A DNA stretch of 64,000 nucleotides, from assembly GCF_900182935.1 (NCBI RefSeq), contig NZ_FXUE01000004.1, forward strand, positions 1 through 64,000. Reading direction: 5' to 3'. The notes under the pieces were generated by a model. The model was not told where the DNA came from, ran no database searches, and saw only the letters and a program-made list of their open reading frames with translations. The position numbers and the translations under genes are program-made. Positions 1 through 64,000 of the stretch are shown here, one piece after another. This DNA is from Fibrobacter sp. UWB10 (GTDB lineage: Bacteria; Fibrobacterota; Fibrobacteria; Fibrobacterales; Fibrobacteraceae). Each line of letters starts with the position of its first letter. Position 1 is the first letter of the stretch.

Positions 1-84
1 TTCCCTTTCCGAACACGGAAGTCAAGCCCCTCATCGCCGATGGTACCTGGCCTACGGGCCCGGGAGAGTAGGTCGCCGCTGGAT
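1..84 (+). rRNA. rrf: 5S ribosomal RNA, 3' part
   Basis: The first ~84 bases match the 3' two thirds of bacterial 5S rRNA: the GAACACGGAAGTCAAGCCC block, then the GATGGTACC loop E region and the GGGAGAGTAGGTCGCCGC helix. The 5' end lies outside the window. A strong terminator follows at once, so this is the last gene of an rRNA operon extending to the left. The exact 3' end is uncertain by a few bases. Confidence 0.93.
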
Positions 85-88
85 TCAC

Positions 89-128
89 GCCCCTTTCACT
101 GTAAACAGTGGAAGGGGCTTTTTGTTTT
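89..128 (+). terminator. Intrinsic terminator of the rRNA operon
   Basis: A 14-bp perfect stem (GCCCCTTTCACTGT at 89-102 pairing with 105-118) has a two-base loop and is followed by a T-rich tract. It closes the 5S transcript. Confidence 0.9.
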
Positions 129-152
129 TATACCGGATTACCCGCCCGCGTC

Positions 153-172
153 ATGCTGACGAAGGTCAGCAT
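153..172. repeat. Short palindromic intergenic element
   Basis: ATGCTGAC and GTCAGCAT form 8-bp perfect arms around a four-base GAAG loop. It lies between the rRNA terminator and the next gene and has no T-tract, so it is not an obvious terminator. The form resembles REP-like elements found between genes in many bacteria. No second copy was noticed here. Confidence 0.4.
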
Positions 173-338
173 CGGCTTCTCGTGCCAACGTAGGGTACTT
201 GCGGATTGTGCTTAACACAACGTTTTTCTGTTAAAAAGCGCATAATTATTCCGATTTGGAATAAAGAATATATTTTATAGATTGGAGTTGTTTGTGCGAG
301 AGAATGGAATAGTCTTTCGTAATTAAAGGAATGTGTTT

Positions 339-3300
339 ATGAAGCATTGGGTTTGGGTTGTTTGCTCTATCTTATTCTTGTCCGTCGTCGCGCACGCGAC
401 GCTTACGGTGCATATTCAGTCGCCGTGGCGTAACGATTCTTCGAAAGACGGCTATTTCTTGCATATTCTTGGCGGAGCAGGTGGCGGCTATAATCCTTCT
501 TTTGGTGCCGGTTCTTCGACAATTACTACGGATGAAGGCAACGGCTGGTTCAGCTATACCTGGAACAAGAATGTGTCCGATTTTCAGGACTGGGAATCCT
601 TTACGGTAAGCATTTATCCGAACACTGCTGACGGAAATTACAACAACAATAATGGCGAACAATGGAAGGAAGGCGGCGAATTCAAGATGGGTACGCTGTT
701 CGGCACCGATGTCGAAGTCTGGCTTTATACCGATCCGACCGACAAGAGTTATACCAAGTCGTTTGTGGCTCCGGGGTCCAAGATGGTGTGGTTTAAGAGC
801 CCCTGGGGTAACCGTGCGCTTCCGCAGATGATTTTCGGGACTGATTCCGTGATGATGCGATTTGCTTTTGATGATAAGTCGAGTTGCGGTTGGTTTTATG
901 GCGCGGTTTCGCCGGCGATGATTGCTCGCAACCCGCTGCAGTCCGCACACTTTATTCGCTTGAATACGCCTTATATGGCATACCCTGCCCAAGGGGTGGT
1001 GGAACTTGCTGCCTACTTCGACATGATGGATACGGTTTTTGTGGATGGTACGGCTGCGGACCTTACCATTGATTCCAAGATTGGTTCGCTTGGCGAGTGT
1101 TTTGATTCTACCCGCGTGCTGCATATTTACCACCCGTGGCGTACGAATTCCACGTTCAAGGACAGCACGGTCTACATTACTGTCGGAAACAACATCATCA
1201 ACAATCCTGTGGCAACCGAGAAGGATGTGTATCCGTATTGGTATCGCTATGAATTTGAGCCCGCGACAGTGAATTCGGCGAACTGGAGTTCTTTTATGGC
1301 GGTGTTCAATATTTACCGTCGTCAGAATGAGTGGCCGCAGGTAACGTATTTCCCTGAAAGCAAGCGTCCGCTGGCTTCGCAGTTGTTCCCGACTGGCGTT
1401 TACGAAACTTGGCTGTTCACGAATAGCAGTGGTGTGCTTGATCTTTCGTTTAGCCCGCTAGAACCGAAGACAATTCGCTTGATGAGCCCGTGGGACAATA
1501 TGTCTCCATCGATGATTGTGGCTGACGAATTGGTTCGCATGGGGCCGATTACGGCAAGTCCGTATGATTCGAGTCAGAGTGATACTTGTGGCTGGTACCA
1601 AGGCACGTATTACAAGCATACGGACGATTGGGGTGTTCAGTTCAGACAGTCCTTCGGTACTGATTTCTATAGCCTTGAGGGCCTGATGGGCGAAGGCAAG
1701 GAAGCTGGTACTCCGATTGCGCTTGATTCCATGGTGGCGCTCTATGACACGGTGTGGGTTTACCCGTATCCGCTTTCGAGCAGTGCGCCCAAGTTTAGCG
1801 AAACGTTCCCTGGCCGCTTGGGCATTTGCCCGACCATGAAGATTTCGGCGATGATTCTGGACTGGGCCGGCGAATCGTATAATGATGCAATTGATATTGA
1901 CTTTGGTGGAATTTACGGCGGTAACGAATATACGACGGTTCTTCATGGCGGTTCTGAATACAAGACTTGCGGTGGGCATGTGCTTGGCATGGTGCAGGAC
2001 ACCTTGAGTGAACTCGGGCTCCCGCTGCGTGTGGATTCGCTTGCATTCCCGTGGGAACAGTGCTCTGCTGGCCGCGAAATCGACAAGTGGTTTATTCCCG
2101 AGGTCTTGGCGACCGATCCTGCGACGGGCCGCGAATACACGAATGCGACCTGCCGCGACATTGACTTGGTGCTTGATGCCGAAGGATTCTGGCTGGCCGA
2201 CGTGACGGAATCTCCGAACGGCTGTAACGACCCTGTGAATCCAGGATTCTACCCGATTGATGATTTTGAATATCTGGATTCGGCCAAGACGATTAAGAAC
2301 CCGAAATTCGACTGGGATATTCAAGGCTGCAAGCACAACTACAGTTTCTCGATGAAGATCAATGCGCAGTTCAAGTACGTTCGCGGTCAGTATTTTGAAT
2401 TCCGCGGTGACGACGATGTGTGGGTGTTTATCAATAACCGCTTGGTCGTAGACATTGGCGGTTGCCATAGCCCTGTCGAAGGCGCAGTAGACTTGGATAC
2501 GCTCGGACTGACCGAGGGCAAAGAATATCCGTTCCAGATTTTCTTCTCGGAACGTAATGCGACCGGTTCGAATTTCAAGATGCGTACCTCGATTAACTTG
2601 CAGACGCAAAAGACTTATTTCCCGGTCGAAAAGAAAAATTCGAAGGGAATTATCGAGTACGAACTTTTGCAGTTGCTGGTCGATGAATCTTTAAGTTGCG
2701 ATGTGTCGAGCGTTTCGAAAATCGATACGACATACGCGCAGTCCGTATTCCGACTGGTGGGCGGTGGACTCCCTGCCGATGGCGTGCTGCTTGAACCGGG
2801 CCTAAATTACGGCGGTATTTTCATTAGCGAAAACATGGCTGGTTTCTCAATTGATACTTCGGCCTTTGTGAATTCGCGTACGCTTAGCCCGGGCCAGTAT
2901 GTGCTGATTTGCTATTTGGCTGCCGACCAGAGCCAGTATCAGATGATTCCGTTTACGGTGCCAGAATATCCGCTTCCGGACATTGCGTTTGTGGATGTGT
3001 TCCATGTGACCGATTCGTTGGTGTTCGATCCGAAGGGCTATACGCTTCGTGGAACTTTGCTTGGACTTGACGACGGCAAGAATGATACGTTGCTTGCGCA
3101 TGTGACTTACCCTGATACAGTGCCGCTTAAGATTGTGTTGCTGTACGGAACGACGCCGTGCGGCGAAATGCTTGCTAGCACGAATGTCAACTGTGTCGCG
3201 ACTTTGAACGTGAAGACGAAATATCCGCTCAGTTTCTTGGATGCGAATAACCAGCGCGTTACAACGATTACGACTGATTCTACGGGCTACGCGAGCTTCT

Positions 3301-4625
3301 ACGTAGTGGGTGATTCTGCTACGGTCAATGCCTTCTTTACGATTGAAGGCGAAGGCGTTGCAAATAGGATTCATTGGACTGATATTCATTTCAAGGAACC
3401 GCCGGTGCCGTTTGCAATGAAGGCATCTATGTTCGATGTGAATGGCGATGGCATTCCGGATAGTCTTTCGATTCCGTTTAGCAAGGCGTTTGACAAGGTT
3501 GTACCCGATACGATTTCGTGGGCATTTGGCGGGACTCAGTTCCACACGACTGCGGGACAAGATAATATTTGGCCGCTTGTAGAACAGGAATCTATAATCA
3601 CCCTGTTTAATCCTGATGGACTTCGCGAAGATGTATTCACGGGTGTATCTGACCAGATTTATTCGGGCTCGCTTTTGTACCATTACACGTACACTGACGA
3701 CGACTCTTTCGAAGAAGTCAAGCTTTCAATGAACACCTCGATTGAAGACCATGTGGCTCCCATTATTTTGAGTGCCACGATTGAGCCGAAGTCAGAGGAC
3801 ATTAGCGTTGTGACGATTAATTTGAGCGAAGGCACCGATGATAAAACATTTGATGCAAAGACGGCTTTTGTGTTCTATCGTGATTCTGTGAACTTTATGG
3901 ATTCGCTAACTATTTCGACGTATATCAAGAATTCACAGGGAAATGTGTATAATTTGTACTTCCATCGTACGGCGCAAACAACGCTTCCTGAAGTGGGTGA
4001 CTATGTAAAGCTGATGCCTGGTGAACTCAAGGACCGTAGTGGCAATGCGGCTCATGCGAACAATCCGAAGGTTCGCATTGTGGGTGAACAGCGTACTGAA
4101 ATTAAGGCTCCTGGTGTAGTGACTATTTCGGGCGATGTCGAGAAATGGCCTTATAAGGATCCGATTGTGCCTGTGGTGGTGCCGTCGAACAAGGGCGTCA
4201 AGGAAATTATCGACAGCATTGGCAAACCTGGATTGTTGTTGAACTTTAATCTCGGTGAACTTGCGACATCGGCCATTATGAATTTGCCGAGCGATGCGAA
4301 TAAGGATTCCGCTCTTGCTCTCATCAAGATTAACTGGGAAAACTATTACTTCTCGCATTTGGGCGATTTCGTAAGCAAGGTTACGGGAACTGTTGCCTGT
4401 AACGATGCGAAGGTATTCTACAATGCTGAATCTCCAGAAAAGTCGAATTGCTACGACAATCCTGGCAACCTGTTCTTTGAATGGAATGCCCGCAGCGACA
4501 AGGGCCGCGTCGTTGGCACGGGAGCCTATATTGCGAAGATGAAGGTGAAAATCAAGAACGGCAAGGAAAAGGCTGGCAGCAGTGATGATACCTTTACAAT
4601 CGGTATCCGCCGCAGCAAAAAGTAA
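339..4625 (+). CDS. Secreted fibro-slime domain protein (very large)
   Basis: The product is a 1428-residue exported protein. An N-terminal signal peptide ends near HA/T. Several Trp/Cys-rich repeated modules fill residues 20-490 (recurring 'SPW-N' and 'CGWF/Y' motifs). A fibro-slime (PA14-like) domain lies at about 600-760, with the diagnostic 'GDDDVWVFINN' and 'DIGG-H' motifs. The C-terminus resembles the FlgD/sorting-type Ig fold ('W-A-S-KG--V-TGAYI'). The fibro-slime family is known from Fibrobacter and slime moulds and is linked to carbohydrate binding or adhesion; adhesion here is inference. ATG at 339 is preferred over GTG at 333 because AAAGGA at 325-330 gives an 8-base spacing. A likely -10 (TATATT) is at 269-274. 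It converges on the next gene with 7 bases between stop codons. Confidence 0.85.
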   Translation: MKHWVWVVCSILFLSVVAHATLTVHIQSPWRNDSSKDGYFLHILGGAGGGYNPSFGAGSSTITTDEGNGWFSYTWNKNVSDFQDWESFTVSIYPNTADGNYNNNNGEQWKEGGEFKMGTLFGTDVEVWLYTDPTDKSYTKSFVAPGSKMVWFKSPWGNRALPQMIFGTDSVMMRFAFDDKSSCGWFYGAVSPAMIARNPLQSAHFIRLNTPYMAYPAQGVVELAAYFDMMDTVFVDGTAADLTIDSKIGSLGECFDSTRVLHIYHPWRTNSTFKDSTVYITVGNNIINNPVATEKDVYPYWYRYEFEPATVNSANWSSFMAVFNIYRRQNEWPQVTYFPESKRPLASQLFPTGVYETWLFTNSSGVLDLSFSPLEPKTIRLMSPWDNMSPSMIVADELVRMGPITASPYDSSQSDTCGWYQGTYYKHTDDWGVQFRQSFGTDFYSLEGLMGEGKEAGTPIALDSMVALYDTVWVYPYPLSSSAPKFSETFPGRLGICPTMKISAMILDWAGESYNDAIDIDFGGIYGGNEYTTVLHGGSEYKTCGGHVLGMVQDTLSELGLPLRVDSLAFPWEQCSAGREIDKWFIPEVLATDPATGREYTNATCRDIDLVLDAEGFWLADVTESPNGCNDPVNPGFYPIDDFEYLDSAKTIKNPKFDWDIQGCKHNYSFSMKINAQFKYVRGQYFEFRGDDDVWVFINNRLVVDIGGCHSPVEGAVDLDTLGLTEGKEYPFQIFFSERNATGSNFKMRTSINLQTQKTYFPVEKKNSKGIIEYELLQLLVDESLSCDVSSVSKIDTTYAQSVFRLVGGGLPADGVLLEPGLNYGGIFISENMAGFSIDTSAFVNSRTLSPGQYVLICYLAADQSQYQMIPFTVPEYPLPDIAFVDVFHVTDSLVFDPKGYTLRGTLLGLDDGKNDTLLAHVTYPDTVPLKIVLLYGTTPCGEMLASTNVNCVATLNVKTKYPLSFLDANNQRVTTITTDSTGYASFYVVGDSATVNAFFTIEGEGVANRIHWTDIHFKEPPVPFAMKASMFDVNGDGIPDSLSIPFSKAFDKVVPDTISWAFGGTQFHTTAGQDNIWPLVEQESIITLFNPDGLREDVFTGVSDQIYSGSLLYHYTYTDDDSFEEVKLSMNTSIEDHVAPIILSATIEPKSEDISVVTINLSEGTDDKTFDAKTAFVFYRDSVNFMDSLTISTYIKNSQGNVYNLYFHRTAQTTLPEVGDYVKLMPGELKDRSGNAAHANNPKVRIVGEQRTEIKAPGVVTISGDVEKWPYKDPIVPVVVPSNKGVKEIIDSIGKPGLLLNFNLGELATSAIMNLPSDANKDSALALIKINWENYYFSHLGDFVSKVTGTVACNDAKVFYNAESPEKSNCYDNPGNLFFEWNARSDKGRVVGTGAYIAKMKVKIKNGKEKAGSSDDTFTIGIRRSKK

Positions 4626-4632
4626 GCCTTAA

Positions 4633-6096
4633 TTACTTGGTCGGGGCGTTGAATAGCTCGAGGGTTTCCTTGAGCTTAGTCGCAACGCCGTTGATTTTGT
4701 TGAAAGTCTCGCTCAGTTCAGTCTGGAACTTATCGAAAATTTCGAGATTGCAGAACAAGTCATTGCGGTATGTCTTGTTTGACTGGTAAAGATCGCGCAG
4801 CGAGCGCAGAATCTTTGCCTGCTGTTCCATTTGAGATTGTGCCTCTTTTTGGCAAGCTTCAAGGTTAGCGCGCTTTTTCTTAGCGACTTCGGGGTCGTTT
4901 TCGCGAAGAATGTAAGTCGGGAGCGTTGCAAAGTCTTCGAATTTTTCCGGAATGCTGTTGCCGTTTCTAGAATTGTTGTTGCGAAGGCCCACGCCCTTGA
5001 TGGCGGAGTCGATAGAAATGGTGCAGCTTGAAGTTCCGTGGTAATTGCAACGCACGTGTTTTTCGACTCTGCGAAGCTCATTGTACGGGTTGAAATCTTC
5101 GTTGGTTTCAACGTATTGCAACGGTACATACAGCGGGGTCTGTTCGCCTGCAACTGTAATACGGTAGCAAATGCATTGCTCTCCGTTGAATTCCTTGGTT
5201 TCGTACAAATTGTTAGAACTGTGCATCATGGCCTTCACTCTGCGGTAAAGGGAGTCTGCATCGTAAGCTTTTTCGACAACGCCAGCGAGGTCTTTGAACA
5301 AGACCGATTTGACAATGTTGTTGAAGTTGTCCATGATGACACTGTTCGAAGTGGATCTGCCCCAAATCGATGTGCCAAGGAACAAGGCGTCGGAGAAGGT
5401 GGTTTCCTTGCGTCCGTTAAAGAAGGCAATAGTGCGGACAATGTTTGCAAGCGAGAGCCACTTGCTTATGGGAACGTAAATAGCGTTTTCAATGCAAAGT
5501 TCGGAAAGCTTTCCGATAATAGTCATGGTGTCCGGAGACAAGACGACTTTCTTGATTTCTTCGCTCCACTGCTTTTTTTCTTCTTCGGAAATAGTGTATT
5601 CTTCGGGAACCTTGAAACTGCTGTTCAGACTATGGTTCTGCAGAAGCATGCACAGCGAATCCGAAGAAAGATTGTCGGGCATGTAAATCGTGAGCGTAAT
5701 ATCGTCTGCGATGTCGGCGCGGCCCATGGCGTTCTCGGGGCGTACATCGCTGCTGAGAATGAGCATGGAATTGTCCCTGTTTTGCAGGGCGCTCCGCACA
5801 CTGTTTTTCGTGATGTCGTCAATCGGATTGAAGTCCTTGAACCAGATGAGGTCATAATCGTCGAACGATGCCGGAAGATTTTGCGGCCGGTTGTCGATTT
5901 TGAGGACGTTCGTTTTTTTGAAAGCCGAAAGCAGGCGGTTCACCATGAAGTTCTTGCCCGAACCAGAACGACCGTACAGGTAGAACGATTCGTTGTTGAT
6001 GGCGGCGAGGAATCCGAGTTGGAGCCGATCTTGTCTTTCAGGAAATTCCTGGCAAAGAGCTTGCATCAAGTTCTGGATACGGTTTGTGAGCGTCAT
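4633..6096 (-). CDS. RavA/MoxR-like AAA+ ATPase with degenerate nucleotide motifs
   Basis: The 487-residue product starts like RavA/MoxR ATPases: an 'ERQDRLQLGFLAAINNESF' segment leads into a P-loop 'GRSGSGKN' at 42-49. Two features depart from the family. The P-loop ends in Asn instead of Ser/Thr, and the Walker B region reads 'DLIWFKDF' without the usual acidic DE pair. A sensor-like strand 'LILSSDVRPEN' follows. The last ~110 residues are charged and probably coiled coil. The start at 6096 has a purine-rich AAGAAGGAAG ribosome site just upstream; the longer reading frame would run into the neighbouring lpxK. RavA normally works with a VWA partner, but none is adjacent. It may be a structural or regulatory ATPase relative; the function is unknown. 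Confidence 0.7.
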   Translation of the reverse strand: MTLTNRIQNLMQALCQEFPERQDRLQLGFLAAINNESFYLYGRSGSGKNFMVNRLLSAFKKTNVLKIDNRPQNLPASFDDYDLIWFKDFNPIDDITKNSVRSALQNRDNSMLILSSDVRPENAMGRADIADDITLTIYMPDNLSSDSLCMLLQNHSLNSSFKVPEEYTISEEEKKQWSEEIKKVVLSPDTMTIIGKLSELCIENAIYVPISKWLSLANIVRTIAFFNGRKETTFSDALFLGTSIWGRSTSNSVIMDNFNNIVKSVLFKDLAGVVEKAYDADSLYRRVKAMMHSSNNLYETKEFNGEQCICYRITVAGEQTPLYVPLQYVETNEDFNPYNELRRVEKHVRCNYHGTSSCTISIDSAIKGVGLRNNNSRNGNSIPEKFEDFATLPTYILRENDPEVAKKKRANLEACQKEAQSQMEQQAKILRSLRDLYQSNKTYRNDLFCNLEIFDKFQTELSETFNKINGVATKLKETLELFNAPTK

Positions 6097-6160
6097 GATT
6101 TCTTCCTTCTTTCTCTGAAATATAAAAACTAGGGAAGAAATTTGAAAGGGGTAGACGGGC

Positions 6161-7051
6161 TTAGAGCAGAATTTGGGTGGCTTCGGGAGAAATTTCTGTT
6201 GTCTGCGATGCAACGAAAATTAGCGAATTTACATTTTTTTGAATAAATTCGGCGGGGAGCCTAGCGGCGTCTTTTTCAGAAATCACAAAGGCGTCTTGTG
6301 GGTTCTTTTGAAGGATTTGTTCGAATTGGGCGGCAAACGATTTGCTGTGATCTTTAAAGAAGAACTGGCGTTCGATTTCGATTCCGAAATTTTGAAGGTC
6401 TTTGCAGAAGCGTTCAGGGTTGCCGAGACCGCATGCAACGTTTGCTTTTTTGTGGTTGAATTTTTCGCCGGTGGCGTAGTGCAATACTTTATCTACAACA
6501 AATTTTACGGCCGGATTTCCGCCGTCACACCTTAGTATGCGGACCATAGGAGAATCTAGGTCGTGGTCTTTCGCAAGGCTGCGCATTTTACCGTAGGGCC
6601 AGAGTTCCGAAATCTTTGTGGGTAGGGGTTCCCACTGCAAGAGAATGGTGATGGCTCCGACCAAACGGCTGTCTTCGAATCCGTCGTCACAGACAATGCA
6701 ATCGAACTTTTGCGAACGGTCGAGCTCATGTGCCAAGCGGTAGCGGTTGCGGGTTGCGAAAACTTGGATGCGCGCGTTGTCTGCAAATTTTTGACGGAGC
6801 ATGGAGACCTCGTCGAAGGCGTATTCGTGGGCGAGGAGTGCCACCGTTTTGCCTTGGGCGGCCAGGTGATTGCAAAGCCAGATGCTGAAAGGCGTCTTAC
6901 CTGCACCACCGGTGCGAAAGCTCCCGACGACAATCAGCTTAGAATGCTGGAGAGGAGCGCCCGGCCTAAGGCAGAGCGCATGATGCAACAGGTATGCGGC
7001 ACGATAGCAGAGAGCTAGAAAAAGACGAAGCATTTCATTCTTCTTGCTCAA
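6161..7051 (-). CDS. lpxK: Tetraacyldisaccharide 4'-kinase LpxK
   Basis: LpxK phosphorylates the 4' position of the lipid A disaccharide at the inner membrane. The 296-residue protein (family members are usually a little longer) has an N-terminal hydrophobic segment at 8-30. It has an atypical P-loop 'GGAGKTP' at 48-54 in the expected 'GG-GKTP' form, a 'DDGFED' motif near 121 (family: DDG-QH), and a 'CGLGNPERF' segment (family: 'GIANPERF'). It sits 38 bases downstream of aroC on the same strand, so the two are probably co-transcribed. Other raetz-pathway genes are not adjacent; lpxA is at 43136. Confidence 0.9.
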   Translation of the reverse strand: MSKKNEMLRLFLALCYRAAYLLHHALCLRPGAPLQHSKLIVVGSFRTGGAGKTPFSIWLCNHLAAQGKTVALLAHEYAFDEVSMLRQKFADNARIQVFATRNRYRLAHELDRSQKFDCIVCDDGFEDSRLVGAITILLQWEPLPTKISELWPYGKMRSLAKDHDLDSPMVRILRCDGGNPAVKFVVDKVLHYATGEKFNHKKANVACGLGNPERFCKDLQNFGIEIERQFFFKDHSKSFAAQFEQILQKNPQDAFVISEKDAARLPAEFIQKNVNSLIFVASQTTEISPEATQILL

Positions 7052-7089
7052 ACCTCATACCTCAAAGCGGCAACGCCGCGACCTCGTTC

Positions 7090-8172
7090 CTACAAGCAAT
7101 TTCTCTTTTGCAGCAAGAACAAGTCTGCGAGCACGAGGGCTGCCATGCTTTCGACAATCACCGGCGCACGGACTGCAACGCACGGGTCGTGGCGACCGCG
7201 GGCGGCAAGCGTTCCGTTTTCGCCACCGCGGCCAGCAGTCTTTTGTTCCTGCGAGATTGTGGCGGTCGGCTTGAATGCCATACGGCAGTAAATGGGTTCG
7301 CCGTTGCTGATTCCGCCGAGGGAACCGCCCGCATTGTTGGTGCGGGTGTGGTAGGCGTGGCCATCAAAGTAAAGTTCATCGTTGTGCTTGCTGCCGTGCA
7401 TGCGGGCCGAGGCGAAACCGCTTCCGATTTCAAAACCCTTGCAGGCGGGGATCGACAGCATTGCCTGGGCGAGTAACGCGTCCAGGCGGTCGAACACCGG
7501 TTCGCCCAGCGCCACCGGCGGATTCTTGACCAAGAGGCATACGGTGCCGCCAATGCTGTCTCCGTTTGCGCGGGCATCGAGCACGGCTTGTTCCATCTTG
7601 GCGCTTGCGTCCAGGTCGGGACAACGCACGGGCGAAGCTTCAATCTGTTCGAGCGTGAGTTTGTTCAGGTCTAGGGGACCGCAATCGACTTCGCCAATGG
7701 AATTCACCCAGGCGATGATTTCAGTGTTGTTGACCTGCTTCAAAAGTTTCTTGGCGACTGCACCTGCGGCAACACGCCCGATGGTTTCGCGGGCAGAGCT
7801 GCGTCCACCGCCGCGGTAGTCCCTGAACCCGTACTTGAGGTCGTAGCACAGGTCGGCATGACCCGGGCGGTACCATTTCTGGATTTCGGCGTAGTCGTGA
7901 CTGCGCTGGTCTTCGTTAAAGACGGCGAAAGAAATCGGGGTTCCGGTGGTTTTGCCTTCGAAAACGCCCGAAAGGATCTTAACCTGGTCCTTTTCGTCGC
8001 GGGCAGTGGTCATTTTGCCCTGCCCGGGGCGGCGGCGGTTAAGTTCCGCCTGGATTTCATTTTCGGAGATTTCGAGGCCTGCGGGGCAGCCATCCAGGAC
8101 CGAACCGACGGCCGGACCATGGGATTCGCCCCAGGTTGTAACGCTAAAAATTTTGCCAAAAGTGCTTGCCAT
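7090..8172 (-). CDS. aroC: Chorismate synthase
   Basis: AroC converts 5-enolpyruvylshikimate-3-phosphate to chorismate, the last common step of aromatic amino acid synthesis, using reduced FMN. The 360-residue length is typical. Visible signatures are 'WGESHGPAVG' at 14-23, 'RRPGQGKMTTARDEKDQV' near 47-65, 'GRSSARETIGRVAAGAVAKK' near 121-140, and the C-terminal 'AFKPTATIS' and 'GRHDPCVAVRAPVI' blocks. The gene starts the aroC-lpxK unit. Its start codon is only 7 bases after a perfect TATATT hexamer, which suggests a leaderless mRNA. Confidence 0.97.
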   Translation of the reverse strand: MASTFGKIFSVTTWGESHGPAVGSVLDGCPAGLEISENEIQAELNRRRPGQGKMTTARDEKDQVKILSGVFEGKTTGTPISFAVFNEDQRSHDYAEIQKWYRPGHADLCYDLKYGFRDYRGGGRSSARETIGRVAAGAVAKKLLKQVNNTEIIAWVNSIGEVDCGPLDLNKLTLEQIEASPVRCPDLDASAKMEQAVLDARANGDSIGGTVCLLVKNPPVALGEPVFDRLDALLAQAMLSIPACKGFEIGSGFASARMHGSKHNDELYFDGHAYHTRTNNAGGSLGGISNGEPIYCRMAFKPTATISQEQKTAGRGGENGTLAARGRHDPCVAVRAPVIVESMAALVLADLFLLQKRNCL

Positions 8173-8179
8173 GAGTCAA

Positions 8180-8185
8180 AATATA
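8180..8185 (-). promoter_or_regulatory. Putative -10 box of aroC (leaderless)
   Basis: On the minus strand TATATT ends 7 bases before the aroC ATG. With the usual 6-7 base distance to the transcription start, the mRNA would begin at or next to the A of the start codon. No convincing -35 was seen. Confidence 0.6.
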
Positions 8186-8277
8186 GATAATCGGCGTTTT
8201 TTCTAAGAAAATATCAGATAAGGACTTACCAACATGGCAAAGTTTACTATCTTTTACAAAGATTCTAGGAGAATCCT

Positions 8278-8865
8278 GTGAAACACTTTGGATTTATTAT
8301 AACGATTTTGACCCTGCTGCTTTCTCTGGAAGCGGCCGCCCAACGTTATAATGACTTTGCGGGTATTCCCTTTGGTGCCACCCGTGAGACCGTTATCGAA
8401 GAGGTGATGAAGCTCGGTTACGAGCCGTATGGTCAAAGTGGCGAAGGCGAACGTGTCGTCATTCCGGTATTTATGTTCGGTGAACTGCCGGTCCAGGTTG
8501 ACTTTATTTTTAACAAGAACGACAAGTTCTACTCTTTTGAAATTCGTACCGGTCGTGTCGAACGCGCCCGTTTGAATAAGTCTTTTGAAGCTGTAGCTTA
8601 CATGTCTGAACAGTTTACGCTCAAGTACGGCAAGCCCTCGGGCAACCCGGCGATTGACGAAACTTCGGCCCTGAAGGAAAGCATTTTGAACCTGTACCAG
8701 CAGTGGTTCTCGCAGAAGGTGTTGAATATTTACACCGGACTGGTGCAGAAGGAAGGCCGCTACTTTGCAGTAGGTGCCGTAACGCACCGCAAGCTTGCAA
8801 CCGAAAAGCGTTCGGGTTCGAGCCGTTCCTCGGAACGTGCCGCCTCCACAAAACCGGTATTCTAG
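8278..8865 (+). CDS. Conserved exported protein of unknown function
   Basis: The product is 195 residues and starts at a GTG. AGGAG at 8267-8271 with a 6-base spacing supports that start. A clear signal peptide (MKHFGFIITILTLLLSLEAAAQ) indicates export to the periplasm. The mature part begins with 'YNDFAGIPFGATRETVIEEVMKLGYEP', a layout common in small periplasmic proteins where a short amphipathic helix follows a 'G-PFG-s-eeV' motif. The tail is basic and Ser-rich. It is a single-gene transcript with its own terminator and stands divergent from aroC. I do not recognise the family. Confidence 0.75.
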   Translation: MKHFGFIITILTLLLSLEAAAQRYNDFAGIPFGATRETVIEEVMKLGYEPYGQSGEGERVVIPVFMFGELPVQVDFIFNKNDKFYSFEIRTGRVERARLNKSFEAVAYMSEQFTLKYGKPSGNPAIDETSALKESILNLYQQWFSQKVLNIYTGLVQKEGRYFAVGAVTHRKLATEKRSGSSRSSERAASTKPVF

Positions 8866-8893
8866 TTTATCTGTAATACGGATTGAAAAGTTT

Positions 8894-8923
8894 AAAAGCC
8901 GACGAACTTCGCCGGCTTTTATC
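8894..8923 (+). terminator. Intrinsic terminator
   Basis: AAAAGCCG (8894-8901) pairs with CGGCTTTT (8913-8920). The arms end in A and T runs, so it can stop the exported-protein transcript and may also act on ktrA from the other side. Confidence 0.75.
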
Positions 8924-8954
8924 ATATTTGGCCTTCGGGACCAGCCCGTTTGGG

Positions 8955-9611
8955 CTAGGTCTTGAGCTTATCCAAAGCCTCGTTCGGGCCAATCACGAAC
9001 AGCACGTCGTTTTCCTTGAGTACGTAGTCGGCAATGTTACCGATCTTGGGGGTGCGTTCCAGCGGGTCGCGAATAGCGATCACCTGGATGCCGTACTTGT
9101 GGGTGAGTGATAGGTCCTTGAGGGTCTTGCCGAGGAATGCGTCGGGGCAGGCGATTTCCACAATCGAGAAGCCTTCCATGAACGGCAGGTAGTCGAGCAT
9201 GTTCGGGCGGTTGAGCCTTTCAGCCAGCGAAATGGCCATATCGCGTTCCGGGTGGAAGATGTCTGCCACGCCGAGCTTTTCAAGGATAATCGTGTGGGCC
9301 GGGCTGCTGGACTTCGCGATAATGTGCTTGACCCCCAGTTCCTTGAGGTTCAGAACCGTCAAAAGCGATGCCTGCAGGTCTTCACCAATGCAGCAGATAA
9401 CGCTGTCCACCTTGGAAAGCGGGAGCGACTGGAGCTGCTTTTTACGGGTGCCGTCGGCAACGACTGCCTGGGCAACCTGGTTCGAAATATCCTGGATTTT
9501 TTCGGGGCTCGGGTCTACGACCATCACATCGTGTCCGAGTGCGGTCAAATGACGGGCCAAAAAGTAGCCCGTGTTTCCAAGTCCGATTACTACGAATTGT
9601 TTAGAAGCCAT
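8955..9611 (-). CDS. ktrA: Potassium uptake regulatory subunit KtrA/TrkA
   Basis: This is a cytoplasmic ring-forming subunit that gates the Ktr potassium channel. Its 218 residues match KtrA: a Rossmann RCK-N domain with 'VVIGLGNTG' at 7-15 and the acidic strand end 'VMVVDPS', then an RCK-C domain from about 135 ('GFSIVEIACPDAFLGKTLKDL', 'NDVLFVIGP'). The start lies 17 bases downstream of the ktrB stop, so the order ktrB-ktrA forms a two-gene operon. Confidence 0.94.
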   Translation of the reverse strand: MASKQFVVIGLGNTGYFLARHLTALGHDVMVVDPSPEKIQDISNQVAQAVVADGTRKKQLQSLPLSKVDSVICCIGEDLQASLLTVLNLKELGVKHIIAKSSSPAHTIILEKLGVADIFHPERDMAISLAERLNRPNMLDYLPFMEGFSIVEIACPDAFLGKTLKDLSLTHKYGIQVIAIRDPLERTPKIGNIADYVLKENDVLFVIGPNEALDKLKT

Positions 9612-9628
9612 GGCCTAAATGTAGTAAC

Positions 9629-11020
9629 TTAGCCGACCATGATGTCTTCTTCGGCGTACCACATGCCCTGCTCCTGCTTTTTAGCCACTGCAGAAATCAG
9701 GAACAACGGGCCCATACGGCCGACAAACATCACCGTGCAAATCACGATACGGCCTGGAATCGAAAGATCTGGGGTGAGACCCATGGAAAGACCGCAGGTG
9801 CTGTAGGCGCTTGCCACTTCGAAGAATACCTTGAGGAACGAAACTTGCTCGATGGAGTTGCCGGCGGCCTCGGTTTCGAGCAACACGAGGGTTGCCACCA
9901 CCACAACCACGATTGCCACCACGAAGATTCGCACAGCCTTATCGACCGTGGTTTCGGGAATGGTTCGGCCAAGAATCTGGGTCTTGTTGCGGCCCAGCAG
10001 GCGGTTAAATCCGAGCAGGAAAATCACGGCGGTGGTTGTCGTCTTGATACCGCCACCGCAGCTACCCGGGTTTGCACCGATCAGCATGATAATCACAAAG
10101 AAGAACAGCGAGCCCACACTCAAGCCGGGCACGTTTACGGAGTTCAGGCCAGCGGTACGGCTGGTGAATGCCATGAAGGCGCTCGTTTCCAGCTTTTGGC
10201 CGAAGTTCAGGCCCTCGAAGGTGTTGCTCCATTCGCTGAACATAAAGAAGAGAATGCTCACGAGAACGATAATCAGGGTAAAGCCTGTGGCAATGTGGGT
10301 ATGGAGCGATACCTTGCGGATAGCGCGCTTCTTAAAGTCGAACAGGTAGCGGATTTCGGTAATGGCCAAGAAGCCGAAACCGCCGGCGAGCGCGAGCACG
10401 CAGGTGGTAATGTTCATGAGCGGGTTCAGCTGGAACCGTTCAAGTGAATCCGGGAACAGGGTAAAGCCTACGTTGCAGAACGAGCTTACCGCCTGGAACA
10501 GACTGCAGAAAAGGCGGTCGTAGAGTTCCATGTCGCTAAACTGCGTAAAGTACACCACAGCGCCAATGGCTTCGAGTAAGAAGGTAAAGGGGAGCACTGC
10601 TTTCAGGATTCGGCCGGCATCGACGTTACCTTCCTGCGTGTAATTTGCGAGGAGGGCTGACTGGTGGTTGAATCCCGGGTGCATACCGGCAAGCAAGATA
10701 ATCACGGTAGAAATCGTCATGATTCCAAGACCGCCCGCCTGCATCAGGACTACGAGAACCCAGTTGCCAAAGGTGGTAAAGCTTGCGCTAATATCGATAG
10801 TGGTAAGGCCGGTAACGCATACGGCAGACATAGCCGTAAAGAACGCGTCGAGTACACCTACCGGTTCACGCTGCGCAAACGGGAGCGACAACAGGAGTGC
10901 TCCCAAAGAAACCAGCGCGAGGTAGCCGGACACGATCATCAAAATCGGGTTGCCCGACTTTTTCTTGACTTCGGCCTTCTTTTCCACGAAGTCAAACGCT
11001 TCGTACCTAGAACGTAACAT
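9629..11020 (-). CDS. ktrB: Potassium uptake transmembrane subunit KtrB/TrkH
   Basis: This is the membrane subunit of the K+ (or Na+-dependent K+) transporter. The 463-residue protein has about ten hydrophobic segments in four M1-P-M2 repeats. The four selectivity-filter loops carry the family glycine: 'VCVTGLTT', 'FCNVGFTLF', 'SRTAGLNS' and 'YSTCGLSMG'. The glycine-rich gate region 'GANPGSCGGGIKTTT' precedes the last repeat. The short soluble N-terminus is lysine-rich. The start codon lies 7 bases after a TATATT hexamer. Confidence 0.95.
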   Translation of the reverse strand: MLRSRYEAFDFVEKKAEVKKKSGNPILMIVSGYLALVSLGALLLSLPFAQREPVGVLDAFFTAMSAVCVTGLTTIDISASFTTFGNWVLVVLMQAGGLGIMTISTVIILLAGMHPGFNHQSALLANYTQEGNVDAGRILKAVLPFTFLLEAIGAVVYFTQFSDMELYDRLFCSLFQAVSSFCNVGFTLFPDSLERFQLNPLMNITTCVLALAGGFGFLAITEIRYLFDFKKRAIRKVSLHTHIATGFTLIIVLVSILFFMFSEWSNTFEGLNFGQKLETSAFMAFTSRTAGLNSVNVPGLSVGSLFFFVIIMLIGANPGSCGGGIKTTTTAVIFLLGFNRLLGRNKTQILGRTIPETTVDKAVRIFVVAIVVVVVATLVLLETEAAGNSIEQVSFLKVFFEVASAYSTCGLSMGLTPDLSIPGRIVICTVMFVGRMGPLFLISAVAKKQEQGMWYAEEDIMVG

Positions 11021-11027
11021 GGGCGTA

Positions 11028-11033
11028 AATATA
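11028..11033 (-). promoter_or_regulatory. Putative -10 box of ktrBA (leaderless)
   Basis: On the minus strand TATATT ends 7 bases before the ktrB ATG, the same spacing as at aroC. It is back to back with the promoter of the divergent transporter gene. Confidence 0.55.
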
Positions 11034-11049
11034 GAAATTAATCCCCATC

Positions 11050-11078
11050 TTGCCTAGGTTTTGGCGGTTTTCTACATT
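11050..11078 (+). promoter_or_regulatory. Putative sigma-70-type promoter, near-leaderless
   Basis: TTGCCT (11050-11055), a 17-base spacer and TACATT (11073-11078) lie just before the transporter gene. Its ATG follows after 9 bases, so the leader would be 0-3 bases long. Confidence 0.6.
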
Positions 11079-11087
11079 TGGGCCCGT

Positions 11088-11990
11088 ATGAAGAATTTGC
11101 GTGCCATTTTGATGCCGATTGCGATTTTACTCGGGATTTTGCTCCCGCAGGCACACGTGCTTTCGCCGTTAATGCCGTTTTTGATCGGTACCATGATGTT
11201 TTTGACGTTTGTGACTAAAATTCCGCCGCAAACGCATGGTTACACGTTTAAAATTGAAATTCGTGCACTGATTGTGAGCTTGATTCTGGTGGCTGCCATT
11301 GCGGGCATTGTAAAACTCTTTGACCTTCCGCGCGAAGTGCTTTTGGGTGGTGCGATTATTGCGCTTTGCCCGCCTGCAAATGCAGCCCCTGCCATGGCCA
11401 AAATGCTTGGCGGTTCGGCCTCGCTTGCCTTGAAGATTTTCTTGAGCGGAAACCTGATTGCATGTTTTTCGATTCCGCTGGTGTTCGGTTACTTGACCGG
11501 AACAGAGGCTGGCCTAAGCGAAATTGCGATGAAGATTTTCAATACGATTCAGCCGATTATTAGCATCCCGCTGGCGTTTGCGCTGGGTCTGCGAGCTTTT
11601 TACCCGGAACTTGCCGACCGCGCCGCCAAATACCAGAAGTACACGATGTTCGTGTGGACGTTCTCGGTGTTCGTAATTTTGGCGAAGGCGAGCTACGACA
11701 TTCGCGAAATGGGATTCACGGAACTTTGGAATAGCGGTAAACTCCCCATGATGGCGGGAATTTCGCTCATTCTCTGCATTCTGCTTTACGCCCTCGGCTG
11801 GTATGTCGAAAGGAACCGCCGCCCGATTGAAAGTGCACAGAGCATGGGGCAAAAGAATACCACACTCGTTATCTGGATTGCCACGTTGTATGCGGGCCCT
11901 GTGGTGGCGCTCGCCCCGACATGCTATGTGGTGTGGCAGAACCTGGTGCTCAGTTATCTGAGCGCAAGGATCAAACCGAAAAAAGAATAA
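11088..11990 (+). CDS. BASS-family (bile acid:Na+ symporter-like) transporter
   Basis: The product is a 300-residue inner-membrane protein with about nine or ten hydrophobic segments and nothing else. The block 'GGAIIALCPPANAAPAMAKMLGGSASLALKIFLSGNLIACFSIPL' matches the conserved core of the BASS superfamily, which also includes ACR3 arsenite carriers and pantothenate or pyruvate carriers. The substrate cannot be read from the sequence. The ATG at 11088 is chosen because it follows a promoter-like sequence; an upstream ATG at 11061 would lie upstream of the -10 box. It is divergent from ktrBA with 67 bases between start codons. Confidence 0.8.
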   Translation: MKNLRAILMPIAILLGILLPQAHVLSPLMPFLIGTMMFLTFVTKIPPQTHGYTFKIEIRALIVSLILVAAIAGIVKLFDLPREVLLGGAIIALCPPANAAPAMAKMLGGSASLALKIFLSGNLIACFSIPLVFGYLTGTEAGLSEIAMKIFNTIQPIISIPLAFALGLRAFYPELADRAAKYQKYTMFVWTFSVFVILAKASYDIREMGFTELWNSGKLPMMAGISLILCILLYALGWYVERNRRPIESAQSMGQKNTTLVIWIATLYAGPVVALAPTCYVVWQNLVLSYLSARIKPKKE

Positions 11991-12042
11991 TTATATTTCT
12001 CATTGCGCAAGCGCATCGCGACAATCCAAAAGTGGGGGCGTA

Positions 12043-12795
12043 ATGAATCATGCAGAACTTGTTAAGCGCCTGTTGGCTGAACAGGATTTAAAGTACCGCG
12101 ACTTTCATGCGTCGCTGTTGCCGAACATCGACAAGAAATCGATTATCGGCGTGCGCGTGCCCACAATGCGAAAAATTGCGAAGGAGTTTGCCGCAGGCGC
12201 GACTCCTGCCGAACTCGGTAAATTCCTCGACAAGCTCCCGCACAAGTATTTCGAAGAAAATCAAGTGCACCTTTTTGCGGTTGAACGCATCAAGGACTTT
12301 GATGAATGCCTGCGACGCATTGAACAGTTCTTGCCCTACATTGATAACTGGGCCGTATGCGACGGCAAATCTCCGAAGGCTTTGCTCAAGGACGAAAAGC
12401 GGTTCGAGTCGTGCATCGAAAAATGGCTCAAGTCAAAGCACCCTTACACGGTTCGCTTCGGCGTGAACATGCTCATGAACTTTTTCTTGGATGAACGCTT
12501 CAGCAAGGAACATTTGAAACTTGTTGCCGCCATCGATGAAAATCGTTTCGACGACGATTCGACAGGCGCTGCGCTGGCTTCTGTAAATGCCGCCCGTCCC
12601 ACCGACCGCTACTACGTGCAAATGGTTATCGCTTGGTACATGGCAACCGCCCTCGCCAAGCAATGGGACGCAACTTTCCCCTACATCAAAGGCCGCAAAC
12701 TTTCGCCCTGGATTCACGCAAAATCCATCCAAAAAGCCTGCGAAAGCTACCGCATCACCGACGAACAGAAGAAAATCCTGCGCGGGTTGAAATAA
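12043..12795 (+). CDS. DNA alkylation repair protein, AlkD-like
   Basis: The 250-residue all-helical protein has HEAT-like repeats and matches AlkD-type DNA glycosylases, which excise bulky or cationic alkylated bases. Visible family features are 'GVRVPTMRKIAKEF' near 36-49, 'YFEENQVHLFAVERI', and the active-site region 'IDNWAVCD' near 100-107, where AlkD has its key Trp and Asp. 'YVQMVIAWYMATAL' supplies another conserved Trp. A GGGGG ribosome site precedes the ATG. TATATT at 11992-11997 is a possible -10 with a ~40-base leader. It is cytoplasmic; the exact substrate is not known. Confidence 0.82.
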   Translation: MNHAELVKRLLAEQDLKYRDFHASLLPNIDKKSIIGVRVPTMRKIAKEFAAGATPAELGKFLDKLPHKYFEENQVHLFAVERIKDFDECLRRIEQFLPYIDNWAVCDGKSPKALLKDEKRFESCIEKWLKSKHPYTVRFGVNMLMNFFLDERFSKEHLKLVAAIDENRFDDDSTGAALASVNAARPTDRYYVQMVIAWYMATALAKQWDATFPYIKGRKLSPWIHAKSIQKACESYRITDEQKKILRGLK

Positions 12796-12814
12796 TTCCC
12801 CGAAAAGTCCACAT

Positions 12815-12843
12815 TTGACATTCGCCTTGTTTTAGGATATATT
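12815..12843 (+). promoter_or_regulatory. Consensus promoter of the GH30 gene (leaderless)
   Basis: A perfect -35 TTGACA (12815-12820), a 17-base spacer and TATATT (12838-12843) end 7 bases before the GH30 ATG. This is the clearest example in the window of a promoter placed so that the mRNA must start at the start codon. Confidence 0.8.
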
Positions 12844-12850
12844 TAGAACC

Positions 12851-14755
12851 ATGAAAGGATTGGTTCGGTTTTTTACTATTTCTAGCGCTGCAGTTGCATT
12901 CCTTGCAAATGGCGCCATGGCACAAACTAAGGTCGTTGTAGACCCGGGCAAGCGCTACCAGGTTTTCGAAGGTTGGGGTTCCAGTCTTTGCTGGTGGGCC
13001 GTAAAGGCGGGCGCCTGGAGCGAGGCGAATCGAAGCAAGTTGATTGGTGCGATTGCGGACCCTGATACGGGTCTTGGCTACACGATTTTCCGTTACAATA
13101 TTGGTGGCGGTGACCAGCCGGGGCATAATCACCTCACGAAGGGGGATGGCGCTGCTGCGGTGCCCGGTTACAAGACTACCGAAAGTGGCGATTTTGATTG
13201 GACGGCGGACCCGTACCAGCGTAACATTGCGTTTGAACTTGCGAAGCGCGTGAAGAACCCAATTTTCGAGGCGTTCAGCAATTCGCCCCCATGGTGGATG
13301 ACCAAGAGCGGGTGCGTTTCGGGTGGCAACAATGGTGCCGACAACCTGAAAGAAGATTACTTCGATGATTTTGCCGACTACCTTTCCGAAGTGGCGCTCC
13401 ATTTCAAGAAGGAATGGGGGATCACGTTCCGTACGGTGGAGCCATTCAATGAGCCGAGTGCCGGCTGGTGGAAGGCGAATGGTGATCAAGAAGGTTGTGG
13501 CTTCAAGAATAATCAGTCCAAGATGATTGTGGAACTTGGCAAGGCGCTCGTTGCGAAGGGCCTGTTCCCCGAGACTTCGGTGAGTGCCGCCGACGAGACG
13601 AATATCGGCGATGCCTTGAATCAGTTCAACAAGTACAGCGGCGAAGCGCTTTCTTACATGTTCCAGGTGAACACGCACAGCTATTCCGGCGGCGACAACC
13701 GCGCAAAGCTTTTCAATGCGGCGTTCGCGAAAGACAAGAAGGTTTGGCAGTCCGAAACGGGCCCGCTTCACAAGAGCGGCGACGAGAACATTGCGCTCTG
13801 GATGGCGGGCGTGATTTTGGCGGATCTGCGCGACATGAAGGCGAGCGCCTGGGTGGACTGGCAGATTGGCGACCCGGCCGAGAACTGGCGTAGCCTCGCG
13901 CTGAACCACAGCAAGCAGACTTTCAGCCCGAATGCGCGTTACTACATGCACGCCGCATTTAGCCGCTACATCCGCCCGGGTTCGCGCATTATCGATAGCG
14001 ACAACGGCAACACGCTCGCGGCGCTGCGCGAAGATGGCGCCTTGGTGCTCGTGGTTCGCAACAGCGGCACGAGCGACGTGAAGTATGAATTCGACTTGCG
14101 CGGGTTTGACAAAATCGGCGCAAGCGCGAAGGTGGTGCGGTTTGAATTGCCGGGCAGTTTGAAGGCGCAGTCCGATATCGCGGTGTCGGGTAAGACGCTT
14201 TCGATGACGGCGCCTGCTCAGACGATTACGACGATGGTCATTGACGGCGCCGAAGGTGGCGTCTGTAAGCCGGATACAATTATCCCGTACGTGAAGGTGC
14301 ATGACGGCGGCTGGAACGAGACGACCGATGTTCAAGTGAATAAGGGCGACTCGCTGGTGATTGGCCCGCATCCGTGGGAAGGTGGCCGCTGGGTTTGGAG
14401 TGGCCCGAACGGATTCGCTTCGACTGATCGCGAAATCCGCTTCAAGAATCTTGACGGAAAATCGAGCGGCTACTACAAGGCGGTCCACACGAATGCTTCG
14501 GGCTGCGAAGCCTCCGTAACCATCAAGGTGGTGGTCGATGACCCGGAAAATCCGTTCGTAGAACCGGATACGACTCAGGAAGATTCGACGACGGCAATCA
14601 GGAACCGTAATCTGGCGGGCTTCGAAATTGGGCCGAACGAACCGATTCAGGTCTTTGACATGCAGGGACGATTCTTGGGCAAATCGCTCAAACTTGCTCC
14701 GGGAACGTACCTTGTCCGTCAGGGAATCCGCCTGCAGCAGGTTCGAATCAAGTAG
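12851..14755 (+). CDS. Secreted glycoside hydrolase family 30 enzyme
   Basis: The 634-residue secreted enzyme has a signal peptide ending at AMA/Q. The catalytic (beta/alpha)8 domain opens with 'FEGWGSSLCWWA', a form typical of GH30 endo-beta-1,6-galactanase-like enzymes. The acid/base is Glu201 in 'VEPFNEP' and the nucleophile is Glu302 in 'WQSETG'. A beta-sandwich follows to ~475, then an Ig-like module with 'WVWSGPNGF' and 'YKAVHTNASGCEA', an acidic linker, and a C-terminal tail 'VFDMQGRF...PGTYLVRQG' of the type IX sorting kind. The likely role is attack on hemicellulose or pectin side chains; whether it acts on galactan, glucuronoxylan or glucan needs assay. A leaderless promoter precedes it. 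Confidence 0.87.
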   Translation: MKGLVRFFTISSAAVAFLANGAMAQTKVVVDPGKRYQVFEGWGSSLCWWAVKAGAWSEANRSKLIGAIADPDTGLGYTIFRYNIGGGDQPGHNHLTKGDGAAAVPGYKTTESGDFDWTADPYQRNIAFELAKRVKNPIFEAFSNSPPWWMTKSGCVSGGNNGADNLKEDYFDDFADYLSEVALHFKKEWGITFRTVEPFNEPSAGWWKANGDQEGCGFKNNQSKMIVELGKALVAKGLFPETSVSAADETNIGDALNQFNKYSGEALSYMFQVNTHSYSGGDNRAKLFNAAFAKDKKVWQSETGPLHKSGDENIALWMAGVILADLRDMKASAWVDWQIGDPAENWRSLALNHSKQTFSPNARYYMHAAFSRYIRPGSRIIDSDNGNTLAALREDGALVLVVRNSGTSDVKYEFDLRGFDKIGASAKVVRFELPGSLKAQSDIAVSGKTLSMTAPAQTITTMVIDGAEGGVCKPDTIIPYVKVHDGGWNETTDVQVNKGDSLVIGPHPWEGGRWVWSGPNGFASTDREIRFKNLDGKSSGYYKAVHTNASGCEASVTIKVVVDDPENPFVEPDTTQEDSTTAIRNRNLAGFEIGPNEPIQVFDMQGRFLGKSLKLAPGTYLVRQGIRLQQVRIK

Positions 14756-14790
14756 TATTACGCCATTATCAAGTGGTATTACGCCATTAT
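14749..14790 (+). repeat. Two tandem 21-bp copies spanning the GH30 stop codon
   Basis: Positions 14749-14769 and 14770-14790 are the same 21 bases with one difference (A versus G). The first copy contains the TAG stop of the GH30 gene. In the second copy the corresponding triplet is TGG, so one mutation in copy one would extend the protein by several codons. Confidence 0.85.
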
Positions 14791-14835
14791 TTTGCAAAAA
14801 ACGAAGAGCTTTCTTATAAAAAGCATAAATTTTGC

Positions 14836-14841
14836 TATCCT
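14836..14841 (+). promoter_or_regulatory. Putative -10 box (leaderless)
   Basis: TATCCT ends 6 bases before the ATG at 14848, the same close spacing seen at other genes of the window. Confidence 0.45.
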
Positions 14842-14847
14842 TTATTC

Positions 14848-15612
14848 ATGCTTTTACAAACAACAGCTCAAAAAATCGTTTTTTCTATTCTCGCCCTTTT
14901 CCTGCTGATTACGGCAGGTAAGGATTGGTTTGACTTTTATTCCTGCGGCGCAGTAAGCCAGTGCCTCTCTGATGCGGGCACCCTGCAGCTTTACACCAAG
15001 TCGGTCATGTCGACCATGCTTACGGTGCTTGCTTTTATCACGGCATCGAGCGCATTCTCTGGCCGCGACGGTAAGCTGCTGCGTGCAGCATTTGTGTTCT
15101 CGTTGCTTGCAGACTATAGCTTCAGCCTGCTCAAGGCGACCGTCGCCGATGTAGGAACCCTCAGCACCATTCTCGGAATCAGCTTCTTCATGGTTTTCCA
15201 GGGCATCTTGATTTACAGGCATTCCCGCAAATCCGAAGACGACAAGAGCATTCCTAAGATCTATGCGCTCTTGGCTGTGGCCGTTCTCGCTGGCATTGCT
15301 TTGATTGCTACAGGTACTTTGGGCCTCACCGTGGCCGTTGTCGTGGTTTATGGCGTCTTCGTCATTACCTCGGTGATCATCGGTATTCTTGCGCCGCGCA
15401 AGGGCTATTTCCCGGCTGTAAACGCCAAGTTTGTCTGCTGGGGCATGGTCGCCTTCTTCTTGGGCGATGTGTGCGTAGGCCTTTCGATGGTCACGGGTGA
15501 CGATCACAGCGCACTGCAGTCGGTTGCTGAAATCGCAAACAACCTCATTTGGTGGTTGTATGTGCCGGCACAGCTCATGCTCATTCGCGCTTGCGTCAAG
15601 CCGAAAGCTTAA
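14848..15612 (+). CDS. Multi-pass membrane protein, possibly YhhN/TMEM86-like
   Basis: The 254-residue protein has about eight hydrophobic segments. Two transmembrane aspartates ('LLADYSFSLLK' near 80 and 'FLGDVCVGLSM' near 206) resemble the pattern of the YhhN/TMEM86 family, whose studied members hydrolyse lysoplasmalogen. The match is by layout only, so the function is tentative. The ATG at 14848 is preferred because it follows a promoter-like TATCCT; upstream in-frame starts lie in the tandem repeat next to the GH30 gene. A terminator follows at 15633. Confidence 0.6.
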   Translation: MLLQTTAQKIVFSILALFLLITAGKDWFDFYSCGAVSQCLSDAGTLQLYTKSVMSTMLTVLAFITASSAFSGRDGKLLRAAFVFSLLADYSFSLLKATVADVGTLSTILGISFFMVFQGILIYRHSRKSEDDKSIPKIYALLAVAVLAGIALIATGTLGLTVAVVVVYGVFVITSVIIGILAPRKGYFPAVNAKFVCWGMVAFFLGDVCVGLSMVTGDDHSALQSVAEIANNLIWWLYVPAQLMLIRACVKPKA

Positions 15613-15632
15613 ATTGCAAATCAGCCTATATT

Positions 15633-15660
15633 AAAAAGCACCCTTTTAGGGTGTTTTTTT
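15633..15660 (+). terminator. Intrinsic terminator
   Basis: AAAAAGCACCCT and AGGGTGTTTTTTT form a short G/C stem flanked by A and T runs, 20 bases after the membrane-protein stop codon. Confidence 0.85.
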
Positions 15661-15683
15661 ATTTGGAAATTTTGTCAGGGTAC

Positions 15684-15847
15684 AAAAAAGGCATCCCTCA
15701 CGGTGGAACACTCGAAGCTACTCACTTAAAAATGATAGCAGTGCCTCGGGGCTTTGTTTTTCGCGTCGATGCGCGCCTAAACTGAACACCAAGAGCGACG
15801 AGCTTTAAAAATACTGTTAGATCGGGCGTTAATCCGTGGGATGCCTT
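15684..15847 (-). ncRNA. Candidate structured small RNA (6S-like architecture)
   Basis: On the minus strand a promoter (TTGCTT, 17-base spacer, TATATT) predicts a start at about 15847. The RNA would begin with GGCATCCCACGG (15845-15834), which pairs with CCGTGAGGGATGCC (15703-15690) near its other end; this is 12 pairs with a two-base bulge. Six Ts follow directly, so the closing stem also serves as terminator. The ~164-base length, terminal closing stem and lack of an open reading frame fit 6S RNA, but the sequence is not recognisable as a known RNA. The conserved SRP RNA and RNase P motifs were looked for and not seen. It lies between the membrane protein gene and uvrC. Confidence 0.6.
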
Positions 15848-15853
15848 ACCCGT

Positions 15854-15882
15854 AATATAGACAACTTGAGGGGCAAAAGCAA
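15854..15882 (-). promoter_or_regulatory. Promoter of the candidate small RNA
   Basis: On the minus strand TTGCTT (15882-15877) and TATATT (15859-15854) are separated by exactly 17 bases, and the RNA stem begins 8 bases after the -10. The ~130 bases between this promoter and the uvrC stop are A/T-rich and show no further gene. Confidence 0.65.
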
Positions 15883-16013
15883 GCGAAAAAACGAAAATTA
15901 TTTTTTTGTCCTTTTAAAATAAACGATAAGTAAATAATTCTTATCCTTGCTTGGCGAAATTAGTTCATAAAGGTCGTTTTTATACAAACGAGCCCTACTC
16001 CATTTTGGAATAT

Positions 16014-17873
16014 TCAGCCTTCTGTGTCGGGAGTGATAAATTCGGTAACATATTTTGCGACTTGGTCGCGTAGGTTGTTTCCGCGGACCTTTCCGAGCAG
16101 AATTTCGATGTCTTCGATGGGGGCGGCCATGAACGCTTCGGCGCTTCTGTACTTGCTCAAAATCTTGACGCGGGTTTCGTGACCCACACCAGGCATCTTG
16201 AGCCATTCGACTTCCAAGTCCTTTTTGCGCTTGCTGCGTTGGTAGGTAATCGCGAATCGGTGAGCCTCGTCGCGGGCGTTCTGCAAAAGCTTTAGCGCAG
16301 GGCTGGTGCGGTGCAATACGATGCTCTTGCGGTCGTCGGGGAACACGATTTCTTCGAGGCGCTTGGCGAGGCCGATGAGCGGTAAATCCTGATCGTGGCC
16401 GAGTTCTTTCAGAATCTGCATCGTGGCGTCTACCTGGCCTTTACCGCCGTCGCACACCCACAAGTCGGGCATGGGTACGCCCTCGTTTTCGAGCCTGCGA
16501 ATGCGGCGGGTCATCACTTCGCGCATGCTCGCGAAGTCGTCGACGCCTTCGACAGTCTTGATGATAAATTTGCGGTAATTGGCTTTGTCGGGGCGCCCGT
16601 TTTTGAAGGCCACAAGGCTTGCCACCGTGTTCGTGCCCGAAAGGTGAGAAATATCCACGCACTCGATGCGGAACGGCGTCTTTTTAAGCCCGAGGACTTT
16701 CTGCAGTTCGAATACGCTCTGGTCGATTTCGCTGTACTTCTGCACTTCGGCGCGCATTTCTACCAGAATCATGTCGGCATTGGCCCCAGCAAGCTTTAAG
16801 AATCCGAGCTTTTCGCCGCGCTGGGGCGTGCTGAAAGTGACCTTTCTCCCTGCCTGTTTGCTGAGCGCCGCTTCGAGTTCCTTGCGGTCATCCGGCAGCA
16901 CAATGTCGGTTGCGATTTCGGCAGGGATCAGGGGCGCCTCCATGTACCACGGGAGCACCATCTGCCTGAATATTTCGGTTTCGTCGTCTTCGAGCTTGCA
17001 TTCGAGCCGGTAATGCCTGCGCCCCATGAGCACGCCTTTGCGGTATTCGAGAATCACGGCCGCGGCCATATCGCCGTTACGGCGGAGCGTTACCACATCG
17101 AGTGACAAGTTCGGGTCGCTGGTGTCGGTCTTCTGGTGCGTGCCGGACGCTTGCAGCGCCTGAATGGCGTCGCGCTTTTTCATGGCGGTTTCAAAGTCGA
17201 GCCGTTCGCTCGCTTCTTCCATTTCGCGCTGCCAAAGGTCAATCAGGTCGTCGCGCTTGCCTTCGAGCATGAGCCTTGCGTTTGCGACATCCTTGGCGTA
17301 TTCCTCTTGCGTAATGAGCCCCGCACACGGTGCACTGCAGCGCCCGATGTGGTAGTTGAGGCAAGGGCGCACGGGGTGCTTGGCCGGCAATTCCATGGTG
17401 CATTCGCGAATCTTGAACAACCTTGCCGAAATGTCAATCAGCTTGTCGATGTAGCGCGAACCCATGTACGGGCCATAATACTGGCGGCCGTCCTTCTTGA
17501 CAGAGCGAGAAAGCGAAAGCCGTGGGAACGGTTCCTTGACCGAAAATGCTAGGTACGGAAAGTGCTTGTCGTCTTTCAGGAGCACGTTGTACTTAGGCGT
17601 GTGCTTGCGAATCAGGTTCGCTTCTAGAATCAGCGCCTCTTGCTCGCTCTCGGTAATAATCCATTCGATGTCCCGAATGTAGGGGAGCATGAGCGTTGCC
17701 GCGCGGTGGCCGTTGTGCTCGGAGCCGTCGAAGTAGCTGCGCACGCGGTTCTTTAGGACTTTAGCTTTTCCAATGTAAATGATTTTCCCTTGGGCGTTCT
17801 TCATGATGTAAACGCCCGGCCGGTCCGGCAATTCCGTCAGTCGCCGCTGTATATGTTCATTTACAGAAATCAT
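16014..17873 (-). CDS. uvrC: Excinuclease ABC subunit C
   Basis: UvrC makes both incisions in nucleotide excision repair after UvrA/UvrB find the lesion. The 619-residue length is typical. The domains in order are: a GIY-YIG nuclease at ~15-95 ('GVYIMKNAQGKIIYIGKA'), a UVR motif near 205-235 for UvrB contact, an RNase H-like 5' incision domain with 'ECVDISHLSGTNTVASLV' and 'DGGKGQV', and tandem helix-hairpin-helix motifs at the C-terminus ('MPGVGHETRVKILSKY'). The ATG at 17873 is the first plausible start. It stands alone, divergent from the zapA pair. Confidence 0.97.
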   Translation of the reverse strand: MISVNEHIQRRLTELPDRPGVYIMKNAQGKIIYIGKAKVLKNRVRSYFDGSEHNGHRAATLMLPYIRDIEWIITESEQEALILEANLIRKHTPKYNVLLKDDKHFPYLAFSVKEPFPRLSLSRSVKKDGRQYYGPYMGSRYIDKLIDISARLFKIRECTMELPAKHPVRPCLNYHIGRCSAPCAGLITQEEYAKDVANARLMLEGKRDDLIDLWQREMEEASERLDFETAMKKRDAIQALQASGTHQKTDTSDPNLSLDVVTLRRNGDMAAAVILEYRKGVLMGRRHYRLECKLEDDETEIFRQMVLPWYMEAPLIPAEIATDIVLPDDRKELEAALSKQAGRKVTFSTPQRGEKLGFLKLAGANADMILVEMRAEVQKYSEIDQSVFELQKVLGLKKTPFRIECVDISHLSGTNTVASLVAFKNGRPDKANYRKFIIKTVEGVDDFASMREVMTRRIRRLENEGVPMPDLWVCDGGKGQVDATMQILKELGHDQDLPLIGLAKRLEEIVFPDDRKSIVLHRTSPALKLLQNARDEAHRFAITYQRSKRKKDLEVEWLKMPGVGHETRVKILSKYRSAEAFMAAPIEDIEILLGKVRGNNLRDQVAKYVTEFITPDTEG

Positions 17874-17943
17874 TTGGTTTTTGTGAAAAAATTTAGTTAT
17901 CTTAATATTGTTAAAGTTCTAAAACTCATTAGACGGAGCAGAA

Positions 17944-18816
17944 ATGAATTTAGAAAAAATGAGTGTTTTATCTCAAAAAATTGAGGGTGTCTTGGGAACG
18001 GTCCGAGCCCTCAAAGAAGAAAATGCAAAAATCAAGCGTGATTTATCTCAGGTCCAGGCTTTGGCGCAAGACAAGACCCTGTTGCTTGAATCGGCCAAGC
18101 ACGACCTTGCTGATTGCAAGGCTGCCCTTGATGCCCGTGCAAATCAGGCAAAAGCCCAGCAGGATATGCTGAACAAGCAGGCTTCCGAAATCGAAGTGCT
18201 TAACGAAAAGACGGTAGTGCTTGGTCAGCAGTTGGTCGAAAAGGATGGCTGCATCGAAAGTTTGGAATCCAAGATTCGTGATCTTACGAACAGTCAGGAT
18301 ATGTTGACTGGCCAGATTAACGAAAGGGCCGAAACGGTAAATGCGCTCAACACCCAGGTGGCCGAAAAGGATGCGACCATTGCAAAGCTGATGGAACAGC
18401 TTTCCGAAAAGAGTGCTTTGGTCGATAGCCTGAACGAACAGCTGCAGGCCCAGAACGAAGAAATTGCAGAAGCCCAGGAAAAGTTCAACCAGCTGGTTGC
18501 AACTATCGAAAGCGAACTGGGTACAGACATTGCCCTGGACAGTGGTGATTCCGCCCCTGCTGCCGAAGAACCGGTTGCTGAGGAATCGACTGAAGAACCG
18601 GCAACTTCCGACGAAGATCTCGTATTCGAAGACGTGACTGCGGAAAATTCGGAAGCCGAAGAATCTGTGGAAGAACCTCAGGTAGACGAATCTGTTTCGC
18701 AGGAACAGGAATCCGAAGAGGATGTTCCGTCGATTGAAGTTCATGGGGCCGATGAAAAAGACAACGATTTGTTCGCGAGCAAGCAGGAGGGCTCGCAGAC
18801 AAGTTTTTTCGGATAA
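17944..18816 (+). CDS. Long coiled-coil protein, ZapB-like N-terminus, acidic tail
   Basis: The product is 290 residues. Residues 5-195 are an almost unbroken coiled coil built of heptads ('IEGVLGTVRALKEENAKIKRDL' onward, with repeated 'L-EQL--K' units). The first ~35 residues look like ZapB or the short coiled-coil protein often encoded just before zapA. Residues 200-290 are an acidic, Pro/Ser/Glu-rich low-complexity tail ending in a hydrophobic 'TSFFG' that could be a short docking peptide. A GGAG ribosome site precedes the ATG. zapA follows after 43 bases. A role at the division ring is inference from position and the coiled coil. Confidence 0.65.
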   Translation: MNLEKMSVLSQKIEGVLGTVRALKEENAKIKRDLSQVQALAQDKTLLLESAKHDLADCKAALDARANQAKAQQDMLNKQASEIEVLNEKTVVLGQQLVEKDGCIESLESKIRDLTNSQDMLTGQINERAETVNALNTQVAEKDATIAKLMEQLSEKSALVDSLNEQLQAQNEEIAEAQEKFNQLVATIESELGTDIALDSGDSAPAAEEPVAEESTEEPATSDEDLVFEDVTAENSEAEESVEEPQVDESVSQEQESEEDVPSIEVHGADEKDNDLFASKQEGSQTSFFG

Positions 18817-18859
18817 GGATGCTGATGGACGATGATCCATTCGGCGTAGGGATAAAATA

Positions 18860-19174
18860 ATGGCTAGTATCGAACCTTTGAAATCGGTAACCATTTCCGT
18901 TGCCCAGGAAAGCATTCAGATTCGCACCGACTTGCCCGATGCGGAACTGAATGACATTGTGGAAAACATCAACCAGCGTTTTGATCGCTCGGCAAAGTTC
19001 CAGATGGACAACCGTAAGCGCATGGCTTTGCTTGCCGTGGAGCTTATGTCCGAAATCATGGAACTCCGCAAGCAACTGGGTCGCGCGAAAATCTATTACG
19101 ACTCGATGGAAAAGGAAGTCCAGAACCTCTCGCTCTTGTTGGACGAAGGCATGGGCAATGTCGATCGGCTTTAA
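18860..19174 (+). CDS. zapA: Cell division protein ZapA
   Basis: The 104-residue protein has ZapA form: a short N-terminal beta domain ('KSVTISVAQESIQIRTDLPDAELNDIVENINQRFD') followed by a long helix for tetramer formation ('RMALLAVELMSEIMELRKQL...MEKEVQNLSLLLDEGM'). ZapA cross-links FtsZ filaments at mid-cell. It forms a two-gene unit with the coiled-coil gene and ends at a strong terminator. No 6S RNA gene follows it, although ssrS follows zapA in many proteobacteria. Confidence 0.85.
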   Translation: MASIEPLKSVTISVAQESIQIRTDLPDAELNDIVENINQRFDRSAKFQMDNRKRMALLAVELMSEIMELRKQLGRAKIYYDSMEKEVQNLSLLLDEGMGNVDRL

Positions 19175-19197
19175 TAAGCCTTAAAAAGTGTAAAAGA

Positions 19198-19226
19198 AAA
19201 CCCGAGCTTCAAAGCCCGGGTTTTTC
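19198..19226 (+). terminator. Intrinsic terminator after zapA
   Basis: AAACCCGAGCTT and AGCCCGGGTTTTT form an imperfect G/C-rich stem with a T-tract. Its A/T flanks are symmetric, so it may also terminate the convergent FISUMP gene. Confidence 0.85.
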
Positions 19227-19244
19227 TATTGGTTAAAGCTGGAG

Positions 19245-20129
19245 TTAATTTGCCTTGACGCAGCGTACGTTGAATGCGCGGTCTGCTGCGGAAGTCAGTT
19301 CTTCGAGTTTCTTTTCGGAATAGTCCTCGACGCGCCAGGCGTTGTTTTCGCCATCGCTTTCAAGCCAGAGGTAGCCCTGTTCGGAGTCGAGACCGTATTG
19401 GGGCTTTTCGCCAGTGTCAAGCTTGAATCTTCCGCCGACGGTCCACCATGTGTGGCCTACGGCCTCGTTGGCTGCGACAACTTCAGCCGGAGTCGGGAGT
19501 CTCCATTCACCGGGGCACGCCCTTTGGGCGGCGGCGTAGGTGTAGAATCCGCCATAGGTTGCGCAAACGTCTTTTTCGCCGGCTTCACAGTAAAGTCCCG
19601 AGCTGGTCTTGTACTTGATGTTTTCGGCCATCCAGAGCTTGCCGGCAACGGTTTGCAACTTGTAGGTGTTGCCGTCGCGGTTGTCCGTCATGGCATTGCC
19701 GGAAATGGTCGGCGGATCCTGAGCTTCGACGGACATGCCGATATCGATGGTCAGAGCCGAAGAAGACGAGGCAATTACAGGCGGATTTGCTCTGCATTCA
19801 TCGGTCCAGCAGAATGCCGGAGAACTGCTAGAATACGGAACAACGACTGAATCGATGCCTTTGCGAATAAAGACTTGTTTAGTCAATGTATCATGCTTTA
19901 CTTCACCGGACGAGGGAGTCGGGTTCGGGGTAGCATTGCCAATGGAGGAAGAGCTTGTTTCAGGAGAAATTGCAGCCGACGAAGGAACCGAGTTCGGATT
20001 GCTTGCAGAAGAAGGCATAGGTTCTTCGCCAAGAGATCCTCCCGGGGTCAAGATATCGCTATCGGACGAACACCCCCAGAATAAGCACACCACACCCACA
20101 CATCCCAAAAATGTAGTGATCTTTTTCAT
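19245..20129 (-). CDS. FISUMP-domain lipoprotein
   Basis: The 294-residue lipoprotein has a signal with lipobox 'LFWGC' (Cys19). A Ser/Pro-rich linker covers ~22-95. The C-terminal FISUMP (Fib_succ_major) domain from about 145 opens with 'MTDNRDGNTYKLQTVAGKLWMAENIKY' and continues with 'CPGEWRLPTPAEVV' and 'FNVRCVK', the family hallmarks. FISUMP proteins are abundant in Fibrobacter and Bacteroidota and are exported; their role is unknown, and the fold resembles sulfatase-modifying or lectin-like FGE domains. The start codon follows a TATATT by 7 bases. It is divergent from nuoA. Confidence 0.88.
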   Translation of the reverse strand: MKKITTFLGCVGVVCLFWGCSSDSDILTPGGSLGEEPMPSSASNPNSVPSSAAISPETSSSSIGNATPNPTPSSGEVKHDTLTKQVFIRKGIDSVVVPYSSSSPAFCWTDECRANPPVIASSSSALTIDIGMSVEAQDPPTISGNAMTDNRDGNTYKLQTVAGKLWMAENIKYKTSSGLYCEAGEKDVCATYGGFYTYAAAQRACPGEWRLPTPAEVVAANEAVGHTWWTVGGRFKLDTGEKPQYGLDSEQGYLWLESDGENNAWRVEDYSEKKLEELTSAADRAFNVRCVKAN

Positions 20130-20136
20130 GCCTGTA

Positions 20137-20142
20137 AATATA
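20137..20142 (-). promoter_or_regulatory. Putative -10 box of the FISUMP lipoprotein (leaderless)
   Basis: On the minus strand TATATT ends 7 bases before the ATG at 20129. Confidence 0.5.
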
Positions 20143-20197
20143 GTTTACATTTTGGGACTTAACGAGAAAAAAGATTTTTACTATGTTTGTCGTCACT

Positions 20198-20590
20198 ATG
20201 ACGAACGTAGAAATCTTTGATACCACTTTTGCGATGACCATCCTCGTGGTTCTTGCACTCGTTGTTCCTACTGCCCTTTTGTTGGCAAACTGGTTCTTGC
20301 ACCCGGGCAAAATCAAGGGGACTTCGATCAAAGGTACGTCTTACGAATGCGGTGTCGCACACGTTTCCGGTACTTCGGGCGAACGCTATCCCGTGAAGTA
20401 TTACATGGTCGCCATGTTGTTCTTGGTCTTTGACCTTGAAGTGGCGTTCCTCTATCCCTGGACCGTTCAATTCCTCAAGGGCGGCTGGGACTTGCTGTTC
20501 GTGTTGCTCGGATTCCTCGTGATTCTAGAAGCAGGCTATATCTACCTGGTCAAGAAGGGAATCCTCAACTGGACTCGAATCCAAGACTAA
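20198..20590 (+). CDS. nuoA: NADH-quinone oxidoreductase subunit A
   Basis: This is the small membrane subunit (130 residues) of respiratory complex I. Its three transmembrane helices have the family marks: 'KGTSYECGVAHVSGTSGERYPVKYYMVAMLFLVFDLEVAFLYPW' (loop Cys, then the 'FD-E-aflyPW' motif). The ATG at 20198 is preferred to 20183 because TACTAT at 20179-20184 looks like the -10. NuoA is normally the first gene of a nuo operon, but here a terminator and the unrelated argA follow directly, so the other subunits must be elsewhere. Confidence 0.9.
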   Translation: MTNVEIFDTTFAMTILVVLALVVPTALLLANWFLHPGKIKGTSIKGTSYECGVAHVSGTSGERYPVKYYMVAMLFLVFDLEVAFLYPWTVQFLKGGWDLLFVLLGFLVILEAGYIYLVKKGILNWTRIQD

Positions 20591-20620
20591 GATTCGAGAA
20601 AAGAATATTCTATCTCAACT

Positions 20621-20657
20621 AAACGAACGCGGTCCTACGGGGCCGCGTTTGTTTTTT
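20621..20657 (+). terminator. Intrinsic terminator after nuoA
   Basis: AACGCGG and CCGCGTT pair, extended by CC/GG around a short loop, and a run of T follows. The T-tract runs into the argA promoter region. Confidence 0.85.
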
Positions 20658-20658
20658 C

Positions 20659-20664
20659 TACTTT
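20659..20664 (+). promoter_or_regulatory. Putative -10 box of argA (leaderless)
   Basis: TACTTT ends 7 bases before the argA ATG and directly follows the nuoA terminator, so argA must have its own promoter here. Confidence 0.45.
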
Positions 20665-20671
20665 ATTAACC

Positions 20672-22030
20672 ATGAATAACGCAACGCCTGACTTTAATTC
20701 GCAACATTTTGAAGTTGCCGGTTTCATTCGTGAAGTGTTCGGTTATATGGAACGCTTCAAGGGCCAGCTGTTTGTGCTGAAAATCGAGGATGACTTGATG
20801 AGTCACCCCCTTTTCCCGGTGCTTATGCGCGATATTGCGCTTTTGCATAAGGCGGGAATCCGCATTATTATCGTGCCGGGTACGCGTAACAGCATCGATG
20901 CTCAGCTCAAGGCGTGGGAATTGGAATCCACGTTCCATGCCGGTGTGCGTCTTACAAGTGAAGAAGCCTTGCCCCACATTGAGCAGGCTTCTCTCGGCGT
21001 TGCACAGCATATCATGAGCCACCTTACGGCAAGCGGCCTTAGGGGCATTCAGGGCAACTGGGTGCTGGCTCGTAGCATGGGTGTTATCGACGGTGTCGAC
21101 TACATGCGCACCGGCCGTATCGAACGTATCCAGCGCGATATCCTGGAACAGCTTTTGGAAGAAAAGTTCGTGCCGATTATTCCGCCGATTGGTTGGAACA
21201 AGCTCGGGCACGCTTACAATATCAGTTCTACCGAACTTGCGACGGAACTTTGCAAGTACATGAAGGTCGGAAAGCTCTTCTTTATCGGTAACCAGAACGG
21301 TATCAAGCTCGAAGGCCTTGTAACAGGCCGGAACACTAAGTACCTGGAACCCACGGATTCGGGCGTTATTTCGGCTATGGATGTGGACCAGGCAAAGGAA
21401 TTGTTGGAACTCAATTCCGACCAGCTTGACTTTGCACAGATGGATTACTTGATGAACGCCATTCGGGCTTGCGAAGCGGGTGCGAACCGTGTCCACTTGC
21501 TGAGCGGTGAATTCCAGGGCAGCGTGCTGCAAGAAGTGTTCAGTGCCCGCGGTGACGGTACCATGGTGTACGCCAACCAGTACTCCAGTATCAGGCCCGC
21601 AAACATCGAAGACATTCCCGATATTCTGCGCATTATGCAGGACTACATCGACAAGGGATTCTTGGTGCCACGTACGCAGGAAAGCATTTCTGAAAAGCTC
21701 AACGATTATGTTGTCTATAGCATCGACAACAGCATTCACGGCTGTGGTGCCTTGCACGCATTCGAAGACGGTATGGCCGAAGTCGCTGGCATTGCAGTGG
21801 GCGCAAACTACCGCAAGTCGGGTATCGGCGACGCCATCGTGCGCCACTTGATTTCTGTTGGCCGCATGAAGGGTTATAAGAAATTGTTCTTGCTGACTAC
21901 GCAGGCTCTCGATTGGTTCTACCACTTCGGATTCGAAGATGGTACGGTCAGCGATTTGCCCAAGAGCAAGCGCGACCATTACAACCAGAAACGGAAATCC
22001 CGTATCTTGATACTGCCGCTTGACAAGTAA
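20672..22030 (+). CDS. argA: Amino-acid N-acetyltransferase (N-acetylglutamate synthase)
   Basis: ArgA acetylates glutamate with acetyl-CoA, the first step of arginine synthesis, in the cytoplasm. The 452-residue protein has the classic two-domain form. An N-terminal amino-acid-kinase fold at ~20-295 ('FVLKIEDDLM', 'IRIIIVPGTRNSIDAQL', 'VDYMRTGRIERI', 'FVPIIPPIGWN') binds the arginine feedback signal in known homologues. A GNAT domain at ~305-440 carries 'EVAGIAVGANYRKSGIGDAIV', the acetyl-CoA pyrophosphate loop. No other arg genes are adjacent. Confidence 0.93.
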   Translation: MNNATPDFNSQHFEVAGFIREVFGYMERFKGQLFVLKIEDDLMSHPLFPVLMRDIALLHKAGIRIIIVPGTRNSIDAQLKAWELESTFHAGVRLTSEEALPHIEQASLGVAQHIMSHLTASGLRGIQGNWVLARSMGVIDGVDYMRTGRIERIQRDILEQLLEEKFVPIIPPIGWNKLGHAYNISSTELATELCKYMKVGKLFFIGNQNGIKLEGLVTGRNTKYLEPTDSGVISAMDVDQAKELLELNSDQLDFAQMDYLMNAIRACEAGANRVHLLSGEFQGSVLQEVFSARGDGTMVYANQYSSIRPANIEDIPDILRIMQDYIDKGFLVPRTQESISEKLNDYVVYSIDNSIHGCGALHAFEDGMAEVAGIAVGANYRKSGIGDAIVRHLISVGRMKGYKKLFLLTTQALDWFYHFGFEDGTVSDLPKSKRDHYNQKRKSRILILPLDK

Positions 22031-22053
22031 CCCCGGGTAAAACCCGCGGGGGC
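22031..22053 (+). terminator. G/C-rich hairpin after argA
   Basis: CCCCGGGT and ACCCGCGGGG form a stable stem right after the argA stop codon. There is no T-tract, so it may protect the mRNA end rather than terminate by itself. Confidence 0.45.
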
Positions 22054-22163
22054 TTGGCCAGTTATCTAGCGAAAAAGGCTGTTTGTCGGTGAATTGAATT
22101 CTAAAGAATCGTTTTATGGTTAATTTATGTAAATTCTAACCATATTTTAGGAATGGAGAACTT

Positions 22164-23918
22164 ATGTCTGCTTTGCATAAGATAATAATGTCGTCTTTAG
22201 TGTTACTTTGCCTTGTGGCATGTTCCGAAGACGAAAGCAGCGAAGAGGTTTTGTTTCGTTTAGATGAAAACGGGGTTGTTTTTTCTCCGACGGATATGTC
22301 TGGGGGCACGCGTTACTTGCCTTCGATGAAGGCGGATCGATTCCGCATTGTTCGGGTTGACAATAAATTGAATCCGCTTGATTCATTTGACGTGCCGGCT
22401 GATCATGAAGATTGGTATCCGAACTCGTTCTCGGTTGGCACGCGGGATTATGAATTCCCGTATGTGAAAATCGTAACCGTTTTCCCGCTGGATGGAGATG
22501 ATGAAATGGAATTTCCCCAGTATTACCGTATCGAAAAATACAATAATGGCATAGAGCTGCATATTTATGGTGCCTTAATTTCTGGCCGTGTTGAAACTTT
22601 GGTTCAAAAAGAAAAATATAGCTTGAACGATGCTATTGAAAAGGCTTACGGGGAACTTAAAAAAACGCTTGGGATAGACATTGATTTTCCTGAAAACAGA
22701 AGTTTTTATCAAGGTAAAAAAGATTCTTACTATAGTGACTATGTGGAGCTGCGTGATTTGTTCCCGTACGTTCTTTGTCGTCATGAAATTTCGGACAGCC
22801 TTTTCTACAGTGATTTTATGGAATTGCGAGATTCCTTTGCAAAAGACGGAACACTTGATGATTCTATAAAAGTGCGTGCGGCTGATTCTTGGCTTGCCAC
22901 GTTCCTGTTGCCATCTGGTACTATGGAATGGTATGATTTTGAAAGCGTTAACCGTGATACGTCTTCCGGGTTAACAGATATTGATACGGCCTTTTTTAAT
23001 TGGGCATACGAATTGAACCGCTCCTGGAATCAAAAGGACTCCATAGAAATAAAAACTGAACTTAGCCGTTATAATGGACGGATGTTTGTTTATGAAAGCT
23101 ACAGTGGTGGATGGCGCTTGCAGACTGCTATTGAAGATACGCTTGGTACTTGCTTGTATTATGGTTGGAACTTTGCGGAACATGATGGCGCCGCTTATTT
23201 GTGTCGGTATCAATCATTTTATTGGGAAAAGCTAAGCAACATCGATTCTGTATTGAATCATAAATATACAGAGTGCCAAAGGGATTATTGGTCTTATGGC
23301 TCGCTCGGTTATTTTAACGACACGATGTATGTTTGCGACTGTGATGATTCTGATAAGTGCGGATGGTCTGTAGTGAATAAGGACTTTAAAGGAACGGTAC
23401 TTGATACGCCGACAGTCAATATTTTGGCGACACTTCGTTATGGCGACTGCAGAGAACTTGTTGACGCGAAAGAGGTGATGGATGACAGCATCATGGTGAG
23501 GTGCTATGGGAATAGGTGGCTCAAGGTGGATACTTTGTCGTATTATATGGGGATTTGTAATAACGGTTCTAACGAAATGGAATATGCTCAGATGCCCAAT
23601 GGGGACTACTATAAATGCAGAACCTATGGCGGAAAAGAATGGGAACCCTCTACATACCCTGAAGCGAAAGGTCATATGTGCGATTGGTATACTCCCAATT
23701 ACTACGAAAAAAACGATGATAAATATTTTTATTGCAAAAATAATTGGGTTGAAGTTCCAGTAGATAGCGTCATTAGGCCTGTTGTGGACGAAGAACCGTG
23801 CGATTCTGCGCATTTAGATGAAGCCAAAATCTATGATGACGAAATTTTTATCTGTGATATGTATGAAAAATCAGGCAAAAAACTGTATTACTGGATGAAG
23901 TCGAAAGAAAATGATTAA
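22164..23918 (+). CDS. Large lipoprotein with repeated Cys/Trp modules (first of a tandem pair)
   Basis: The product is a 584-residue lipoprotein with lipobox 'LCLVAC' (Cys20 or Cys21 depending on start). The N-terminal ~200 residues share a clear pattern with the next gene: 'RLDENG-VFSPT', 'YLPSMK', 'DYE-PYVKIVTVF', 'LFPYVLCRHEISDSLFY'. From about 300 the protein consists of repeated modules of 45-60 residues with the pattern C...Y.C....W ('YVCDCDDSDKCGWSV', 'YYKCRTYGGKEWEP', 'YFYCKNNWVEV'). GGAG at 22155-22158 sets the start. Its stop overlaps the following gene by 8 bases. The function is unknown; it is probably surface-exposed. Confidence 0.75.
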   Translation: MSALHKIIMSSLVLLCLVACSEDESSEEVLFRLDENGVVFSPTDMSGGTRYLPSMKADRFRIVRVDNKLNPLDSFDVPADHEDWYPNSFSVGTRDYEFPYVKIVTVFPLDGDDEMEFPQYYRIEKYNNGIELHIYGALISGRVETLVQKEKYSLNDAIEKAYGELKKTLGIDIDFPENRSFYQGKKDSYYSDYVELRDLFPYVLCRHEISDSLFYSDFMELRDSFAKDGTLDDSIKVRAADSWLATFLLPSGTMEWYDFESVNRDTSSGLTDIDTAFFNWAYELNRSWNQKDSIEIKTELSRYNGRMFVYESYSGGWRLQTAIEDTLGTCLYYGWNFAEHDGAAYLCRYQSFYWEKLSNIDSVLNHKYTECQRDYWSYGSLGYFNDTMYVCDCDDSDKCGWSVVNKDFKGTVLDTPTVNILATLRYGDCRELVDAKEVMDDSIMVRCYGNRWLKVDTLSYYMGICNNGSNEMEYAQMPNGDYYKCRTYGGKEWEPSTYPEAKGHMCDWYTPNYYEKNDDKYFYCKNNWVEVPVDSVIRPVVDEEPCDSAHLDEAKIYDDEIFICDMYEKSGKKLYYWMKSKEND

Positions 23919-26679
23919 CGAATTGCGTAAAATGAGAATACTTGTGTTGCTGCTTGCCTTGTTGTGGTTTGCAGCGTGTTCCGATGACGACGGCAGCGTT
24001 GTACTCCGTTTAGATGAAAACGGTTACGTTTTTTCGCCGACAAAATTGGAGGGTTCTGTGGAATACCTGCCATCCATGAAGCCCGAGGCGATGCGTGTCA
24101 TAGAACTGGATGAAAAACTGAATCCGATTGATTCGTTTGAAGTTTCGCTGAAAAAGAATTCGGATACAGATTTCTTTGTGGAAAGTCGCGATTATGAATA
24201 TCCGTATGTGAAAATTGTGACGGTGTTTTCTGTCGGGAATAAGAAAATGGAATTTGCGCAATATGTACACCTGTCCAATGACAATTCGAGATTAAGGCTG
24301 AATATCTATGGAGCTTTGGCCGCTGATCGAATCGAATATCTTGTCAAGAACAAGAAAAAAAGTTTCAATCAAGCAGAAAATCAAGCTTTAGAAGAATTGG
24401 GTAAGGTGTTCGACATAGAACTAGACGATGTCAATGAAAGAAGATATAATGGCTTCAGTTATTATGGAGAGCAGTTACAGGATCTCTTGCCGTATGTTTA
24501 TTGCCGCCATGAAATTTCGGACAGCTTGTTCTATGAGAATTTCAATAAATTCAATAGTATGTTTGCTGAAAAAGGTATGATTGATTCGGCATGGGTCTTG
24601 GAAGCGGCTGATGCATGGCTTTCTACTTTTGAAATTCTTGCAGACTCGGCCGATTACCTTTTCAAAAGCGTTTCGAAAGATACTGTAAATTACTTGTATT
24701 GGATGGATGAAAAGTTTTTCAGTCGCGCGTATGGAATAGATTTGACGAGCGGGTATACAAAAGAAGTTGTCAACACGAATAGGGCTAGTGCTTTTTACGG
24801 CAGGACATTCGTGTATACTAGTCATGTTAAATACGGTAGCAGGCAAAGTAAGTGGCGCCTGTTGTCAGTCTTGGAAGATTCCTTGGGGATGTGCGAACAT
24901 CAGAGTAGCTATTATAGCACCAAATCTATTCAGCGAAACGATACGATTTATACGTGCCGGCCTGAATCCCATATATGGGAGGTGATTACCGAGCGTGATT
25001 CCCTGTTCAATCACCAATATGGCGAGTGTTCAAGGGATCAAAACAATGGTCGGGCCATGTACGTTCATGATTCCTTGTTTGTTTGTGAATGCGAAGACAG
25101 CAAATGTGCTTGGAGCGATAAGTATGTAGAAAAAGTATTTCTGGAAAGCGATACGATGTATGCCAAGGTTTTAGACGCCAAGGCTACGGCACGATTTGGT
25201 AAATGTGCGTACGGAAACTTTGGCGATATGCTAAAGTTGGATAGCTTGTTTGTGGAATGTTCTGGTAATAGGTGGAACCCGATTGATTCACTGCTGTATT
25301 ACTTGGGGCATTGTTCTAGTGTCAATTACAAGGGCGAACATAATGGCTCGTATTATTCTTGCCAAGGTACATGGTCCAATATTGACGATACCACATGGCG
25401 GGAAATTTATCCTCCCGAATATTATAACGATAAATGCGACTTGAATCGCATCGTGGAATACGACAGCTCATATTACATTTGTGAACAGCTAAAATGTGAA
25501 GGAGACGGCTGCTTTGCCTTTAGAACCTGGCGCAAGCTAGAAGACGCCGAATTGATTCCGCCGGTTTTGAATAAGGATACCTGCGGAAGTCCTCAAGAGA
25601 ATTTGAAGATTGTCTATGACGATGTGTTCTACGAATGTAAAGATGGAAAGTGGGAAACGGTTCCTGAAGATTCTTTGTTACCTCCTGAAAAAGATGGCGT
25701 GGTTTGCGATGATTCCTTGGGCGGCGCCGTCAAAAAGTATGGTTCGTATTATTACACCTGCAAAGAGTACCAATGGAAGGCTTTAAGTGTCAAAGAATCA
25801 CTGCCTTATCTATATCGTGACAGTTTAGGTTCTTGTGATACAATCTCGAATAAACTGTTGCTCTGGGATAAAGACCGTGGGGGATTCTTTGGCTGTACTC
25901 TGAGGGATAGCATTTATAAATGGGATGAGATAAGCGTCGGAACAGATCCTTATACGTTGCCGAAAAAATTGGTTGTTTCAAAACTTGCGGGAAACACATT
26001 GGGTGATTCCACTTATGAAGCGACGGTAGACGGGGTTGTTTATCACTTTAATATCAGGAAAATGACCTATACGCAGCCGTTCTATAATTTGATTTTGAGT
26101 CAGGTAGATTTTGGTGGAAAAAGCTATGCAGCGTATTCGTATGGAGGCCGATTGTTCCTGCATGGGGAACGTGGAAAAGATTCGCTCATGCTAAGTTCTA
26201 TTGAAAACCCGAGTGCATCTTTCACTGATTTTTATGCGAATTGGAAAAAACGGATAGTTGCAACTTGGCGAGGTTCTACCCCGGATGCAGAGGTGCCGGA
26301 TTCAAGCGTGTCAGTACTTATGTACAGCAAAGATACGTACATGACTTATGAACAGGCGAAAGCATTCTGTCCTAAAGGATTCCATATTCCGAGTGAAATG
26401 GAATTTGAAAAAGGCTTTAGATATGGAACAAGTTATTTGGATTTGCGAAATGACTCGCCGATTAGATGGTATTTTAAAGGGTCTAACTTTGATAGCTCCA
26501 CTTCTAATGAAATCTATGCCGATATTTTCTGGACAAGTACCGAAAAAGATACAGACACGCAATATTGCTATGAAACGACCATAAGGACTGTTACAATGGA
26601 TGTTAAGGGTACAGGTGTTGTGGAATGTCCCAAAGATTTGTACCCGATGGTACAGGCGATGTGCGTGATGGATGATTGA
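23911..26679 (+). CDS. Large lipoprotein, paralog of the preceding gene, with FISUMP-like C-terminus
   Basis: The 922-residue lipoprotein has lipobox 'FAAC'. The first ~210 residues parallel the upstream protein almost motif for motif, so the pair arose by duplication. The middle region (about 320-650) has at least six C...Y.C....W modules. The last ~130 residues ('YMTYEQAKAFCPKGFHIPSEMEFEKG', 'DIFWTSTEKD') resemble a FISUMP domain that the upstream paralog lacks. The ATG overlaps the previous stop in an ATGA-type junction, so translation is probably coupled; an ATG at 23932 is an alternative. The function is unknown. Confidence 0.75.
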   Translation: MINELRKMRILVLLLALLWFAACSDDDGSVVLRLDENGYVFSPTKLEGSVEYLPSMKPEAMRVIELDEKLNPIDSFEVSLKKNSDTDFFVESRDYEYPYVKIVTVFSVGNKKMEFAQYVHLSNDNSRLRLNIYGALAADRIEYLVKNKKKSFNQAENQALEELGKVFDIELDDVNERRYNGFSYYGEQLQDLLPYVYCRHEISDSLFYENFNKFNSMFAEKGMIDSAWVLEAADAWLSTFEILADSADYLFKSVSKDTVNYLYWMDEKFFSRAYGIDLTSGYTKEVVNTNRASAFYGRTFVYTSHVKYGSRQSKWRLLSVLEDSLGMCEHQSSYYSTKSIQRNDTIYTCRPESHIWEVITERDSLFNHQYGECSRDQNNGRAMYVHDSLFVCECEDSKCAWSDKYVEKVFLESDTMYAKVLDAKATARFGKCAYGNFGDMLKLDSLFVECSGNRWNPIDSLLYYLGHCSSVNYKGEHNGSYYSCQGTWSNIDDTTWREIYPPEYYNDKCDLNRIVEYDSSYYICEQLKCEGDGCFAFRTWRKLEDAELIPPVLNKDTCGSPQENLKIVYDDVFYECKDGKWETVPEDSLLPPEKDGVVCDDSLGGAVKKYGSYYYTCKEYQWKALSVKESLPYLYRDSLGSCDTISNKLLLWDKDRGGFFGCTLRDSIYKWDEISVGTDPYTLPKKLVVSKLAGNTLGDSTYEATVDGVVYHFNIRKMTYTQPFYNLILSQVDFGGKSYAAYSYGGRLFLHGERGKDSLMLSSIENPSASFTDFYANWKKRIVATWRGSTPDAEVPDSSVSVLMYSKDTYMTYEQAKAFCPKGFHIPSEMEFEKGFRYGTSYLDLRNDSPIRWYFKGSNFDSSTSNEIYADIFWTSTEKDTDTQYCYETTIRTVTMDVKGTGVVECPKDLYPMVQAMCVMDD

Positions 26680-26706
26680 TTTGTATTTTTTTAACGAGGT
26701 TTGATG

Positions 26707-27297
26707 ATGAATACTCTCGAAGCTATCAAAACACGCCGTAGTACCCGCAAGTTCAAGGCGCAACCTGTAGAACTTGAAAAATTGCAGACCATCGTTGAGG
26801 CTGGCCGTTTCGGACCCACCGGCGGTAACGCGCAGACGAATCACTTCTTCGTGATTTCGGATGCTGCAGTGATTGCAAAGCTCAAGGAACTCGTGCAGTC
26901 CGCTTTTGCTGCGATGGAACTCCGCGAAGACCTTTACAAGAGTCTTAAGAATTCGATTACGCTTGCTCGCAAGGGCAACTATTCTTTCTGCTATACCGCG
27001 CCTGTATTGATTGTGGTTGCAAACAAGAAGGAATACGGCAATAATATGGCCGATGTCGCCTGCGCTGTCGAAAACATGATGCTTGCCGCGAACGAACTCG
27101 ACCTTGGCAGTTGCTACATCAACCAGCTCAAGTGGCTGAACGAAGACCCGACGCTCCTCGAATACCTGCGCTCCCTCGGCCTTAAAGGAGACGAACGTGT
27201 GTATGCCTCGGTCGCCATTGGCTATGCCGACACAGAATCCGGCCTCCCGAACCGCACGGAATCTCCGCGCATCGGAAACGAAGTCGTATTTGTGTAG
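26707..27297 (+). CDS. Nitroreductase family protein
   Basis: The 196-residue protein fits the small FMN-dependent nitroreductase family. The N-terminal 'AIKTRRSTRKF' binds FMN phosphate, 'AGRFGPTGGNAQTNHFFVI' follows near 30-50, and the C-terminal 'NELDLGSCYINQLKWL' and 'VYASVAIGYA' blocks are typical. Such enzymes reduce nitroaromatics, quinones or other electron acceptors with NAD(P)H; the natural substrate is unknown. GAGG at 26696-26699 with 7-base spacing favours the ATG at 26707 over 26704 or TTG 26701. It follows the lipoprotein pair by 27 bases and may share its transcript. Confidence 0.88.
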   Translation: MNTLEAIKTRRSTRKFKAQPVELEKLQTIVEAGRFGPTGGNAQTNHFFVISDAAVIAKLKELVQSAFAAMELREDLYKSLKNSITLARKGNYSFCYTAPVLIVVANKKEYGNNMADVACAVENMMLAANELDLGSCYINQLKWLNEDPTLLEYLRSLGLKGDERVYASVAIGYADTESGLPNRTESPRIGNEVVFV

Positions 27298-27324
27298 CAG
27301 TCTAATTTACGCAGAGATTGAAAT

Positions 27325-27816
27325 ATGTCAGAACAAATTTTAACTCGCGAATCTTTAATTGATTTTTTCGGTGAACAGGAATACGAAAAGCTTTGCCGCC
27401 ATGAGGCGGGCCACGCTTTGATTGCGATTCTGTTCAAGCGCCCCATCGATTACGTTAAAATCAACAATTCCAAAGAAAAGCCGAGCGTCACGCGCATGCT
27501 GGGGAACTCGCTCGAAGGTTCCGCCCACATTGCGATTGCGGGACACATGTCGGATTTCTTGTTTCGCAAGAATTTCGCCTGTGACCTCGACACCGTCATG
27601 AAGGAACTCCCGATGGAACTTTACCGGAGCGATCCGGACTACCAGAGCTTCCAGGCGTCTTGCTATTATTACCAGCTTTCCGAAGCGAATGTCGTTGAGC
27701 AGGTGTATAACTTGATGATGGCCTGCCGAAAACCGCTTACCGCGATTGCAACCGCCCTAAACGAAAAGACGAATTTGAGCAATGCGGACCTTGTCGCGAT
27801 TATGAGCGCGAAGTAA
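27325..27816 (+). CDS. Stand-alone M41-like metallopeptidase domain protein
   Basis: The product is 163 residues. 'LCRHEAGHALIAILF' at 23-37 is the zinc-binding HEAGH helix of peptidase family M41 (the FtsH protease domain). 'AHIAIAGHMSDFLF' near 67-80 stands where FtsH has its 'gG-aAEe-' helix. Asp87 or Asp89 in 'CDLDTVMKEL' could be the third zinc ligand. The AAA+ ATPase and membrane segments of FtsH are absent, and no signal peptide is seen, so it is a small cytoplasmic protein. The substrate and even activity are unknown. It follows the nitroreductase by 27 bases and ends at a terminator. Confidence 0.65.
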   Translation: MSEQILTRESLIDFFGEQEYEKLCRHEAGHALIAILFKRPIDYVKINNSKEKPSVTRMLGNSLEGSAHIAIAGHMSDFLFRKNFACDLDTVMKELPMELYRSDPDYQSFQASCYYYQLSEANVVEQVYNLMMACRKPLTAIATALNEKTNLSNADLVAIMSAK

Positions 27817-27840
27817 CTGGCTTGTGCCGATTTGATAAAT

Positions 27841-27873
27841 CGTCCACGCTTTTTCCGGCGTGGATTTTTGTTT
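27841..27873 (+). terminator. Intrinsic terminator
   Basis: TCCACGC (27843-27849) and GCGTGGA (27858-27864) form a 7-bp stem followed by TTTTTG and more Ts. Confidence 0.88.
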
Positions 27874-27947
27874 TTCCTGCGACAGGATGTATATTTTAGC
27901 TGGGTTGTTTAAATAAGGGTTGCATGCGCTTCCCTAAAGGGTTGTTT

Positions 27948-29429
27948 ATGCTTAAAAGCATTCTACGGACTGCGGCAGTGGCCGCTTCCTTCTCTATGGT
28001 TTCGTTATCGGCGGGGGTTTCGCCGGTGCAGGCCGAAACGCTTCCGACTGCAAACGAGATGTTTGCGAAAATGGGATTTGGCATTAACATCGGTAACACG
28101 ATGGAAGTGCCGGGGAATCCGACCGGTTGGGGCAACAAGTTCCCGACCGAAGCATACATCGACTCGGTCAAGGCGGCGGGCTTTAGCACCATTCGCATTC
28201 CTTGCGCTTGGGATAGCCATGCGACAAATGGCGTGATTAATGAAAGCTGGATGGACTCGGTACAGACGGTCGTGGACATGTGCATGCGCGCAGGACTTGT
28301 GACTGTCTTGAACATTCACTGGGATGGCGGCTGGCTTGAAGGCAATTTGAGCGACGACAAGAAAGACGAAGTGAATGCAAAGCAGAAGGCTTACTGGACA
28401 CAGATTGCAAACCGCTTCAAGAATTACAACGAAAACTTGCTTTTCGCGAGTGCGAATGAACCTGCGACTACCGACGACAATTACAAACACGAAACTGAAA
28501 TCCTCATGACGTACCACCAGACGTTTGTGGATGCTGTGCGCGCCACCGGTGGCAACAATGCTAGCCGCACGCTTGTGATTCAGGGACCGTCGACAAGTGT
28601 GGACCGCACCTGCGAAGTCATGCCAGTTTCTAAGCTTCCGAAAGATGTGATTGCGGACCGCTTGATGGTCGAGGTGCATTACTACGATCCGTACACCTAC
28701 ACGCTAATGAACGATGTTGCTGATTGGGGCGCTCAAGTTTATCCGCAGTATTACTGGGGTACAGAAGATTTGGCGACCGGTGACGACATCATTCACAATT
28801 GCGGCTATAACGCTTGGGCGGGCGCGATGGGCGACCCTTGTACAGGTGACCGCATGGATGACCAGTTTGGTAAAATGAAGACGAATTTTGTCGACAAGGG
28901 TGTACCTGTTTTAATCGGTGAATTCGGCGCGAATGACCGTGTGGGAGTTTTGACTGGTGACAAGTACGCTAAGCACCGCAAAGGTCGCCTCGCGTATTAT
29001 GACTACCTAATGAATTCTGCCTTCAAGCACAAGGTGGTGCCTGTCGCTTGGGATACGGGCCACGAAGGCGAAAACAACATGACGATTATCCGCAGGCAAT
29101 CGGAACCGGATGGTTCTATATTCGATTTGGAAATTTTGAACATCATGCGTCACGCTTATGGACTTGCCGACTATGAGAACAACGGAATCACGCATGTCGA
29201 AGACTTTGCGGGCCCGACAAAGATTGCCGAGGCCAAGCCGTTGGTCGCAAATATGGGTCAAATTGTCCGTGTGGAAGATCGCCTCGAAGCGGATGGCGAT
29301 ATTACTTTGTTTGACATGAATGGAGGCCTTGTTCGCCGCGCTGCGAATAACCTTTCGCTGGAAGGATTACCGTTTGGCATTTATTTTGCTAAGTGCAAGG
29401 GCAACTTGACTAAGGTAAATGTTAGATAA
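27948..29429 (+). CDS. Secreted GH5 family glycoside hydrolase (cellulase-like)
   Basis: The product is a 493-residue secreted enzyme. The ATG at 27948 follows AAAGGG by 6 bases and yields a standard signal peptide ending 'VQA'; ATG 27924 is an alternative. The (beta/alpha)8 domain has 'GFGINIGNTME' near the N-terminus, 'GFSTIRIPCAW', the acid/base Glu171 in 'ASANEP', and the nucleophile Glu325 in 'LIGEFGAN'. The likely activity is endo-beta-glucanase on cellulose or mixed-linkage glucan; mannanase cannot be excluded. The last ~60 residues ('ITLFDMNGGL...LPFGIYFAKC') form a type IX-like sorting tail. A terminator follows, so it is transcribed alone. Confidence 0.88.
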   Translation: MLKSILRTAAVAASFSMVSLSAGVSPVQAETLPTANEMFAKMGFGINIGNTMEVPGNPTGWGNKFPTEAYIDSVKAAGFSTIRIPCAWDSHATNGVINESWMDSVQTVVDMCMRAGLVTVLNIHWDGGWLEGNLSDDKKDEVNAKQKAYWTQIANRFKNYNENLLFASANEPATTDDNYKHETEILMTYHQTFVDAVRATGGNNASRTLVIQGPSTSVDRTCEVMPVSKLPKDVIADRLMVEVHYYDPYTYTLMNDVADWGAQVYPQYYWGTEDLATGDDIIHNCGYNAWAGAMGDPCTGDRMDDQFGKMKTNFVDKGVPVLIGEFGANDRVGVLTGDKYAKHRKGRLAYYDYLMNSAFKHKVVPVAWDTGHEGENNMTIIRRQSEPDGSIFDLEILNIMRHAYGLADYENNGITHVEDFAGPTKIAEAKPLVANMGQIVRVEDRLEADGDITLFDMNGGLVRRAANNLSLEGLPFGIYFAKCKGNLTKVNVR

Positions 29430-29463
29430 CATAACTTTGTAAAATTACGTTTAAGGTTAAGGT

Positions 29464-29497
29464 AAAATCCAGGTTCTATGAGAATCTGGATTTTTTT
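29464..29497 (+). terminator. Intrinsic terminator
   Basis: AAATCCAG and CTGGATTT form the stem, extended by GTTCT/AGAAT around the loop, with seven Ts at the 3' side. Confidence 0.88.
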
Positions 29498-29526
29498 GAT
29501 ATATATTCACTCTGTCACTTAGAGTG

Positions 29527-31683
29527 ATGAAGAGAAAAATGTTTCGTTCAGTTTACGCAGTGTTAGGGTCCTTAATGCTGTTAGTCGCAGTGTCGGCTAA
29601 CGCCTACACGATTAATTATAATCTGAACGGTGGCGTCAATCATCCTGAAAATCCTGAGAGCTACGACGAGGCTGCGGGCCGTTTCGATTTGAAGGCCCCC
29701 TCGCGAGATGGGTATTCTTTTTTGGGGTGGTACATTGAATTTTCTGAAGGCGTGGATGTTCCGCCTAACATGTACTATGGAGAATATCAAGATTATTCCA
29801 TGTATGTGCTTGCAAACTATCTCGGCAGCTTTAGCGTGTATGCCAGATGGGGGCTCATTCCGCAAACGCCCAAGCAAGATGAACGCGGTTGCTACTTGAT
29901 TTATACCGCCGAAGAACTTTACGGCATTGCGACTGTTTCGATTGCCGATTCTACGGCGTTCTCCAAAAAAGACGATTACAAATTTGAAGGTTGCGTTTCT
30001 CTCCAGAACGATATCGTAGTGAACGAGAATCTTTTGGATTCCACCGGAAACTTGTCTAGGGAAGATTATGTCTGGTGGATTCCTTTAAAGTTCAAGGGAA
30101 CTTTTGAAGGCAATGGCTTCAAGATTTCTGGCTTGCGCGGTAGCGATGGCTTTTTTGTAACGCTGGGTGACGAAAACGATGTGTGGGGCAAGAGTGTCAC
30201 GGTCGTAAGAAACTTGGGCATTACGGATTCCTATTTCTCGGGCGGTGATGCTGGTGGAATCGTGGGCAAGGTTGTTGGCCTTGTCCAAATGACGAATGTT
30301 TATGCCGATGTCTCTGTTCAAGGCTTGCGCTCTACAGTCGCAAGTGCTGCTCCGACTGCCGATAGCGTGCAGTTTGAAATTCATTATGTGCTGAACGGTG
30401 GCGAAAACAGCGAACTGAATCCGGCGGGATATGTCAAGGGCGATTCTGCCATTGTTCTTGCCGACCCGCAAAAAGAAAACGATGAATTCGAAGGTTGGTT
30501 CTTGGACGAAGACTTTACGCAAAAAATCGATACGATCAAGACGGAGCATTTTGGCGATTGGACTCTCTATGCAAAATGGAAAAGCTACTTCGTAATCGAT
30601 GTCGAAATGAATGGCGGCCAGTTCTACAATGGTGAAAGTTTCTACAAACCGCATGTTGTCAAGTGGTCGGCTGATTCTTCGGCGTATGTGCTTGGTAAAG
30701 CTTACTGGTCTGGCTTTGAATTTGCGGGCTGGTTTGCGGATTCCTTATTCGAAACTGAGATTGCCGAAATCCCCGCGGGCAACACCGAAGACCTTACGGT
30801 TTACGCCAAGTGGAATACGACGGAATATACCATCACGTACCACATGAACGGTGGCGAAAACAGCCTGGAAAACTTGACTGCGTTCAATGCCGCCGATGTC
30901 GGTTTTGAATTCAAGGCTCCCTCTCGCGACGGTGCAAAATTCTACCGCTGGACTCCGGAAAAACTCAGCTACTATTCGGCGGTTCAGTTGACGGAAAAGA
31001 AAAGCGTCGATCTGTTTGCGGAATGGACTCCGGCACCGCAAAAGCCTGAACAGGATACAGCAGGCTGCTATCACCTAAAGAATAAAGAAGAACTCTATTG
31101 GTTTGCGGGCCTTGTCAACGGCACCTTGGATAGCATCGAGCGCGATCCCAAGGCATGCGCCTCGCTTGACTCCGACATTGTCATCAACGAAAATATATGG
31201 CAAGATTCTGCGCTGAATCTTGACGACTCGCTGACCTATTTTGTATGGGATGCCATTTGGGATTACGAAGGAACTTTCCTGGGTAACGGGCATTCCATTA
31301 CGGGCTTGCTTGCGAATAGCAGCTGTGGCGATGAGCACATGTTTGCCGGAATGTTCTGCAATGTAAGCAATTACAAGAATGTCGTGAACGTCAAGGTGAA
31401 CGGCTCGTACGTCCAAGAATTTGGCTACATCGACAACTTCGTCATTACCGGCGGTACCATGCCTGTGCAGCCGACGCTTCAGGGCGAATGGCGTGCCGTG
31501 GTGGGTGGCAAGAGCGTGAGCCTGTTCGGGCTTGCTCCGGGTAAGATGCTTTTCGTGTACGACCTGCAGGGTCGCTTGCTCCGCCGCGAAAGAACGGAAC
31601 CGACGATGCTTATGGACTTTATGGATGCAGGCAAGTTCTTGATTCGCTACGGAAACGAAACTCGCGCTGTCACGATCCGCTGA
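29527..31683 (+). CDS. Secreted InlB B-repeat (List-Bact repeat) protein
   Basis: The 718-residue protein has a signal peptide ending 'ANA/Y'. Four InlB-type B-repeats are visible, each opening with the family phrase: '[12 protein letters not shown]', '[12 protein letters not shown]', '[12 protein letters not shown]' and '[12 protein letters not shown]', followed by 'F-GWY/F' and 'TLYAKW'. Two longer segments ('[15 protein letters not shown]...', '[15 protein letters not shown]...') with '[11 protein letters not shown]' and '[11 protein letters not shown]' look like GLUG/filamentous-type beta-helical modules. The C-terminal tail '[12 protein letters not shown]...GKFLIRYG' is of the type IX kind. 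A surface adhesin-like role is inference. The gene is followed by folE after only 19 bases. Confidence 0.83.
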
Positions 31684-31689
31684 TTTTGC

Positions 31690-31695
31690 TATCTT
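31690..31695 (+). promoter_or_regulatory. Putative -10 box of folE (leaderless)
   Basis: TATCTT ends 7 bases before the folE ATG; a CTGTCA 17 bases upstream, still within the preceding gene, could be the -35. Confidence 0.5.
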
Positions 31696-31702
31696 TGGCC
31701 CC

Positions 31703-32272
31703 ATGATGGATTTTAAGAAAATGGAAGACGGCTTCCGGATGATTCTGGAAGGCATGGGCGAAAACCCGAACCGCGAAGGTCTTATCGATACGCCTAAACG
31801 TGTCGCGAAGATGTATGCCGAACTCATGACGGGCCTTTCTGGCGAAATGCGTGCCGAAGATATTCTCAAGACGCGCTTTCATGAAAAGTACGATGAAATG
31901 ATTATCGTGCCGGACATTGAGTTTGCAAGCATGTGCGAACACCATTTTCTTCCGTTCACGGGTAAGGCTCATGTGGCCTACATTCCGGGTGATTGCGTGG
32001 TCGGTCTTTCCAAGATTCCGCGCGTGGTGGAATTCTATGCACGTTTCCCGCAGATTCAGGAGCGCATGACGCGTCAGATTGCAGAGCTCATTCAGAAAGA
32101 ACTGAACCCGAAGGGTGTCGCGGTTGTTTTGGAAGCATCTCACATGTGCATGACGATGCGTGGTGTCAAAAAACCGGGTGCGACCATGGTGACCACACAG
32201 CTTTTGGGTCGATTCAAGACTGATGAAAAAACTCGCGCTGAATTCATGTCTAGAATTTACGCTCCTAGGTAA
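31703..32272 (+). CDS. folE: GTP cyclohydrolase I
   Basis: FolE converts GTP to dihydroneopterin triphosphate, the first step of folate (and some tRNA base) synthesis. The 189-residue protein is a zinc enzyme of standard length. '[10 protein letters not shown]' holds the zinc Cys and catalytic His residues, '[27 protein letters not shown]' follows, and '[10 protein letters not shown]' supplies the second zinc Cys. ATG 31703 or ATG 31706 could be used. No other folate gene is adjacent. Confidence 0.97.
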
Positions 32273-32311
32273 ACGTTCTTTCAAAAAACGTGTTAATATT
32301 TTTCTGGTTTT

Positions 32312-32346
32312 AGTCCCCCGCTCTGGTCGGGGGCTTTTATTTTTTT
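32312..32346 (+). terminator. Intrinsic terminator after folE
   Basis: AGTCCCCCG (32312-32320) pairs with CGGGGGCTT from 32328, and a T-rich tract follows. Confidence 0.9.
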
Positions 32347-32390
32347 TCAAAATAAGCTAAATGGGGTAGCCGGCGTGTGTAAGAATAACC

Positions 32391-32407
32391 TTATCCATTA
32401 TGGATAA
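32391..32407. promoter_or_regulatory. Inverted repeat, operator-like
   Basis: TTATCCAT and ATGGATAA form 8-bp perfect arms around one central base, in the 235-base A/T-rich region upstream of the hydrolase gene. This is the kind of site a dimeric regulator binds; no regulator is identified. Confidence 0.4.
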
Positions 32408-32478
32408 ATTACATATAAATTAGAACGCGAAAATCTTGCTTTTTAAGCTAATTTCGCCATTTTTGGCTCCTTTTGACT

Positions 32479-32495
32479 ATGGACTTATTGTCCAT
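32479..32495. promoter_or_regulatory. Second inverted repeat upstream of the hydrolase gene
   Basis: ATGGAC and GTCCAT form perfect 6-bp arms around TTATT. It lies about 40-50 bases before a TATCTT that could be the -10 of the downstream gene. Confidence 0.35.
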
Positions 32496-32581
32496 GGAAA
32501 CTCGTTTCGGACTGTTTTTTTCGCTTGTTTTTCAAGGTATCTTTAGAATGGTGTTAAGGGAAAGGTATAAAAGGAGTCACA

Positions 32582-33928
32582 ATGAAATCGAAATATTTCA
32601 AGAATTTGGCGAAGGGGCTCGTTTTTGCTAGCGCTGCTCTCGCTTTGGTCAACTGTAACGAATCTACCACTGCGGCAGATGAAGGTGGCAACGAACCGAC
32701 CCCAATTGCAGTTGAAGATCCTACAAATCCTTCTGATCCGACTCAAACCGTAACGGATCCTACCCAAAATCCGGCTGACCCGTCTCAGACCGTGACTGAC
32801 CCTGCACAGCAGGGATCTAATCAGGGAACAGATCCTTCGCAGACTGTTACCGATCCGGCTCAACAGGGAACTGACCCCACTCAGCCCGCAGACACGACTG
32901 CCCAGGTGATTCCCCCCGAAGAACTTTGTTTGTCATCTAGCTTGCCCGATGCTTGTGGACCAGGAACGAATCCGCTTCCGACCAGCAGCGCAACAGTTGA
33001 TCCCGTTGCAAGCAGTGCATCTGCAGAACCTGCTCAGTCCAGCTCCAGCGAATCCGTTAAGCCGGCCTCTAGCTCTAGCGAAGCAGTCAAGCCCGCCAGC
33101 TCTTCTAGCGAACAGGTTGTGTCTTCTTCTAGCGCAGCTCCCAAGGGCGTCTTCCTTGCCAGCGGTAAGGAAGAAGAAAAGGACCAGATGCAGGTCGAAT
33201 ACAAGACGAATACCGGTTGGGATCGCGGTGGCATTCTTGCTTATCCGAAGCAGCTTTCTAATGACCAGAAGCACGCCGTCGTGGTGTGGGGCCCGGGTGG
33301 TGGTACTGAACCGGGTGCTTACGAAGGCATGATTCGCCGCCTTGCCTCTCACGGCTTTGTGGTGATTGCTCTTAAGGAATCTCCGGGTGATGCTTCTCAG
33401 GCCATCAAGGCCCTCGACTGGATGGACCAGCAGAATAAGGATTCCAATAGCCCGCTTTACAACAAGCTTGATTTGAACACTGTCGGATGCTCTGGCCACT
33501 CCATGGGCGGCCTTGAATCTGAACAGGCTGTCATTAAGGACAAGCGCGTGCTTACCGCATTCCTGAACAACAGCGGCGACTGGAATGGTAACGGTGCGAA
33601 CAAGGTTCCGACCGATCGCTCCATTGCAATCCTTTACGGCGAAGTTGGTATGGAAAAGGACAACGCCAAGAATGACTATAACAACCAGGGCGTTCGCGCT
33701 CCTGCCTGCCTTATCGAAATGAATGGCGGTCCGAGAAACAGTGAAGGTGGCTATGGCCACGGTTCCGGTTCTTGGGACGGCATGGCTGCAACGGTTGCCT
33801 GGATGCGCTGGCATCTCGGTGGTGAAACCGAACGCAAGGCTGACTTTGTTGGCTCTAGCGGCAAGTATATCAATGGCAGCATCATCGGTAAGCAGGGTCA
33901 TTGGAAAACCCAGTGCAAGAATTTCTAA
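32582..33928 (+). CDS. Lipoprotein alpha/beta hydrolase (dienelactone hydrolase/PETase-like fold)
   Basis: The product is 448 residues. The signal peptide ends with a lipobox-like 'ALVNC' (Cys24). Residues 30-200 are low-complexity linker: imperfect 'DPSQTVTDP(A/T)Q' repeats, then Ser-rich runs with 'KPASSSSE' repeats. The catalytic alpha/beta hydrolase domain fills the last ~250 residues: 'AVVVWGPGGGTEPGAYEGMIRRLASHGFVVIAL' is the oxyanion region and 'CSGHSMGG' carries the nucleophile Ser307. 'YGHGSGSWDG' may hold the catalytic His. Esters of plant polymers (acetyl or feruloyl) are possible substrates by context; this is inference. A strong AAAAGGAG ribosome site precedes the ATG. Confidence 0.8.
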   Translation: MKSKYFKNLAKGLVFASAALALVNCNESTTAADEGGNEPTPIAVEDPTNPSDPTQTVTDPTQNPADPSQTVTDPAQQGSNQGTDPSQTVTDPAQQGTDPTQPADTTAQVIPPEELCLSSSLPDACGPGTNPLPTSSATVDPVASSASAEPAQSSSSESVKPASSSSEAVKPASSSSEQVVSSSSAAPKGVFLASGKEEEKDQMQVEYKTNTGWDRGGILAYPKQLSNDQKHAVVVWGPGGGTEPGAYEGMIRRLASHGFVVIALKESPGDASQAIKALDWMDQQNKDSNSPLYNKLDLNTVGCSGHSMGGLESEQAVIKDKRVLTAFLNNSGDWNGNGANKVPTDRSIAILYGEVGMEKDNAKNDYNNQGVRAPACLIEMNGGPRNSEGGYGHGSGSWDGMAATVAWMRWHLGGETERKADFVGSSGKYINGSIIGKQGHWKTQCKNF

Positions 33929-33949
33929 GAAACTCCACACTCACTCCTT

Positions 33950-33980
33950 ACACTCCGTCCGAATGGGCGGGGTGTTTTTT
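33950..33980 (+). terminator. Intrinsic terminator
   Basis: ACACTCCGTCC and GGGCGGGGTGT pair around GAAT with a T-tract behind, 22 bases after the hydrolase stop. Confidence 0.85.
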
Positions 33981-34002
33981 ATTGACGAAGTCAATTCAAA
34001 AC

Positions 34003-34090
34003 GCGGCGCCTCGGTCATGGGCAAGCGAGCTTGCCCGCGACTCTCGGCTTGGGTGTTTTTGCTATTAAGAAAGCTCGGGGGCGAAACCCC
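34003..34090. repeat. Degenerate intergenic repeat, copy A
   Basis: This stretch shares 'CTTGC(C/T)CGCGACTCTCGGCTT' and 'AAGCTCGGGG-GAA' with the intergenic region near 60786-60920, in a different order. It contains no gene. It probably represents a dispersed non-coding element of this genome. Confidence 0.45.
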
Positions 34091-34130
34091 AAAATTTTTA
34101 AAAGAATACGCATACATTTTTCTTATGGGT

Positions 34131-34159
34131 TTGTCCGGTGGACAAAACAAAGCTATCTT
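34131..34159 (+). promoter_or_regulatory. Putative promoter of glycogen synthase with overlapping operator
   Basis: TTGTCC (34131-34136), a 17-base spacer and TATCTT (34154-34159) form a promoter. The -35 is embedded in a perfect inverted repeat, TTGTCC-GGT-GGACAA (34131-34145), so a protein bound there would block RNA polymerase. Confidence 0.5.
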
Positions 34160-34184
34160 AATGCAGTAAACGGAGTTTAGTTCC

Positions 34185-35414
34185 ATGAACGCAGCAATTT
34201 TGACGAATGAGTTCCCGCCGGAAATTTATGGCGGTGCAGGTATTCACGTAAAGTTCCTTACGCAGGAACTTGCAAAGCTTTGTCATGTGGAAGCACGTTG
34301 CTTTGGCGTGCAAGACGAAGACAAGGATAATATCCGTGCTTTGGGTTTTTCTCGCAAGTTAGGTTTGAACCCGCACGATGATCGTTTCCAGAAGATTTTC
34401 AAGCCGCTCGACATTAACCTCCAGTGGGCGGCCGCGCTCGACAATATCGACGTCATTCATTGTCATACATGGTATAGTCATTTTGGCGGCGTGCTCGCTA
34501 GCCGTCTTTTGCAGTGCCCGCTAATTCTCACGACGCATTCGCTTGAACCGCACCGTCCGTGGAAGGCCGAACAGTTGGGCGATGGTGGCTATGCTATGAG
34601 TTGCTGGATTGAACGCACCGCTTATGAAGCGGCCGACGGCGTGATTGCCGTGAGCCAGGGCATGAAGCGTGACGTGATGAAACTCTACGGTGTTCCCGAA
34701 GATCGCGTGAAGGTGATTTACAATGGTATTGATCCAGACTTTTATGCTCCGACTTTCGACGAAAGCATCCTCACCAAGTGGGGTGTCGACCCGAAGCGTC
34801 CGTTTGTTCTGTTCGTGGGTCGTATTACGCGCCAGAAGGGCATTAGCCAGCTGATTCAGGCAATCCCGCAAATCGACAAGAGCGCTCAGGTGGTGCTTTG
34901 CGCCGGTGCTCCGGATACTATCGAACTGGCTGACGAATGCAAGGCTCTCATCGAAGAAGTCCAGAAGACCCGCGATGGTGTGGTTTGGATTCAGGAAGCC
35001 GTTCCGCACGAAGAACTTCGCGTGCTCTACAGCCATGCGACCGTGTTTGCAACACCGTCCCTCTATGAACCGTTCGGCATCATCAACCTCGAAGCCATGA
35101 GCTGCGGTACGCCGGTGGTGGGTTCTGCTGTCGGTGGCATTCCCGAAATCATCGTGGACGGTGAAACTGGCTTCTTGGTTCCGCTCAAGGCCAAGTCCGA
35201 AACGGATTTCGAACCGGCTGACCCGAAGGCCTTCCAGACCGACTTCGCGAACAAGCTCAACAAGATTCTCGGAAACCCGGAACTGGCGAAGAAGATGGGC
35301 GATGTCAGCCGCAAGCGCGCGATTGACGTGTTCAGCTGGAAATCGATTGCCAAGCAGACCTTTGACTTCTATCAGGAATGTATCGACCGCTACAAGCGCG
35401 AAGGCAAGCGATAG
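34185..35414 (+). CDS. glgA: Glycogen synthase, GT4-type
   Basis: The 409-residue GT-B glycosyltransferase fits the glycogen synthase group found in actinobacteria and related lineages (GT4) rather than the longer GT5 enzymes. N-terminal: 'AILTNEFPPEIYGGAGIHVKFLTQELAKL' (acceptor loop) and 'DVIHCHTWYSHFGG'. C-terminal donor domain: 'VLFVGRITRQKGI' and the E-x7-E motif in 'EPFGIINLEAMSCGTPVVGSAVGGIPE'. It uses ADP- or UDP-glucose to build alpha-1,4-glucan in the cytoplasm, or maltose-1-phosphate as some relatives do. It is transcribed alone, with an operator-like repeat over its promoter. Confidence 0.85.
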   Translation: MNAAILTNEFPPEIYGGAGIHVKFLTQELAKLCHVEARCFGVQDEDKDNIRALGFSRKLGLNPHDDRFQKIFKPLDINLQWAAALDNIDVIHCHTWYSHFGGVLASRLLQCPLILTTHSLEPHRPWKAEQLGDGGYAMSCWIERTAYEAADGVIAVSQGMKRDVMKLYGVPEDRVKVIYNGIDPDFYAPTFDESILTKWGVDPKRPFVLFVGRITRQKGISQLIQAIPQIDKSAQVVLCAGAPDTIELADECKALIEEVQKTRDGVVWIQEAVPHEELRVLYSHATVFATPSLYEPFGIINLEAMSCGTPVVGSAVGGIPEIIVDGETGFLVPLKAKSETDFEPADPKAFQTDFANKLNKILGNPELAKKMGDVSRKRAIDVFSWKSIAKQTFDFYQECIDRYKREGKR

Positions 35415-35424
35415 AATAAAAAAG

Positions 35425-35442
35425 GGAACCGTTAGGTTCCCA
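35425..35442 (-). terminator. Hairpin acting mainly on the minus strand
   Basis: GGGAACC and GGTTCCC pair perfectly. On the minus strand a run of Ts follows, so this can terminate dsbD transcription. Confidence 0.6.
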
Positions 35443-35470
35443 CAATCCGTGTGGCAATTAAAATTCTTGG

Positions 35471-35498
35471 GTCTCTCTTCTCGGAGAGGCTCTTTTTT
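35471..35498 (+). terminator. Terminator of glycogen synthase
   Basis: CTCTC and GAGAG form a short stem followed by TCTTTTTTAT. The T-tract touches the 3' end of the convergent dsbD gene. Confidence 0.6.
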
Positions 35499-37404
35499 AT
35501 TTTTGCGAAGTAATCTTCTCGACGATTGCGCTCGTTGTCAGTAACTCGGGCAGAACAATCTGTCTGGACACATCCCCAGCCGGATAGATCGCATAGGCGG
35601 GCACGCCCGACTTGTGCATGCTTTTTAAGAGCGCATTCACTTCAGGCGTTTCGCGAGTCCAGTCGGCTTTCACTAGCGCCACATTTAAGCTATCCATGGC
35701 GCGGCGGAATTCGTCGCGGTTGAGAACGGCGGCTTCGTTCGTCTTGCAAGTGAGGCACCAGTCGGCGGTGGCGTCGATGAATACGGTGCGGTTTGCTTTC
35801 GCGAATTCTTCGATTAAGGCAGGGCTATAACGGTACCAACCGTCGGCAGTCATCTGCTCTTGCATGCGGGCGTTGAACTTTTCGCTGGCAGCACGTTCGT
35901 ATTCAGGAGCGATTGCAGCGAACCAGATTGATACGAGAACGACAATGCTCAATCCAAATCCGGCGACTTCGCGCCCGAAGGCGACTCCCGGCGGCGCGAA
36001 CTTGCCGAGCAGAACGCTGCAGGCAACGCTTGCCACCACGATAATGGAGAACATCCCAACGCCAGCGGTGCCGGCTTGTTCATTCACAATCCACAAGAGC
36101 CATACGACGCTTGCAAGGAGCAATACGCCCATCACCTTTTGGAGTTTCACCATCCATGGGCCCGGTTTCGGGAATACCTTCAGAATTTTCGGGAAGGCGC
36201 TTACGAGCATGTAGGGGAGAGCAAGGCCGAGCCCTGCTGTGGTAAAGAATAAGAAGAGTACGGGCGTCGTCTGCGCGAAGGCGAATCCCATGGCGGTGCC
36301 GAGGAAGGGCGCAGAGCACGGCGTGCTTAAAAGAACAAGCAATGCGCCGGTAAAGAAGGCGCCTGCAAAGCCCGCCTTATGGCCGGCTTCGTCCATCTTG
36401 GTGGTGGCACCCCATGGGAGCCACACTTCGAACACGCCAAAAAAGCTCATGGCAAATGCAGTCAGAATCACGACCATGAAGGCGATGAATCCTGCACTCT
36501 GGAATTGCATGCCCCAGCCTGCGGACCCGCCGCCGGCCTTGACGGCGGCGACAACGGCGGCCAGCGCCCAGAAACTTGCCAGAATGCCCGCCGTTGTGGC
36601 TCCTCCCAAAGCGAGGAGCCGTCCGCGACTTTCGCCGGCCTGCTTGATCAGGCTAAAGAGCTTGAGCGAAAGCACCGGCAAAACGCACGGCATCAAGTTC
36701 AGAATGATTCCGCCGAGGAATGCGAAAAACAAAAGGGCTATGATTCCTGCCGAAGCGGTGGCGCCTGCATCGCTCGTTTCCAAGTTCTCATTGTCGCTTG
36801 TGCTGGCGGTTACTTCATTTTCGGAGTCGTTTTTTTTTGCGCTGCTATTTACATTGCTGGATTTTACGCCAGCCGCATTTCCGCTGAGCGAAATCGTCTT
36901 GCTTGCAGGCGCGAGGCAAATGGAATTGTCGCAGGCCTGATAATGGAAGGTCGTTTCGGTTTCGAGGCTATCGTACTTGTCGGCAACGCTCTTCACCGGA
37001 ATTTCAATCTTGAATTCTCCGCGGAAAGTCAAAATTTCGAGTTCTAGCGCCTCGTTGTATTCCTTAATGGGTTTGGGCCACACCACATCACCGAATTCGA
37101 TTCCTTCGGCTTTCACCACAATCGAAGATGGCTTCAAGAATTCGTCGGTGACTTCGTTTGCGTTCACGTGCCACTTTTCCGGAATGGTTACCCACACGGT
37201 CAATTTTCCGCCGTCTTTCAATGCGCCCGCGCTATATTGCATCTGCATATCCGGGGGCGGCATCGAGTTCATATTGAACTCTTGGGCGTTAACAGATTGT
37301 GGATAAATTACCAGAAAAAGAGCCGAAATGAAAAAAGCTGTTGATAGCTGCAAACACCTGTTTGCAAAATTTCCAAAAATTCGTTTTTTCAGTTTTATTT
37401 TCAT
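35497..37404 (-). CDS. dsbD: Thiol:disulfide interchange protein DsbD
   Basis: DsbD carries electrons from cytoplasmic thioredoxin to the periplasm to keep exported cysteines reduced. The 635-residue product shows the three expected parts: a signal peptide and N-terminal periplasmic domain ('YQACDNSICLAP' with two Cys), a membrane domain with eight hydrophobic segments and the paired cysteines ('LNLMPCVLPVLSLK', 'STPCSAPFLGTAMGFA'), and a C-terminal thioredoxin domain with 'DWCLTCKTNE' (CLTC). The start is uncertain: ATG 37404 has a promoter -10 only two bases upstream, so a downstream TTG at 37353 (also giving a signal peptide) is possible. The gene's many Cys-rich exported neighbours are plausible clients. 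Confidence 0.93.
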   Translation of the reverse strand: MKIKLKKRIFGNFANRCLQLSTAFFISALFLVIYPQSVNAQEFNMNSMPPPDMQMQYSAGALKDGGKLTVWVTIPEKWHVNANEVTDEFLKPSSIVVKAEGIEFGDVVWPKPIKEYNEALELEILTFRGEFKIEIPVKSVADKYDSLETETTFHYQACDNSICLAPASKTISLSGNAAGVKSSNVNSSAKKNDSENEVTASTSDNENLETSDAGATASAGIIALLFFAFLGGIILNLMPCVLPVLSLKLFSLIKQAGESRGRLLALGGATTAGILASFWALAAVVAAVKAGGGSAGWGMQFQSAGFIAFMVVILTAFAMSFFGVFEVWLPWGATTKMDEAGHKAGFAGAFFTGALLVLLSTPCSAPFLGTAMGFAFAQTTPVLFLFFTTAGLGLALPYMLVSAFPKILKVFPKPGPWMVKLQKVMGVLLLASVVWLLWIVNEQAGTAGVGMFSIIVVASVACSVLLGKFAPPGVAFGREVAGFGLSIVVLVSIWFAAIAPEYERAASEKFNARMQEQMTADGWYRYSPALIEEFAKANRTVFIDATADWCLTCKTNEAAVLNRDEFRRAMDSLNVALVKADWTRETPEVNALLKSMHKSGVPAYAIYPAGDVSRQIVLPELLTTSAIVEKITSQK

Positions 37405-37406
37405 AA

Positions 37407-37436
37407 ATTTTATCGCAACTGAAAGTTCGCTGTCAA
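37407..37436 (-). promoter_or_regulatory. Putative promoter of dsbD
   Basis: On the minus strand TTGACA (37436-37431), an 18-base spacer and TAAAAT (37412-37407). Two more TTGACA hexamers lie just upstream at 37452-37447 and 37459-37454, overlapping the start of the divergent sigma-factor gene. Confidence 0.5.
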
Positions 37437-37452
37437 AATTCCTGGTTGTCAA

Positions 37453-38070
37453 ATGTCAAAATCAAGAATTTTAACAGAAAAAACTCCCAAGTGGGTTGAA
37501 AAAGTGTGGCGCAAGAATGCCTCACAAATTTACAAACTCTGTCAGTTCAAGAGTAATGACCCTGACGGCGCAAAAGACCTTTTTCAAGAGGTTGCACTCC
37601 GTTTATGCCGGTCAGCGTATACTTTAGACCTGAAGAAACCGGTGGATTCGTGGTTTCGGACCGTTGTCCGCAACGCTTTTAGCGATATGAACCGAAGGGT
37701 ACCTCCGGTTGTCCCGTTTTCATGCTTGTCGGACAATTCCGCCACATACGATGCCTCGGGTGGGGTAATTGACCAAGAGGTCTTGGAAAAACGTCGAAGG
37801 CTCGCTTTGCGCAATGAATTGGACTTTTTGATGGGATGCCTTTCTCCGGTCGAAAAAATGGCGATAGAATATTCCTATATCGGCGAAATCCCGGCTACCC
37901 AGGCGAGCCTGTTTTGTGGCGTTAGCCGGAGTACGTTCTTAAAAAGAAGATCTGAAGCAATCAAGAAGATGCGTCGAAAAAAGAGCGAATATATGTCGAA
38001 ACAAAAAAATAACGAAAGTTCTTGCACGAATTTTGACGATTGGCTAACGCGGGCGAGTGAATTTTCGTAA
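37453..38070 (+). CDS. ECF-type sigma-70 family factor
   Basis: The 205-residue product has sigma region 2 at about 20-95 ('ASQIYKLCQFKSNDPDGAKDLFQEVALRL' and 'VDSWFRTVVRNAFSDMNRR') and region 4 at about 125-175 ('LDFLMGCLSPVEKMAIEYSYIGEIPATQASLFCGVSRSTFLKRRSEAIKKMR', a helix-turn-helix). The C-terminus is a short polar extension. No anti-sigma factor is recognisable. Instead a beta-propeller protein starts 9 bases after the stop codon, and a lipoprotein follows, so the three probably form an operon. It is divergent from dsbD across 48 bases. Confidence 0.85.
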   Translation: MSKSRILTEKTPKWVEKVWRKNASQIYKLCQFKSNDPDGAKDLFQEVALRLCRSAYTLDLKKPVDSWFRTVVRNAFSDMNRRVPPVVPFSCLSDNSATYDASGGVIDQEVLEKRRRLALRNELDFLMGCLSPVEKMAIEYSYIGEIPATQASLFCGVSRSTFLKRRSEAIKKMRRKKSEYMSKQKNNESSCTNFDDWLTRASEFS

Positions 38071-38079
38071 TTTTAGGGC

Positions 38080-40263
38080 GTGAAGTTCAAATCTCTTATT
38101 TTATGCCTGCTGCTTTTGGCAGTATATGTTGGTGCCGCCGATCAATGGGGGGCGTTTTCCAATCCGTTCCCCATTCACGATGTCGTGCCTTTTGGTGATA
38201 AAGGTATCTTGCTTGCGACCGATGGGGGTATCCGTTATCGTGCCCTCGATGGCGATTTGGTGTATCATTCCGATCACGGTCTCGAAACCTCGAAGTTTTA
38301 TTCTATCGTAGGTTCTTCGATTGGCTATTATGCCGTTTCCGAATATGGACTTGTTGCGGTTCTTGGCGAAGGCGAAAAGCCTTGGATTGTCCTGAACCGT
38401 TCCTATGTAAAGAATAATATCCGGGCAATTCCCCATGGGGCTGTGCTTGGCAAGACCATTTTGGTGATTGCATTTGAAGACCGCCTCGCGTTCTTTGATC
38501 TCATGCAGAATCGTTCTCTTTTGACGATTGATCGTATCGGAGACGCCATGCTTTCTGCAAGTCCAATTCAAAAGATGGCTGTTCATGGCGATTCCCTGTA
38601 CGTGAAAATGGAAAAAGCCTTGTATGTCCGTAAAATGGATTGGGATCATCTTTCCGAAGACAAGCATCTTGTTTCACCCTCGTCATGGGCGTCCCTTTCT
38701 CCCAAGACTTCTGTTGCTGGCTTAGAAACATTGAGTGAAGACGAGGTCAATGTCGATGGCGTTGTTTTGAAAGATTCCGTTTTGTATTACAGGGACACTA
38801 CGATTAAGGCTGAAAAAGACACCGTGATTAAGGTTAAGAGCTGGGTTAAATGGCAAGTCAAGTCTCAAGACGGGACGTATCTCGTGGGCCCGAAAAATGT
38901 CTTTTATTTGGCAAATGGTGCAAAAAAGATCAAAGACCTGACAGAATACCAGAAATTTCCTTTGGGTGCAACCTATGAATTGCAGGCAACACCTGTCGGT
39001 GGCGTTCTTGCCGCTTCGGTTGATGGCAAATTAAGTTATGGTAACTTGACGGGCTGGAAAAAGCCTGAAGAAGTGTATGGCGGCCTTGGTAACGCTGGTA
39101 ATGCCTATACGAGAATGAAGGTTTTGTCGTATTTGCCCGATGGTCATGTGTTTTACCATATTTGGGGTCTCTCCTTTACGATGTATTCTCAATGGGGCGA
39201 ACAGCATGATTTCTGGTTTAGGAGTACAGATGGATTGTGTCTCGACACCATCATTACAAACTATACCGTTTCTTTTTCTACGGTTCCTGCTCCCGATAAA
39301 TCTGGTTTCTTGTCATCGACGGCTCGTAAAAACGGTCATTACGGTATATCCTATTTTACCAAGGATGGTGAAGTCTCTTGCGCAAGTCAAGTTGGTTCTA
39401 GGGCGATTCCCGGGGCAATGTATGCAACCTTCGATGATGATGGAAACTGGTTGGTTTATACGGCAAGTAGGACCGGAACGGTTAATGCTAGCTCTGGTGA
39501 ACTGGATGTCCACAAGTTCAAACCTCCTAAATCCAACGGCGGACAGCTTGAACCCATCGGGAACGTGAAAACCTATGGGGGTATTTCTCCTACGCCAATC
39601 GATATTGCCTACGACTCTGTCGGAAAAAGGCTGTGGATTGTATCTATGTCTTCATTGGTTTATTTAGATGAAGAACAGGATACCCTTCTTTCGCCGACTT
39701 CGACAAACGGAATGGTTGGCCCCGAATATACCTCAATTGATGTCGATGTCCATGGAAACTTGTGGGTTGGTACGGCAAACCAAGGTGTATTCCGCTTGAC
39801 GCCCAAGAATGGATCTCCTGACACGTTGGTGGTGAAAAATTTCACGACAAAAGACGGCTTGCTCGATAACAGTGTTCTGGATGTCGCCATTGACCATGTG
39901 CTTGGTATTGCCTGGTTTGCACATGACAATGGTGTGAGCTATTACCAACGCAAAGACTTGCGTGACGCAAGCAAAAACATGACGGATTCTGCCGAGATAA
40001 AGGTTTATGCTTATCCGATTCCGTTTAGGCCGAAGATTCATGAACGCTTTACGATTGAAGGTGTTACCGAAAATTCGGTGGTAAGCATTTATAACCGTGG
40101 AGGCGCCTTGATTAAATCGTTCCGTGAAGATGATCTCTTGGGCGGAAAGGTTGAATGGGACGGCTGCGATAAGATTGGCAAATTTGTTGCTCCGGGCGTC
40201 TATTATTACGTCGTCAAAGACGGCTCTAAAGTAAAGAAAGGCAAATTCATAGTTGTCCATTAA
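38080..40263 (+). CDS. Secreted beta-propeller protein with C-terminal sorting/FlgD-like domain
   Basis: The 727-residue protein starts at GTG, 9 bases after the sigma-factor stop. The signal peptide is 'MKFKSLILCLLLLAVYVGA'. Repeated strands with 'GILLATDGGIRY', 'LWIVSMSSLVYLDEE' and 'GNLWVGTANQGVFRL', and later 'GIAWFAHDNGVSYY', are the repeats of two-component-regulator-type propellers. The C-terminus ('VSIYNRGGALIKSF...APGVYYYVVKDG') is an FlgD/type IX-like tail. In other bacteria such propellers act as exported sensors. Here the pairing with a sigma factor suggests a role in signalling, but that is inference. Confidence 0.78.
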   Translation: MKFKSLILCLLLLAVYVGAADQWGAFSNPFPIHDVVPFGDKGILLATDGGIRYRALDGDLVYHSDHGLETSKFYSIVGSSIGYYAVSEYGLVAVLGEGEKPWIVLNRSYVKNNIRAIPHGAVLGKTILVIAFEDRLAFFDLMQNRSLLTIDRIGDAMLSASPIQKMAVHGDSLYVKMEKALYVRKMDWDHLSEDKHLVSPSSWASLSPKTSVAGLETLSEDEVNVDGVVLKDSVLYYRDTTIKAEKDTVIKVKSWVKWQVKSQDGTYLVGPKNVFYLANGAKKIKDLTEYQKFPLGATYELQATPVGGVLAASVDGKLSYGNLTGWKKPEEVYGGLGNAGNAYTRMKVLSYLPDGHVFYHIWGLSFTMYSQWGEQHDFWFRSTDGLCLDTIITNYTVSFSTVPAPDKSGFLSSTARKNGHYGISYFTKDGEVSCASQVGSRAIPGAMYATFDDDGNWLVYTASRTGTVNASSGELDVHKFKPPKSNGGQLEPIGNVKTYGGISPTPIDIAYDSVGKRLWIVSMSSLVYLDEEQDTLLSPTSTNGMVGPEYTSIDVDVHGNLWVGTANQGVFRLTPKNGSPDTLVVKNFTTKDGLLDNSVLDVAIDHVLGIAWFAHDNGVSYYQRKDLRDASKNMTDSAEIKVYAYPIPFRPKIHERFTIEGVTENSVVSIYNRGGALIKSFREDDLLGGKVEWDGCDKIGKFVAPGVYYYVVKDGSKVKKGKFIVVH

Positions 40264-40281
40264 TCGGTGTCGAGGCGAATA

Positions 40282-40713
40282 ATGAAACGTGCTGCAATCT
40301 GGTTGTTTTTAGGCGTCGCCGCGGTGCTGGTTGGCTGTGCTGGCGAGCGTCAGGGTCTCGTTTGTGAAGAAATGGAATACCGTTTGAATACCATGACCTA
40401 TTCGCCGGACCAGCGTGCTTATGCCGAAGAGGAATTGCGCGTATGCCGCGAAGAAGAAGCTCAGAAGAAGTCCGAAGGGGCTGCGCAGCGTCAGAGTATT
40501 TATGACCGCTTTGCAGCTTCGGATTCATCGAAGTCGAAATTGACCGATTCGACAAATGCCGGAAAAGATGGTGAAGTTTCTGTGACCAAGGCCCTTCAGG
40601 ATTCTTCGGGCGTAGAAACCACAAGCATATACGACCGCTACAAGTCTGTGGAACAACCTTCGGATTCCGCAGCCGTTGACACTTCTGCTGCAGATGCCGG
40701 CAGTTTCCAGTAG
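40282..40713 (+). CDS. Small lipoprotein of unknown function
   Basis: The 143-residue lipoprotein has lipobox 'VLVGC'. The mature part is mostly helical and charged ('EEMEYRLNTMTYSPDQRAYAEEELRVCREEEAQKK') and then low complexity with two copies of 'SIYDRY/F'. GAGG at 40271-40274 with 7-base spacing picks the ATG at 40282 over the GTG at 40267. It follows the propeller gene by 18 bases and precedes the CCA-adding enzyme by 13 bases, so it is likely the third gene of the sigma operon. The family is not recognised. Confidence 0.72.
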   Translation: MKRAAIWLFLGVAAVLVGCAGERQGLVCEEMEYRLNTMTYSPDQRAYAEEELRVCREEEAQKKSEGAAQRQSIYDRFAASDSSKSKLTDSTNAGKDGEVSVTKALQDSSGVETTSIYDRYKSVEQPSDSAAVDTSAADAGSFQ

Positions 40714-40726
40714 GGCGATTTAGCAG

Positions 40727-42019
40727 ATGGCAAAAATCCAGACACTTGCAGGCGAGTGGTTCGAACCGGATTTGCCCGGGCGCTTGCTTAAGATTGCAGG
40801 CGATATCCGCGAAGCGGGCGGCCGTGCGTTTTTAGTGGGCGGTTGGGTTCGCGATGCGCTTTTAGGCAAGTCTTGCCGCGACTACGATGTCGAAGTATAC
40901 GACATGGCGCAAGACGCTCTCGTTCCGATTCTTTCAAAGTATGGCCGTACGAATTTGGTGGGCAAGGCTTTTGGCGTGATTCACCTTGCCATGAAGGGCC
41001 TGTCGCTTGATTTCTCGTTCCCGCGTACCGAAAGCAAAGTCGGCTATGGTCACCGCGGTTTCGTGGTGCATACCGACGAAAAACTGAGTTTTAAAGAAGC
41101 CGCACTCCGGCGCGATTTTACCATCAATGCCATGGGCATGGAACTACCGGAACTCACGCTTTGTGACCCCTATGGCGGTATTGACGACTTGAAATCGCAC
41201 ACCTTGCGTCATGTGGGTCCGGCTTTTGCCGAAGATTCTTTGCGCATTCTGCGCGGGGTACAGTTTGCGAGCCGCTTTGGTTGCTCGCTTGCACCCGATA
41301 CGGTTGAACTTTGCCGCACGCTTTCTTTGGATGATCTTTCTGTAGAACGCCTGTTCGAAGAATTCAAGAAATGGCTCCTGAAGCCGGGCAAGCCTTCGCT
41401 CGGTCTCAAGGCTTTTTTGGATATCAAGCTTGATGAATATTTCCCGGAAATTCATCCGTTCAAGGATTCTTGGGAAACTCTCGGAACGATTCTCGATAAC
41501 ATGGTTCCTTGGCGTGATACATTGCCCGAGGCGCAGGCAATGGAATTCGCTTTTGCCGCTCTCTTGTGTGGTTCTCCTGAAACTTCGCTCAAGTTTCTGG
41601 AACGCATCACGAACGAAACTCACTTGCTCAAGATTGTGCCTTCGCTTTTGAAGGCGTACCAAGAGCTAGATACGGCTATCGTAAACGATGCTCCGGCACT
41701 CCGCCGCCTTGCTGTAAAATTGGGTGGTTTGAAGTTGCTCGGCTTGCTCGTAAAATGCACTCCTCGCGAATTCTATGCAGGCTCTGCGGTCGATGGCGAA
41801 TGCTTTGCCGACAAACTTTGGAATGCAGCGAGTGAATTAGATTTAATCGAAGAAGCTCCGCAGCCTTACCTGATGGGTAAAATGCTCATGGATATGGGCG
41901 TTAAGCCGGGCAAGCAAATGGGCGAAATCATCAAGAAGAGTTTCGAACTGCAACTCGACGGCGAAATCAAAAACGCTGAAGAGGCTATTGCCTGGGCGCG
42001 CTCCGCTATTTCCATCTGA
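40727..42019 (+). CDS. cca: CCA-adding enzyme / poly(A) polymerase family nucleotidyltransferase
   Basis: The 430-residue class II tRNA nucleotidyltransferase has 'FLVGGWVRDALLGKSCRDYDVEVYD' near 35-60, giving the GG motif and the DxD metal site. 'RRDFTINAMGMEL' and 'RILRGVQFASRFG' follow, and a long all-helical body ends it. It adds or repairs the 3' CCA of tRNA in the cytoplasm; a poly(A) polymerase role cannot be ruled out by sequence. Its 3' end overlaps the convergent glycosyltransferase gene by 14 bases. Confidence 0.9.
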   Translation: MAKIQTLAGEWFEPDLPGRLLKIAGDIREAGGRAFLVGGWVRDALLGKSCRDYDVEVYDMAQDALVPILSKYGRTNLVGKAFGVIHLAMKGLSLDFSFPRTESKVGYGHRGFVVHTDEKLSFKEAALRRDFTINAMGMELPELTLCDPYGGIDDLKSHTLRHVGPAFAEDSLRILRGVQFASRFGCSLAPDTVELCRTLSLDDLSVERLFEEFKKWLLKPGKPSLGLKAFLDIKLDEYFPEIHPFKDSWETLGTILDNMVPWRDTLPEAQAMEFAFAALLCGSPETSLKFLERITNETHLLKIVPSLLKAYQELDTAIVNDAPALRRLAVKLGGLKLLGLLVKCTPREFYAGSAVDGECFADKLWNAASELDLIEEAPQPYLMGKMLMDMGVKPGKQMGEIIKKSFELQLDGEIKNAEEAIAWARSAISI

Positions 42020-43109
42020 ACATGCCTGTGATGCCTGCGGGCACGGCAAACACGATCATCGGAATCTGAATCACTTCGGTCGGCAAGAACGCAAGCATTT
42101 TGCGCTTGGCATGCAGTTTCCAAGAAGCAATCATCAAGAAAACAAAGTCCACCAGAATCTTGGGCAGAATGCTGAATACGCACCACTGCCAGGGGCAATC
42201 CAAAAAGAGCACGCACCAAGGACTAATGAACATCCAGATGTAGTAGGTGTAAATTAGCGTGAGCATCAAGATGTATGCCTTGCTTTCGTAGTTGGTGCCG
42301 TTGCTGCTCCAACGGGCGCGCTGGTTAAAAAGTTGCTTCCAAGTGTGCACCGGAGCGGTTTCAATCACGGCGTCCTTGTCCAGATTGTAGCAGACTTTGG
42401 TGCCCGGAATTTTCATCATCTTGTGGATGAGCATGTCGTCGTCGCCACTCGAAAGGTTCACCAAGTCGCCAAAACCACCCACGGCAAAGAACAGGTCTTT
42501 TTTGTAGGCGAGGCATGCAGCTGATGCCACAATCGGGTGCCCCCAGCTAAAGCCTGCGGCTTCCATGGCGGTGTAGCCTAAAGTTTCGAGTTTCTGGTAT
42601 AGGTGCGGCATCGTGCGGCTGCCGTTATTTTGCTTAGGGCCTTGCACAATGCAGATGCCGTCATTAAAGCGGCCTGCCATGGCGGTAATCCAGCTCTTGC
42701 GCGGAATGCAGTCTGCGTCCATCGTCAAAAGCACCTCATACTTTGCAATCTTGAAGGCGCTTTCGAGGGCGCGCTTTTTGGGGCTTGCGATTGTGGGCAA
42801 ATCCTGCGGTAGCGAAAGTACTCTGAATTTTGGGTGGGTGGCTGCAAACTTTTCGAGAATCTCCTTGGTGGAATCGGTCGAGCGGTCGTCTACACAAATC
42901 ACTTCCCATTCGCCTACATAGTCCTGTTCGGCCAGCGCTTCGAGCGTGCGCTGCGCGAATTCTTCTTCATTGCGCATGGGCACCACGACCGATACACTCG
43001 GAGTTGCCTTAGGCCCTCTGTAACGGTGCGTACGAATCACCCCTATTATAAAGAATAGGAACAAGATTACGTACAGTGCGGTGAGGCTTGCAATGATTAT
43101 ACCACCCAT
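42006..43109 (-). CDS. GT2 family glycosyltransferase, membrane-bound
   Basis: The product is a 367-residue inner-membrane enzyme. An N-terminal membrane segment (about 5-22) is followed by a GT-A domain: 'SVSVVVPMRNEEEFAQRTLEAL', 'VICVDDRSTDST', 'LLTMDADCIP' (DxD), a 'GDDD' acceptor motif and 'QRARWSSNG' (the QxxRW motif of processive or polymer-type GT2 enzymes). Three or four hydrophobic segments close it. The sugar and acceptor are unknown; cell-surface polysaccharide synthesis is likely. The ATG at 43109 is supported by a -10-like TAATTT ending 7 bases before it; the longer frame would enter lpxA. Confidence 0.85.
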   Translation of the reverse strand: MGGIIIASLTALYVILFLFFIIGVIRTHRYRGPKATPSVSVVVPMRNEEEFAQRTLEALAEQDYVGEWEVICVDDRSTDSTKEILEKFAATHPKFRVLSLPQDLPTIASPKKRALESAFKIAKYEVLLTMDADCIPRKSWITAMAGRFNDGICIVQGPKQNNGSRTMPHLYQKLETLGYTAMEAAGFSWGHPIVASAACLAYKKDLFFAVGGFGDLVNLSSGDDDMLIHKMMKIPGTKVCYNLDKDAVIETAPVHTWKQLFNQRARWSSNGTNYESKAYILMLTLIYTYYIWMFISPWCVLFLDCPWQWCVFSILPKILVDFVFLMIASWKLHAKRKMLAFLPTEVIQIPMIVFAVPAGITGMFRWK

Positions 43110-43116
43110 GCGGTTA

Positions 43117-43129
43117 AAATTAGTAAATT
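43117..43129. promoter_or_regulatory. Back-to-back -10 boxes of two divergent leaderless genes
   Basis: The minus-strand TAATTT (43122-43117) ends 7 bases before the glycosyltransferase ATG. The plus-strand TAAATT (43124-43129) ends 6 bases before the lpxA ATG. Only 26 bases separate the start codons, so each -35 must lie inside the other gene's coding sequence. Confidence 0.55.
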
Positions 43130-43135
43130 TGGGGC

Positions 43136-43903
43136 ATGATCCATCCTTCTGCATTTGTAAGCCCGCAAGCCAAAGTACACGAATCTGCCATTATTGGCCC
43201 CTGGTGCTTGGTCGATGCCGGTGCCGAAATTGCCGAAGGTGTCATTTTGGAATCCCGCGTGCATGTGTACGGTGGGGTTTCGGTCGGAAAAAACACGCAT
43301 GTCTATGACGGAGCCATTCTCGGTGGCCCACCGCAAGATTTAAAATACGCCGGTGAACCAACTCGGCTTGAAATCGGCGAAAATTGCACCGTTCGTGAAT
43401 ATTGCACGCTCAATCGCGGCACGGTGCAGGGTGGCGGTTGCACCCATGTGGCAAACAAGGTGCTTGTGATGGCCTACTCGCATATCGCCCATGACTGCGA
43501 CATTCGCGAGGGCGTCGTTATTGCGAACAGCTGCCAGTTAGGCGGTCATGTGCGCATCGGCGAATATGCGACCATCGGTGGCGTTACCGCCATTCAGCAG
43601 CGCAATCAGGTCGGCGCCTACGCTTTCGTGGGCGGCACCCATAAGGTGGACCGCGATGTTCCCCCGTGCACCAAGGCGTCTGGAAACCCCATCCGCTACG
43701 GCGCCTTAAATCTGCACGCTCTGCGCCTGCATCCAGAACAGTTCCCTGAAGACCGGATCCAGGCCCTTTCGCGTGCCTACCGCGAACTTTACCGTAGCGG
43801 ACGCCCCGTTGCCGACGTTATCGAAGAATTGAAAAAAGGCCCGGAACCTTTGTTCCAAGCCTTTTTCGACGAGCATTGGGGCGGCACGCTTGTGCGCCCA
43901 TAG
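43136..43903 (+). CDS. lpxA: UDP-N-acetylglucosamine acyltransferase
   Basis: LpxA transfers a 3-hydroxyacyl chain from ACP to UDP-GlcNAc, the first step of lipid A synthesis. The 255-residue protein is a left-handed beta-helix of hexapeptide repeats ('AIIGPWCLVDAGAEIAEGV...'). The catalytic His119 lies in 'YSHIAHDC', and 'GGVTAIQQRNQVGAYAFVGG' and 'GNPIRYGALNLHALR' match the acyl and UDP binding regions. The C-terminal helical domain follows. It is separated from fabZ, lpxB and lpxD, with which it is often clustered in other bacteria. The next gene converges with 9 bases between stops. Confidence 0.95.
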   Translation: MIHPSAFVSPQAKVHESAIIGPWCLVDAGAEIAEGVILESRVHVYGGVSVGKNTHVYDGAILGGPPQDLKYAGEPTRLEIGENCTVREYCTLNRGTVQGGGCTHVANKVLVMAYSHIAHDCDIREGVVIANSCQLGGHVRIGEYATIGGVTAIQQRNQVGAYAFVGGTHKVDRDVPPCTKASGNPIRYGALNLHALRLHPEQFPEDRIQALSRAYRELYRSGRPVADVIEELKKGPEPLFQAFFDEHWGGTLVRP

Positions 43904-43912
43904 AAAGTCTAA

Positions 43913-45121
43913 TTAAAGTCCGAATGCGGCGGGGAATCCTTCGTACCACTCGATGTTTTCGTCCATGGCATTATGGTGTGCGGCTTCAAAACCACCAACG
44001 CTTGTAAATCCCCAATAGTTCCAGGACATACCGTAGGCTTCAGCAGCTTTGATCGTAAGCGATGCCCATTGGGCTTTCATCTTGGCCGAGGGGAGCGATT
44101 CACCTTCTTTACAAGTGCTTTTGTTTGCGTATTCCGTTCCACCAGAAATACCAAATTCACCCATATTCAAAGGAACGCTGTTCACGCCATCTACATCGGG
44201 GTAAAGGGCCTTGGCCTGCTTTGCGTACAATTCCAAGTCGGTGAACGCCTTGTTGTTATATGCGGCATCGCCCTTGCAGTTGTAGCTGTGCCCCTGGTGG
44301 CTGAATCCATAGGGCTCGTAGTAATGGCCCGTATAGATGATGTTGCCATCGGCGGGGAGGTGCAAGATGTTTAAGTCTTCGAATTTAGCCGAATGGTAAG
44401 ATTCGAACATGATGGTTTTGGTCTTCGTCACGGAGCGAATGACTGTGTATGCTTCGTTCATCAGGTTGTCTACGCGTTCGGCGTTAGAAATGGTGGGTTC
44501 GTTCAAGATTTCAAGAACAATCATGGAATCAGGGAATGCGTCCATTTCCTGGGCGACTTGTGCCCACATGCCGAGGAAGTGTGTTTTTTCGGCTTCGTAA
44601 GCGGTGGAATCATAGGTGCAACCCTGTCCGCCGCCACCGGCGCAGTTCAACTGTACATAATGGTGGAAATTCACAATAACCACAAGGCCCTGGTTGATGG
44701 CCAGCTGAATGTCTTCTTTAACACCGGCAAGCCTTTCGGGGTCTACAGTGTGTGTGCTGTAGTCAGAATTCCTTTGCCAGCGTACAGGAATGCGCACTGA
44801 ATTGAATCCGGCCTTTTTGATAAAGGGAAAATCGTAATCGCGAATGGGGTTGCCCCAGCTACTGTCGAGTCTGTTGCCGTCGGAATCCCAAGAGTTGCCA
44901 AGGTTGATACCCTTGCCGATGCGGGCGTTCATGGCGCGACCAAGGCTATAGTCAACTGGGACAATAACGCGAGTTTCTTTTTTTGTCGTGTCCGCTTCTT
45001 TGGGAGTGGTCGTTGCTGCAGTATGGGGATTGCCTTCACTAGAACATGCGCCAAAGACGATGCCTAATGCGGCCACAAAGGGGGCAATAGTTAAAGGTAA
45101 AAAAGCGCGTAAATGAATCAT
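43913..45121 (-). CDS. Lipoprotein GH5 cellulase-like enzyme
   Basis: The 402-residue product has a signal with lipobox 'FGAC', so the enzyme is anchored at the membrane rather than released. A short Thr/Lys linker leads to the (beta/alpha)8 domain: 'GKGINLGNSWDS', 'GFNSVRIPVRWQ', 'VIVNFHHYVQL', the acid/base Glu208 in 'LEILNEP', and the nucleophile Glu322 in 'LNMGEFG'. An endoglucanase-type activity is likely. A GAGG ribosome site precedes the ATG. No sorting tail is present, which agrees with lipid anchoring. It is divergent from the large outer-membrane operon. Confidence 0.9.
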   Translation of the reverse strand: MIHLRAFLPLTIAPFVAALGIVFGACSSEGNPHTAATTTPKEADTTKKETRVIVPVDYSLGRAMNARIGKGINLGNSWDSDGNRLDSSWGNPIRDYDFPFIKKAGFNSVRIPVRWQRNSDYSTHTVDPERLAGVKEDIQLAINQGLVVIVNFHHYVQLNCAGGGGQGCTYDSTAYEAEKTHFLGMWAQVAQEMDAFPDSMIVLEILNEPTISNAERVDNLMNEAYTVIRSVTKTKTIMFESYHSAKFEDLNILHLPADGNIIYTGHYYEPYGFSHQGHSYNCKGDAAYNNKAFTDLELYAKQAKALYPDVDGVNSVPLNMGEFGISGGTEYANKSTCKEGESLPSAKMKAQWASLTIKAAEAYGMSWNYWGFTSVGGFEAAHHNAMDENIEWYEGFPAAFGL

Positions 45122-45297
45122 GGTTTCCTCGCGGAAAGAGTGATTGGTTGTTAACTACAAATTTACACTTTTTTAAGGCGTAAGGAAAGTCTTAATAAAA
45201 AATTATGTTTACCTTTGAAACCGCTAAAATCGAGTAAAATCAAGGCTTTTCGGGGTGGTATATCCCAATTCCACAAGCATTTTGATTTTTTTGCCCG

Positions 45298-45324
45298 TTG
45301 AGTCCCCAAAAAACAAGTTATATT
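45298..45324 (+). promoter_or_regulatory. Putative promoter of the surface-protein operon
   Basis: TTGAGT (45298-45303) and TATATT (45319-45324) have a short 15-base spacer. The leader to the first ATG is then about 27 bases and holds a GGAG. The spacing is suboptimal, so the assignment is tentative. The rest of the 236-base gap to the divergent GH5 gene is A/T-rich and shows no gene. Confidence 0.4.
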
Positions 45325-45357
45325 GTAGTGGTCCGTATCTGGAGATTTTTAGATATT

Positions 45358-46101
45358 ATGAACGTAAAACCGCATAAAGCAAGTTGGGCGTGCGCCTTGG
45401 GCGTTCTCCTTTTAGCGTCTTTCTCTTTTGCTGGTTATGGTTTTAGCGATTACCGCGACCGCGACCAGTCCCGTTTTGTCACTAAGCAGGCGAAGCCATT
45501 CAGACCCGACAAGGATGTCGTGTCTGTCGTGATGCGCGAAGCTATTCCGCGTGGTGGTGGATATACCTACCAGTACCCGCGTGAAAACCCCGAACCGGTT
45601 CTTACGGACAAGTATGCCATGGAAGGTGCTCTTTCCATGGAGATTGAACTTATTGCAAGCGACTATTCCGGTGTGGCAATTTGTATTGCCGGTTCTGTCG
45701 ACTTGACCCCCTATTTTGAAGAAGGCGTCCTCGAGTTCTGGATCAAGGGTGCCCAGGGTGGCGAAAACGCTCTATTCGTGTTGGTGGACGACGGCGTGAA
45801 GAGCGGTGGCGAATCCCTGCAGGTGAAGCTCCGTTCCAAGAGCCTTGGCGAAATCACCACCGAATGGAAACATTTCAGCATTCCGCTCAAACTGTTCGGT
45901 ACGACCGGTGTGTACTGGGATGCCAAGAACACTCGTGAAGTCATGCTGCCCTTTAGCTGGAGCAACTTCAAGGGCTTCCGTCTTGAAGTCCGTAAAGATG
46001 AAAACGAGTCCTTCAAGGTCTGGATTGACGATATCGTGATCAAGAAGCATGGTAAGGCTTACGAAGGTCCGATGAACTATCCGTTCCGCAACGAGATTTA
46101 A
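45358..46101 (+). CDS. Secreted carbohydrate-binding-like (galactose-binding fold) protein
   Basis: The 247-residue product has a signal peptide ending 'SFAG'. A beta-sandwich of the CBM11/CIA30 type is suggested by 'YAMEGALSMEIELIASDYSGVAICIAGSVDLTPYFEEGVLEFWIKG', 'HFSIPLKLFG' and 'FKGFRLEVRKDENESFKVWIDDIVIKK', where the last strand pair is the family end motif. No catalytic domain is fused. It is the first gene of a six-gene operon; the next gene starts 9 bases later. A ligand such as cellulose or another beta-glucan is inference. The ATG at 45358 is chosen because an upstream ATG-type start would precede the promoter. Confidence 0.7.
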   Translation: MNVKPHKASWACALGVLLLASFSFAGYGFSDYRDRDQSRFVTKQAKPFRPDKDVVSVVMREAIPRGGGYTYQYPRENPEPVLTDKYAMEGALSMEIELIASDYSGVAICIAGSVDLTPYFEEGVLEFWIKGAQGGENALFVLVDDGVKSGGESLQVKLRSKSLGEITTEWKHFSIPLKLFGTTGVYWDAKNTREVMLPFSWSNFKGFRLEVRKDENESFKVWIDDIVIKKHGKAYEGPMNYPFRNEI

Positions 46102-46110
46102 GAGGATTTT

Positions 46111-48732
46111 ATGCGCAAATTACCTACACTATTTACGACTCTGCTTTGCTGCACGTCTTTGGCCCTTGCTCAGATGGACGAAGATGTGTCCTCTGAAGAA
46201 TTCGAAGAATCTGCTCCGGCTGTAGAAGAGGCTGCTCCTGAAGCTGCCGAAGAACCTGCCGAAGAAGCTTCTGAACCCGAAGAATCTGTTGCTGAAGCCT
46301 CTACTGAAGCCGAACCGGCTACCGAGGAAGGCTCTGATGAATCTCCGGTCGAAGAAGCTGTTGAAGCTGCTCCTGCCGAAGAAGCCGTTGCCGAAGCTCC
46401 TGCTGAAGAACCGGTTGCAGCCCCTGTGGCAGACCTTTCCAAGCCGGCAGAAACGGTTCCTTACCAGCCGCTCGTGGTGAATGCATCCTCCAAGCTCGAC
46501 CCGAAGGTTCAGATTTCCAACGTGGAAGAAGGCTTGGATACGCTTGCCAACAACATGGAATCGACCCTCATGGGTAAGGATGACCTTCCGCTCGCGGTCT
46601 CTGGCTACTTGGCCTTCCGCCTGAAGAACTTCCATTACTCTGAACCGAGCCCTTGGGCGCAGAACGACTTGGCTCGCACTTCTGTTGACGCTGTGCTCAA
46701 CATGAACATTGTGGCCATGCCGAACTCCTACATGACCTTGTGGACGAACATGAGCTTCCCGTTCTCCTTGTCCGGCCTCTACTCTAACTACTTGGGTAGC
46801 CAGCCGACACAGGCTCCGACCAAGGATCAGCGTGTCATGTACGACCACTCCACGGACTTCTACTCTGCAACCATCAACGAAGAAATGAACTTCGGTGTGG
46901 ATATCCGCGCAGGCGTCTTTGGTGCCTACGTGACGGCCGGTGGTGTGATTTGGGCTAACGCTTCTCCGCTTACCATGTGGGAACGTGAAACCAACCCGCG
47001 TTTTGCTTGGCAGTACGAACTGTTCGAAGACGAAAAGACTGTTTCTACCTACTATAAGGAAAAGGTCTTTAAGCCGGTTAAAGAAGGTGGTCGTGCATTC
47101 TGGACAAACCGTAGTTTCGGTGGTGTGTTTGGCAACTTCTACCAGCTTCCGTTCGACATGAAGGCTCAGTTCCTCGTATCTCAGCCGGCTGATGCCGATA
47201 TCGGTACCCGCGACGGTTTGCGTATGTATGGTGGTCAGCCGGGCGAACTTGAAATGTCCGGTGGCTATGACTTCCGCGGCTCCATTTACCATGGCCGTAT
47301 CGCTAAGGAAAAGATTGCGGACAATCTTACTCTTGGTTTGAACTATATGGGCGTCATCTTCGATAAGGATATCGTCTATGAAGGCGAATATTTGACTCAG
47401 ATGAAGTACTTTACCAATACCTGCCCGGATCCTAACGATCCTAGTGTTCAGGTACCGTGCCCGCCGATGCTCAACAACCATGTGGTTTCTCTTGATATCA
47501 AGGGCAACGTGACCCCGAAACTTTACTTGATGGCCGATGTGGGCGTGAGCATGACGGATTCCGTCAAGTTTAGGCGTACCTCTGATGCTTATGGCTATAA
47601 GCAGTCTAACTCCACTACTGGTTACCTCCCGGATTCCTATGAATCGAGCATGAATACCCCGCAGGTGGGCGTCTATGTCAAGGCTCAGTCCAAGTACATT
47701 GAAGGCTGGCCCATGACGGTTGAAGCAATTTTCCTCCCGAAGGATTTCTATTCTCCGTATTCTTTGAGCAACCCGTCTCGCTTTAACAGCTGGCGCAAAG
47801 ATGAATTCTACCTGAATGGTGGTTCCATGCGTTACTCCCCGAACATGGCTGGCTTGAACTTCAAGTTGGAACCGACCTTCAATCGCGGCTACTTTGACTT
47901 CCAGTATGGCTTGCACCGCCAGGTGGAAGAAGGTCAAGACGTAATCTTCTTCAACTACCGCTTAAATGGCCGCAACATGTGGGAATCCACCAATTCTTGG
48001 ACCAAGCACAAGCCGCTCTTTATTGCTGACTCCGGTAACGCTGATAACGCAGCCTATGTGGCTCGCACCGGTATCTACAGCAACTCTGAAAAGGGTGTCA
48101 AGCAGTACCGTCAGCAGGGTGGCCTTTATGGTGGAACCTGGGAACTCTGGGAATCCTTCGTGGCTTATGATGATATTGAACAGGTCAAGAAGACTGAACA
48201 GACTGGCGAAGCTCCGTCGCATACCAAGTGGTCCTCTTATATGTCCTTTATGGGTGGCTATGATATCGGTGGCTGGTTCGGTACCGATCGCACTATCATG
48301 ATGACTGCTTACGCTGCTCTTTCGGGCGTTTCTACGACGATCGCCCCGATTGCTTATAGCGAATCTCAGAAGGACATGCTCCTGTGGAGTTTCTACGGCC
48401 AGTTTGAACCTTCTGTTGCTGTGACTCCGACCTTCCACATGGTAGGTGTCCTTGGTCTCGAAACCTTCCGTTCCGACCGCGCTTACACCTCTGTCGGTTA
48501 CCAGGCTGCTCTTAAGGGCTCTAGCCTCATGAACCAGGCGAATTACTTCTACTACAAGAAGGCTCCGATTAATTACTTGGAAACTGCACTTGGTGTCGGC
48601 TTCGACTGGGACTTTGCTGACCGCGTAGGCCTGCATGTGCGTTACAAATGGATGACTCATTCCGACGAAACTATTTCTGTGAATGACTGGCATTCCCACT
48701 ACATTTCAGCCGAAGCTAAGGCTTGGTTCTAA
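46111..48732 (+). CDS. Large predicted outer-membrane beta-barrel protein with Glu/Ala-rich N-terminus
   Basis: The 873-residue protein has a signal peptide ending 'ALAQ'. Residues 22-120 are a low-complexity segment of Glu, Ala and Pro ('EEAAPEAAEEPAEEAS'), likely extended in the periplasm. The rest alternates short polar turns with strands rich in aromatic residues and ends with 'WHSHYISAEAKAWF', a terminal Phe as in outer-membrane barrels. No known family was recognised. It has AGAGGAT before the ATG, and codon use (many GGT, GCT, AAC) suggests high expression. It is the second gene of the operon. Confidence 0.65.
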   Translation: MRKLPTLFTTLLCCTSLALAQMDEDVSSEEFEESAPAVEEAAPEAAEEPAEEASEPEESVAEASTEAEPATEEGSDESPVEEAVEAAPAEEAVAEAPAEEPVAAPVADLSKPAETVPYQPLVVNASSKLDPKVQISNVEEGLDTLANNMESTLMGKDDLPLAVSGYLAFRLKNFHYSEPSPWAQNDLARTSVDAVLNMNIVAMPNSYMTLWTNMSFPFSLSGLYSNYLGSQPTQAPTKDQRVMYDHSTDFYSATINEEMNFGVDIRAGVFGAYVTAGGVIWANASPLTMWERETNPRFAWQYELFEDEKTVSTYYKEKVFKPVKEGGRAFWTNRSFGGVFGNFYQLPFDMKAQFLVSQPADADIGTRDGLRMYGGQPGELEMSGGYDFRGSIYHGRIAKEKIADNLTLGLNYMGVIFDKDIVYEGEYLTQMKYFTNTCPDPNDPSVQVPCPPMLNNHVVSLDIKGNVTPKLYLMADVGVSMTDSVKFRRTSDAYGYKQSNSTTGYLPDSYESSMNTPQVGVYVKAQSKYIEGWPMTVEAIFLPKDFYSPYSLSNPSRFNSWRKDEFYLNGGSMRYSPNMAGLNFKLEPTFNRGYFDFQYGLHRQVEEGQDVIFFNYRLNGRNMWESTNSWTKHKPLFIADSGNADNAAYVARTGIYSNSEKGVKQYRQQGGLYGGTWELWESFVAYDDIEQVKKTEQTGEAPSHTKWSSYMSFMGGYDIGGWFGTDRTIMMTAYAALSGVSTTIAPIAYSESQKDMLLWSFYGQFEPSVAVTPTFHMVGVLGLETFRSDRAYTSVGYQAALKGSSLMNQANYFYYKKAPINYLETALGVGFDWDFADRVGLHVRYKWMTHSDETISVNDWHSHYISAEAKAWF

Positions 48733-48747
48733 TAGGGGGTGCTGAAC

Positions 48748-51069
48748 ATGAAAAAGACTATGAATATGAAAAAGACTTTTGCCGCTATTCTTGCTGCCTC
48801 TATGGCCGCTTCTGCAGCTTCGGTTGTGGAAAATCAGGAATTGATTGAGAGCAAGGTTGATTCCGCCAATGCCAAGCGCGGCGTCGAAATCACCGGTGCC
48901 ATCCGTGCGGTTGCGCAGACGTCCAGATTCAGTACCGATAACGACCCGACGGGTATCAACCACATGCCGAATGTGGAAAAAGATGAATTCGTTACGGCCG
49001 ACCTGAACTTTGGATTCCGTCCTTGGGAAAATGTCCGTGCCAATGCGACCCTTCGCCTTGAAGCCGGTATGCAGGAATACTTCGCCTCGGCAGCCAAGTC
49101 CATCTCTGTGGCGTGGCTCAATGCCGAAGGCAACGTAGGTAACAACCTGTACTGGGTTGTGGGTGATTTCCGTCAGGAATATTCTCCGCTGACCTTGTTC
49201 TTGCCTGGCATCGACATCATGTACGAGCCGCAGATTTTTGCTCGCAAGCGTTACATGGCCGAACATGAACAGTTTATCGAAGGCAACCAGCGCAACTTGC
49301 AGGGTGCAAACATCCAGTTCCGTGCGGATATGGGTGATGCCCTTGGTCAAATCCGTGCCGAAGCTTTGTTTGCTCGACTCAACCGTACGGCGGTCTTGGA
49401 CCTTAGCGGTGCCGAAGGCAATATTCTTCCAAACGATGAAGTTTGGGGTGCATCTCAGTCTGCCAATATGGACAAGTTCGTTGCTGCCGGTAACTTCGAA
49501 ATGTTGCCGCTCAACCGTTCCTTGTACTTGGGTGTGACTCCGATGTACATCTTCGACAACGAAGACAGTTACACTTACACCTATCGTCATCCGAATAACG
49601 ACGTCAATAAGGCCTACGAAAAGGTTGATATCAACCCCTACGAACTCAATCCGCAGGAAACCTTTATCGTAAGCGGCCGTCTCGGTGCCGATGTGGCTTC
49701 CCTGATGGGCAACAAGAACTTGATTCTTGATGTGACGGGTGAATTCGCAATGTCTAACGACAAGGTCTATACTCCTGACTCCGTTTTGGCGTACGAAAAG
49801 GATGAAAATGGCAACTTCGTTCTTGAAGATGCTGTTGATCCTGTTTCTGGCGCTCCGATTCAGAAATTCGTACTTGCTAAAAACGATGACGGTGAAAATT
49901 ACCTGGAATCGAATGGGTTCACTGATGAAAAGCAGAGTGGTATGGCCTTGTTGGTGAATGCCAATGTGGGGTATAAGACCGAAGATTGGGGCGCACGTGT
50001 TGCCGTTGATTTCGTAATGAACGACAGCGCATGGTTCAACAACCTTGCCCAATCTCCGAAGTTCTTTGCACAGCGCATTCAGAATTCCGATAAGGATGGT
50101 CAGACAGTCAAGTATGGCGTGAATTCTCCGCTGTATTCCTCCTTTGACGCTCTCTATAATTTCTCTCCCAAGTTCAGTCCGGTAGCAACTACGCTTAATA
50201 CCAATGACGATGCTTTCAAGGGTAGTGAAGTTAACAGCTACAATATCGCGAACTACAACAAGAATTCTTGGACGACTAACGTCTATACGCGCAACCAGCT
50301 TGCTTTGCTCGAACAGCTCTCTGATCCGGCTTTGCAGATGTCTCTGCCGAACGGCCTTGCCACGGCAAACCGCGTGGGTGCACGTGTGAACCTGATTGCA
50401 AATGCCAAGGATTTCCTTGAAGTGCAGGGCCTCTTCAGCATGTTTAACCAGGTGAAGGGTCAGAACTTTACGACTCATGTCATTGCAAACGAAATGCTCA
50501 ATACGATTTCGCTTGGCTACAAGGCGGCTAAGTACATGGAATTTGGTGGTGGCGCTAAGATCGATGTGTTCAAGTTGCTTGGCTTTAGCAAACCGCTCGA
50601 AATTTCGGGTTCTTACAAGCATTCCGAACGTACTGTGGATACCGACAACTGGGTTGAAGTTGGCTTGCTCGATCAAACCAGCGAAATCAAGTCTGACTTT
50701 ATCAACGCGGGCCTTTACGTGCAATACCTGCCGCGTTTAGGATTCAACGCCGGTTTCCAAATGATTAATACGGAATACACCAACGCTTCCAATGCCTATA
50801 CAGCACTTGCTCCGCTCATGAAGGGTAAGCAAATGCAGTGGATGGTTGGTCTCGATTACAACATCGCCTCTAACGCATGGCTTGCTGTGAATTTCGGCAT
50901 GATTAACGTTGCAAACGATTACAACACACTGTTGGTCACCACAGCTGGTTCGACCGAAGGTGTTGTGAATCTGCCGGACTATTACGATGTTACAAAGGAT
51001 GAATCTGGAACGTTCAAGAGTGAATTCTCCCAGATGATTCTTGAAGCTTCCCTTAATGTGGAATTTTAA
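48748..51069 (+). CDS. Predicted outer-membrane beta-barrel protein, paralog A
   Basis: The product is 773 residues. GGGGG at 48735-48739 sets the ATG at 48748; the signal peptide ends near 'ASAAS'. The whole protein is strand-rich and ends in 'QMILEASLNVEF' with a C-terminal Phe. It shares with the next gene the stretch 'F-PG-DI--EPQIFARKRYMA...NLQGANIQF' and similar strand order, so the two are paralogs. An N-terminal 'VRANATLRLEAGMQEYF' strand is typical of porin-like or carbohydrate-related outer-membrane proteins. Function unknown. Confidence 0.65.
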   Translation: MKKTMNMKKTFAAILAASMAASAASVVENQELIESKVDSANAKRGVEITGAIRAVAQTSRFSTDNDPTGINHMPNVEKDEFVTADLNFGFRPWENVRANATLRLEAGMQEYFASAAKSISVAWLNAEGNVGNNLYWVVGDFRQEYSPLTLFLPGIDIMYEPQIFARKRYMAEHEQFIEGNQRNLQGANIQFRADMGDALGQIRAEALFARLNRTAVLDLSGAEGNILPNDEVWGASQSANMDKFVAAGNFEMLPLNRSLYLGVTPMYIFDNEDSYTYTYRHPNNDVNKAYEKVDINPYELNPQETFIVSGRLGADVASLMGNKNLILDVTGEFAMSNDKVYTPDSVLAYEKDENGNFVLEDAVDPVSGAPIQKFVLAKNDDGENYLESNGFTDEKQSGMALLVNANVGYKTEDWGARVAVDFVMNDSAWFNNLAQSPKFFAQRIQNSDKDGQTVKYGVNSPLYSSFDALYNFSPKFSPVATTLNTNDDAFKGSEVNSYNIANYNKNSWTTNVYTRNQLALLEQLSDPALQMSLPNGLATANRVGARVNLIANAKDFLEVQGLFSMFNQVKGQNFTTHVIANEMLNTISLGYKAAKYMEFGGGAKIDVFKLLGFSKPLEISGSYKHSERTVDTDNWVEVGLLDQTSEIKSDFINAGLYVQYLPRLGFNAGFQMINTEYTNASNAYTALAPLMKGKQMQWMVGLDYNIASNAWLAVNFGMINVANDYNTLLVTTAGSTEGVVNLPDYYDVTKDESGTFKSEFSQMILEASLNVEF

Positions 51070-51084
51070 TGGGAGGGTATGAAT

Positions 51085-53214
51085 ATGATGTTTAATAAGA
51101 AAATTTCTCTTACCTCTGCCATTTTGTTCGCTACGGCTACCGCTTTTGCTGAAGGCGAAAGTGTTGAAGTTCAGCAGACTTCGCTTTTGCAGAAACTCGA
51201 TTCCTTGAGCACTGCCGTTCTGGGACTCAAGTTTAACGGTACAGTCAAGGCTGGCGCTCTTACCTCTATGGCCAAGTCCGATCAGTTCAGCGATGATTCT
51301 CCGACGCAAGAAAACCAGGCGTTCTCTGACGCTAATTTGGTTCTGACGGCTCGTCCGAGTTCTGAAACCCAGGCAACGATTGAACTTCGTTTGCATAAGG
51401 ATTGGCAGAGCGGCTTTGACGAAAACAACAATCCTGTGATTGGCCACTGGTTCAGCTATGATGGTAAAATCCTGAACAAGCACTTGGATTTCAACTTGGG
51501 TTACATGCGTGTTGGTTATACGCCCTATACTCTGTATACCCCGCAGCAAAAGTTGCTCCAGGAACCCGATATCTTTGCTGAAAAGCGTGTTGAAGCCTTG
51601 GCCCAGCGTAATCTGGATACCACGAGTCGCCGCTTGATGCAGGGCCTTAATGCAGACTTCCATAGCGGTGTTGTTGGTCCCTTAAGTGATATCCACGCTC
51701 AGGTGACTGGTGCTCGCATGCGCGATGCTGCCAAAAAGACCGACCAGGTGTTCTTTGACTTCGATTGGACGGACCGCTACTTCTATGGTCTGCGTCTTGG
51801 TGCAGATGCCTTCGGCGCTCACCTTGGCGTGAACTACACCGATGCATTCGATCGTATCAAGGGCCGCCGCGCTCGTAAGACAGATCCTAAAGACACTGTG
51901 TATTACGAAGATAATGCCGTGCTTTCTATTGAAGCGGGGTTCGATTCCAAGGAACTGCTTAAGGATTCTCCGTTCGGCTTCGGTTTGAACGGCGAATTTG
52001 CCATGACTTCGTTGAAGAATTCTCGTGATTATAATAAGCAAGTGTCTGTAAAGTATTATGAATTGAACGAATTCATTAATGTGTTGGATCCGGCTTTGAC
52101 CAACCGTCGCGACACTTCGTTCATTTATGTGAAGGTGAACGAAAAGTCTGATTATGAAAATGTGTCCGAAGATTTGGGCTCTGTTGATGGCAAGGGTTTT
52201 TATGTCGAACCTTATGCAAATATCGACTTGGCTGGAATCGAAGGTTCTCTTAAGGTGATGTACTTGCAGAACGACGAAAAGTTCTGGAGTGAAATGGCCT
52301 CTAGCCCGGTTTACCGTGGCGGTGCCACCGTGCTGAATGCAAATGCCCTGTTCAAGGACGATAGCTATTCTAGCTTGATTGATGCCTTCGGTATGTCGAG
52401 CCTCGAAAACATGTACATGACCGTGTATAATTCCAATCCGCTTTATGCCGGTAACTTGATGACTTCCAACTCCAAGAATGCTCTCACGGATCAGGAAGAA
52501 TCGGGTAACATGTATTATCGCTTGTACAACAACTACAAGAACGCGCACTTCTATCGCAACGGCTACAATGCCGATGTTAAGAAAAAGCGCGAAATCGAAG
52601 CGGAACTCTTCTTATTGGATCCGGCAAATGACATGGCTCTCCCCATGGGTGTTGCAACTCCTGACCGCAAGGGTTTGAATGTGAATTTGGACCTCGCCTG
52701 GAATGGTGCTGTTGAATTGAATGTGCTCTTCGGCATGATTTCGACGGTGAATTCTGATGAAGAAAATAAGTTCACTCGCTATGCCGCTGGCCTTGGCGTA
52801 GATGTGGGCCGCATTGCTGGTTTGAACCAAAAGATTAAGATCCAGGGTTCCTACGATCATTCTGAAGAAGATAAGGGTTTCCAGCGTAAGAGCGACCGCA
52901 TTATGGCAGGCCTTAATGCAGACGTATATGGTCCGTTTGCTCTCTTAGCAGGCTACCAAATGTCGACTCGCGAATTTGGCGTGGCGTTACCTGTTTCCGG
53001 TCTCGCTTCAATCACCAAGGCTGAAGAATCCTTGTTGCTTGTTGGTCCGAGATTCAAGATTGCTCCGCATTCGTTCATTTCTGTCCAGTATGGTCTGCTG
53101 ACGGATAAGATTTCGTTCTTGGGTGGTGTTGATCCGGTTACTAACATGGCTGCAAACCAAGAGCTTTCTATTGATAAGAACGTAATCATTGCCGATGTGA
53201 CGGTGAACTTCTAA
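51085..53214 (+). CDS. Predicted outer-membrane beta-barrel protein, paralog B
   Basis: The 709-residue protein has a signal peptide ending 'AFAEG'. GGGAGGG at 51071-51077 gives 7-base spacing to ATG 51085, while ATG 51079 is too close. It parallels the preceding protein: 'ATIELRLHKDWQSGF', 'YTLYTPQQKLLQEPDIFAEKRVEAL', 'RRLMQGLNADF', 'PMGVATPDRKGLNVNLDLAWNG', and a C-terminal 'KNVIIADVTVNF' ending in Phe. The pair looks like an in-operon duplication followed by divergence. No family is recognised. Both barrels together suggest a multi-protein surface complex. Confidence 0.65.
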   Translation: MMFNKKISLTSAILFATATAFAEGESVEVQQTSLLQKLDSLSTAVLGLKFNGTVKAGALTSMAKSDQFSDDSPTQENQAFSDANLVLTARPSSETQATIELRLHKDWQSGFDENNNPVIGHWFSYDGKILNKHLDFNLGYMRVGYTPYTLYTPQQKLLQEPDIFAEKRVEALAQRNLDTTSRRLMQGLNADFHSGVVGPLSDIHAQVTGARMRDAAKKTDQVFFDFDWTDRYFYGLRLGADAFGAHLGVNYTDAFDRIKGRRARKTDPKDTVYYEDNAVLSIEAGFDSKELLKDSPFGFGLNGEFAMTSLKNSRDYNKQVSVKYYELNEFINVLDPALTNRRDTSFIYVKVNEKSDYENVSEDLGSVDGKGFYVEPYANIDLAGIEGSLKVMYLQNDEKFWSEMASSPVYRGGATVLNANALFKDDSYSSLIDAFGMSSLENMYMTVYNSNPLYAGNLMTSNSKNALTDQEESGNMYYRLYNNYKNAHFYRNGYNADVKKKREIEAELFLLDPANDMALPMGVATPDRKGLNVNLDLAWNGAVELNVLFGMISTVNSDEENKFTRYAAGLGVDVGRIAGLNQKIKIQGSYDHSEEDKGFQRKSDRIMAGLNADVYGPFALLAGYQMSTREFGVALPVSGLASITKAEESLLLVGPRFKIAPHSFISVQYGLLTDKISFLGGVDPVTNMAANQELSIDKNVIIADVTVNF

Positions 53215-53225
53215 GAGGTGTTGCA

Positions 53226-54188
53226 ATGAAAAACTTTAAAATTTTATTCTCGATTGCTGTTGCCTCGGCTTTGGTGGGTTGCTCCTCTATGGCTGTAGAC
53301 GAAAACGAAGCTTTGGAAGGCAACCTCCCGGCAGATTTCGATGTCAATGAGTACATGGAACTCCATCCGGAATTGAAGCGCCTCCAGATTAAGGATTATA
53401 TTGCTATTCATAATGAAAGCGCTGAGAAGGCCGCCAAGGCTGCTGGCACCGCTGCTGAATTCAAGACAGCGAAGGCTGCCGATGAAGCCGCTTTTGAAGC
53501 CGATACGGCTACGATCCACAAAATCGTGACGACCTATGCAGGTTATACTGAAGATGCTTGGAATCTCACGCTGCAAAATTCCACTAGGGATTCTGCCGTT
53601 GTTGAATCCAGGACAGATACTATTGCAGTGGGTGTAAAGTCCAAGGCCGAAGCAGACGCCAAGTTCACTAAGGTTTGGTTCTGCCCCGATAGTACTAACA
53701 AGGGCTCCATTACCATCGAAGCCGATGCGGTTTCTGCTGTAACAGCGTTCGCTGATTCTACTTGCACAGGCGAAGCCAAGGACTATGCCGCTGCAGATTA
53801 CGACTTCAATCTGAAAACTGATAAACCTGCCGAAGCGGGCCTGAAAATTCGCGAGGCTAAAGATACTGTCGACGTGATTCAGGTTCCTGTCGAAGGTATG
53901 GTGAATCCGGCTTTGGTCAAGGCTGCAAAGGAGTATAACTTTGTGGATGCCACGAACGACTGGGATCTGATCGCTGCCATTCCGCTGGATTTGTTTGCCA
54001 TTAGCTATCAGTATTCTGCCTATGGACAGGATCATGGCTGGGCTTACAGACGTTGCAAGGAAGGCGACAACCTTGGCAGGCTTCTTTACGAACTTAATCC
54101 GGAAACGCTCACTTATACTGAGACGGCTACGTATCCGGTGACCAAGCTCTATTGCGACGATAACGGTGAACCCCGCGAACTTAATTAG
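53226..54188 (+). CDS. Lipoprotein of unknown function in the surface operon
   Basis: The 320-residue lipoprotein has lipobox 'ALVGC' (Cys19). An N-terminal helical stretch follows, with 'DVNEYMELHPELKRLQIKDYIAIHNESAEKAAKAA' (TolC-like or chaperone-like helices are possible). The middle is a beta region and the end contains 'AYGQDHGWAYRRCKEGDNLGR' with a Cys. An AGAGG ribosome site precedes the ATG, and the gene starts 11 bases after the barrel gene. It could anchor or plug the barrels, which is inference. Confidence 0.7.
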   Translation: MKNFKILFSIAVASALVGCSSMAVDENEALEGNLPADFDVNEYMELHPELKRLQIKDYIAIHNESAEKAAKAAGTAAEFKTAKAADEAAFEADTATIHKIVTTYAGYTEDAWNLTLQNSTRDSAVVESRTDTIAVGVKSKAEADAKFTKVWFCPDSTNKGSITIEADAVSAVTAFADSTCTGEAKDYAAADYDFNLKTDKPAEAGLKIREAKDTVDVIQVPVEGMVNPALVKAAKEYNFVDATNDWDLIAAIPLDLFAISYQYSAYGQDHGWAYRRCKEGDNLGRLLYELNPETLTYTETATYPVTKLYCDDNGEPRELN

Positions 54189-54202
54189 GAAGAGGTGAAT
54201 TT

Positions 54203-55258
54203 ATGAATATTAAACCGATTCTTTTGTCTCTTGCTCTTGGGGCTGCTATTACAGCCCAGGCTGCTGCCGACAAGGTAGTAGGCTTTTACCCCTACTGGAG
54301 CCAGTATTCTCAGTTTTATCCGAAAGATATCCGCTATAACTTTGTGACGGACATTCATTATGTCGGCCTTGCAGCCGGTGAAGATGGTTCGGTTGCCTTT
54401 GCGGATGAAAACGATGCTGAAAACTTCAAGACGCTCGTGCAGATGTCCAAGGACAACAACGTGAAGTTGATTGTTTCTGTGGGCGGTATCGAAAACGAAG
54501 GCAACTTGAAGGCTATCGCCTCTTCCGAAGAACTTCTGCCGACTTTCGTTTCGAATGTCTCTAGCTGGCTTTCTGCAAACGGCGGCGACGGCGTAGAAGT
54601 CGACTGGCAGAACCTCACGGCTGAAGATGCCGAAGATTATGCCAAGTTGCTGAACGCCTTGGTCGATGGTCTTTCGGGCGCTCCGGTGACTGCTGTGATT
54701 TATCCGGCTGCCGGTATGGATGCTTACAAGGCTGACGCTCTGAACCGTCTCGCTTATGTGGATGTGTTCATGGCCGACCAGATGACCGAAGAAAATTCTT
54801 CCGTGGTCCCGAACCAGAGTGCTACCTCTGTCGAAGAAACTCTGAACGCAGTGAAGGGCGCTGGCGTGAACGGCGACTTGCTCGTTCCGGTAATCTTCCT
54901 TTATGGCAAAACTTGGAGCGGCGCTAAGGGTCTTGGATCTTCTCACCAGGGTACGGGTAGCGGTAACGAAGGTTACGTGTCCTACGCCGAACTTATGGGC
55001 AAGTTTGATTCTCCGGAATACAAGGTGACCTTCGATGCTTCTTCTAAGTCCGAAGTGGCCGTGAGCGATGCAGAAACTATCGTGTTCATGGGTATTCCGT
55101 CTGTGAAGGCTGTAGCTCAGCAGGTCAAGAGCGAAGGCATGGCTGGCGTTGCGGTTTACGACCTCTCGCAAGACCATCACGAACCGATTGTCTCCCTCTT
55201 GGTGACTATCGGCTTGCAGCTTCGCCCCGAAGTCAATTACAAGGCTAAGAAGAAGTAA
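54203..55258 (+). CDS. GH18-fold protein with inactive catalytic motif
   Basis: The 351-residue product has a signal peptide ending 'AQA/A'. The (beta/alpha)8 GH18 fold is suggested by 'KVVGFYPYWSQYSQFYPKDI', 'NVKLIVSVGGIENEG' and 'GVEVDWQNLT'. In active GH18 enzymes the motif is D-G-x-D-x-D-x-E. Here it reads D129-G-V-E132-V-D134-W-Q136: the second acid is Glu and the catalytic Glu is Gln. A glycan-binding (chi-lectin-like) role is therefore more likely than hydrolysis. It is the last gene of the operon, 14 bases after the lipoprotein, and a terminator follows. Confidence 0.82.
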   Translation: MNIKPILLSLALGAAITAQAAADKVVGFYPYWSQYSQFYPKDIRYNFVTDIHYVGLAAGEDGSVAFADENDAENFKTLVQMSKDNNVKLIVSVGGIENEGNLKAIASSEELLPTFVSNVSSWLSANGGDGVEVDWQNLTAEDAEDYAKLLNALVDGLSGAPVTAVIYPAAGMDAYKADALNRLAYVDVFMADQMTEENSSVVPNQSATSVEETLNAVKGAGVNGDLLVPVIFLYGKTWSGAKGLGSSHQGTGSGNEGYVSYAELMGKFDSPEYKVTFDASSKSEVAVSDAETIVFMGIPSVKAVAQQVKSEGMAGVAVYDLSQDHHEPIVSLLVTIGLQLRPEVNYKAKKK

Positions 55259-55290
55259 TTCTCTTAAGAAAAGTTCTTGTTGTAAGGCTT

Positions 55291-55324
55291 AAAAGATCCC
55301 GGCTATCCGCCGGGAATCTTTTTT
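55291..55324 (+). terminator. Terminator of the surface operon
   Basis: AAAGATCCCGGC and GCCGGGAATCTTTT form a stem with a single mismatch around TATCC, and a T-tract follows. Confidence 0.9.
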
Positions 55325-55533
55325 ATATGCGGGTGTATCCTGGGCTGTATGTTGCTGTACCTGTAAGCCTTTTTAAGGGATTCGTTATATGCGTTATAAG
55401 TATGCTCTAGGTAGTAATTTAATGCGCTAAGAATCTGTGCTAATTCTTCAGGATATGTCTGTACGCAGGTTTTTTGCGTTCGTTTAGGGATGCATTAACG
55501 ATTCGCTGCGATACGTCTGGGTAAATGTTAAAA
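55325..55533. other. Intergenic region without recognised gene
   Basis: About 210 bases lie between the operon terminator and the terminator of the convergent GH5 gene. No open frame, structured RNA or promoter could be supported here. Confidence 0.5.
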
Positions 55534-55565
55534 AAAGAAAGCCAGGCGTGCGCCCGGCTTTCTTT
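55534..55565. terminator. Bidirectional terminator
   Basis: AAAGAAAGCC (55534-55543) and GGCTTTCTTT (55556-55565) pair perfectly with A and T runs on both sides. It closes the minus-strand GH5 gene. Confidence 0.88.
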
Positions 55566-55589
55566 AAGGGAATTTCTTGTGGTCTAGAT

Positions 55590-57824
55590 TTACTTCTTGG
55601 TCCACCTGATGTTCAGCTGCTTGACGCCCTGCCTTACGGTAATCAGGTAAGCTCCAGTAGGAATGTTTTCGAGGGATACGGTCGAGTTGTTGCCCATAAC
55701 CTTAGAGACAACCTTCTGACCCATAATCGAGAACACATCCACGTGAATGTCTCCAGATTCCTTGGAGTTGACGAGCAACTGGGAGTTAGCAATGGTGGCG
55801 CGGAGTGGGAGAGTCGGCTTTGTCTTGAAGACGCCAATACCTTGTTCTTCGCCATTCATTTTCTGCAACGCGGCGTAGTATTCTTCGGCGTTCACGGCAG
55901 AGGCGAGGTCGCCAATAATCACCGTGGTAGAACGGGTGACTTCGCCGTAGTTCGCTGTTTCGTCGGCATGGCCGGTAACGATTACGATGGCGTTCTGGCT
56001 GCCGGCAACGAGGTCATTGCCGTTTTTGGTCAGGTAATCAGAAGATTCCTTGCCGTTAAAGGTGTAGGTAACCTTAGCCTTTTCGTTCAAGGCGGTGTCC
56101 GGGAAGAACTTTGCCTTGGTTTCACTAGGAGTGAGGTAAACGAAACCTTGCTTGTCGGCGCCCTTACCGAAGTTACTGTGAATTCTGTTGGCTGTCTTGA
56201 GGTAGCTGACTTCAACCGTGTCTTGCAGGGCGGGGAAACCAGCTGCTGCAGGTGCGGTGGCAACGACCTTTGCGGTACCGTAGCCCTTGAATTCATACAT
56301 GACAACCTGCTTGCCCTTCTGGAGAGAAGAACAAGAAGCATCAGAACAGGTGGCGGTCTTGACCGTGACAACGCTCGGGTCAAGGGAGGTCAGAGTGAAC
56401 TTGGCGCCTTCATCAGTGGTGTTAGCCACGGAGACGACCCATTCCATATTCTGGCCACCAGAGTACTTCTGAGTTCTGTTGTTGGTGCAGTCGCCGTTGT
56501 TGTAGCACTTGAGATCAACAAAACCTGCAATAGTCTGCTTAGCTTCGGCGCTAACGATAACCAGGGACTGAGAGCCATCATTACCGGTCATGATAACGTA
56601 GCCAGCTTTCTTGATATCGCCCGTAGAGGTCACGACGTTTTCGTTGCTGGAGGTGTAAGTACAGCCAGATTTGAGGACGCTTGCAACGTTACCAGCGGAT
56701 TCTTTAACTGTCGTAGCGTTAAAGGAGCAAGAACCGGTTTTCAGAGATTTGGCAAACAAGCTGGGCCAATCGGTTGCATTCTTCGAAAGGTAATCCTTAA
56801 CGAGCTTGCCGGATTCGCTGTAGCTTGCACTGTTGAGCTTACCGATCGTGTTCAGGTCATCGCTGCCGCTGAACATGGCGGAAGTTTCTTGCTTGTTGTT
56901 GACGGCGTATTTACTACCGACTGCACGCAAGCTCCAGTTACAGTTACTGATTTTGTTCGTTTCCATGAAGCTCATCCATTCCTGGGTGCTGCCGCTGCTC
57001 GGGCTGCCTGCACCGTCGGCATTGGTGGTACCCCATTCGGTAATGAACACGGCGTTGCCGCTGCTCTTTGCCTGTGTTGCGCGGCCACCGTAGGTGCCTA
57101 CGCCATGGGTGCCTGCATAGAAGTGGAGCACGTAGCCCACGTTCTTGCCGTTTACGCCGCCGTATTGGGTCATCTGGGACCAGCTCGGCGTACCGACCAG
57201 AACCAGGTTGTCAGTGCTATTGCGGATGAGCGGAACAATGTTGTTGGCGTAGCCCTTCACCTGATCCCAGCTCTGGCTTACGGGTTCGTTGAAGATTTCG
57301 TAAATGACGTTAGGTACGTCTTTGTACTTCTTGGCAACCTGTTCAAAGAAGGTCTTTGCGATATTCTGTTCGTTGGTTGCGCGGTGGCTATGCCAGTCCA
57401 AAATAATGTAAATGTCGTTTTCGATAGCGGCTTCGACCATCAGGTCGATAATGCCCATGTAACCATCGGGGGCGCCGGCGTAGGAATAGCTTTCGTCGAG
57501 GGCGTTGCTGGTACCGCCATCGCTATCGTAATAGGTAATGCCCATAGCAAAACGGAAAACGTCCATGGGCAGGTTTTCGGCAGCCCAAGTAATCACGTTC
57601 TTGTTGTAGTACGGCATGCCAGTAGCGTCGGACCAGAAAAGGCTCATACCGCGAATCATGGCTTCTTGACCGTTCTTGGCGCCAACGATTTTACCGCCGT
57701 CAGTATGGAGAGCGCCATAATAGCTGACAGGGCCAATGCGTTTGGGGGTGGCAGTGGATGCTGCCGCGAGTGCCGGTACCGCAGCGAGTGCGAGCAGGCA
57801 GGGGATAAGTTTTTTAATATTCAT
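55590..57824 (-). CDS. Secreted multi-domain GH5 endoglucanase-like enzyme
   Basis: The 744-residue product has AAGGG ahead of ATG 57824 and a signal peptide ending 'ALA/A'. The GH5 (subfamily 2-like) domain fills ~20-330: 'MIRGMSLFWSDA', 'IYIILDWHSH', the acid/base Glu180 in 'YEIFNEP', 'HFYAGTHG', and the nucleophile Glu263 in 'FITEWGT'. Residues 330-650 are Thr/Ser-rich beta modules with paired cysteines ('KSGCTYTSSNENVV', 'CYNNGDCTNN'). The type IX-like tail 'VDVFSIMGQKVV...PTGAYLITVRQG' ends it. It is probably a secreted cellulase. The domain layout resembles the large GH5 endoglucanases known from Fibrobacter. Confidence 0.9.
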   Translation of the reverse strand: MNIKKLIPCLLALAAVPALAAASTATPKRIGPVSYYGALHTDGGKIVGAKNGQEAMIRGMSLFWSDATGMPYYNKNVITWAAENLPMDVFRFAMGITYYDSDGGTSNALDESYSYAGAPDGYMGIIDLMVEAAIENDIYIILDWHSHRATNEQNIAKTFFEQVAKKYKDVPNVIYEIFNEPVSQSWDQVKGYANNIVPLIRNSTDNLVLVGTPSWSQMTQYGGVNGKNVGYVLHFYAGTHGVGTYGGRATQAKSSGNAVFITEWGTTNADGAGSPSSGSTQEWMSFMETNKISNCNWSLRAVGSKYAVNNKQETSAMFSGSDDLNTIGKLNSASYSESGKLVKDYLSKNATDWPSLFAKSLKTGSCSFNATTVKESAGNVASVLKSGCTYTSSNENVVTSTGDIKKAGYVIMTGNDGSQSLVIVSAEAKQTIAGFVDLKCYNNGDCTNNRTQKYSGGQNMEWVVSVANTTDEGAKFTLTSLDPSVVTVKTATCSDASCSSLQKGKQVVMYEFKGYGTAKVVATAPAAAGFPALQDTVEVSYLKTANRIHSNFGKGADKQGFVYLTPSETKAKFFPDTALNEKAKVTYTFNGKESSDYLTKNGNDLVAGSQNAIVIVTGHADETANYGEVTRSTTVIIGDLASAVNAEEYYAALQKMNGEEQGIGVFKTKPTLPLRATIANSQLLVNSKESGDIHVDVFSIMGQKVVSKVMGNNSTVSLENIPTGAYLITVRQGVKQLNIRWTKK

Positions 57825-58141
57825 AATGATTCCCTTAGATAATCCCTTTTTTCCCATCGAGGGTAAAGATACCTTAATTATGGAATATTTGGAGGGTTCC
57901 GCCCCTAAAATAATGTTTACTTGTGAATACGGGAAAAAATATATTTTTTCGGCCTTTTTATCGCTGTTCGCAAGAAATAAAAAATGTGCGCGTGTATCGA
58001 ATGTGATTTCGCTTACATTTGTTAAAAATAGCGAAAATCGGCATATCTGGTAAATTTTTATTATCCTTTTTGCGTTTTTTTGAAGATTTTAGGGTTTGTG
58101 CAATAGGTGTCCGTTTTTTAGCGAAAAAAAGGAAAAAATAT
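57825..58141. other. A/T-rich regulatory region between divergent genes
   Basis: This is the gap between the GH5 gene (minus) and the CBM-like gene (plus). It contains no gene. Long A and T runs directly upstream of the TTGACA at 58142 resemble an UP-element, as expected for a very strong promoter. TATCTT on the minus strand upstream of the GH5 start is a possible -10. Confidence 0.45.
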
Positions 58142-58171
58142 TTGACAGCTTGCGAAAAAAAAAGATATATT
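58142..58171 (+). promoter_or_regulatory. Strong consensus promoter of the CBM-like protein
   Basis: TTGACA (58142-58147), an 18-base A-rich spacer and TATATT (58166-58171). The ~45-base leader carries a small GCCC-TTAT-GGGC hairpin and an AGAGAGAG ribosome site. Confidence 0.75.
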
Positions 58172-58220
58172 AGGGTGCGAACCGCCCTTATGGGCATAAC
58201 TTTAAAAAAGAGAGAGAATT

Positions 58221-59123
58221 ATGAACAAGAAAATTCTTAGCGCTTCTGCCATCTTGGCAGCTGCTTCCCTTTCCTTCGGTTTCGTGACCTGGAATGGTGA
58301 AGATGGTATTGCTCGTGTTGATACCGAACTCGACGCTGGCGAAGATAACTCCGGTTACTGGTACAATTACAACGACAAGGCTGATGGTGGCGAATCTGTT
58401 GTTGATTGGAAGGTTGCACCGGACGAAGAATACGGTGGACTTGAACCTGTTCTCGAAGCTTGCGTCACCGGTATCTGCGGTACTTACACCCTCGGTAAGG
58501 GTACCTTGGATTATGACCCGTTCATCGGTATCGGCTTCAACGTTGGTGGTGCCGACGCTGCTGGTAAGGCTATCCCGGTTGATGCTTCCTCTATGAGTGG
58601 TGTTTGCATGACGCTTTCCGTAACGCATGCTGCTACCCTCGAACTTGGTCTCGGCGACGCTAACGACGCTAAGATCGGTTACGCTAACCCGGCTTATGAC
58701 ATGGGTAAGTCTGCCACTGGTAAGTCTGTTGATGTTCCTTGGGCTAAGTTTGCTCAGCCGAGCTGGGCAAAGGCTGAACAGTCCATCTCCATCGACGAAG
58801 CTGTTGCATCTCTCGCTTCTATCAAGGTGAAGGTGCAGGCCAAGACTGGTTCTACCGGTGAATTCAACATTATGCAGGTTGGTGACTACGGTAAGTGCGG
58901 CACTGCTATCGGTGCCAAGGCTATGCAGTCTTCTCTGAAGGCTCAGCTCGCTGGCCGTACCCTTTCCTTCGGCAAGTCTGTTGCCAAGGCTGAAATTGTG
59001 AACCTCCAGGGTCAGGTTGTTATGGCTGCCTCCTCTGTGAAGACCATGGATCTTTCCAAGCTCCAGGCTGGTGTCTACATGGTTCGCGCTATGGGTCTCT
59101 CTCAGCAGATCATGCTGAAGTAA
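58221..59123 (+). CDS. Abundant secreted CBM-like protein with type IX-like tail
   Basis: The 300-residue protein has a signal peptide ending near 'SFGF'. The mature domain (about 22-225) is a beta-sandwich with 'GYWYNYNDKADGG', 'GFNVGGAD' and 'SIKVKVQAKTGSTGEFNIMQVGDYG', a layout seen in carbohydrate-binding modules of the CBM11/30 kind and in Fibrobacter cellulose-associated proteins. The tail 'IVNLQGQVVMAA...QAGVYMVRAMG' is a type IX-like sorting signal. There is no catalytic domain. Codon use is strongly biased to GGT, GCT and AAC and the promoter is near consensus, so high expression is likely. The ligand is not proven. Confidence 0.75.
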   Translation: MNKKILSASAILAAASLSFGFVTWNGEDGIARVDTELDAGEDNSGYWYNYNDKADGGESVVDWKVAPDEEYGGLEPVLEACVTGICGTYTLGKGTLDYDPFIGIGFNVGGADAAGKAIPVDASSMSGVCMTLSVTHAATLELGLGDANDAKIGYANPAYDMGKSATGKSVDVPWAKFAQPSWAKAEQSISIDEAVASLASIKVKVQAKTGSTGEFNIMQVGDYGKCGTAIGAKAMQSSLKAQLAGRTLSFGKSVAKAEIVNLQGQVVMAASSVKTMDLSKLQAGVYMVRAMGLSQQIMLK

Positions 59124-59143
59124 TCTTACTTCGGTAAAATCTT

Positions 59144-59181
59144 AAGGAAGGGTTGCGGGTTCCCGCGGCCCTTTCTTTTTT
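59144..59181 (+). terminator. Intrinsic terminator
   Basis: AAGGAAGGG-TT-GCGGG pairs with CCCGC-GG-CCCTTTCTT and seven Ts follow, giving a very stable terminator. Confidence 0.93.
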
Positions 59182-59226
59182 TGATATGACCTAGATTACA
59201 CTAAAATTAATTTTTGGTCTGGTTTG

Positions 59227-59254
59227 TTGAAAAAACGGCAATAAAATATATATT
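59227..59254 (+). promoter_or_regulatory. Putative promoter of the GH8 gene
   Basis: TTGAAA (59227-59232), a 16-base spacer and TATATT (59249-59254), with a leader of about 20 bases and GAGG before the ATG. Confidence 0.6.
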
Positions 59255-59281
59255 TGAGAAAAAACGCAAAACGAGGTTGTT

Positions 59282-60784
59282 ATGCATTTCAAGAAATTTC
59301 TAACCCCCATGATGGCTCCTTTGGCCTTGAGCTTGGCTTTTGGCCTTGCTGCATGTGGTGACGATTCTACATCAGGTACACCTGATCCTGTTGTGGATCC
59401 GACGCTTGATCCGGGTACCACTATTCCGACCGATCCCGGTACGACAATTCCTACAGATCCGGGTACAACTACTCCGACCGACCCTGGTACGACAGTTCCT
59501 GTAGATCCGGGCACCACGACTCCGACCGATCCGGGTACCACTACGCCGGTTACCAATCCGGGAACTGCTTGGACGTCGCCGGTGGCTTTGGCTGCTTCTG
59601 CCAACCCGGCTTATCCTGCCAATGTTTATGCCCTTTGGAAGCCTTCTCACTTTGCAACTCTCGAAGATGAATTGGTCTACTATTCTTCGAGTGCAGCAGA
59701 CTTTGCGGAAATTTTTACAGCGCAGTATTTGCCGGCGGGTCGTGTGCTTTGGTCTAACCAGAATACGGGTTACTATAAGCAGTCCTGTTTGAATAAGGAT
59801 TCTGATGTCGCAAGCATGAAGTATCGCGGTTGCACTGTGTCCGAAGGCGTTGGCTACGGCATGTTGCTCACCTACTTTAATGGCGATGACGACGCCTTTG
59901 TGCGCATCTGGAATTATTCTAGGGCGTTCCGCGATTATTATGGCGTCGAACTTACTCCGTGGATTACTTTCAGCTTTGCCAAGAAGGTGGACTATACCAG
60001 TGCTACCGATGCTGACCTGGATATTGCCACGTCACTTATCTTGATGTATTACAAGACCGGTTCTGTGGCATACCTTACCGACGCCCAGAGAATTATGAAG
60101 GCAATTTGGGACTACGAAATCAACAAGACCAGTTTGCTGATTTACTCGGGCGATGACGATATGTGGCAGGGAGCTGATCCTGTTTACAACCTCAGCTATT
60201 TCTCGCCGGTGGCACTCCGTTTGTTTGCCATGGTTGATACCGATCCGAGTCATAACTGGACCGGTGTGCTCGACGCCATGTATGCTTACATGACTATGGT
60301 GCAGAATGCCGGTACGGGCGTGTTCCCGGATTGGAGCAATTCGGCCGGTGTGGCTGTGGACCCGGACAATGGTTCTGCCGCAAAGACCTACTGGACATTC
60401 AACAAGGAATCGGTACGTATTCCGTGGCGTATCGCATGGGATTACTACTGGTTCCAGGATGAACGTGCCTTGGCTATCTTGACGAAGCTGAACACCTTTA
60501 TTTCTGGAAAGTCTGGAGGCGATCCGTCTTCGAATGCGTTGATGGTCAACTACTCATGGGATCCGGCAAAGAATGATGCTGCTAGCACTGGTACGGCAAC
60601 TCCGTCTCATTGGCTTGGTGCTTGGTGCGTAACTGGTTTTGGCTCCAATCCGACTTGGGTAAGCGCCTGTACGGATTTGTTCAACACCAGAACTCCGGCT
60701 AACACAGGCTCTAGTTACTTCACCGATATCCTGATGGGTATTTACAGTGCCTTGCTGAACGGCAACTTCGTTCGCCCGTTCTAA
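59282..60784 (+). CDS. Lipoprotein GH8 family glycoside hydrolase
   Basis: The 500-residue product has lipobox 'GLAAC', so it is a membrane-anchored lipoprotein. Residues 43-90 are a Pro/Thr linker of six 8-residue units (DPGTT-PT). The GH8 domain covers about 105-498: 'YKQSCLNKDSDVASMKYRGCTVSEGVGYGMLLTYF' contains Glu188, the catalytic acid in 'SEG-GYGM'; 'DADLDIATSLILMY' carries the catalytic Asp region. GH8 members are endoglucanases, xylanases or reducing-end xylosidases. With the linker and the neighbouring enzymes, attack on xylan or cellulose is likely. No type IX tail is present. Confidence 0.88.
   Translation: MHFKKFLTPMMAPLALSLAFGLAACGDDSTSGTPDPVVDPTLDPGTTIPTDPGTTIPTDPGTTTPTDPGTTVPVDPGTTTPTDPGTTTPVTNPGTAWTSPVALAASANPAYPANVYALWKPSHFATLEDELVYYSSSAADFAEIFTAQYLPAGRVLWSNQNTGYYKQSCLNKDSDVASMKYRGCTVSEGVGYGMLLTYFNGDDDAFVRIWNYSRAFRDYYGVELTPWITFSFAKKVDYTSATDADLDIATSLILMYYKTGSVAYLTDAQRIMKAIWDYEINKTSLLIYSGDDDMWQGADPVYNLSYFSPVALRLFAMVDTDPSHNWTGVLDAMYAYMTMVQNAGTGVFPDWSNSAGVAVDPDNGSAAKTYWTFNKESVRIPWRIAWDYYWFQDERALAILTKLNTFISGKSGGDPSSNALMVNYSWDPAKNDAASTGTATPSHWLGAWCVTGFGSNPTWVSACTDLFNTRTPANTGSSYFTDILMGIYSALLNGNFVRPF
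59408..59551 (+). repeat. Six tandem 24-bp repeats encoding a Pro-Thr linker
   Basis: Six copies of a 24-base unit starting GATCC(G/C)GG encode DPGTT-P-. Synonymous third-position differences separate the copies. This is an in-gene linker repeat, not a CRISPR array. Confidence 0.93.
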
Positions 60785-60785
60785 C

Positions 60786-60920
60786 AAAAAGCTCGGGGCG
60801 AATACGAAATTGCAATAGCGTAAGTAAGCGCCCCTCGCCGGTATAAGAAACCCTAGACTAAAACGTCTAGGGTTTCTTTTATACCGCGCAAAACTTGCTC
60901 GCGACTCTCGGCTTTTGGTT
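60786..60920. repeat. Intergenic repeat, copy B
   Basis: 'AAGCTCGGGGCGAA' near 60790 and 'CTTGCTCGCGACTCTCGGCTT' near 60895 match sequences at 34003-34090. The 46-base hairpin below lies inside it. No gene was seen. Confidence 0.45.
60840..60885. terminator. Long perfect hairpin / bidirectional terminator
   Basis: GGTATAAGAAACCCTAGAC pairs with GTCTAGGGTTTC-TT-TTATACC around a TAAAAC loop, about 19 base pairs with one small bulge. T-rich on the plus strand. It can terminate the GH8 transcript. Confidence 0.75.
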
Positions 60921-60924
60921 TTTG

Positions 60925-60930
60925 TATATT
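60925..60930 (+). promoter_or_regulatory. Putative -10 box (leaderless)
   Basis: TATATT ends 8 bases before the ATG at 60939, again too close for a ribosome binding site. Confidence 0.5.
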
Positions 60931-60938
60931 CTGCGTGT

Positions 60939-61817
60939 ATGGAAAACGATTCTTTGAATGTAGAAAATGTGGCTGATTCTGCTGTAACTGATAGCGTTGT
61001 GGCGGCGCCGGAGATCGAAATGCCGACGCCGGAACAGCTCGGGATTTCAATTTCAGCGGGGCCGCAGGGGGGAATGCCTGCGGTGACCGTGGGCGACACG
61101 TTTGAATTCCCGGTGACGGTTTCTTGGGGCGTGCAAGGGAGTGCGCTTTTGGTGGTGCCGACGGGCACGGCGAATGCGAAGGGCCTGACTCAGGTGGGCA
61201 TGTCGCAGGAATCGGCTCGCTCTGTGAAAGACGGCAAGGAAGTTGCCTCGATTACGTTTACCTACAAGATTTTGGCGGCCGATACGGGCAACTTGCATAT
61301 TCCGGCGATGCGGTTTGAAATTCCGACGCAAATGGGGCAACCGCTCGATTTGCGCAGCGAAAGCGTGGACGTGCGCGTGAATGAACCTTTTAACCCGCTT
61401 CCGCTTGCTGTTGGGCTTATTGTGGCTTTGTGCGTGCTTTTAGCAGGCTTGTGGCGTGTAAAGCGCCGTAGTGCAGCCCGAGAGGCTGTTGCGGCTAAAA
61501 ACGCCGCAGAAGACGCCCTGCGCGAACGCATGATGGTTCTTAAGCAGCGAGTGAATACGGCTGATAGCCGCGAATGGCTCCTGGAGCTCGAAAGCATTTG
61601 CAAGGATTACGTGGCGGAAAAATTCGGAATGACCGCCTCTGCGGTCAATTTGGATGCCCTTGTAAAAGATGGCAAGCTTGAAGGCTGGGAATCGCTTATA
61701 GAAGAATTCGCGCATGCCCGCTATGGTGGGGGCAAGCGCGACGGATTCGAGAATCGTGAGACCTGGAAAGGCGCCATGACTCTTATGGCTATTTCTGAAG
61801 ACGACATGGGGAGATAA
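60939..61817 (+). CDS. BatD-like membrane protein
   Basis: The 292-residue product has no clear signal peptide. Residues 30-145 form a beta domain like BatD ('DSFEFPVTVSWG' type strands; 'ASITFTYKILAADTGNLHIPAMRFEIP', and 'RSESVDVRV' as the last strand). A transmembrane helix lies at about 153-173, followed by a charged cytoplasmic coil and helical domain to the end. BatD proteins accompany MoxR ATPases and VWA proteins in stress-related systems; here it stands alone. The ATG at 60939 follows a TATATT by 8 bases. The missing signal peptide makes topology uncertain. Its last 29 bases overlap the convergent lipoprotein gene. Confidence 0.6.
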   Translation: MENDSLNVENVADSAVTDSVVAAPEIEMPTPEQLGISISAGPQGGMPAVTVGDTFEFPVTVSWGVQGSALLVVPTGTANAKGLTQVGMSQESARSVKDGKEVASITFTYKILAADTGNLHIPAMRFEIPTQMGQPLDLRSESVDVRVNEPFNPLPLAVGLIVALCVLLAGLWRVKRRSAAREAVAAKNAAEDALRERMMVLKQRVNTADSREWLLELESICKDYVAEKFGMTASAVNLDALVKDGKLEGWESLIEEFAHARYGGGKRDGFENRETWKGAMTLMAISEDDMGR

Positions 61818-62433
61818 CCATCTCGGCGAAAGGTCTCCAGTATGGGTCGCTGTAGGTGCGGGCTATGTCTTTCGGACAGCCTTCGCATTCTAGGGGCTTC
61901 GTCTTGACCTCGCATTCAAGGGCATCTTCGTTAGTATCGATGAATGTCCCGCCCTCGGCTTCGCAGGAATCCCGGAATGCCTCCTCGATACCGGTGACGT
62001 ATTTGGCCGAGTTGCGGCTCAACGTTTTCGATACAGTACTATCGTCCATGGAGAGGTGCTCGCGGTAGGTAAGGGTGTCCTGTGCCAGTTCGCAACTGAT
62101 GCGGTCACTTGTTCCCCAATACATATTGGCTACTGTCCCGCTTTCTAATTGGACCCTGTGAGGGAGGCACCACATGGGATTATCCGGATGTTCTGGGCTT
62201 TCGACACACCAGTGGTCGACCATAATCATTTTGCTGAGCGTGTAGCCTTCCAGCCAGCTTTCGGGAATGGAGTCCGTTTCGTTTGACGAATCGATGCGAG
62301 CTTGTTGTTGCTCCTCGTTGTTGCCGGATGCCTGCGAAAGGGCTTGTTCCGGGGCGGACGCGTTGTCGTTTGAACAGGCATACAGCGCGAATGCGGTAAG
62401 CCCGCAGATGAATGTTTTGGTTGCGAGTTTCAT
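61789..62433 (-). CDS. Cysteine-containing lipoprotein, paralog 1
   Basis: The 214-residue lipoprotein has lipobox 'ALYAC' (Cys20). After a polar linker the mature part has seven more cysteines, in 'HWCVESP', 'MWCLPH', 'SCELAQDT', 'SCEAEGGTF', 'ECEVKTKPLECEGC' and the C-terminal 'DPYWRPFAEMVISPC'. The 'C-AEGG-F' and 'Y-DP-W-(8)-C' signatures are shared with the next upstream gene. GGAGGG precedes the ATG. It is the third gene of the TIGR02147 unit, and its 3' end overlaps the BatD-like gene. The function is unknown; disulfides in the periplasm are likely. Confidence 0.75.
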   Translation of the reverse strand: MKLATKTFICGLTAFALYACSNDNASAPEQALSQASGNNEEQQQARIDSSNETDSIPESWLEGYTLSKMIMVDHWCVESPEHPDNPMWCLPHRVQLESGTVANMYWGTSDRISCELAQDTLTYREHLSMDDSTVSKTLSRNSAKYVTGIEEAFRDSCEAEGGTFIDTNEDALECEVKTKPLECEGCPKDIARTYSDPYWRPFAEMVISPCRLQK

Positions 62434-62519
62434 AGTTCCCTCCTTGTTTATGGATGAGTTTTGTAACGCGTCATGGCACGAAGCCTTGACGCCGTATTTT
62501 GTTGTTTTGGTTTAGTTTC

Positions 62520-63131
62520 TTATTCTTGGCAGATGCCTACAATCAACTCTACGTACTTCTTCCAGGTTGGGTCCACGTATTGCCTGCTTTCGTTCAGATG
62601 TTTGGAACTTTCCAAATCACAGGAGTGGGTGTGCTGGCCTGCAGTTTTGCTTGTCGTGTCCCTCCCGAACGCGCCCCCTTCAGCGTTACAATCCGATTTG
62701 AAATCATCTGCGTCCAAGGAATCTGGCAGAACGAGGTACTTTCGTATCAGCGAATCGCCGGCATTGACGGAATAGACAAACCAGTTCGTTTCGGTTTCGC
62801 AAGTGAGCGATTTGAAATGTTCGCGGACAACGTTGTACAGCGCCCCGTTTTTGACATTTATGTCCGGATTTCTAATTGTGCTGATGATGTAGCCTTCCCG
62901 GGGAATCTGCGGGTCATGTGGCTCTGTGGCTATAAGCGTGTCGTTTATAAGCCATTCGGCAAGCGCGCTGTCGAGTGCTGCCGTGATGGAATTCTGCTGC
63001 TCGTCGGTGCCGGCGGTGTTGTCTTTGCCGCAGGCCGTGAGTGTCGTAGTTGTGACAAGCGGGAGTGCGACTGTGAATAAGCCTGCAAACAAGGTTGTTG
63101 CGATGGAGAAGATTTTCTTTGTGGTCGTCAT
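62520..63131 (-). CDS. Cysteine-containing lipoprotein, paralog 2
   Basis: The 203-residue lipoprotein has lipobox 'LTAC'. AGGAG with 8-base spacing picks ATG 63131. The mature protein contains 'SLTCETETNWFVYSV', 'SDCNAEGGAF', 'HSCDLESS' and the end 'YVDPTWKKYVELIVGIC', sharing both C-terminal signatures with its downstream neighbour. It begins 11 bases after the TIGR02147 gene, so it is certainly co-transcribed with it. The 86 bases before the next lipoprotein hold no terminator that I can see. Confidence 0.75.
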   Translation of the reverse strand: MTTTKKIFSIATTLFAGLFTVALPLVTTTTLTACGKDNTAGTDEQQNSITAALDSALAEWLINDTLIATEPHDPQIPREGYIISTIRNPDINVKNGALYNVVREHFKSLTCETETNWFVYSVNAGDSLIRKYLVLPDSLDADDFKSDCNAEGGAFGRDTTSKTAGQHTHSCDLESSKHLNESRQYVDPTWKKYVELIVGICQE

Positions 63132-63142
63132 GATAAGCACTC

Positions 63143-63955
63143 CTAAATCTTGTCGGTCAATGGGAATAGTTGCAGGTTCAGACGATAGACTTGATTGATG
63201 TCCTTACATTCATTCGCTAGAGCGATAATGCGTTTACGGCAGTTGTTTACTTCTTCAGAGATTCTTGCGAGTGTGGCATCGTCGACGCCTATCGTGACTC
63301 CCGAGATATTCCTTTCGCGGACGTCAATTTTGTCGAGGGCTTCTTTCGCGAGATCGGCCATTTCGCGGTTCATGCTGCGGAGCGCAAGGGGAATCGCCTC
63401 GGTTGATCCGGTGATGGCCTTGTCTGTTTGACGGTAAACGTTTTCGTCGGTTTCTTCGAGGAATTTTGCGCGGGTGAGCATGGCGAGAGAGTCGCGGACT
63501 TGCTGTGCGGTGTAGAGGTGCTTGATTCTTTTGGCCATTTCGTTCGGGAGGGCACCTGGCATGAGGGGCGCAAGCTCACGGACGATGGAATTTACAGCGG
63601 ATTCGTAGTAGGCGAATGTATCGGCGTCGATGACGCGGGCTTTTTGTTCCTTGGCAATTCGGGTGAGTTCTGCGAAGGCGGCCTTTTTCTTTTCATCGTT
63701 TGTGGCGTTCCCGAATTCAACCATCTTTTCGAAATAGGTGCGTTCGAAACCAGTGAGCCCCATGGCGTTTGCGACGCGGGGGAGACCTACGCGGCTGAGG
63801 GAACTCTTGCCTTCGCAAACAAGCTTGAGGTACGAGGGCGATGCGAATCCAGCCTCTTTCGAAAATTCGCGCCAGGTAAAGCCGGACTTCTTCTTTTCTT
63901 CATAGAAATCCTGCATGAATCGGCGGTAATCTTGATATTCGGTTATCGGTTTCAT
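63143..63955 (-). CDS. TIGR02147 family protein (HTH-type regulator-like)
   Basis: The 270-residue protein belongs to the family named from tandem paralogs in Fibrobacter. The N-terminal half has an xre-like helix-turn-helix ('FTWREFSKEAGFASPSYLKLVCEGKSSLS'), the middle is charged helical, and the C-terminal half is a conserved helical and beta region ('NISGVTIGVDDATLARISEEVNNCRKRIIALANE'). It is cytoplasmic. AAAGGA with 8-base spacing favours ATG 63955 over TTG 63961. It heads an operon with two lipoprotein genes, so it may regulate them. DNA binding is inferred from the fold. Confidence 0.82.
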   Translation of the reverse strand: MKPITEYQDYRRFMQDFYEEKKKSGFTWREFSKEAGFASPSYLKLVCEGKSSLSRVGLPRVANAMGLTGFERTYFEKMVEFGNATNDEKKKAAFAELTRIAKEQKARVIDADTFAYYESAVNSIVRELAPLMPGALPNEMAKRIKHLYTAQQVRDSLAMLTRAKFLEETDENVYRQTDKAITGSTEAIPLALRSMNREMADLAKEALDKIDVRERNISGVTIGVDDATLARISEEVNNCRKRIIALANECKDINQVYRLNLQLFPLTDKI

Positions 63956-63975
63956 TTTCAATTCCTTTCGGTTAG

Positions 63976-63981
63976 AATATA
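63976..63981 (-). promoter_or_regulatory. Putative -10 box of the TIGR02147 operon
   Basis: On the minus strand TATATT lies 20 bases before the ATG, with a normal ribosome site between. The -35 position falls at or beyond the window edge. Confidence 0.5.
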
Positions 63982-64000
63982 GATTGATTTTTGCGAAAGT

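Follow-up and report, generated by a model that had tools for sequence, protein, structure and literature searches.

Introduction

In other bacteria, 6S RNA restrains RNA polymerase, and its occurrence is considered almost universal across the domain. Wehner et al. reportedly surveyed 6S RNA across bacteria in 2014. Fibrobacter is a major rumen cellulose degrader, and the literature on 6S RNA and Fibrobacter that we searched describes no Fibrobacter 6S RNA; one may nonetheless have been listed earlier in a cross-bacterial survey. In beta- and gamma-proteobacteria, the 6S gene ssrS lies immediately after the ZapA gene in a ZapB-ZapA-SsrS array (PMC7641849). Work on the 6S-1 RNA of B. subtilis describes two structures, a bubble-collapse helix and a hairpin formed by the 3' bubble strand (PMC8876501).

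Here, we analyzed a stretch of 64,000 nucleotides from Fibrobacter sp. UWB10 (hereafter the window), whose minus strand carries a 164-base RNA. We are highly confident that this is the Fibrobacter 6S RNA (ssrS), a divergent lineage covering the Fibrobacteraceae, for which we infer a 6S-type mechanism.

Results

Gene boundaries and transcription signals

Direct reading of the sequence places a minus-strand RNA gene of ~163-164 nt at window positions 15684-15847, with ends that pair with each other, followed by a T6 tract. The promoter reported in the first-pass annotation, TTGCTT-17-TATATT, is found in the sequence: the -35 element TTGCTT lies at 15877-15882 and the -10 element TATATT at 15854-15859, both on the minus strand, with a spacer of 17 nt and with 7 bases between the -10 element and position 15846, where the stem begins. 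Nearly all relatives have TTGnnn at the equivalent site, the -10 element is conserved as TATATT or TATTAT, and the combined pattern TTGnnn-(15-19)-TAnnnT is present upstream of 65 of the 72 distinct copies at a nearly constant position. The list returned by a strict consensus promoter scan does not include the TTGCTT-17-TATATT promoter. At the opposite end, the T6 tract (15684-15689, minus strand), seen in the sequence and in the terminator scan, is in place at 15689-15684, as had been noticed earlier. As read from the sequence, the closing stem and this T-run are an intrinsic terminator. There is no reading frame within 15684-15847, in agreement with the initial description of a ~164-base non-coding RNA, and the 6S model R3 described below returns identical coordinates. 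On these sequence features, the RNA is a separate gene with its own promoter and its own terminator; it is present in a single copy per genome.

In three copies (L021-L023), the T-run is degenerate (ACACCT, AATCCT). Between the RNA and the gene at 14773, the window also contains a second hairpin (15639-15653) with T-runs flanking it on both sides, which is probably a shared bidirectional terminator.

Relation to recognized 6S RNAs and occurrence in the phylum

No Rfam family matches the locus, neither at the gathering threshold nor locally at E 10, which upholds the earlier remark that the sequence itself is not recognized. Copies from relatives likewise give nothing relevant, and no Rfam 15 model recognizes the RNA. 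The Infernal comparison with Rfam that had been suggested for 6S, SRP and RNase P assigned no other RNA class, and RF00013 detects no 6S gene anywhere in this genome, also at E 10. None of the RNase P, SRP RNA and tmRNA families matches the locus, and the true genes lie elsewhere in the genome (at C2:250658, C3:218417 and C2:686732, respectively).

In a plain DNA search, 23 of the 41 nearest genomes proved to carry a conserved version of the stretch, and the aligned copies share the promoter, the core CCCGAUCUAACA and the pairing partners, with the T-run present in most. Using a covariance model made from 18 genus copies (R1), we found the RNA in 94 of the 168 genomes of the phylum, once in each. 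A second, family-wide model (R2), based on 29 copies, matched 100 of the 168 genomes, all belonging to family f1 (Fibrobacteraceae) and with one copy each. The RNA is found in 100 of the ~111 Fibrobacteraceae genomes, once per genome. RF00013 matches a 6S RNA in 26 of the same 168 genomes (3 of the 26 above its cut-off) and has no match in the Fibrobacteraceae; the matches of RF00013 and R2 thus occupy mutually exclusive, complementary sets of genomes. Among named records, the core pattern occurs in Fibrobacter, other Fibrobacteraceae or Fibrobacteres MAGs. Matches to the core pattern in a Parachlamydiaceae MAG (L112) and an Akkermansiaceae MAG (L130) were discarded as chance.

A third covariance model, R3, was made only from 15 RF00013-matched 6S RNAs of another family of the phylum, f8. 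With filters off, its top match in the 64-kb window is exactly 15684-15847, at full length, with 29.3 bits and E 1.3e-5, and the runner-up is a short hairpin with 16.1 bits. Together with the covariation presented below, this full-length match supports the 6S-like overall plan proposed in the first-pass annotation. R3 also matches other Fibrobacteraceae copies, for example with 29.6 (L098), 27.3 (L005), 24.3 (L008) and 22.6 bits (L097); the bit scores are low for many copies, several of them below 20. Around the RNase P, SRP RNA and tmRNA genes of this genome, no R3 score exceeds 14.3 bits. In the reverse direction, R1 gives weak full-length matches to two f8 6S RNAs, L035 (E 0.0067) and L030 (E 0.073). 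R2 has no match at the 6S loci of f8; its signal is probably too specific to the Fibrobacteraceae. A whole-genome R3 search with heuristic prefilters missed the locus, which the unfiltered window search recovered. Because the prefiltered R3 search and the R2 search missed, the link to 6S rests jointly on the unfiltered scoring, the synteny and the distribution. The single-copy matches of R1 and R2 and the cross-match from recognized 6S RNAs assign the 6S RNA gene (ssrS), ~163-164 nt, to 15684-15847 on the minus strand. The RNA is near-palindromic, and model scoring extends to the plus strand of 15684-15847 (28.4 bits for this copy); because both strands score, the strand assignment rests on the promoter and the T-run.

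Secondary structure and covariation

The minimum free energy (MFE) fold has -53.5 kcal/mol (z = -3.3 relative to 200 dinucleotide shuffles, none of which is as good). The closing stem P1 is formed by the 5' strand AGGCAUCCCACGG (15834-15846) and the 3' strand CCGUGAGGGAUGCCU (15689-15703), both on the minus strand like all elements given below. The pairing of the RNA ends is as first annotated; the length of 12 bp is not, as the stem comprises 14 bp, 10 in AAGGCAUCCC/GGGAUGCCUU and 4 in ACGG/CCGU, and has a bulge of 2 nt. In the alignment of 29 copies, all 13 of the 13 pairs of this helix (helix 1) show a two-sided change in some copy. The downstream helix P2 pairs the 5' strand AACGCCCGA (15822-15830) with the 3' strand UCGAGUGUU (15707-15715), and helices 2-3 carry compensatory changes. 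The 5' strand of the central bubble (15797-15821) starts with UCUAACA and is unpaired in the MFE fold; CUAACA opens the bubble right after the inner stem, at the equivalent place, in both the f8 6S RNAs and the Fibrobacteraceae RNA. The apical (upstream) stem (15743-15796) contains internal loops, with compensatory changes in helices 4-6. Altogether, the fold and the covariation of helices 1-6 describe a rod of the ~160-200 nt class with a closing stem, an open central bubble and an interrupted apical stem.

Compensatory changes, which had been suggested as a check among relatives, are abundant. In the 29-copy family alignment, which was fitted to the covariance model and so favors the structure, 31 of the 43 pairs show one or more two-sided changes; the contrast with the controls is nevertheless large, as 0 of 500 shuffles reach that number. 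Standard pairs fill 91.1% of the pair cells in these 29 copies, again reached by 0 of 500 shuffles, compared to ~40% when the partners are slid by 1-3 columns. Together with the conservation in the nearest genomes, this pairing goes far past what chance would give. In the genus alignment, built without the structure, the pairs are mostly invariant and covariation is little.

The 3' strand of the central bubble (15718-15741) forms a small hairpin, CUGCU/AGUAG, in the predicted fold. This hairpin is conserved in genus g1, but covariation was not found for it in the 29-copy alignment. For a bubble-collapse helix, complementary stretches of 4-8 nt are similarly placed in most copies, and shuffles match them in 4-98% of trials; we do not claim this helix, which lacks per-sequence significance against shuffles. 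Folding with the pRNA template blocked gave mixed outcomes.

Two groups of copies depart from this picture. In L021-L023, two of which are MAGs from horse faeces, a 39-base GC-rich, hairpin-like insertion is located at the apical tip. In genus g10 (L090-L094, L100-L102), P2 is flipped to CCGU/ACGA, the upstream sequence differs (AATAATATATATT) and mostly has no TTG box, and no zapA lies upstream.

Genomic context

In the window, zapA is found at 18860-19174 on the plus strand, identified by its gene order and by homologues that match PF05164; its protein aligns with these homologues and is itself under the Pfam threshold. The assignment as ZapA is made by Pfam in several genera of the family. 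Next to it, a coiled-coil gene (17944-18816, plus strand) is the positional counterpart of zapB: the homologue in L164, from a basal genus, passes the Pfam ZapB cut-off, and the protein of the window reaches only E 0.097. Among the 52 distinct copies across the family with enough flank, 36 have zapA as the immediate upstream neighbor in the same orientation, and the RNA starts 48-168 bases past the end of zapA. The RF00013-matched 6S gene of family f14 (L036) likewise lies directly after a ZapA gene. In family f8 (L155, L157), the RF00013-matched 6S gene adjoins a murA-like gene and not zapA, and in L155 it also adjoins a SPOUT methyltransferase gene (rlmH-like).

The first-pass annotation was right that no 6S gene follows zapA here, whereas the RNA follows it in most of the family. 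Relative to other Fibrobacter genomes, as shown by the gene order of L126, the block of uvrC, the coiled-coil gene and zapA (16014-19174, ~3.2 kb) is inverted. The flanks are collinear: the 14773 gene and the RNA lie at one end of the block, nuoA and the 19245 gene at the opposite end. The 6S gene is no longer preceded by zapA in this genome because of this inversion of uvrC, the zapB-like gene and zapA in this lineage. As a result of the inversion, zapA, the ancestral upstream neighbor, has been carried away, and uvrC (16014-17873, minus strand) is now the same-strand upstream neighbor of the RNA.

Discussion

As far as sequence analysis can define it, the locus is a gene with its own promoter and terminator. 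Its product has a conserved rod fold with an open bubble and is homologous to recognized 6S RNAs elsewhere in the phylum, and the ancestral position of the gene is directly after zapA. The RNA is an addition to the known 6S class that has been invisible to databases, ordinary in kind and not a new class.

By analogy with E. coli and B. subtilis 6S RNA, the open-bubbled rod would mimic melted promoter DNA and thereby occupy the housekeeping, sigma70-type RNA polymerase holoenzyme. Capture of the polymerase would lower the transcription of growth genes on nutrient exhaustion. Once nucleotides are available again, the polymerase may initiate at about U15821 and copy the P2 and 5' bubble strands; the candidate product is a short pRNA, 5'-AUCGGGCGUU..., with the region of the P2 5' strand as its presumed template. 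Synthesis of the pRNA would open P2, and refolding through the 3'-bubble hairpin, possibly with the bubble-collapse helix, would free the enzyme.

The mode of polymerase binding is where another reading has to be considered first. The RNA could be a 6S descendant or look-alike acting like actinobacterial Ms1, which would bind the core polymerase instead of the sigma70 holoenzyme and make no pRNA. Ms1 is structurally related to 6S RNA and binds the core polymerase (PMC9130861), and the strong divergence of the Fibrobacteraceae sequence from RF00013 would fit such a change. The homology, however, leads to RF00013-matched 6S RNAs within the phylum itself, and few parts of the RNA are as well conserved as the region with the presumed pRNA template and start (CCGAUCUAACA), as expected if pRNA production persists. 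We therefore consider an Ms1-like function improbable.

Still less probable, in our view, is an unrelated Fibrobacteraceae sRNA that acts by base pairing or protein binding and whose rod shape is a coincidence. Such an RNA would explain why no Rfam family is assigned and why the cross-model bit scores are modest, but not why the full-length match of a 6S model is the best in the window, why the neighboring gene is zapA, as for 6S, or why an RNA that is single-copy and near-universal in the family has a distribution mutually exclusive with that of RF00013. Finally, in this genome uvrC ends ~167 bases upstream of the RNA in the same orientation, which might suggest that the RNA is the terminator or 3' untranslated region of that gene and no gene of its own, a reading that we find hardly credible given the conserved promoter of the RNA itself, the different upstream gene in most relatives, and the structure and covariation extending over all 164 bases.

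The assignment to 6S RNA fills the 6S gap in Rfam for the whole family Fibrobacteraceae, supplies an alignment and a structure for extending RF00013, and predicts a specific pRNA. It also indicates that seeming absences of 6S RNA in other phyla may be detection failures. The zapA-6S neighborhood, described for beta- and gamma-proteobacteria, is present in another phylum and can be used for locating missing 6S genes. A zapB-zapA-6S unit may even be ancestral to Fibrobacterota and Proteobacteria, physically linking a division module and a global transcription brake across phyla, with the locus of the window as a recent break by inversion; we put this forward tentatively, as a plausible scenario somewhat short of probable.

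Among known systems, Ms1 RNA of Actinobacteria has a similar 6S-like shape, its homology being compared here through Rfam only. It differs in binding the core polymerase and in having other neighbors (PMC9130861), whereas the Fibrobacteraceae RNA matches 6S. As in B. subtilis 6S-1, the small hairpin of the 3' bubble strand is predicted already in the free RNA (PMC8876501); compared to that RNA, a collapse helix can be drawn (GCUCG with CGAGU), but statistical support for it is absent. The Fibrobacteraceae RNA shares with ssrS of E. coli and other beta- and gamma-proteobacteria the ancestral order of a zapB-like gene, zapA and 6S on one strand (PMC7641849), and differs from it in having no RF00013 match and in its downstream genes, which by inspection are not ygfA/EVE. 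With respect to the RF00013-matched 6S RNAs of other Fibrobacterota families (L027-L046), P2 is CCCGA/UCGAG in the Fibrobacteraceae and UUCUUGA/UCAAGAA in the other families, and RF00013 is blind to the Fibrobacteraceae RNA. In the length, the closing stem, the presence of an inner P2 stem, the bubble opened by CUAACA, the interrupted apical stem and the terminator T-run, the RNA resembles these 6S RNAs, to which it is homologous by cross-model search.
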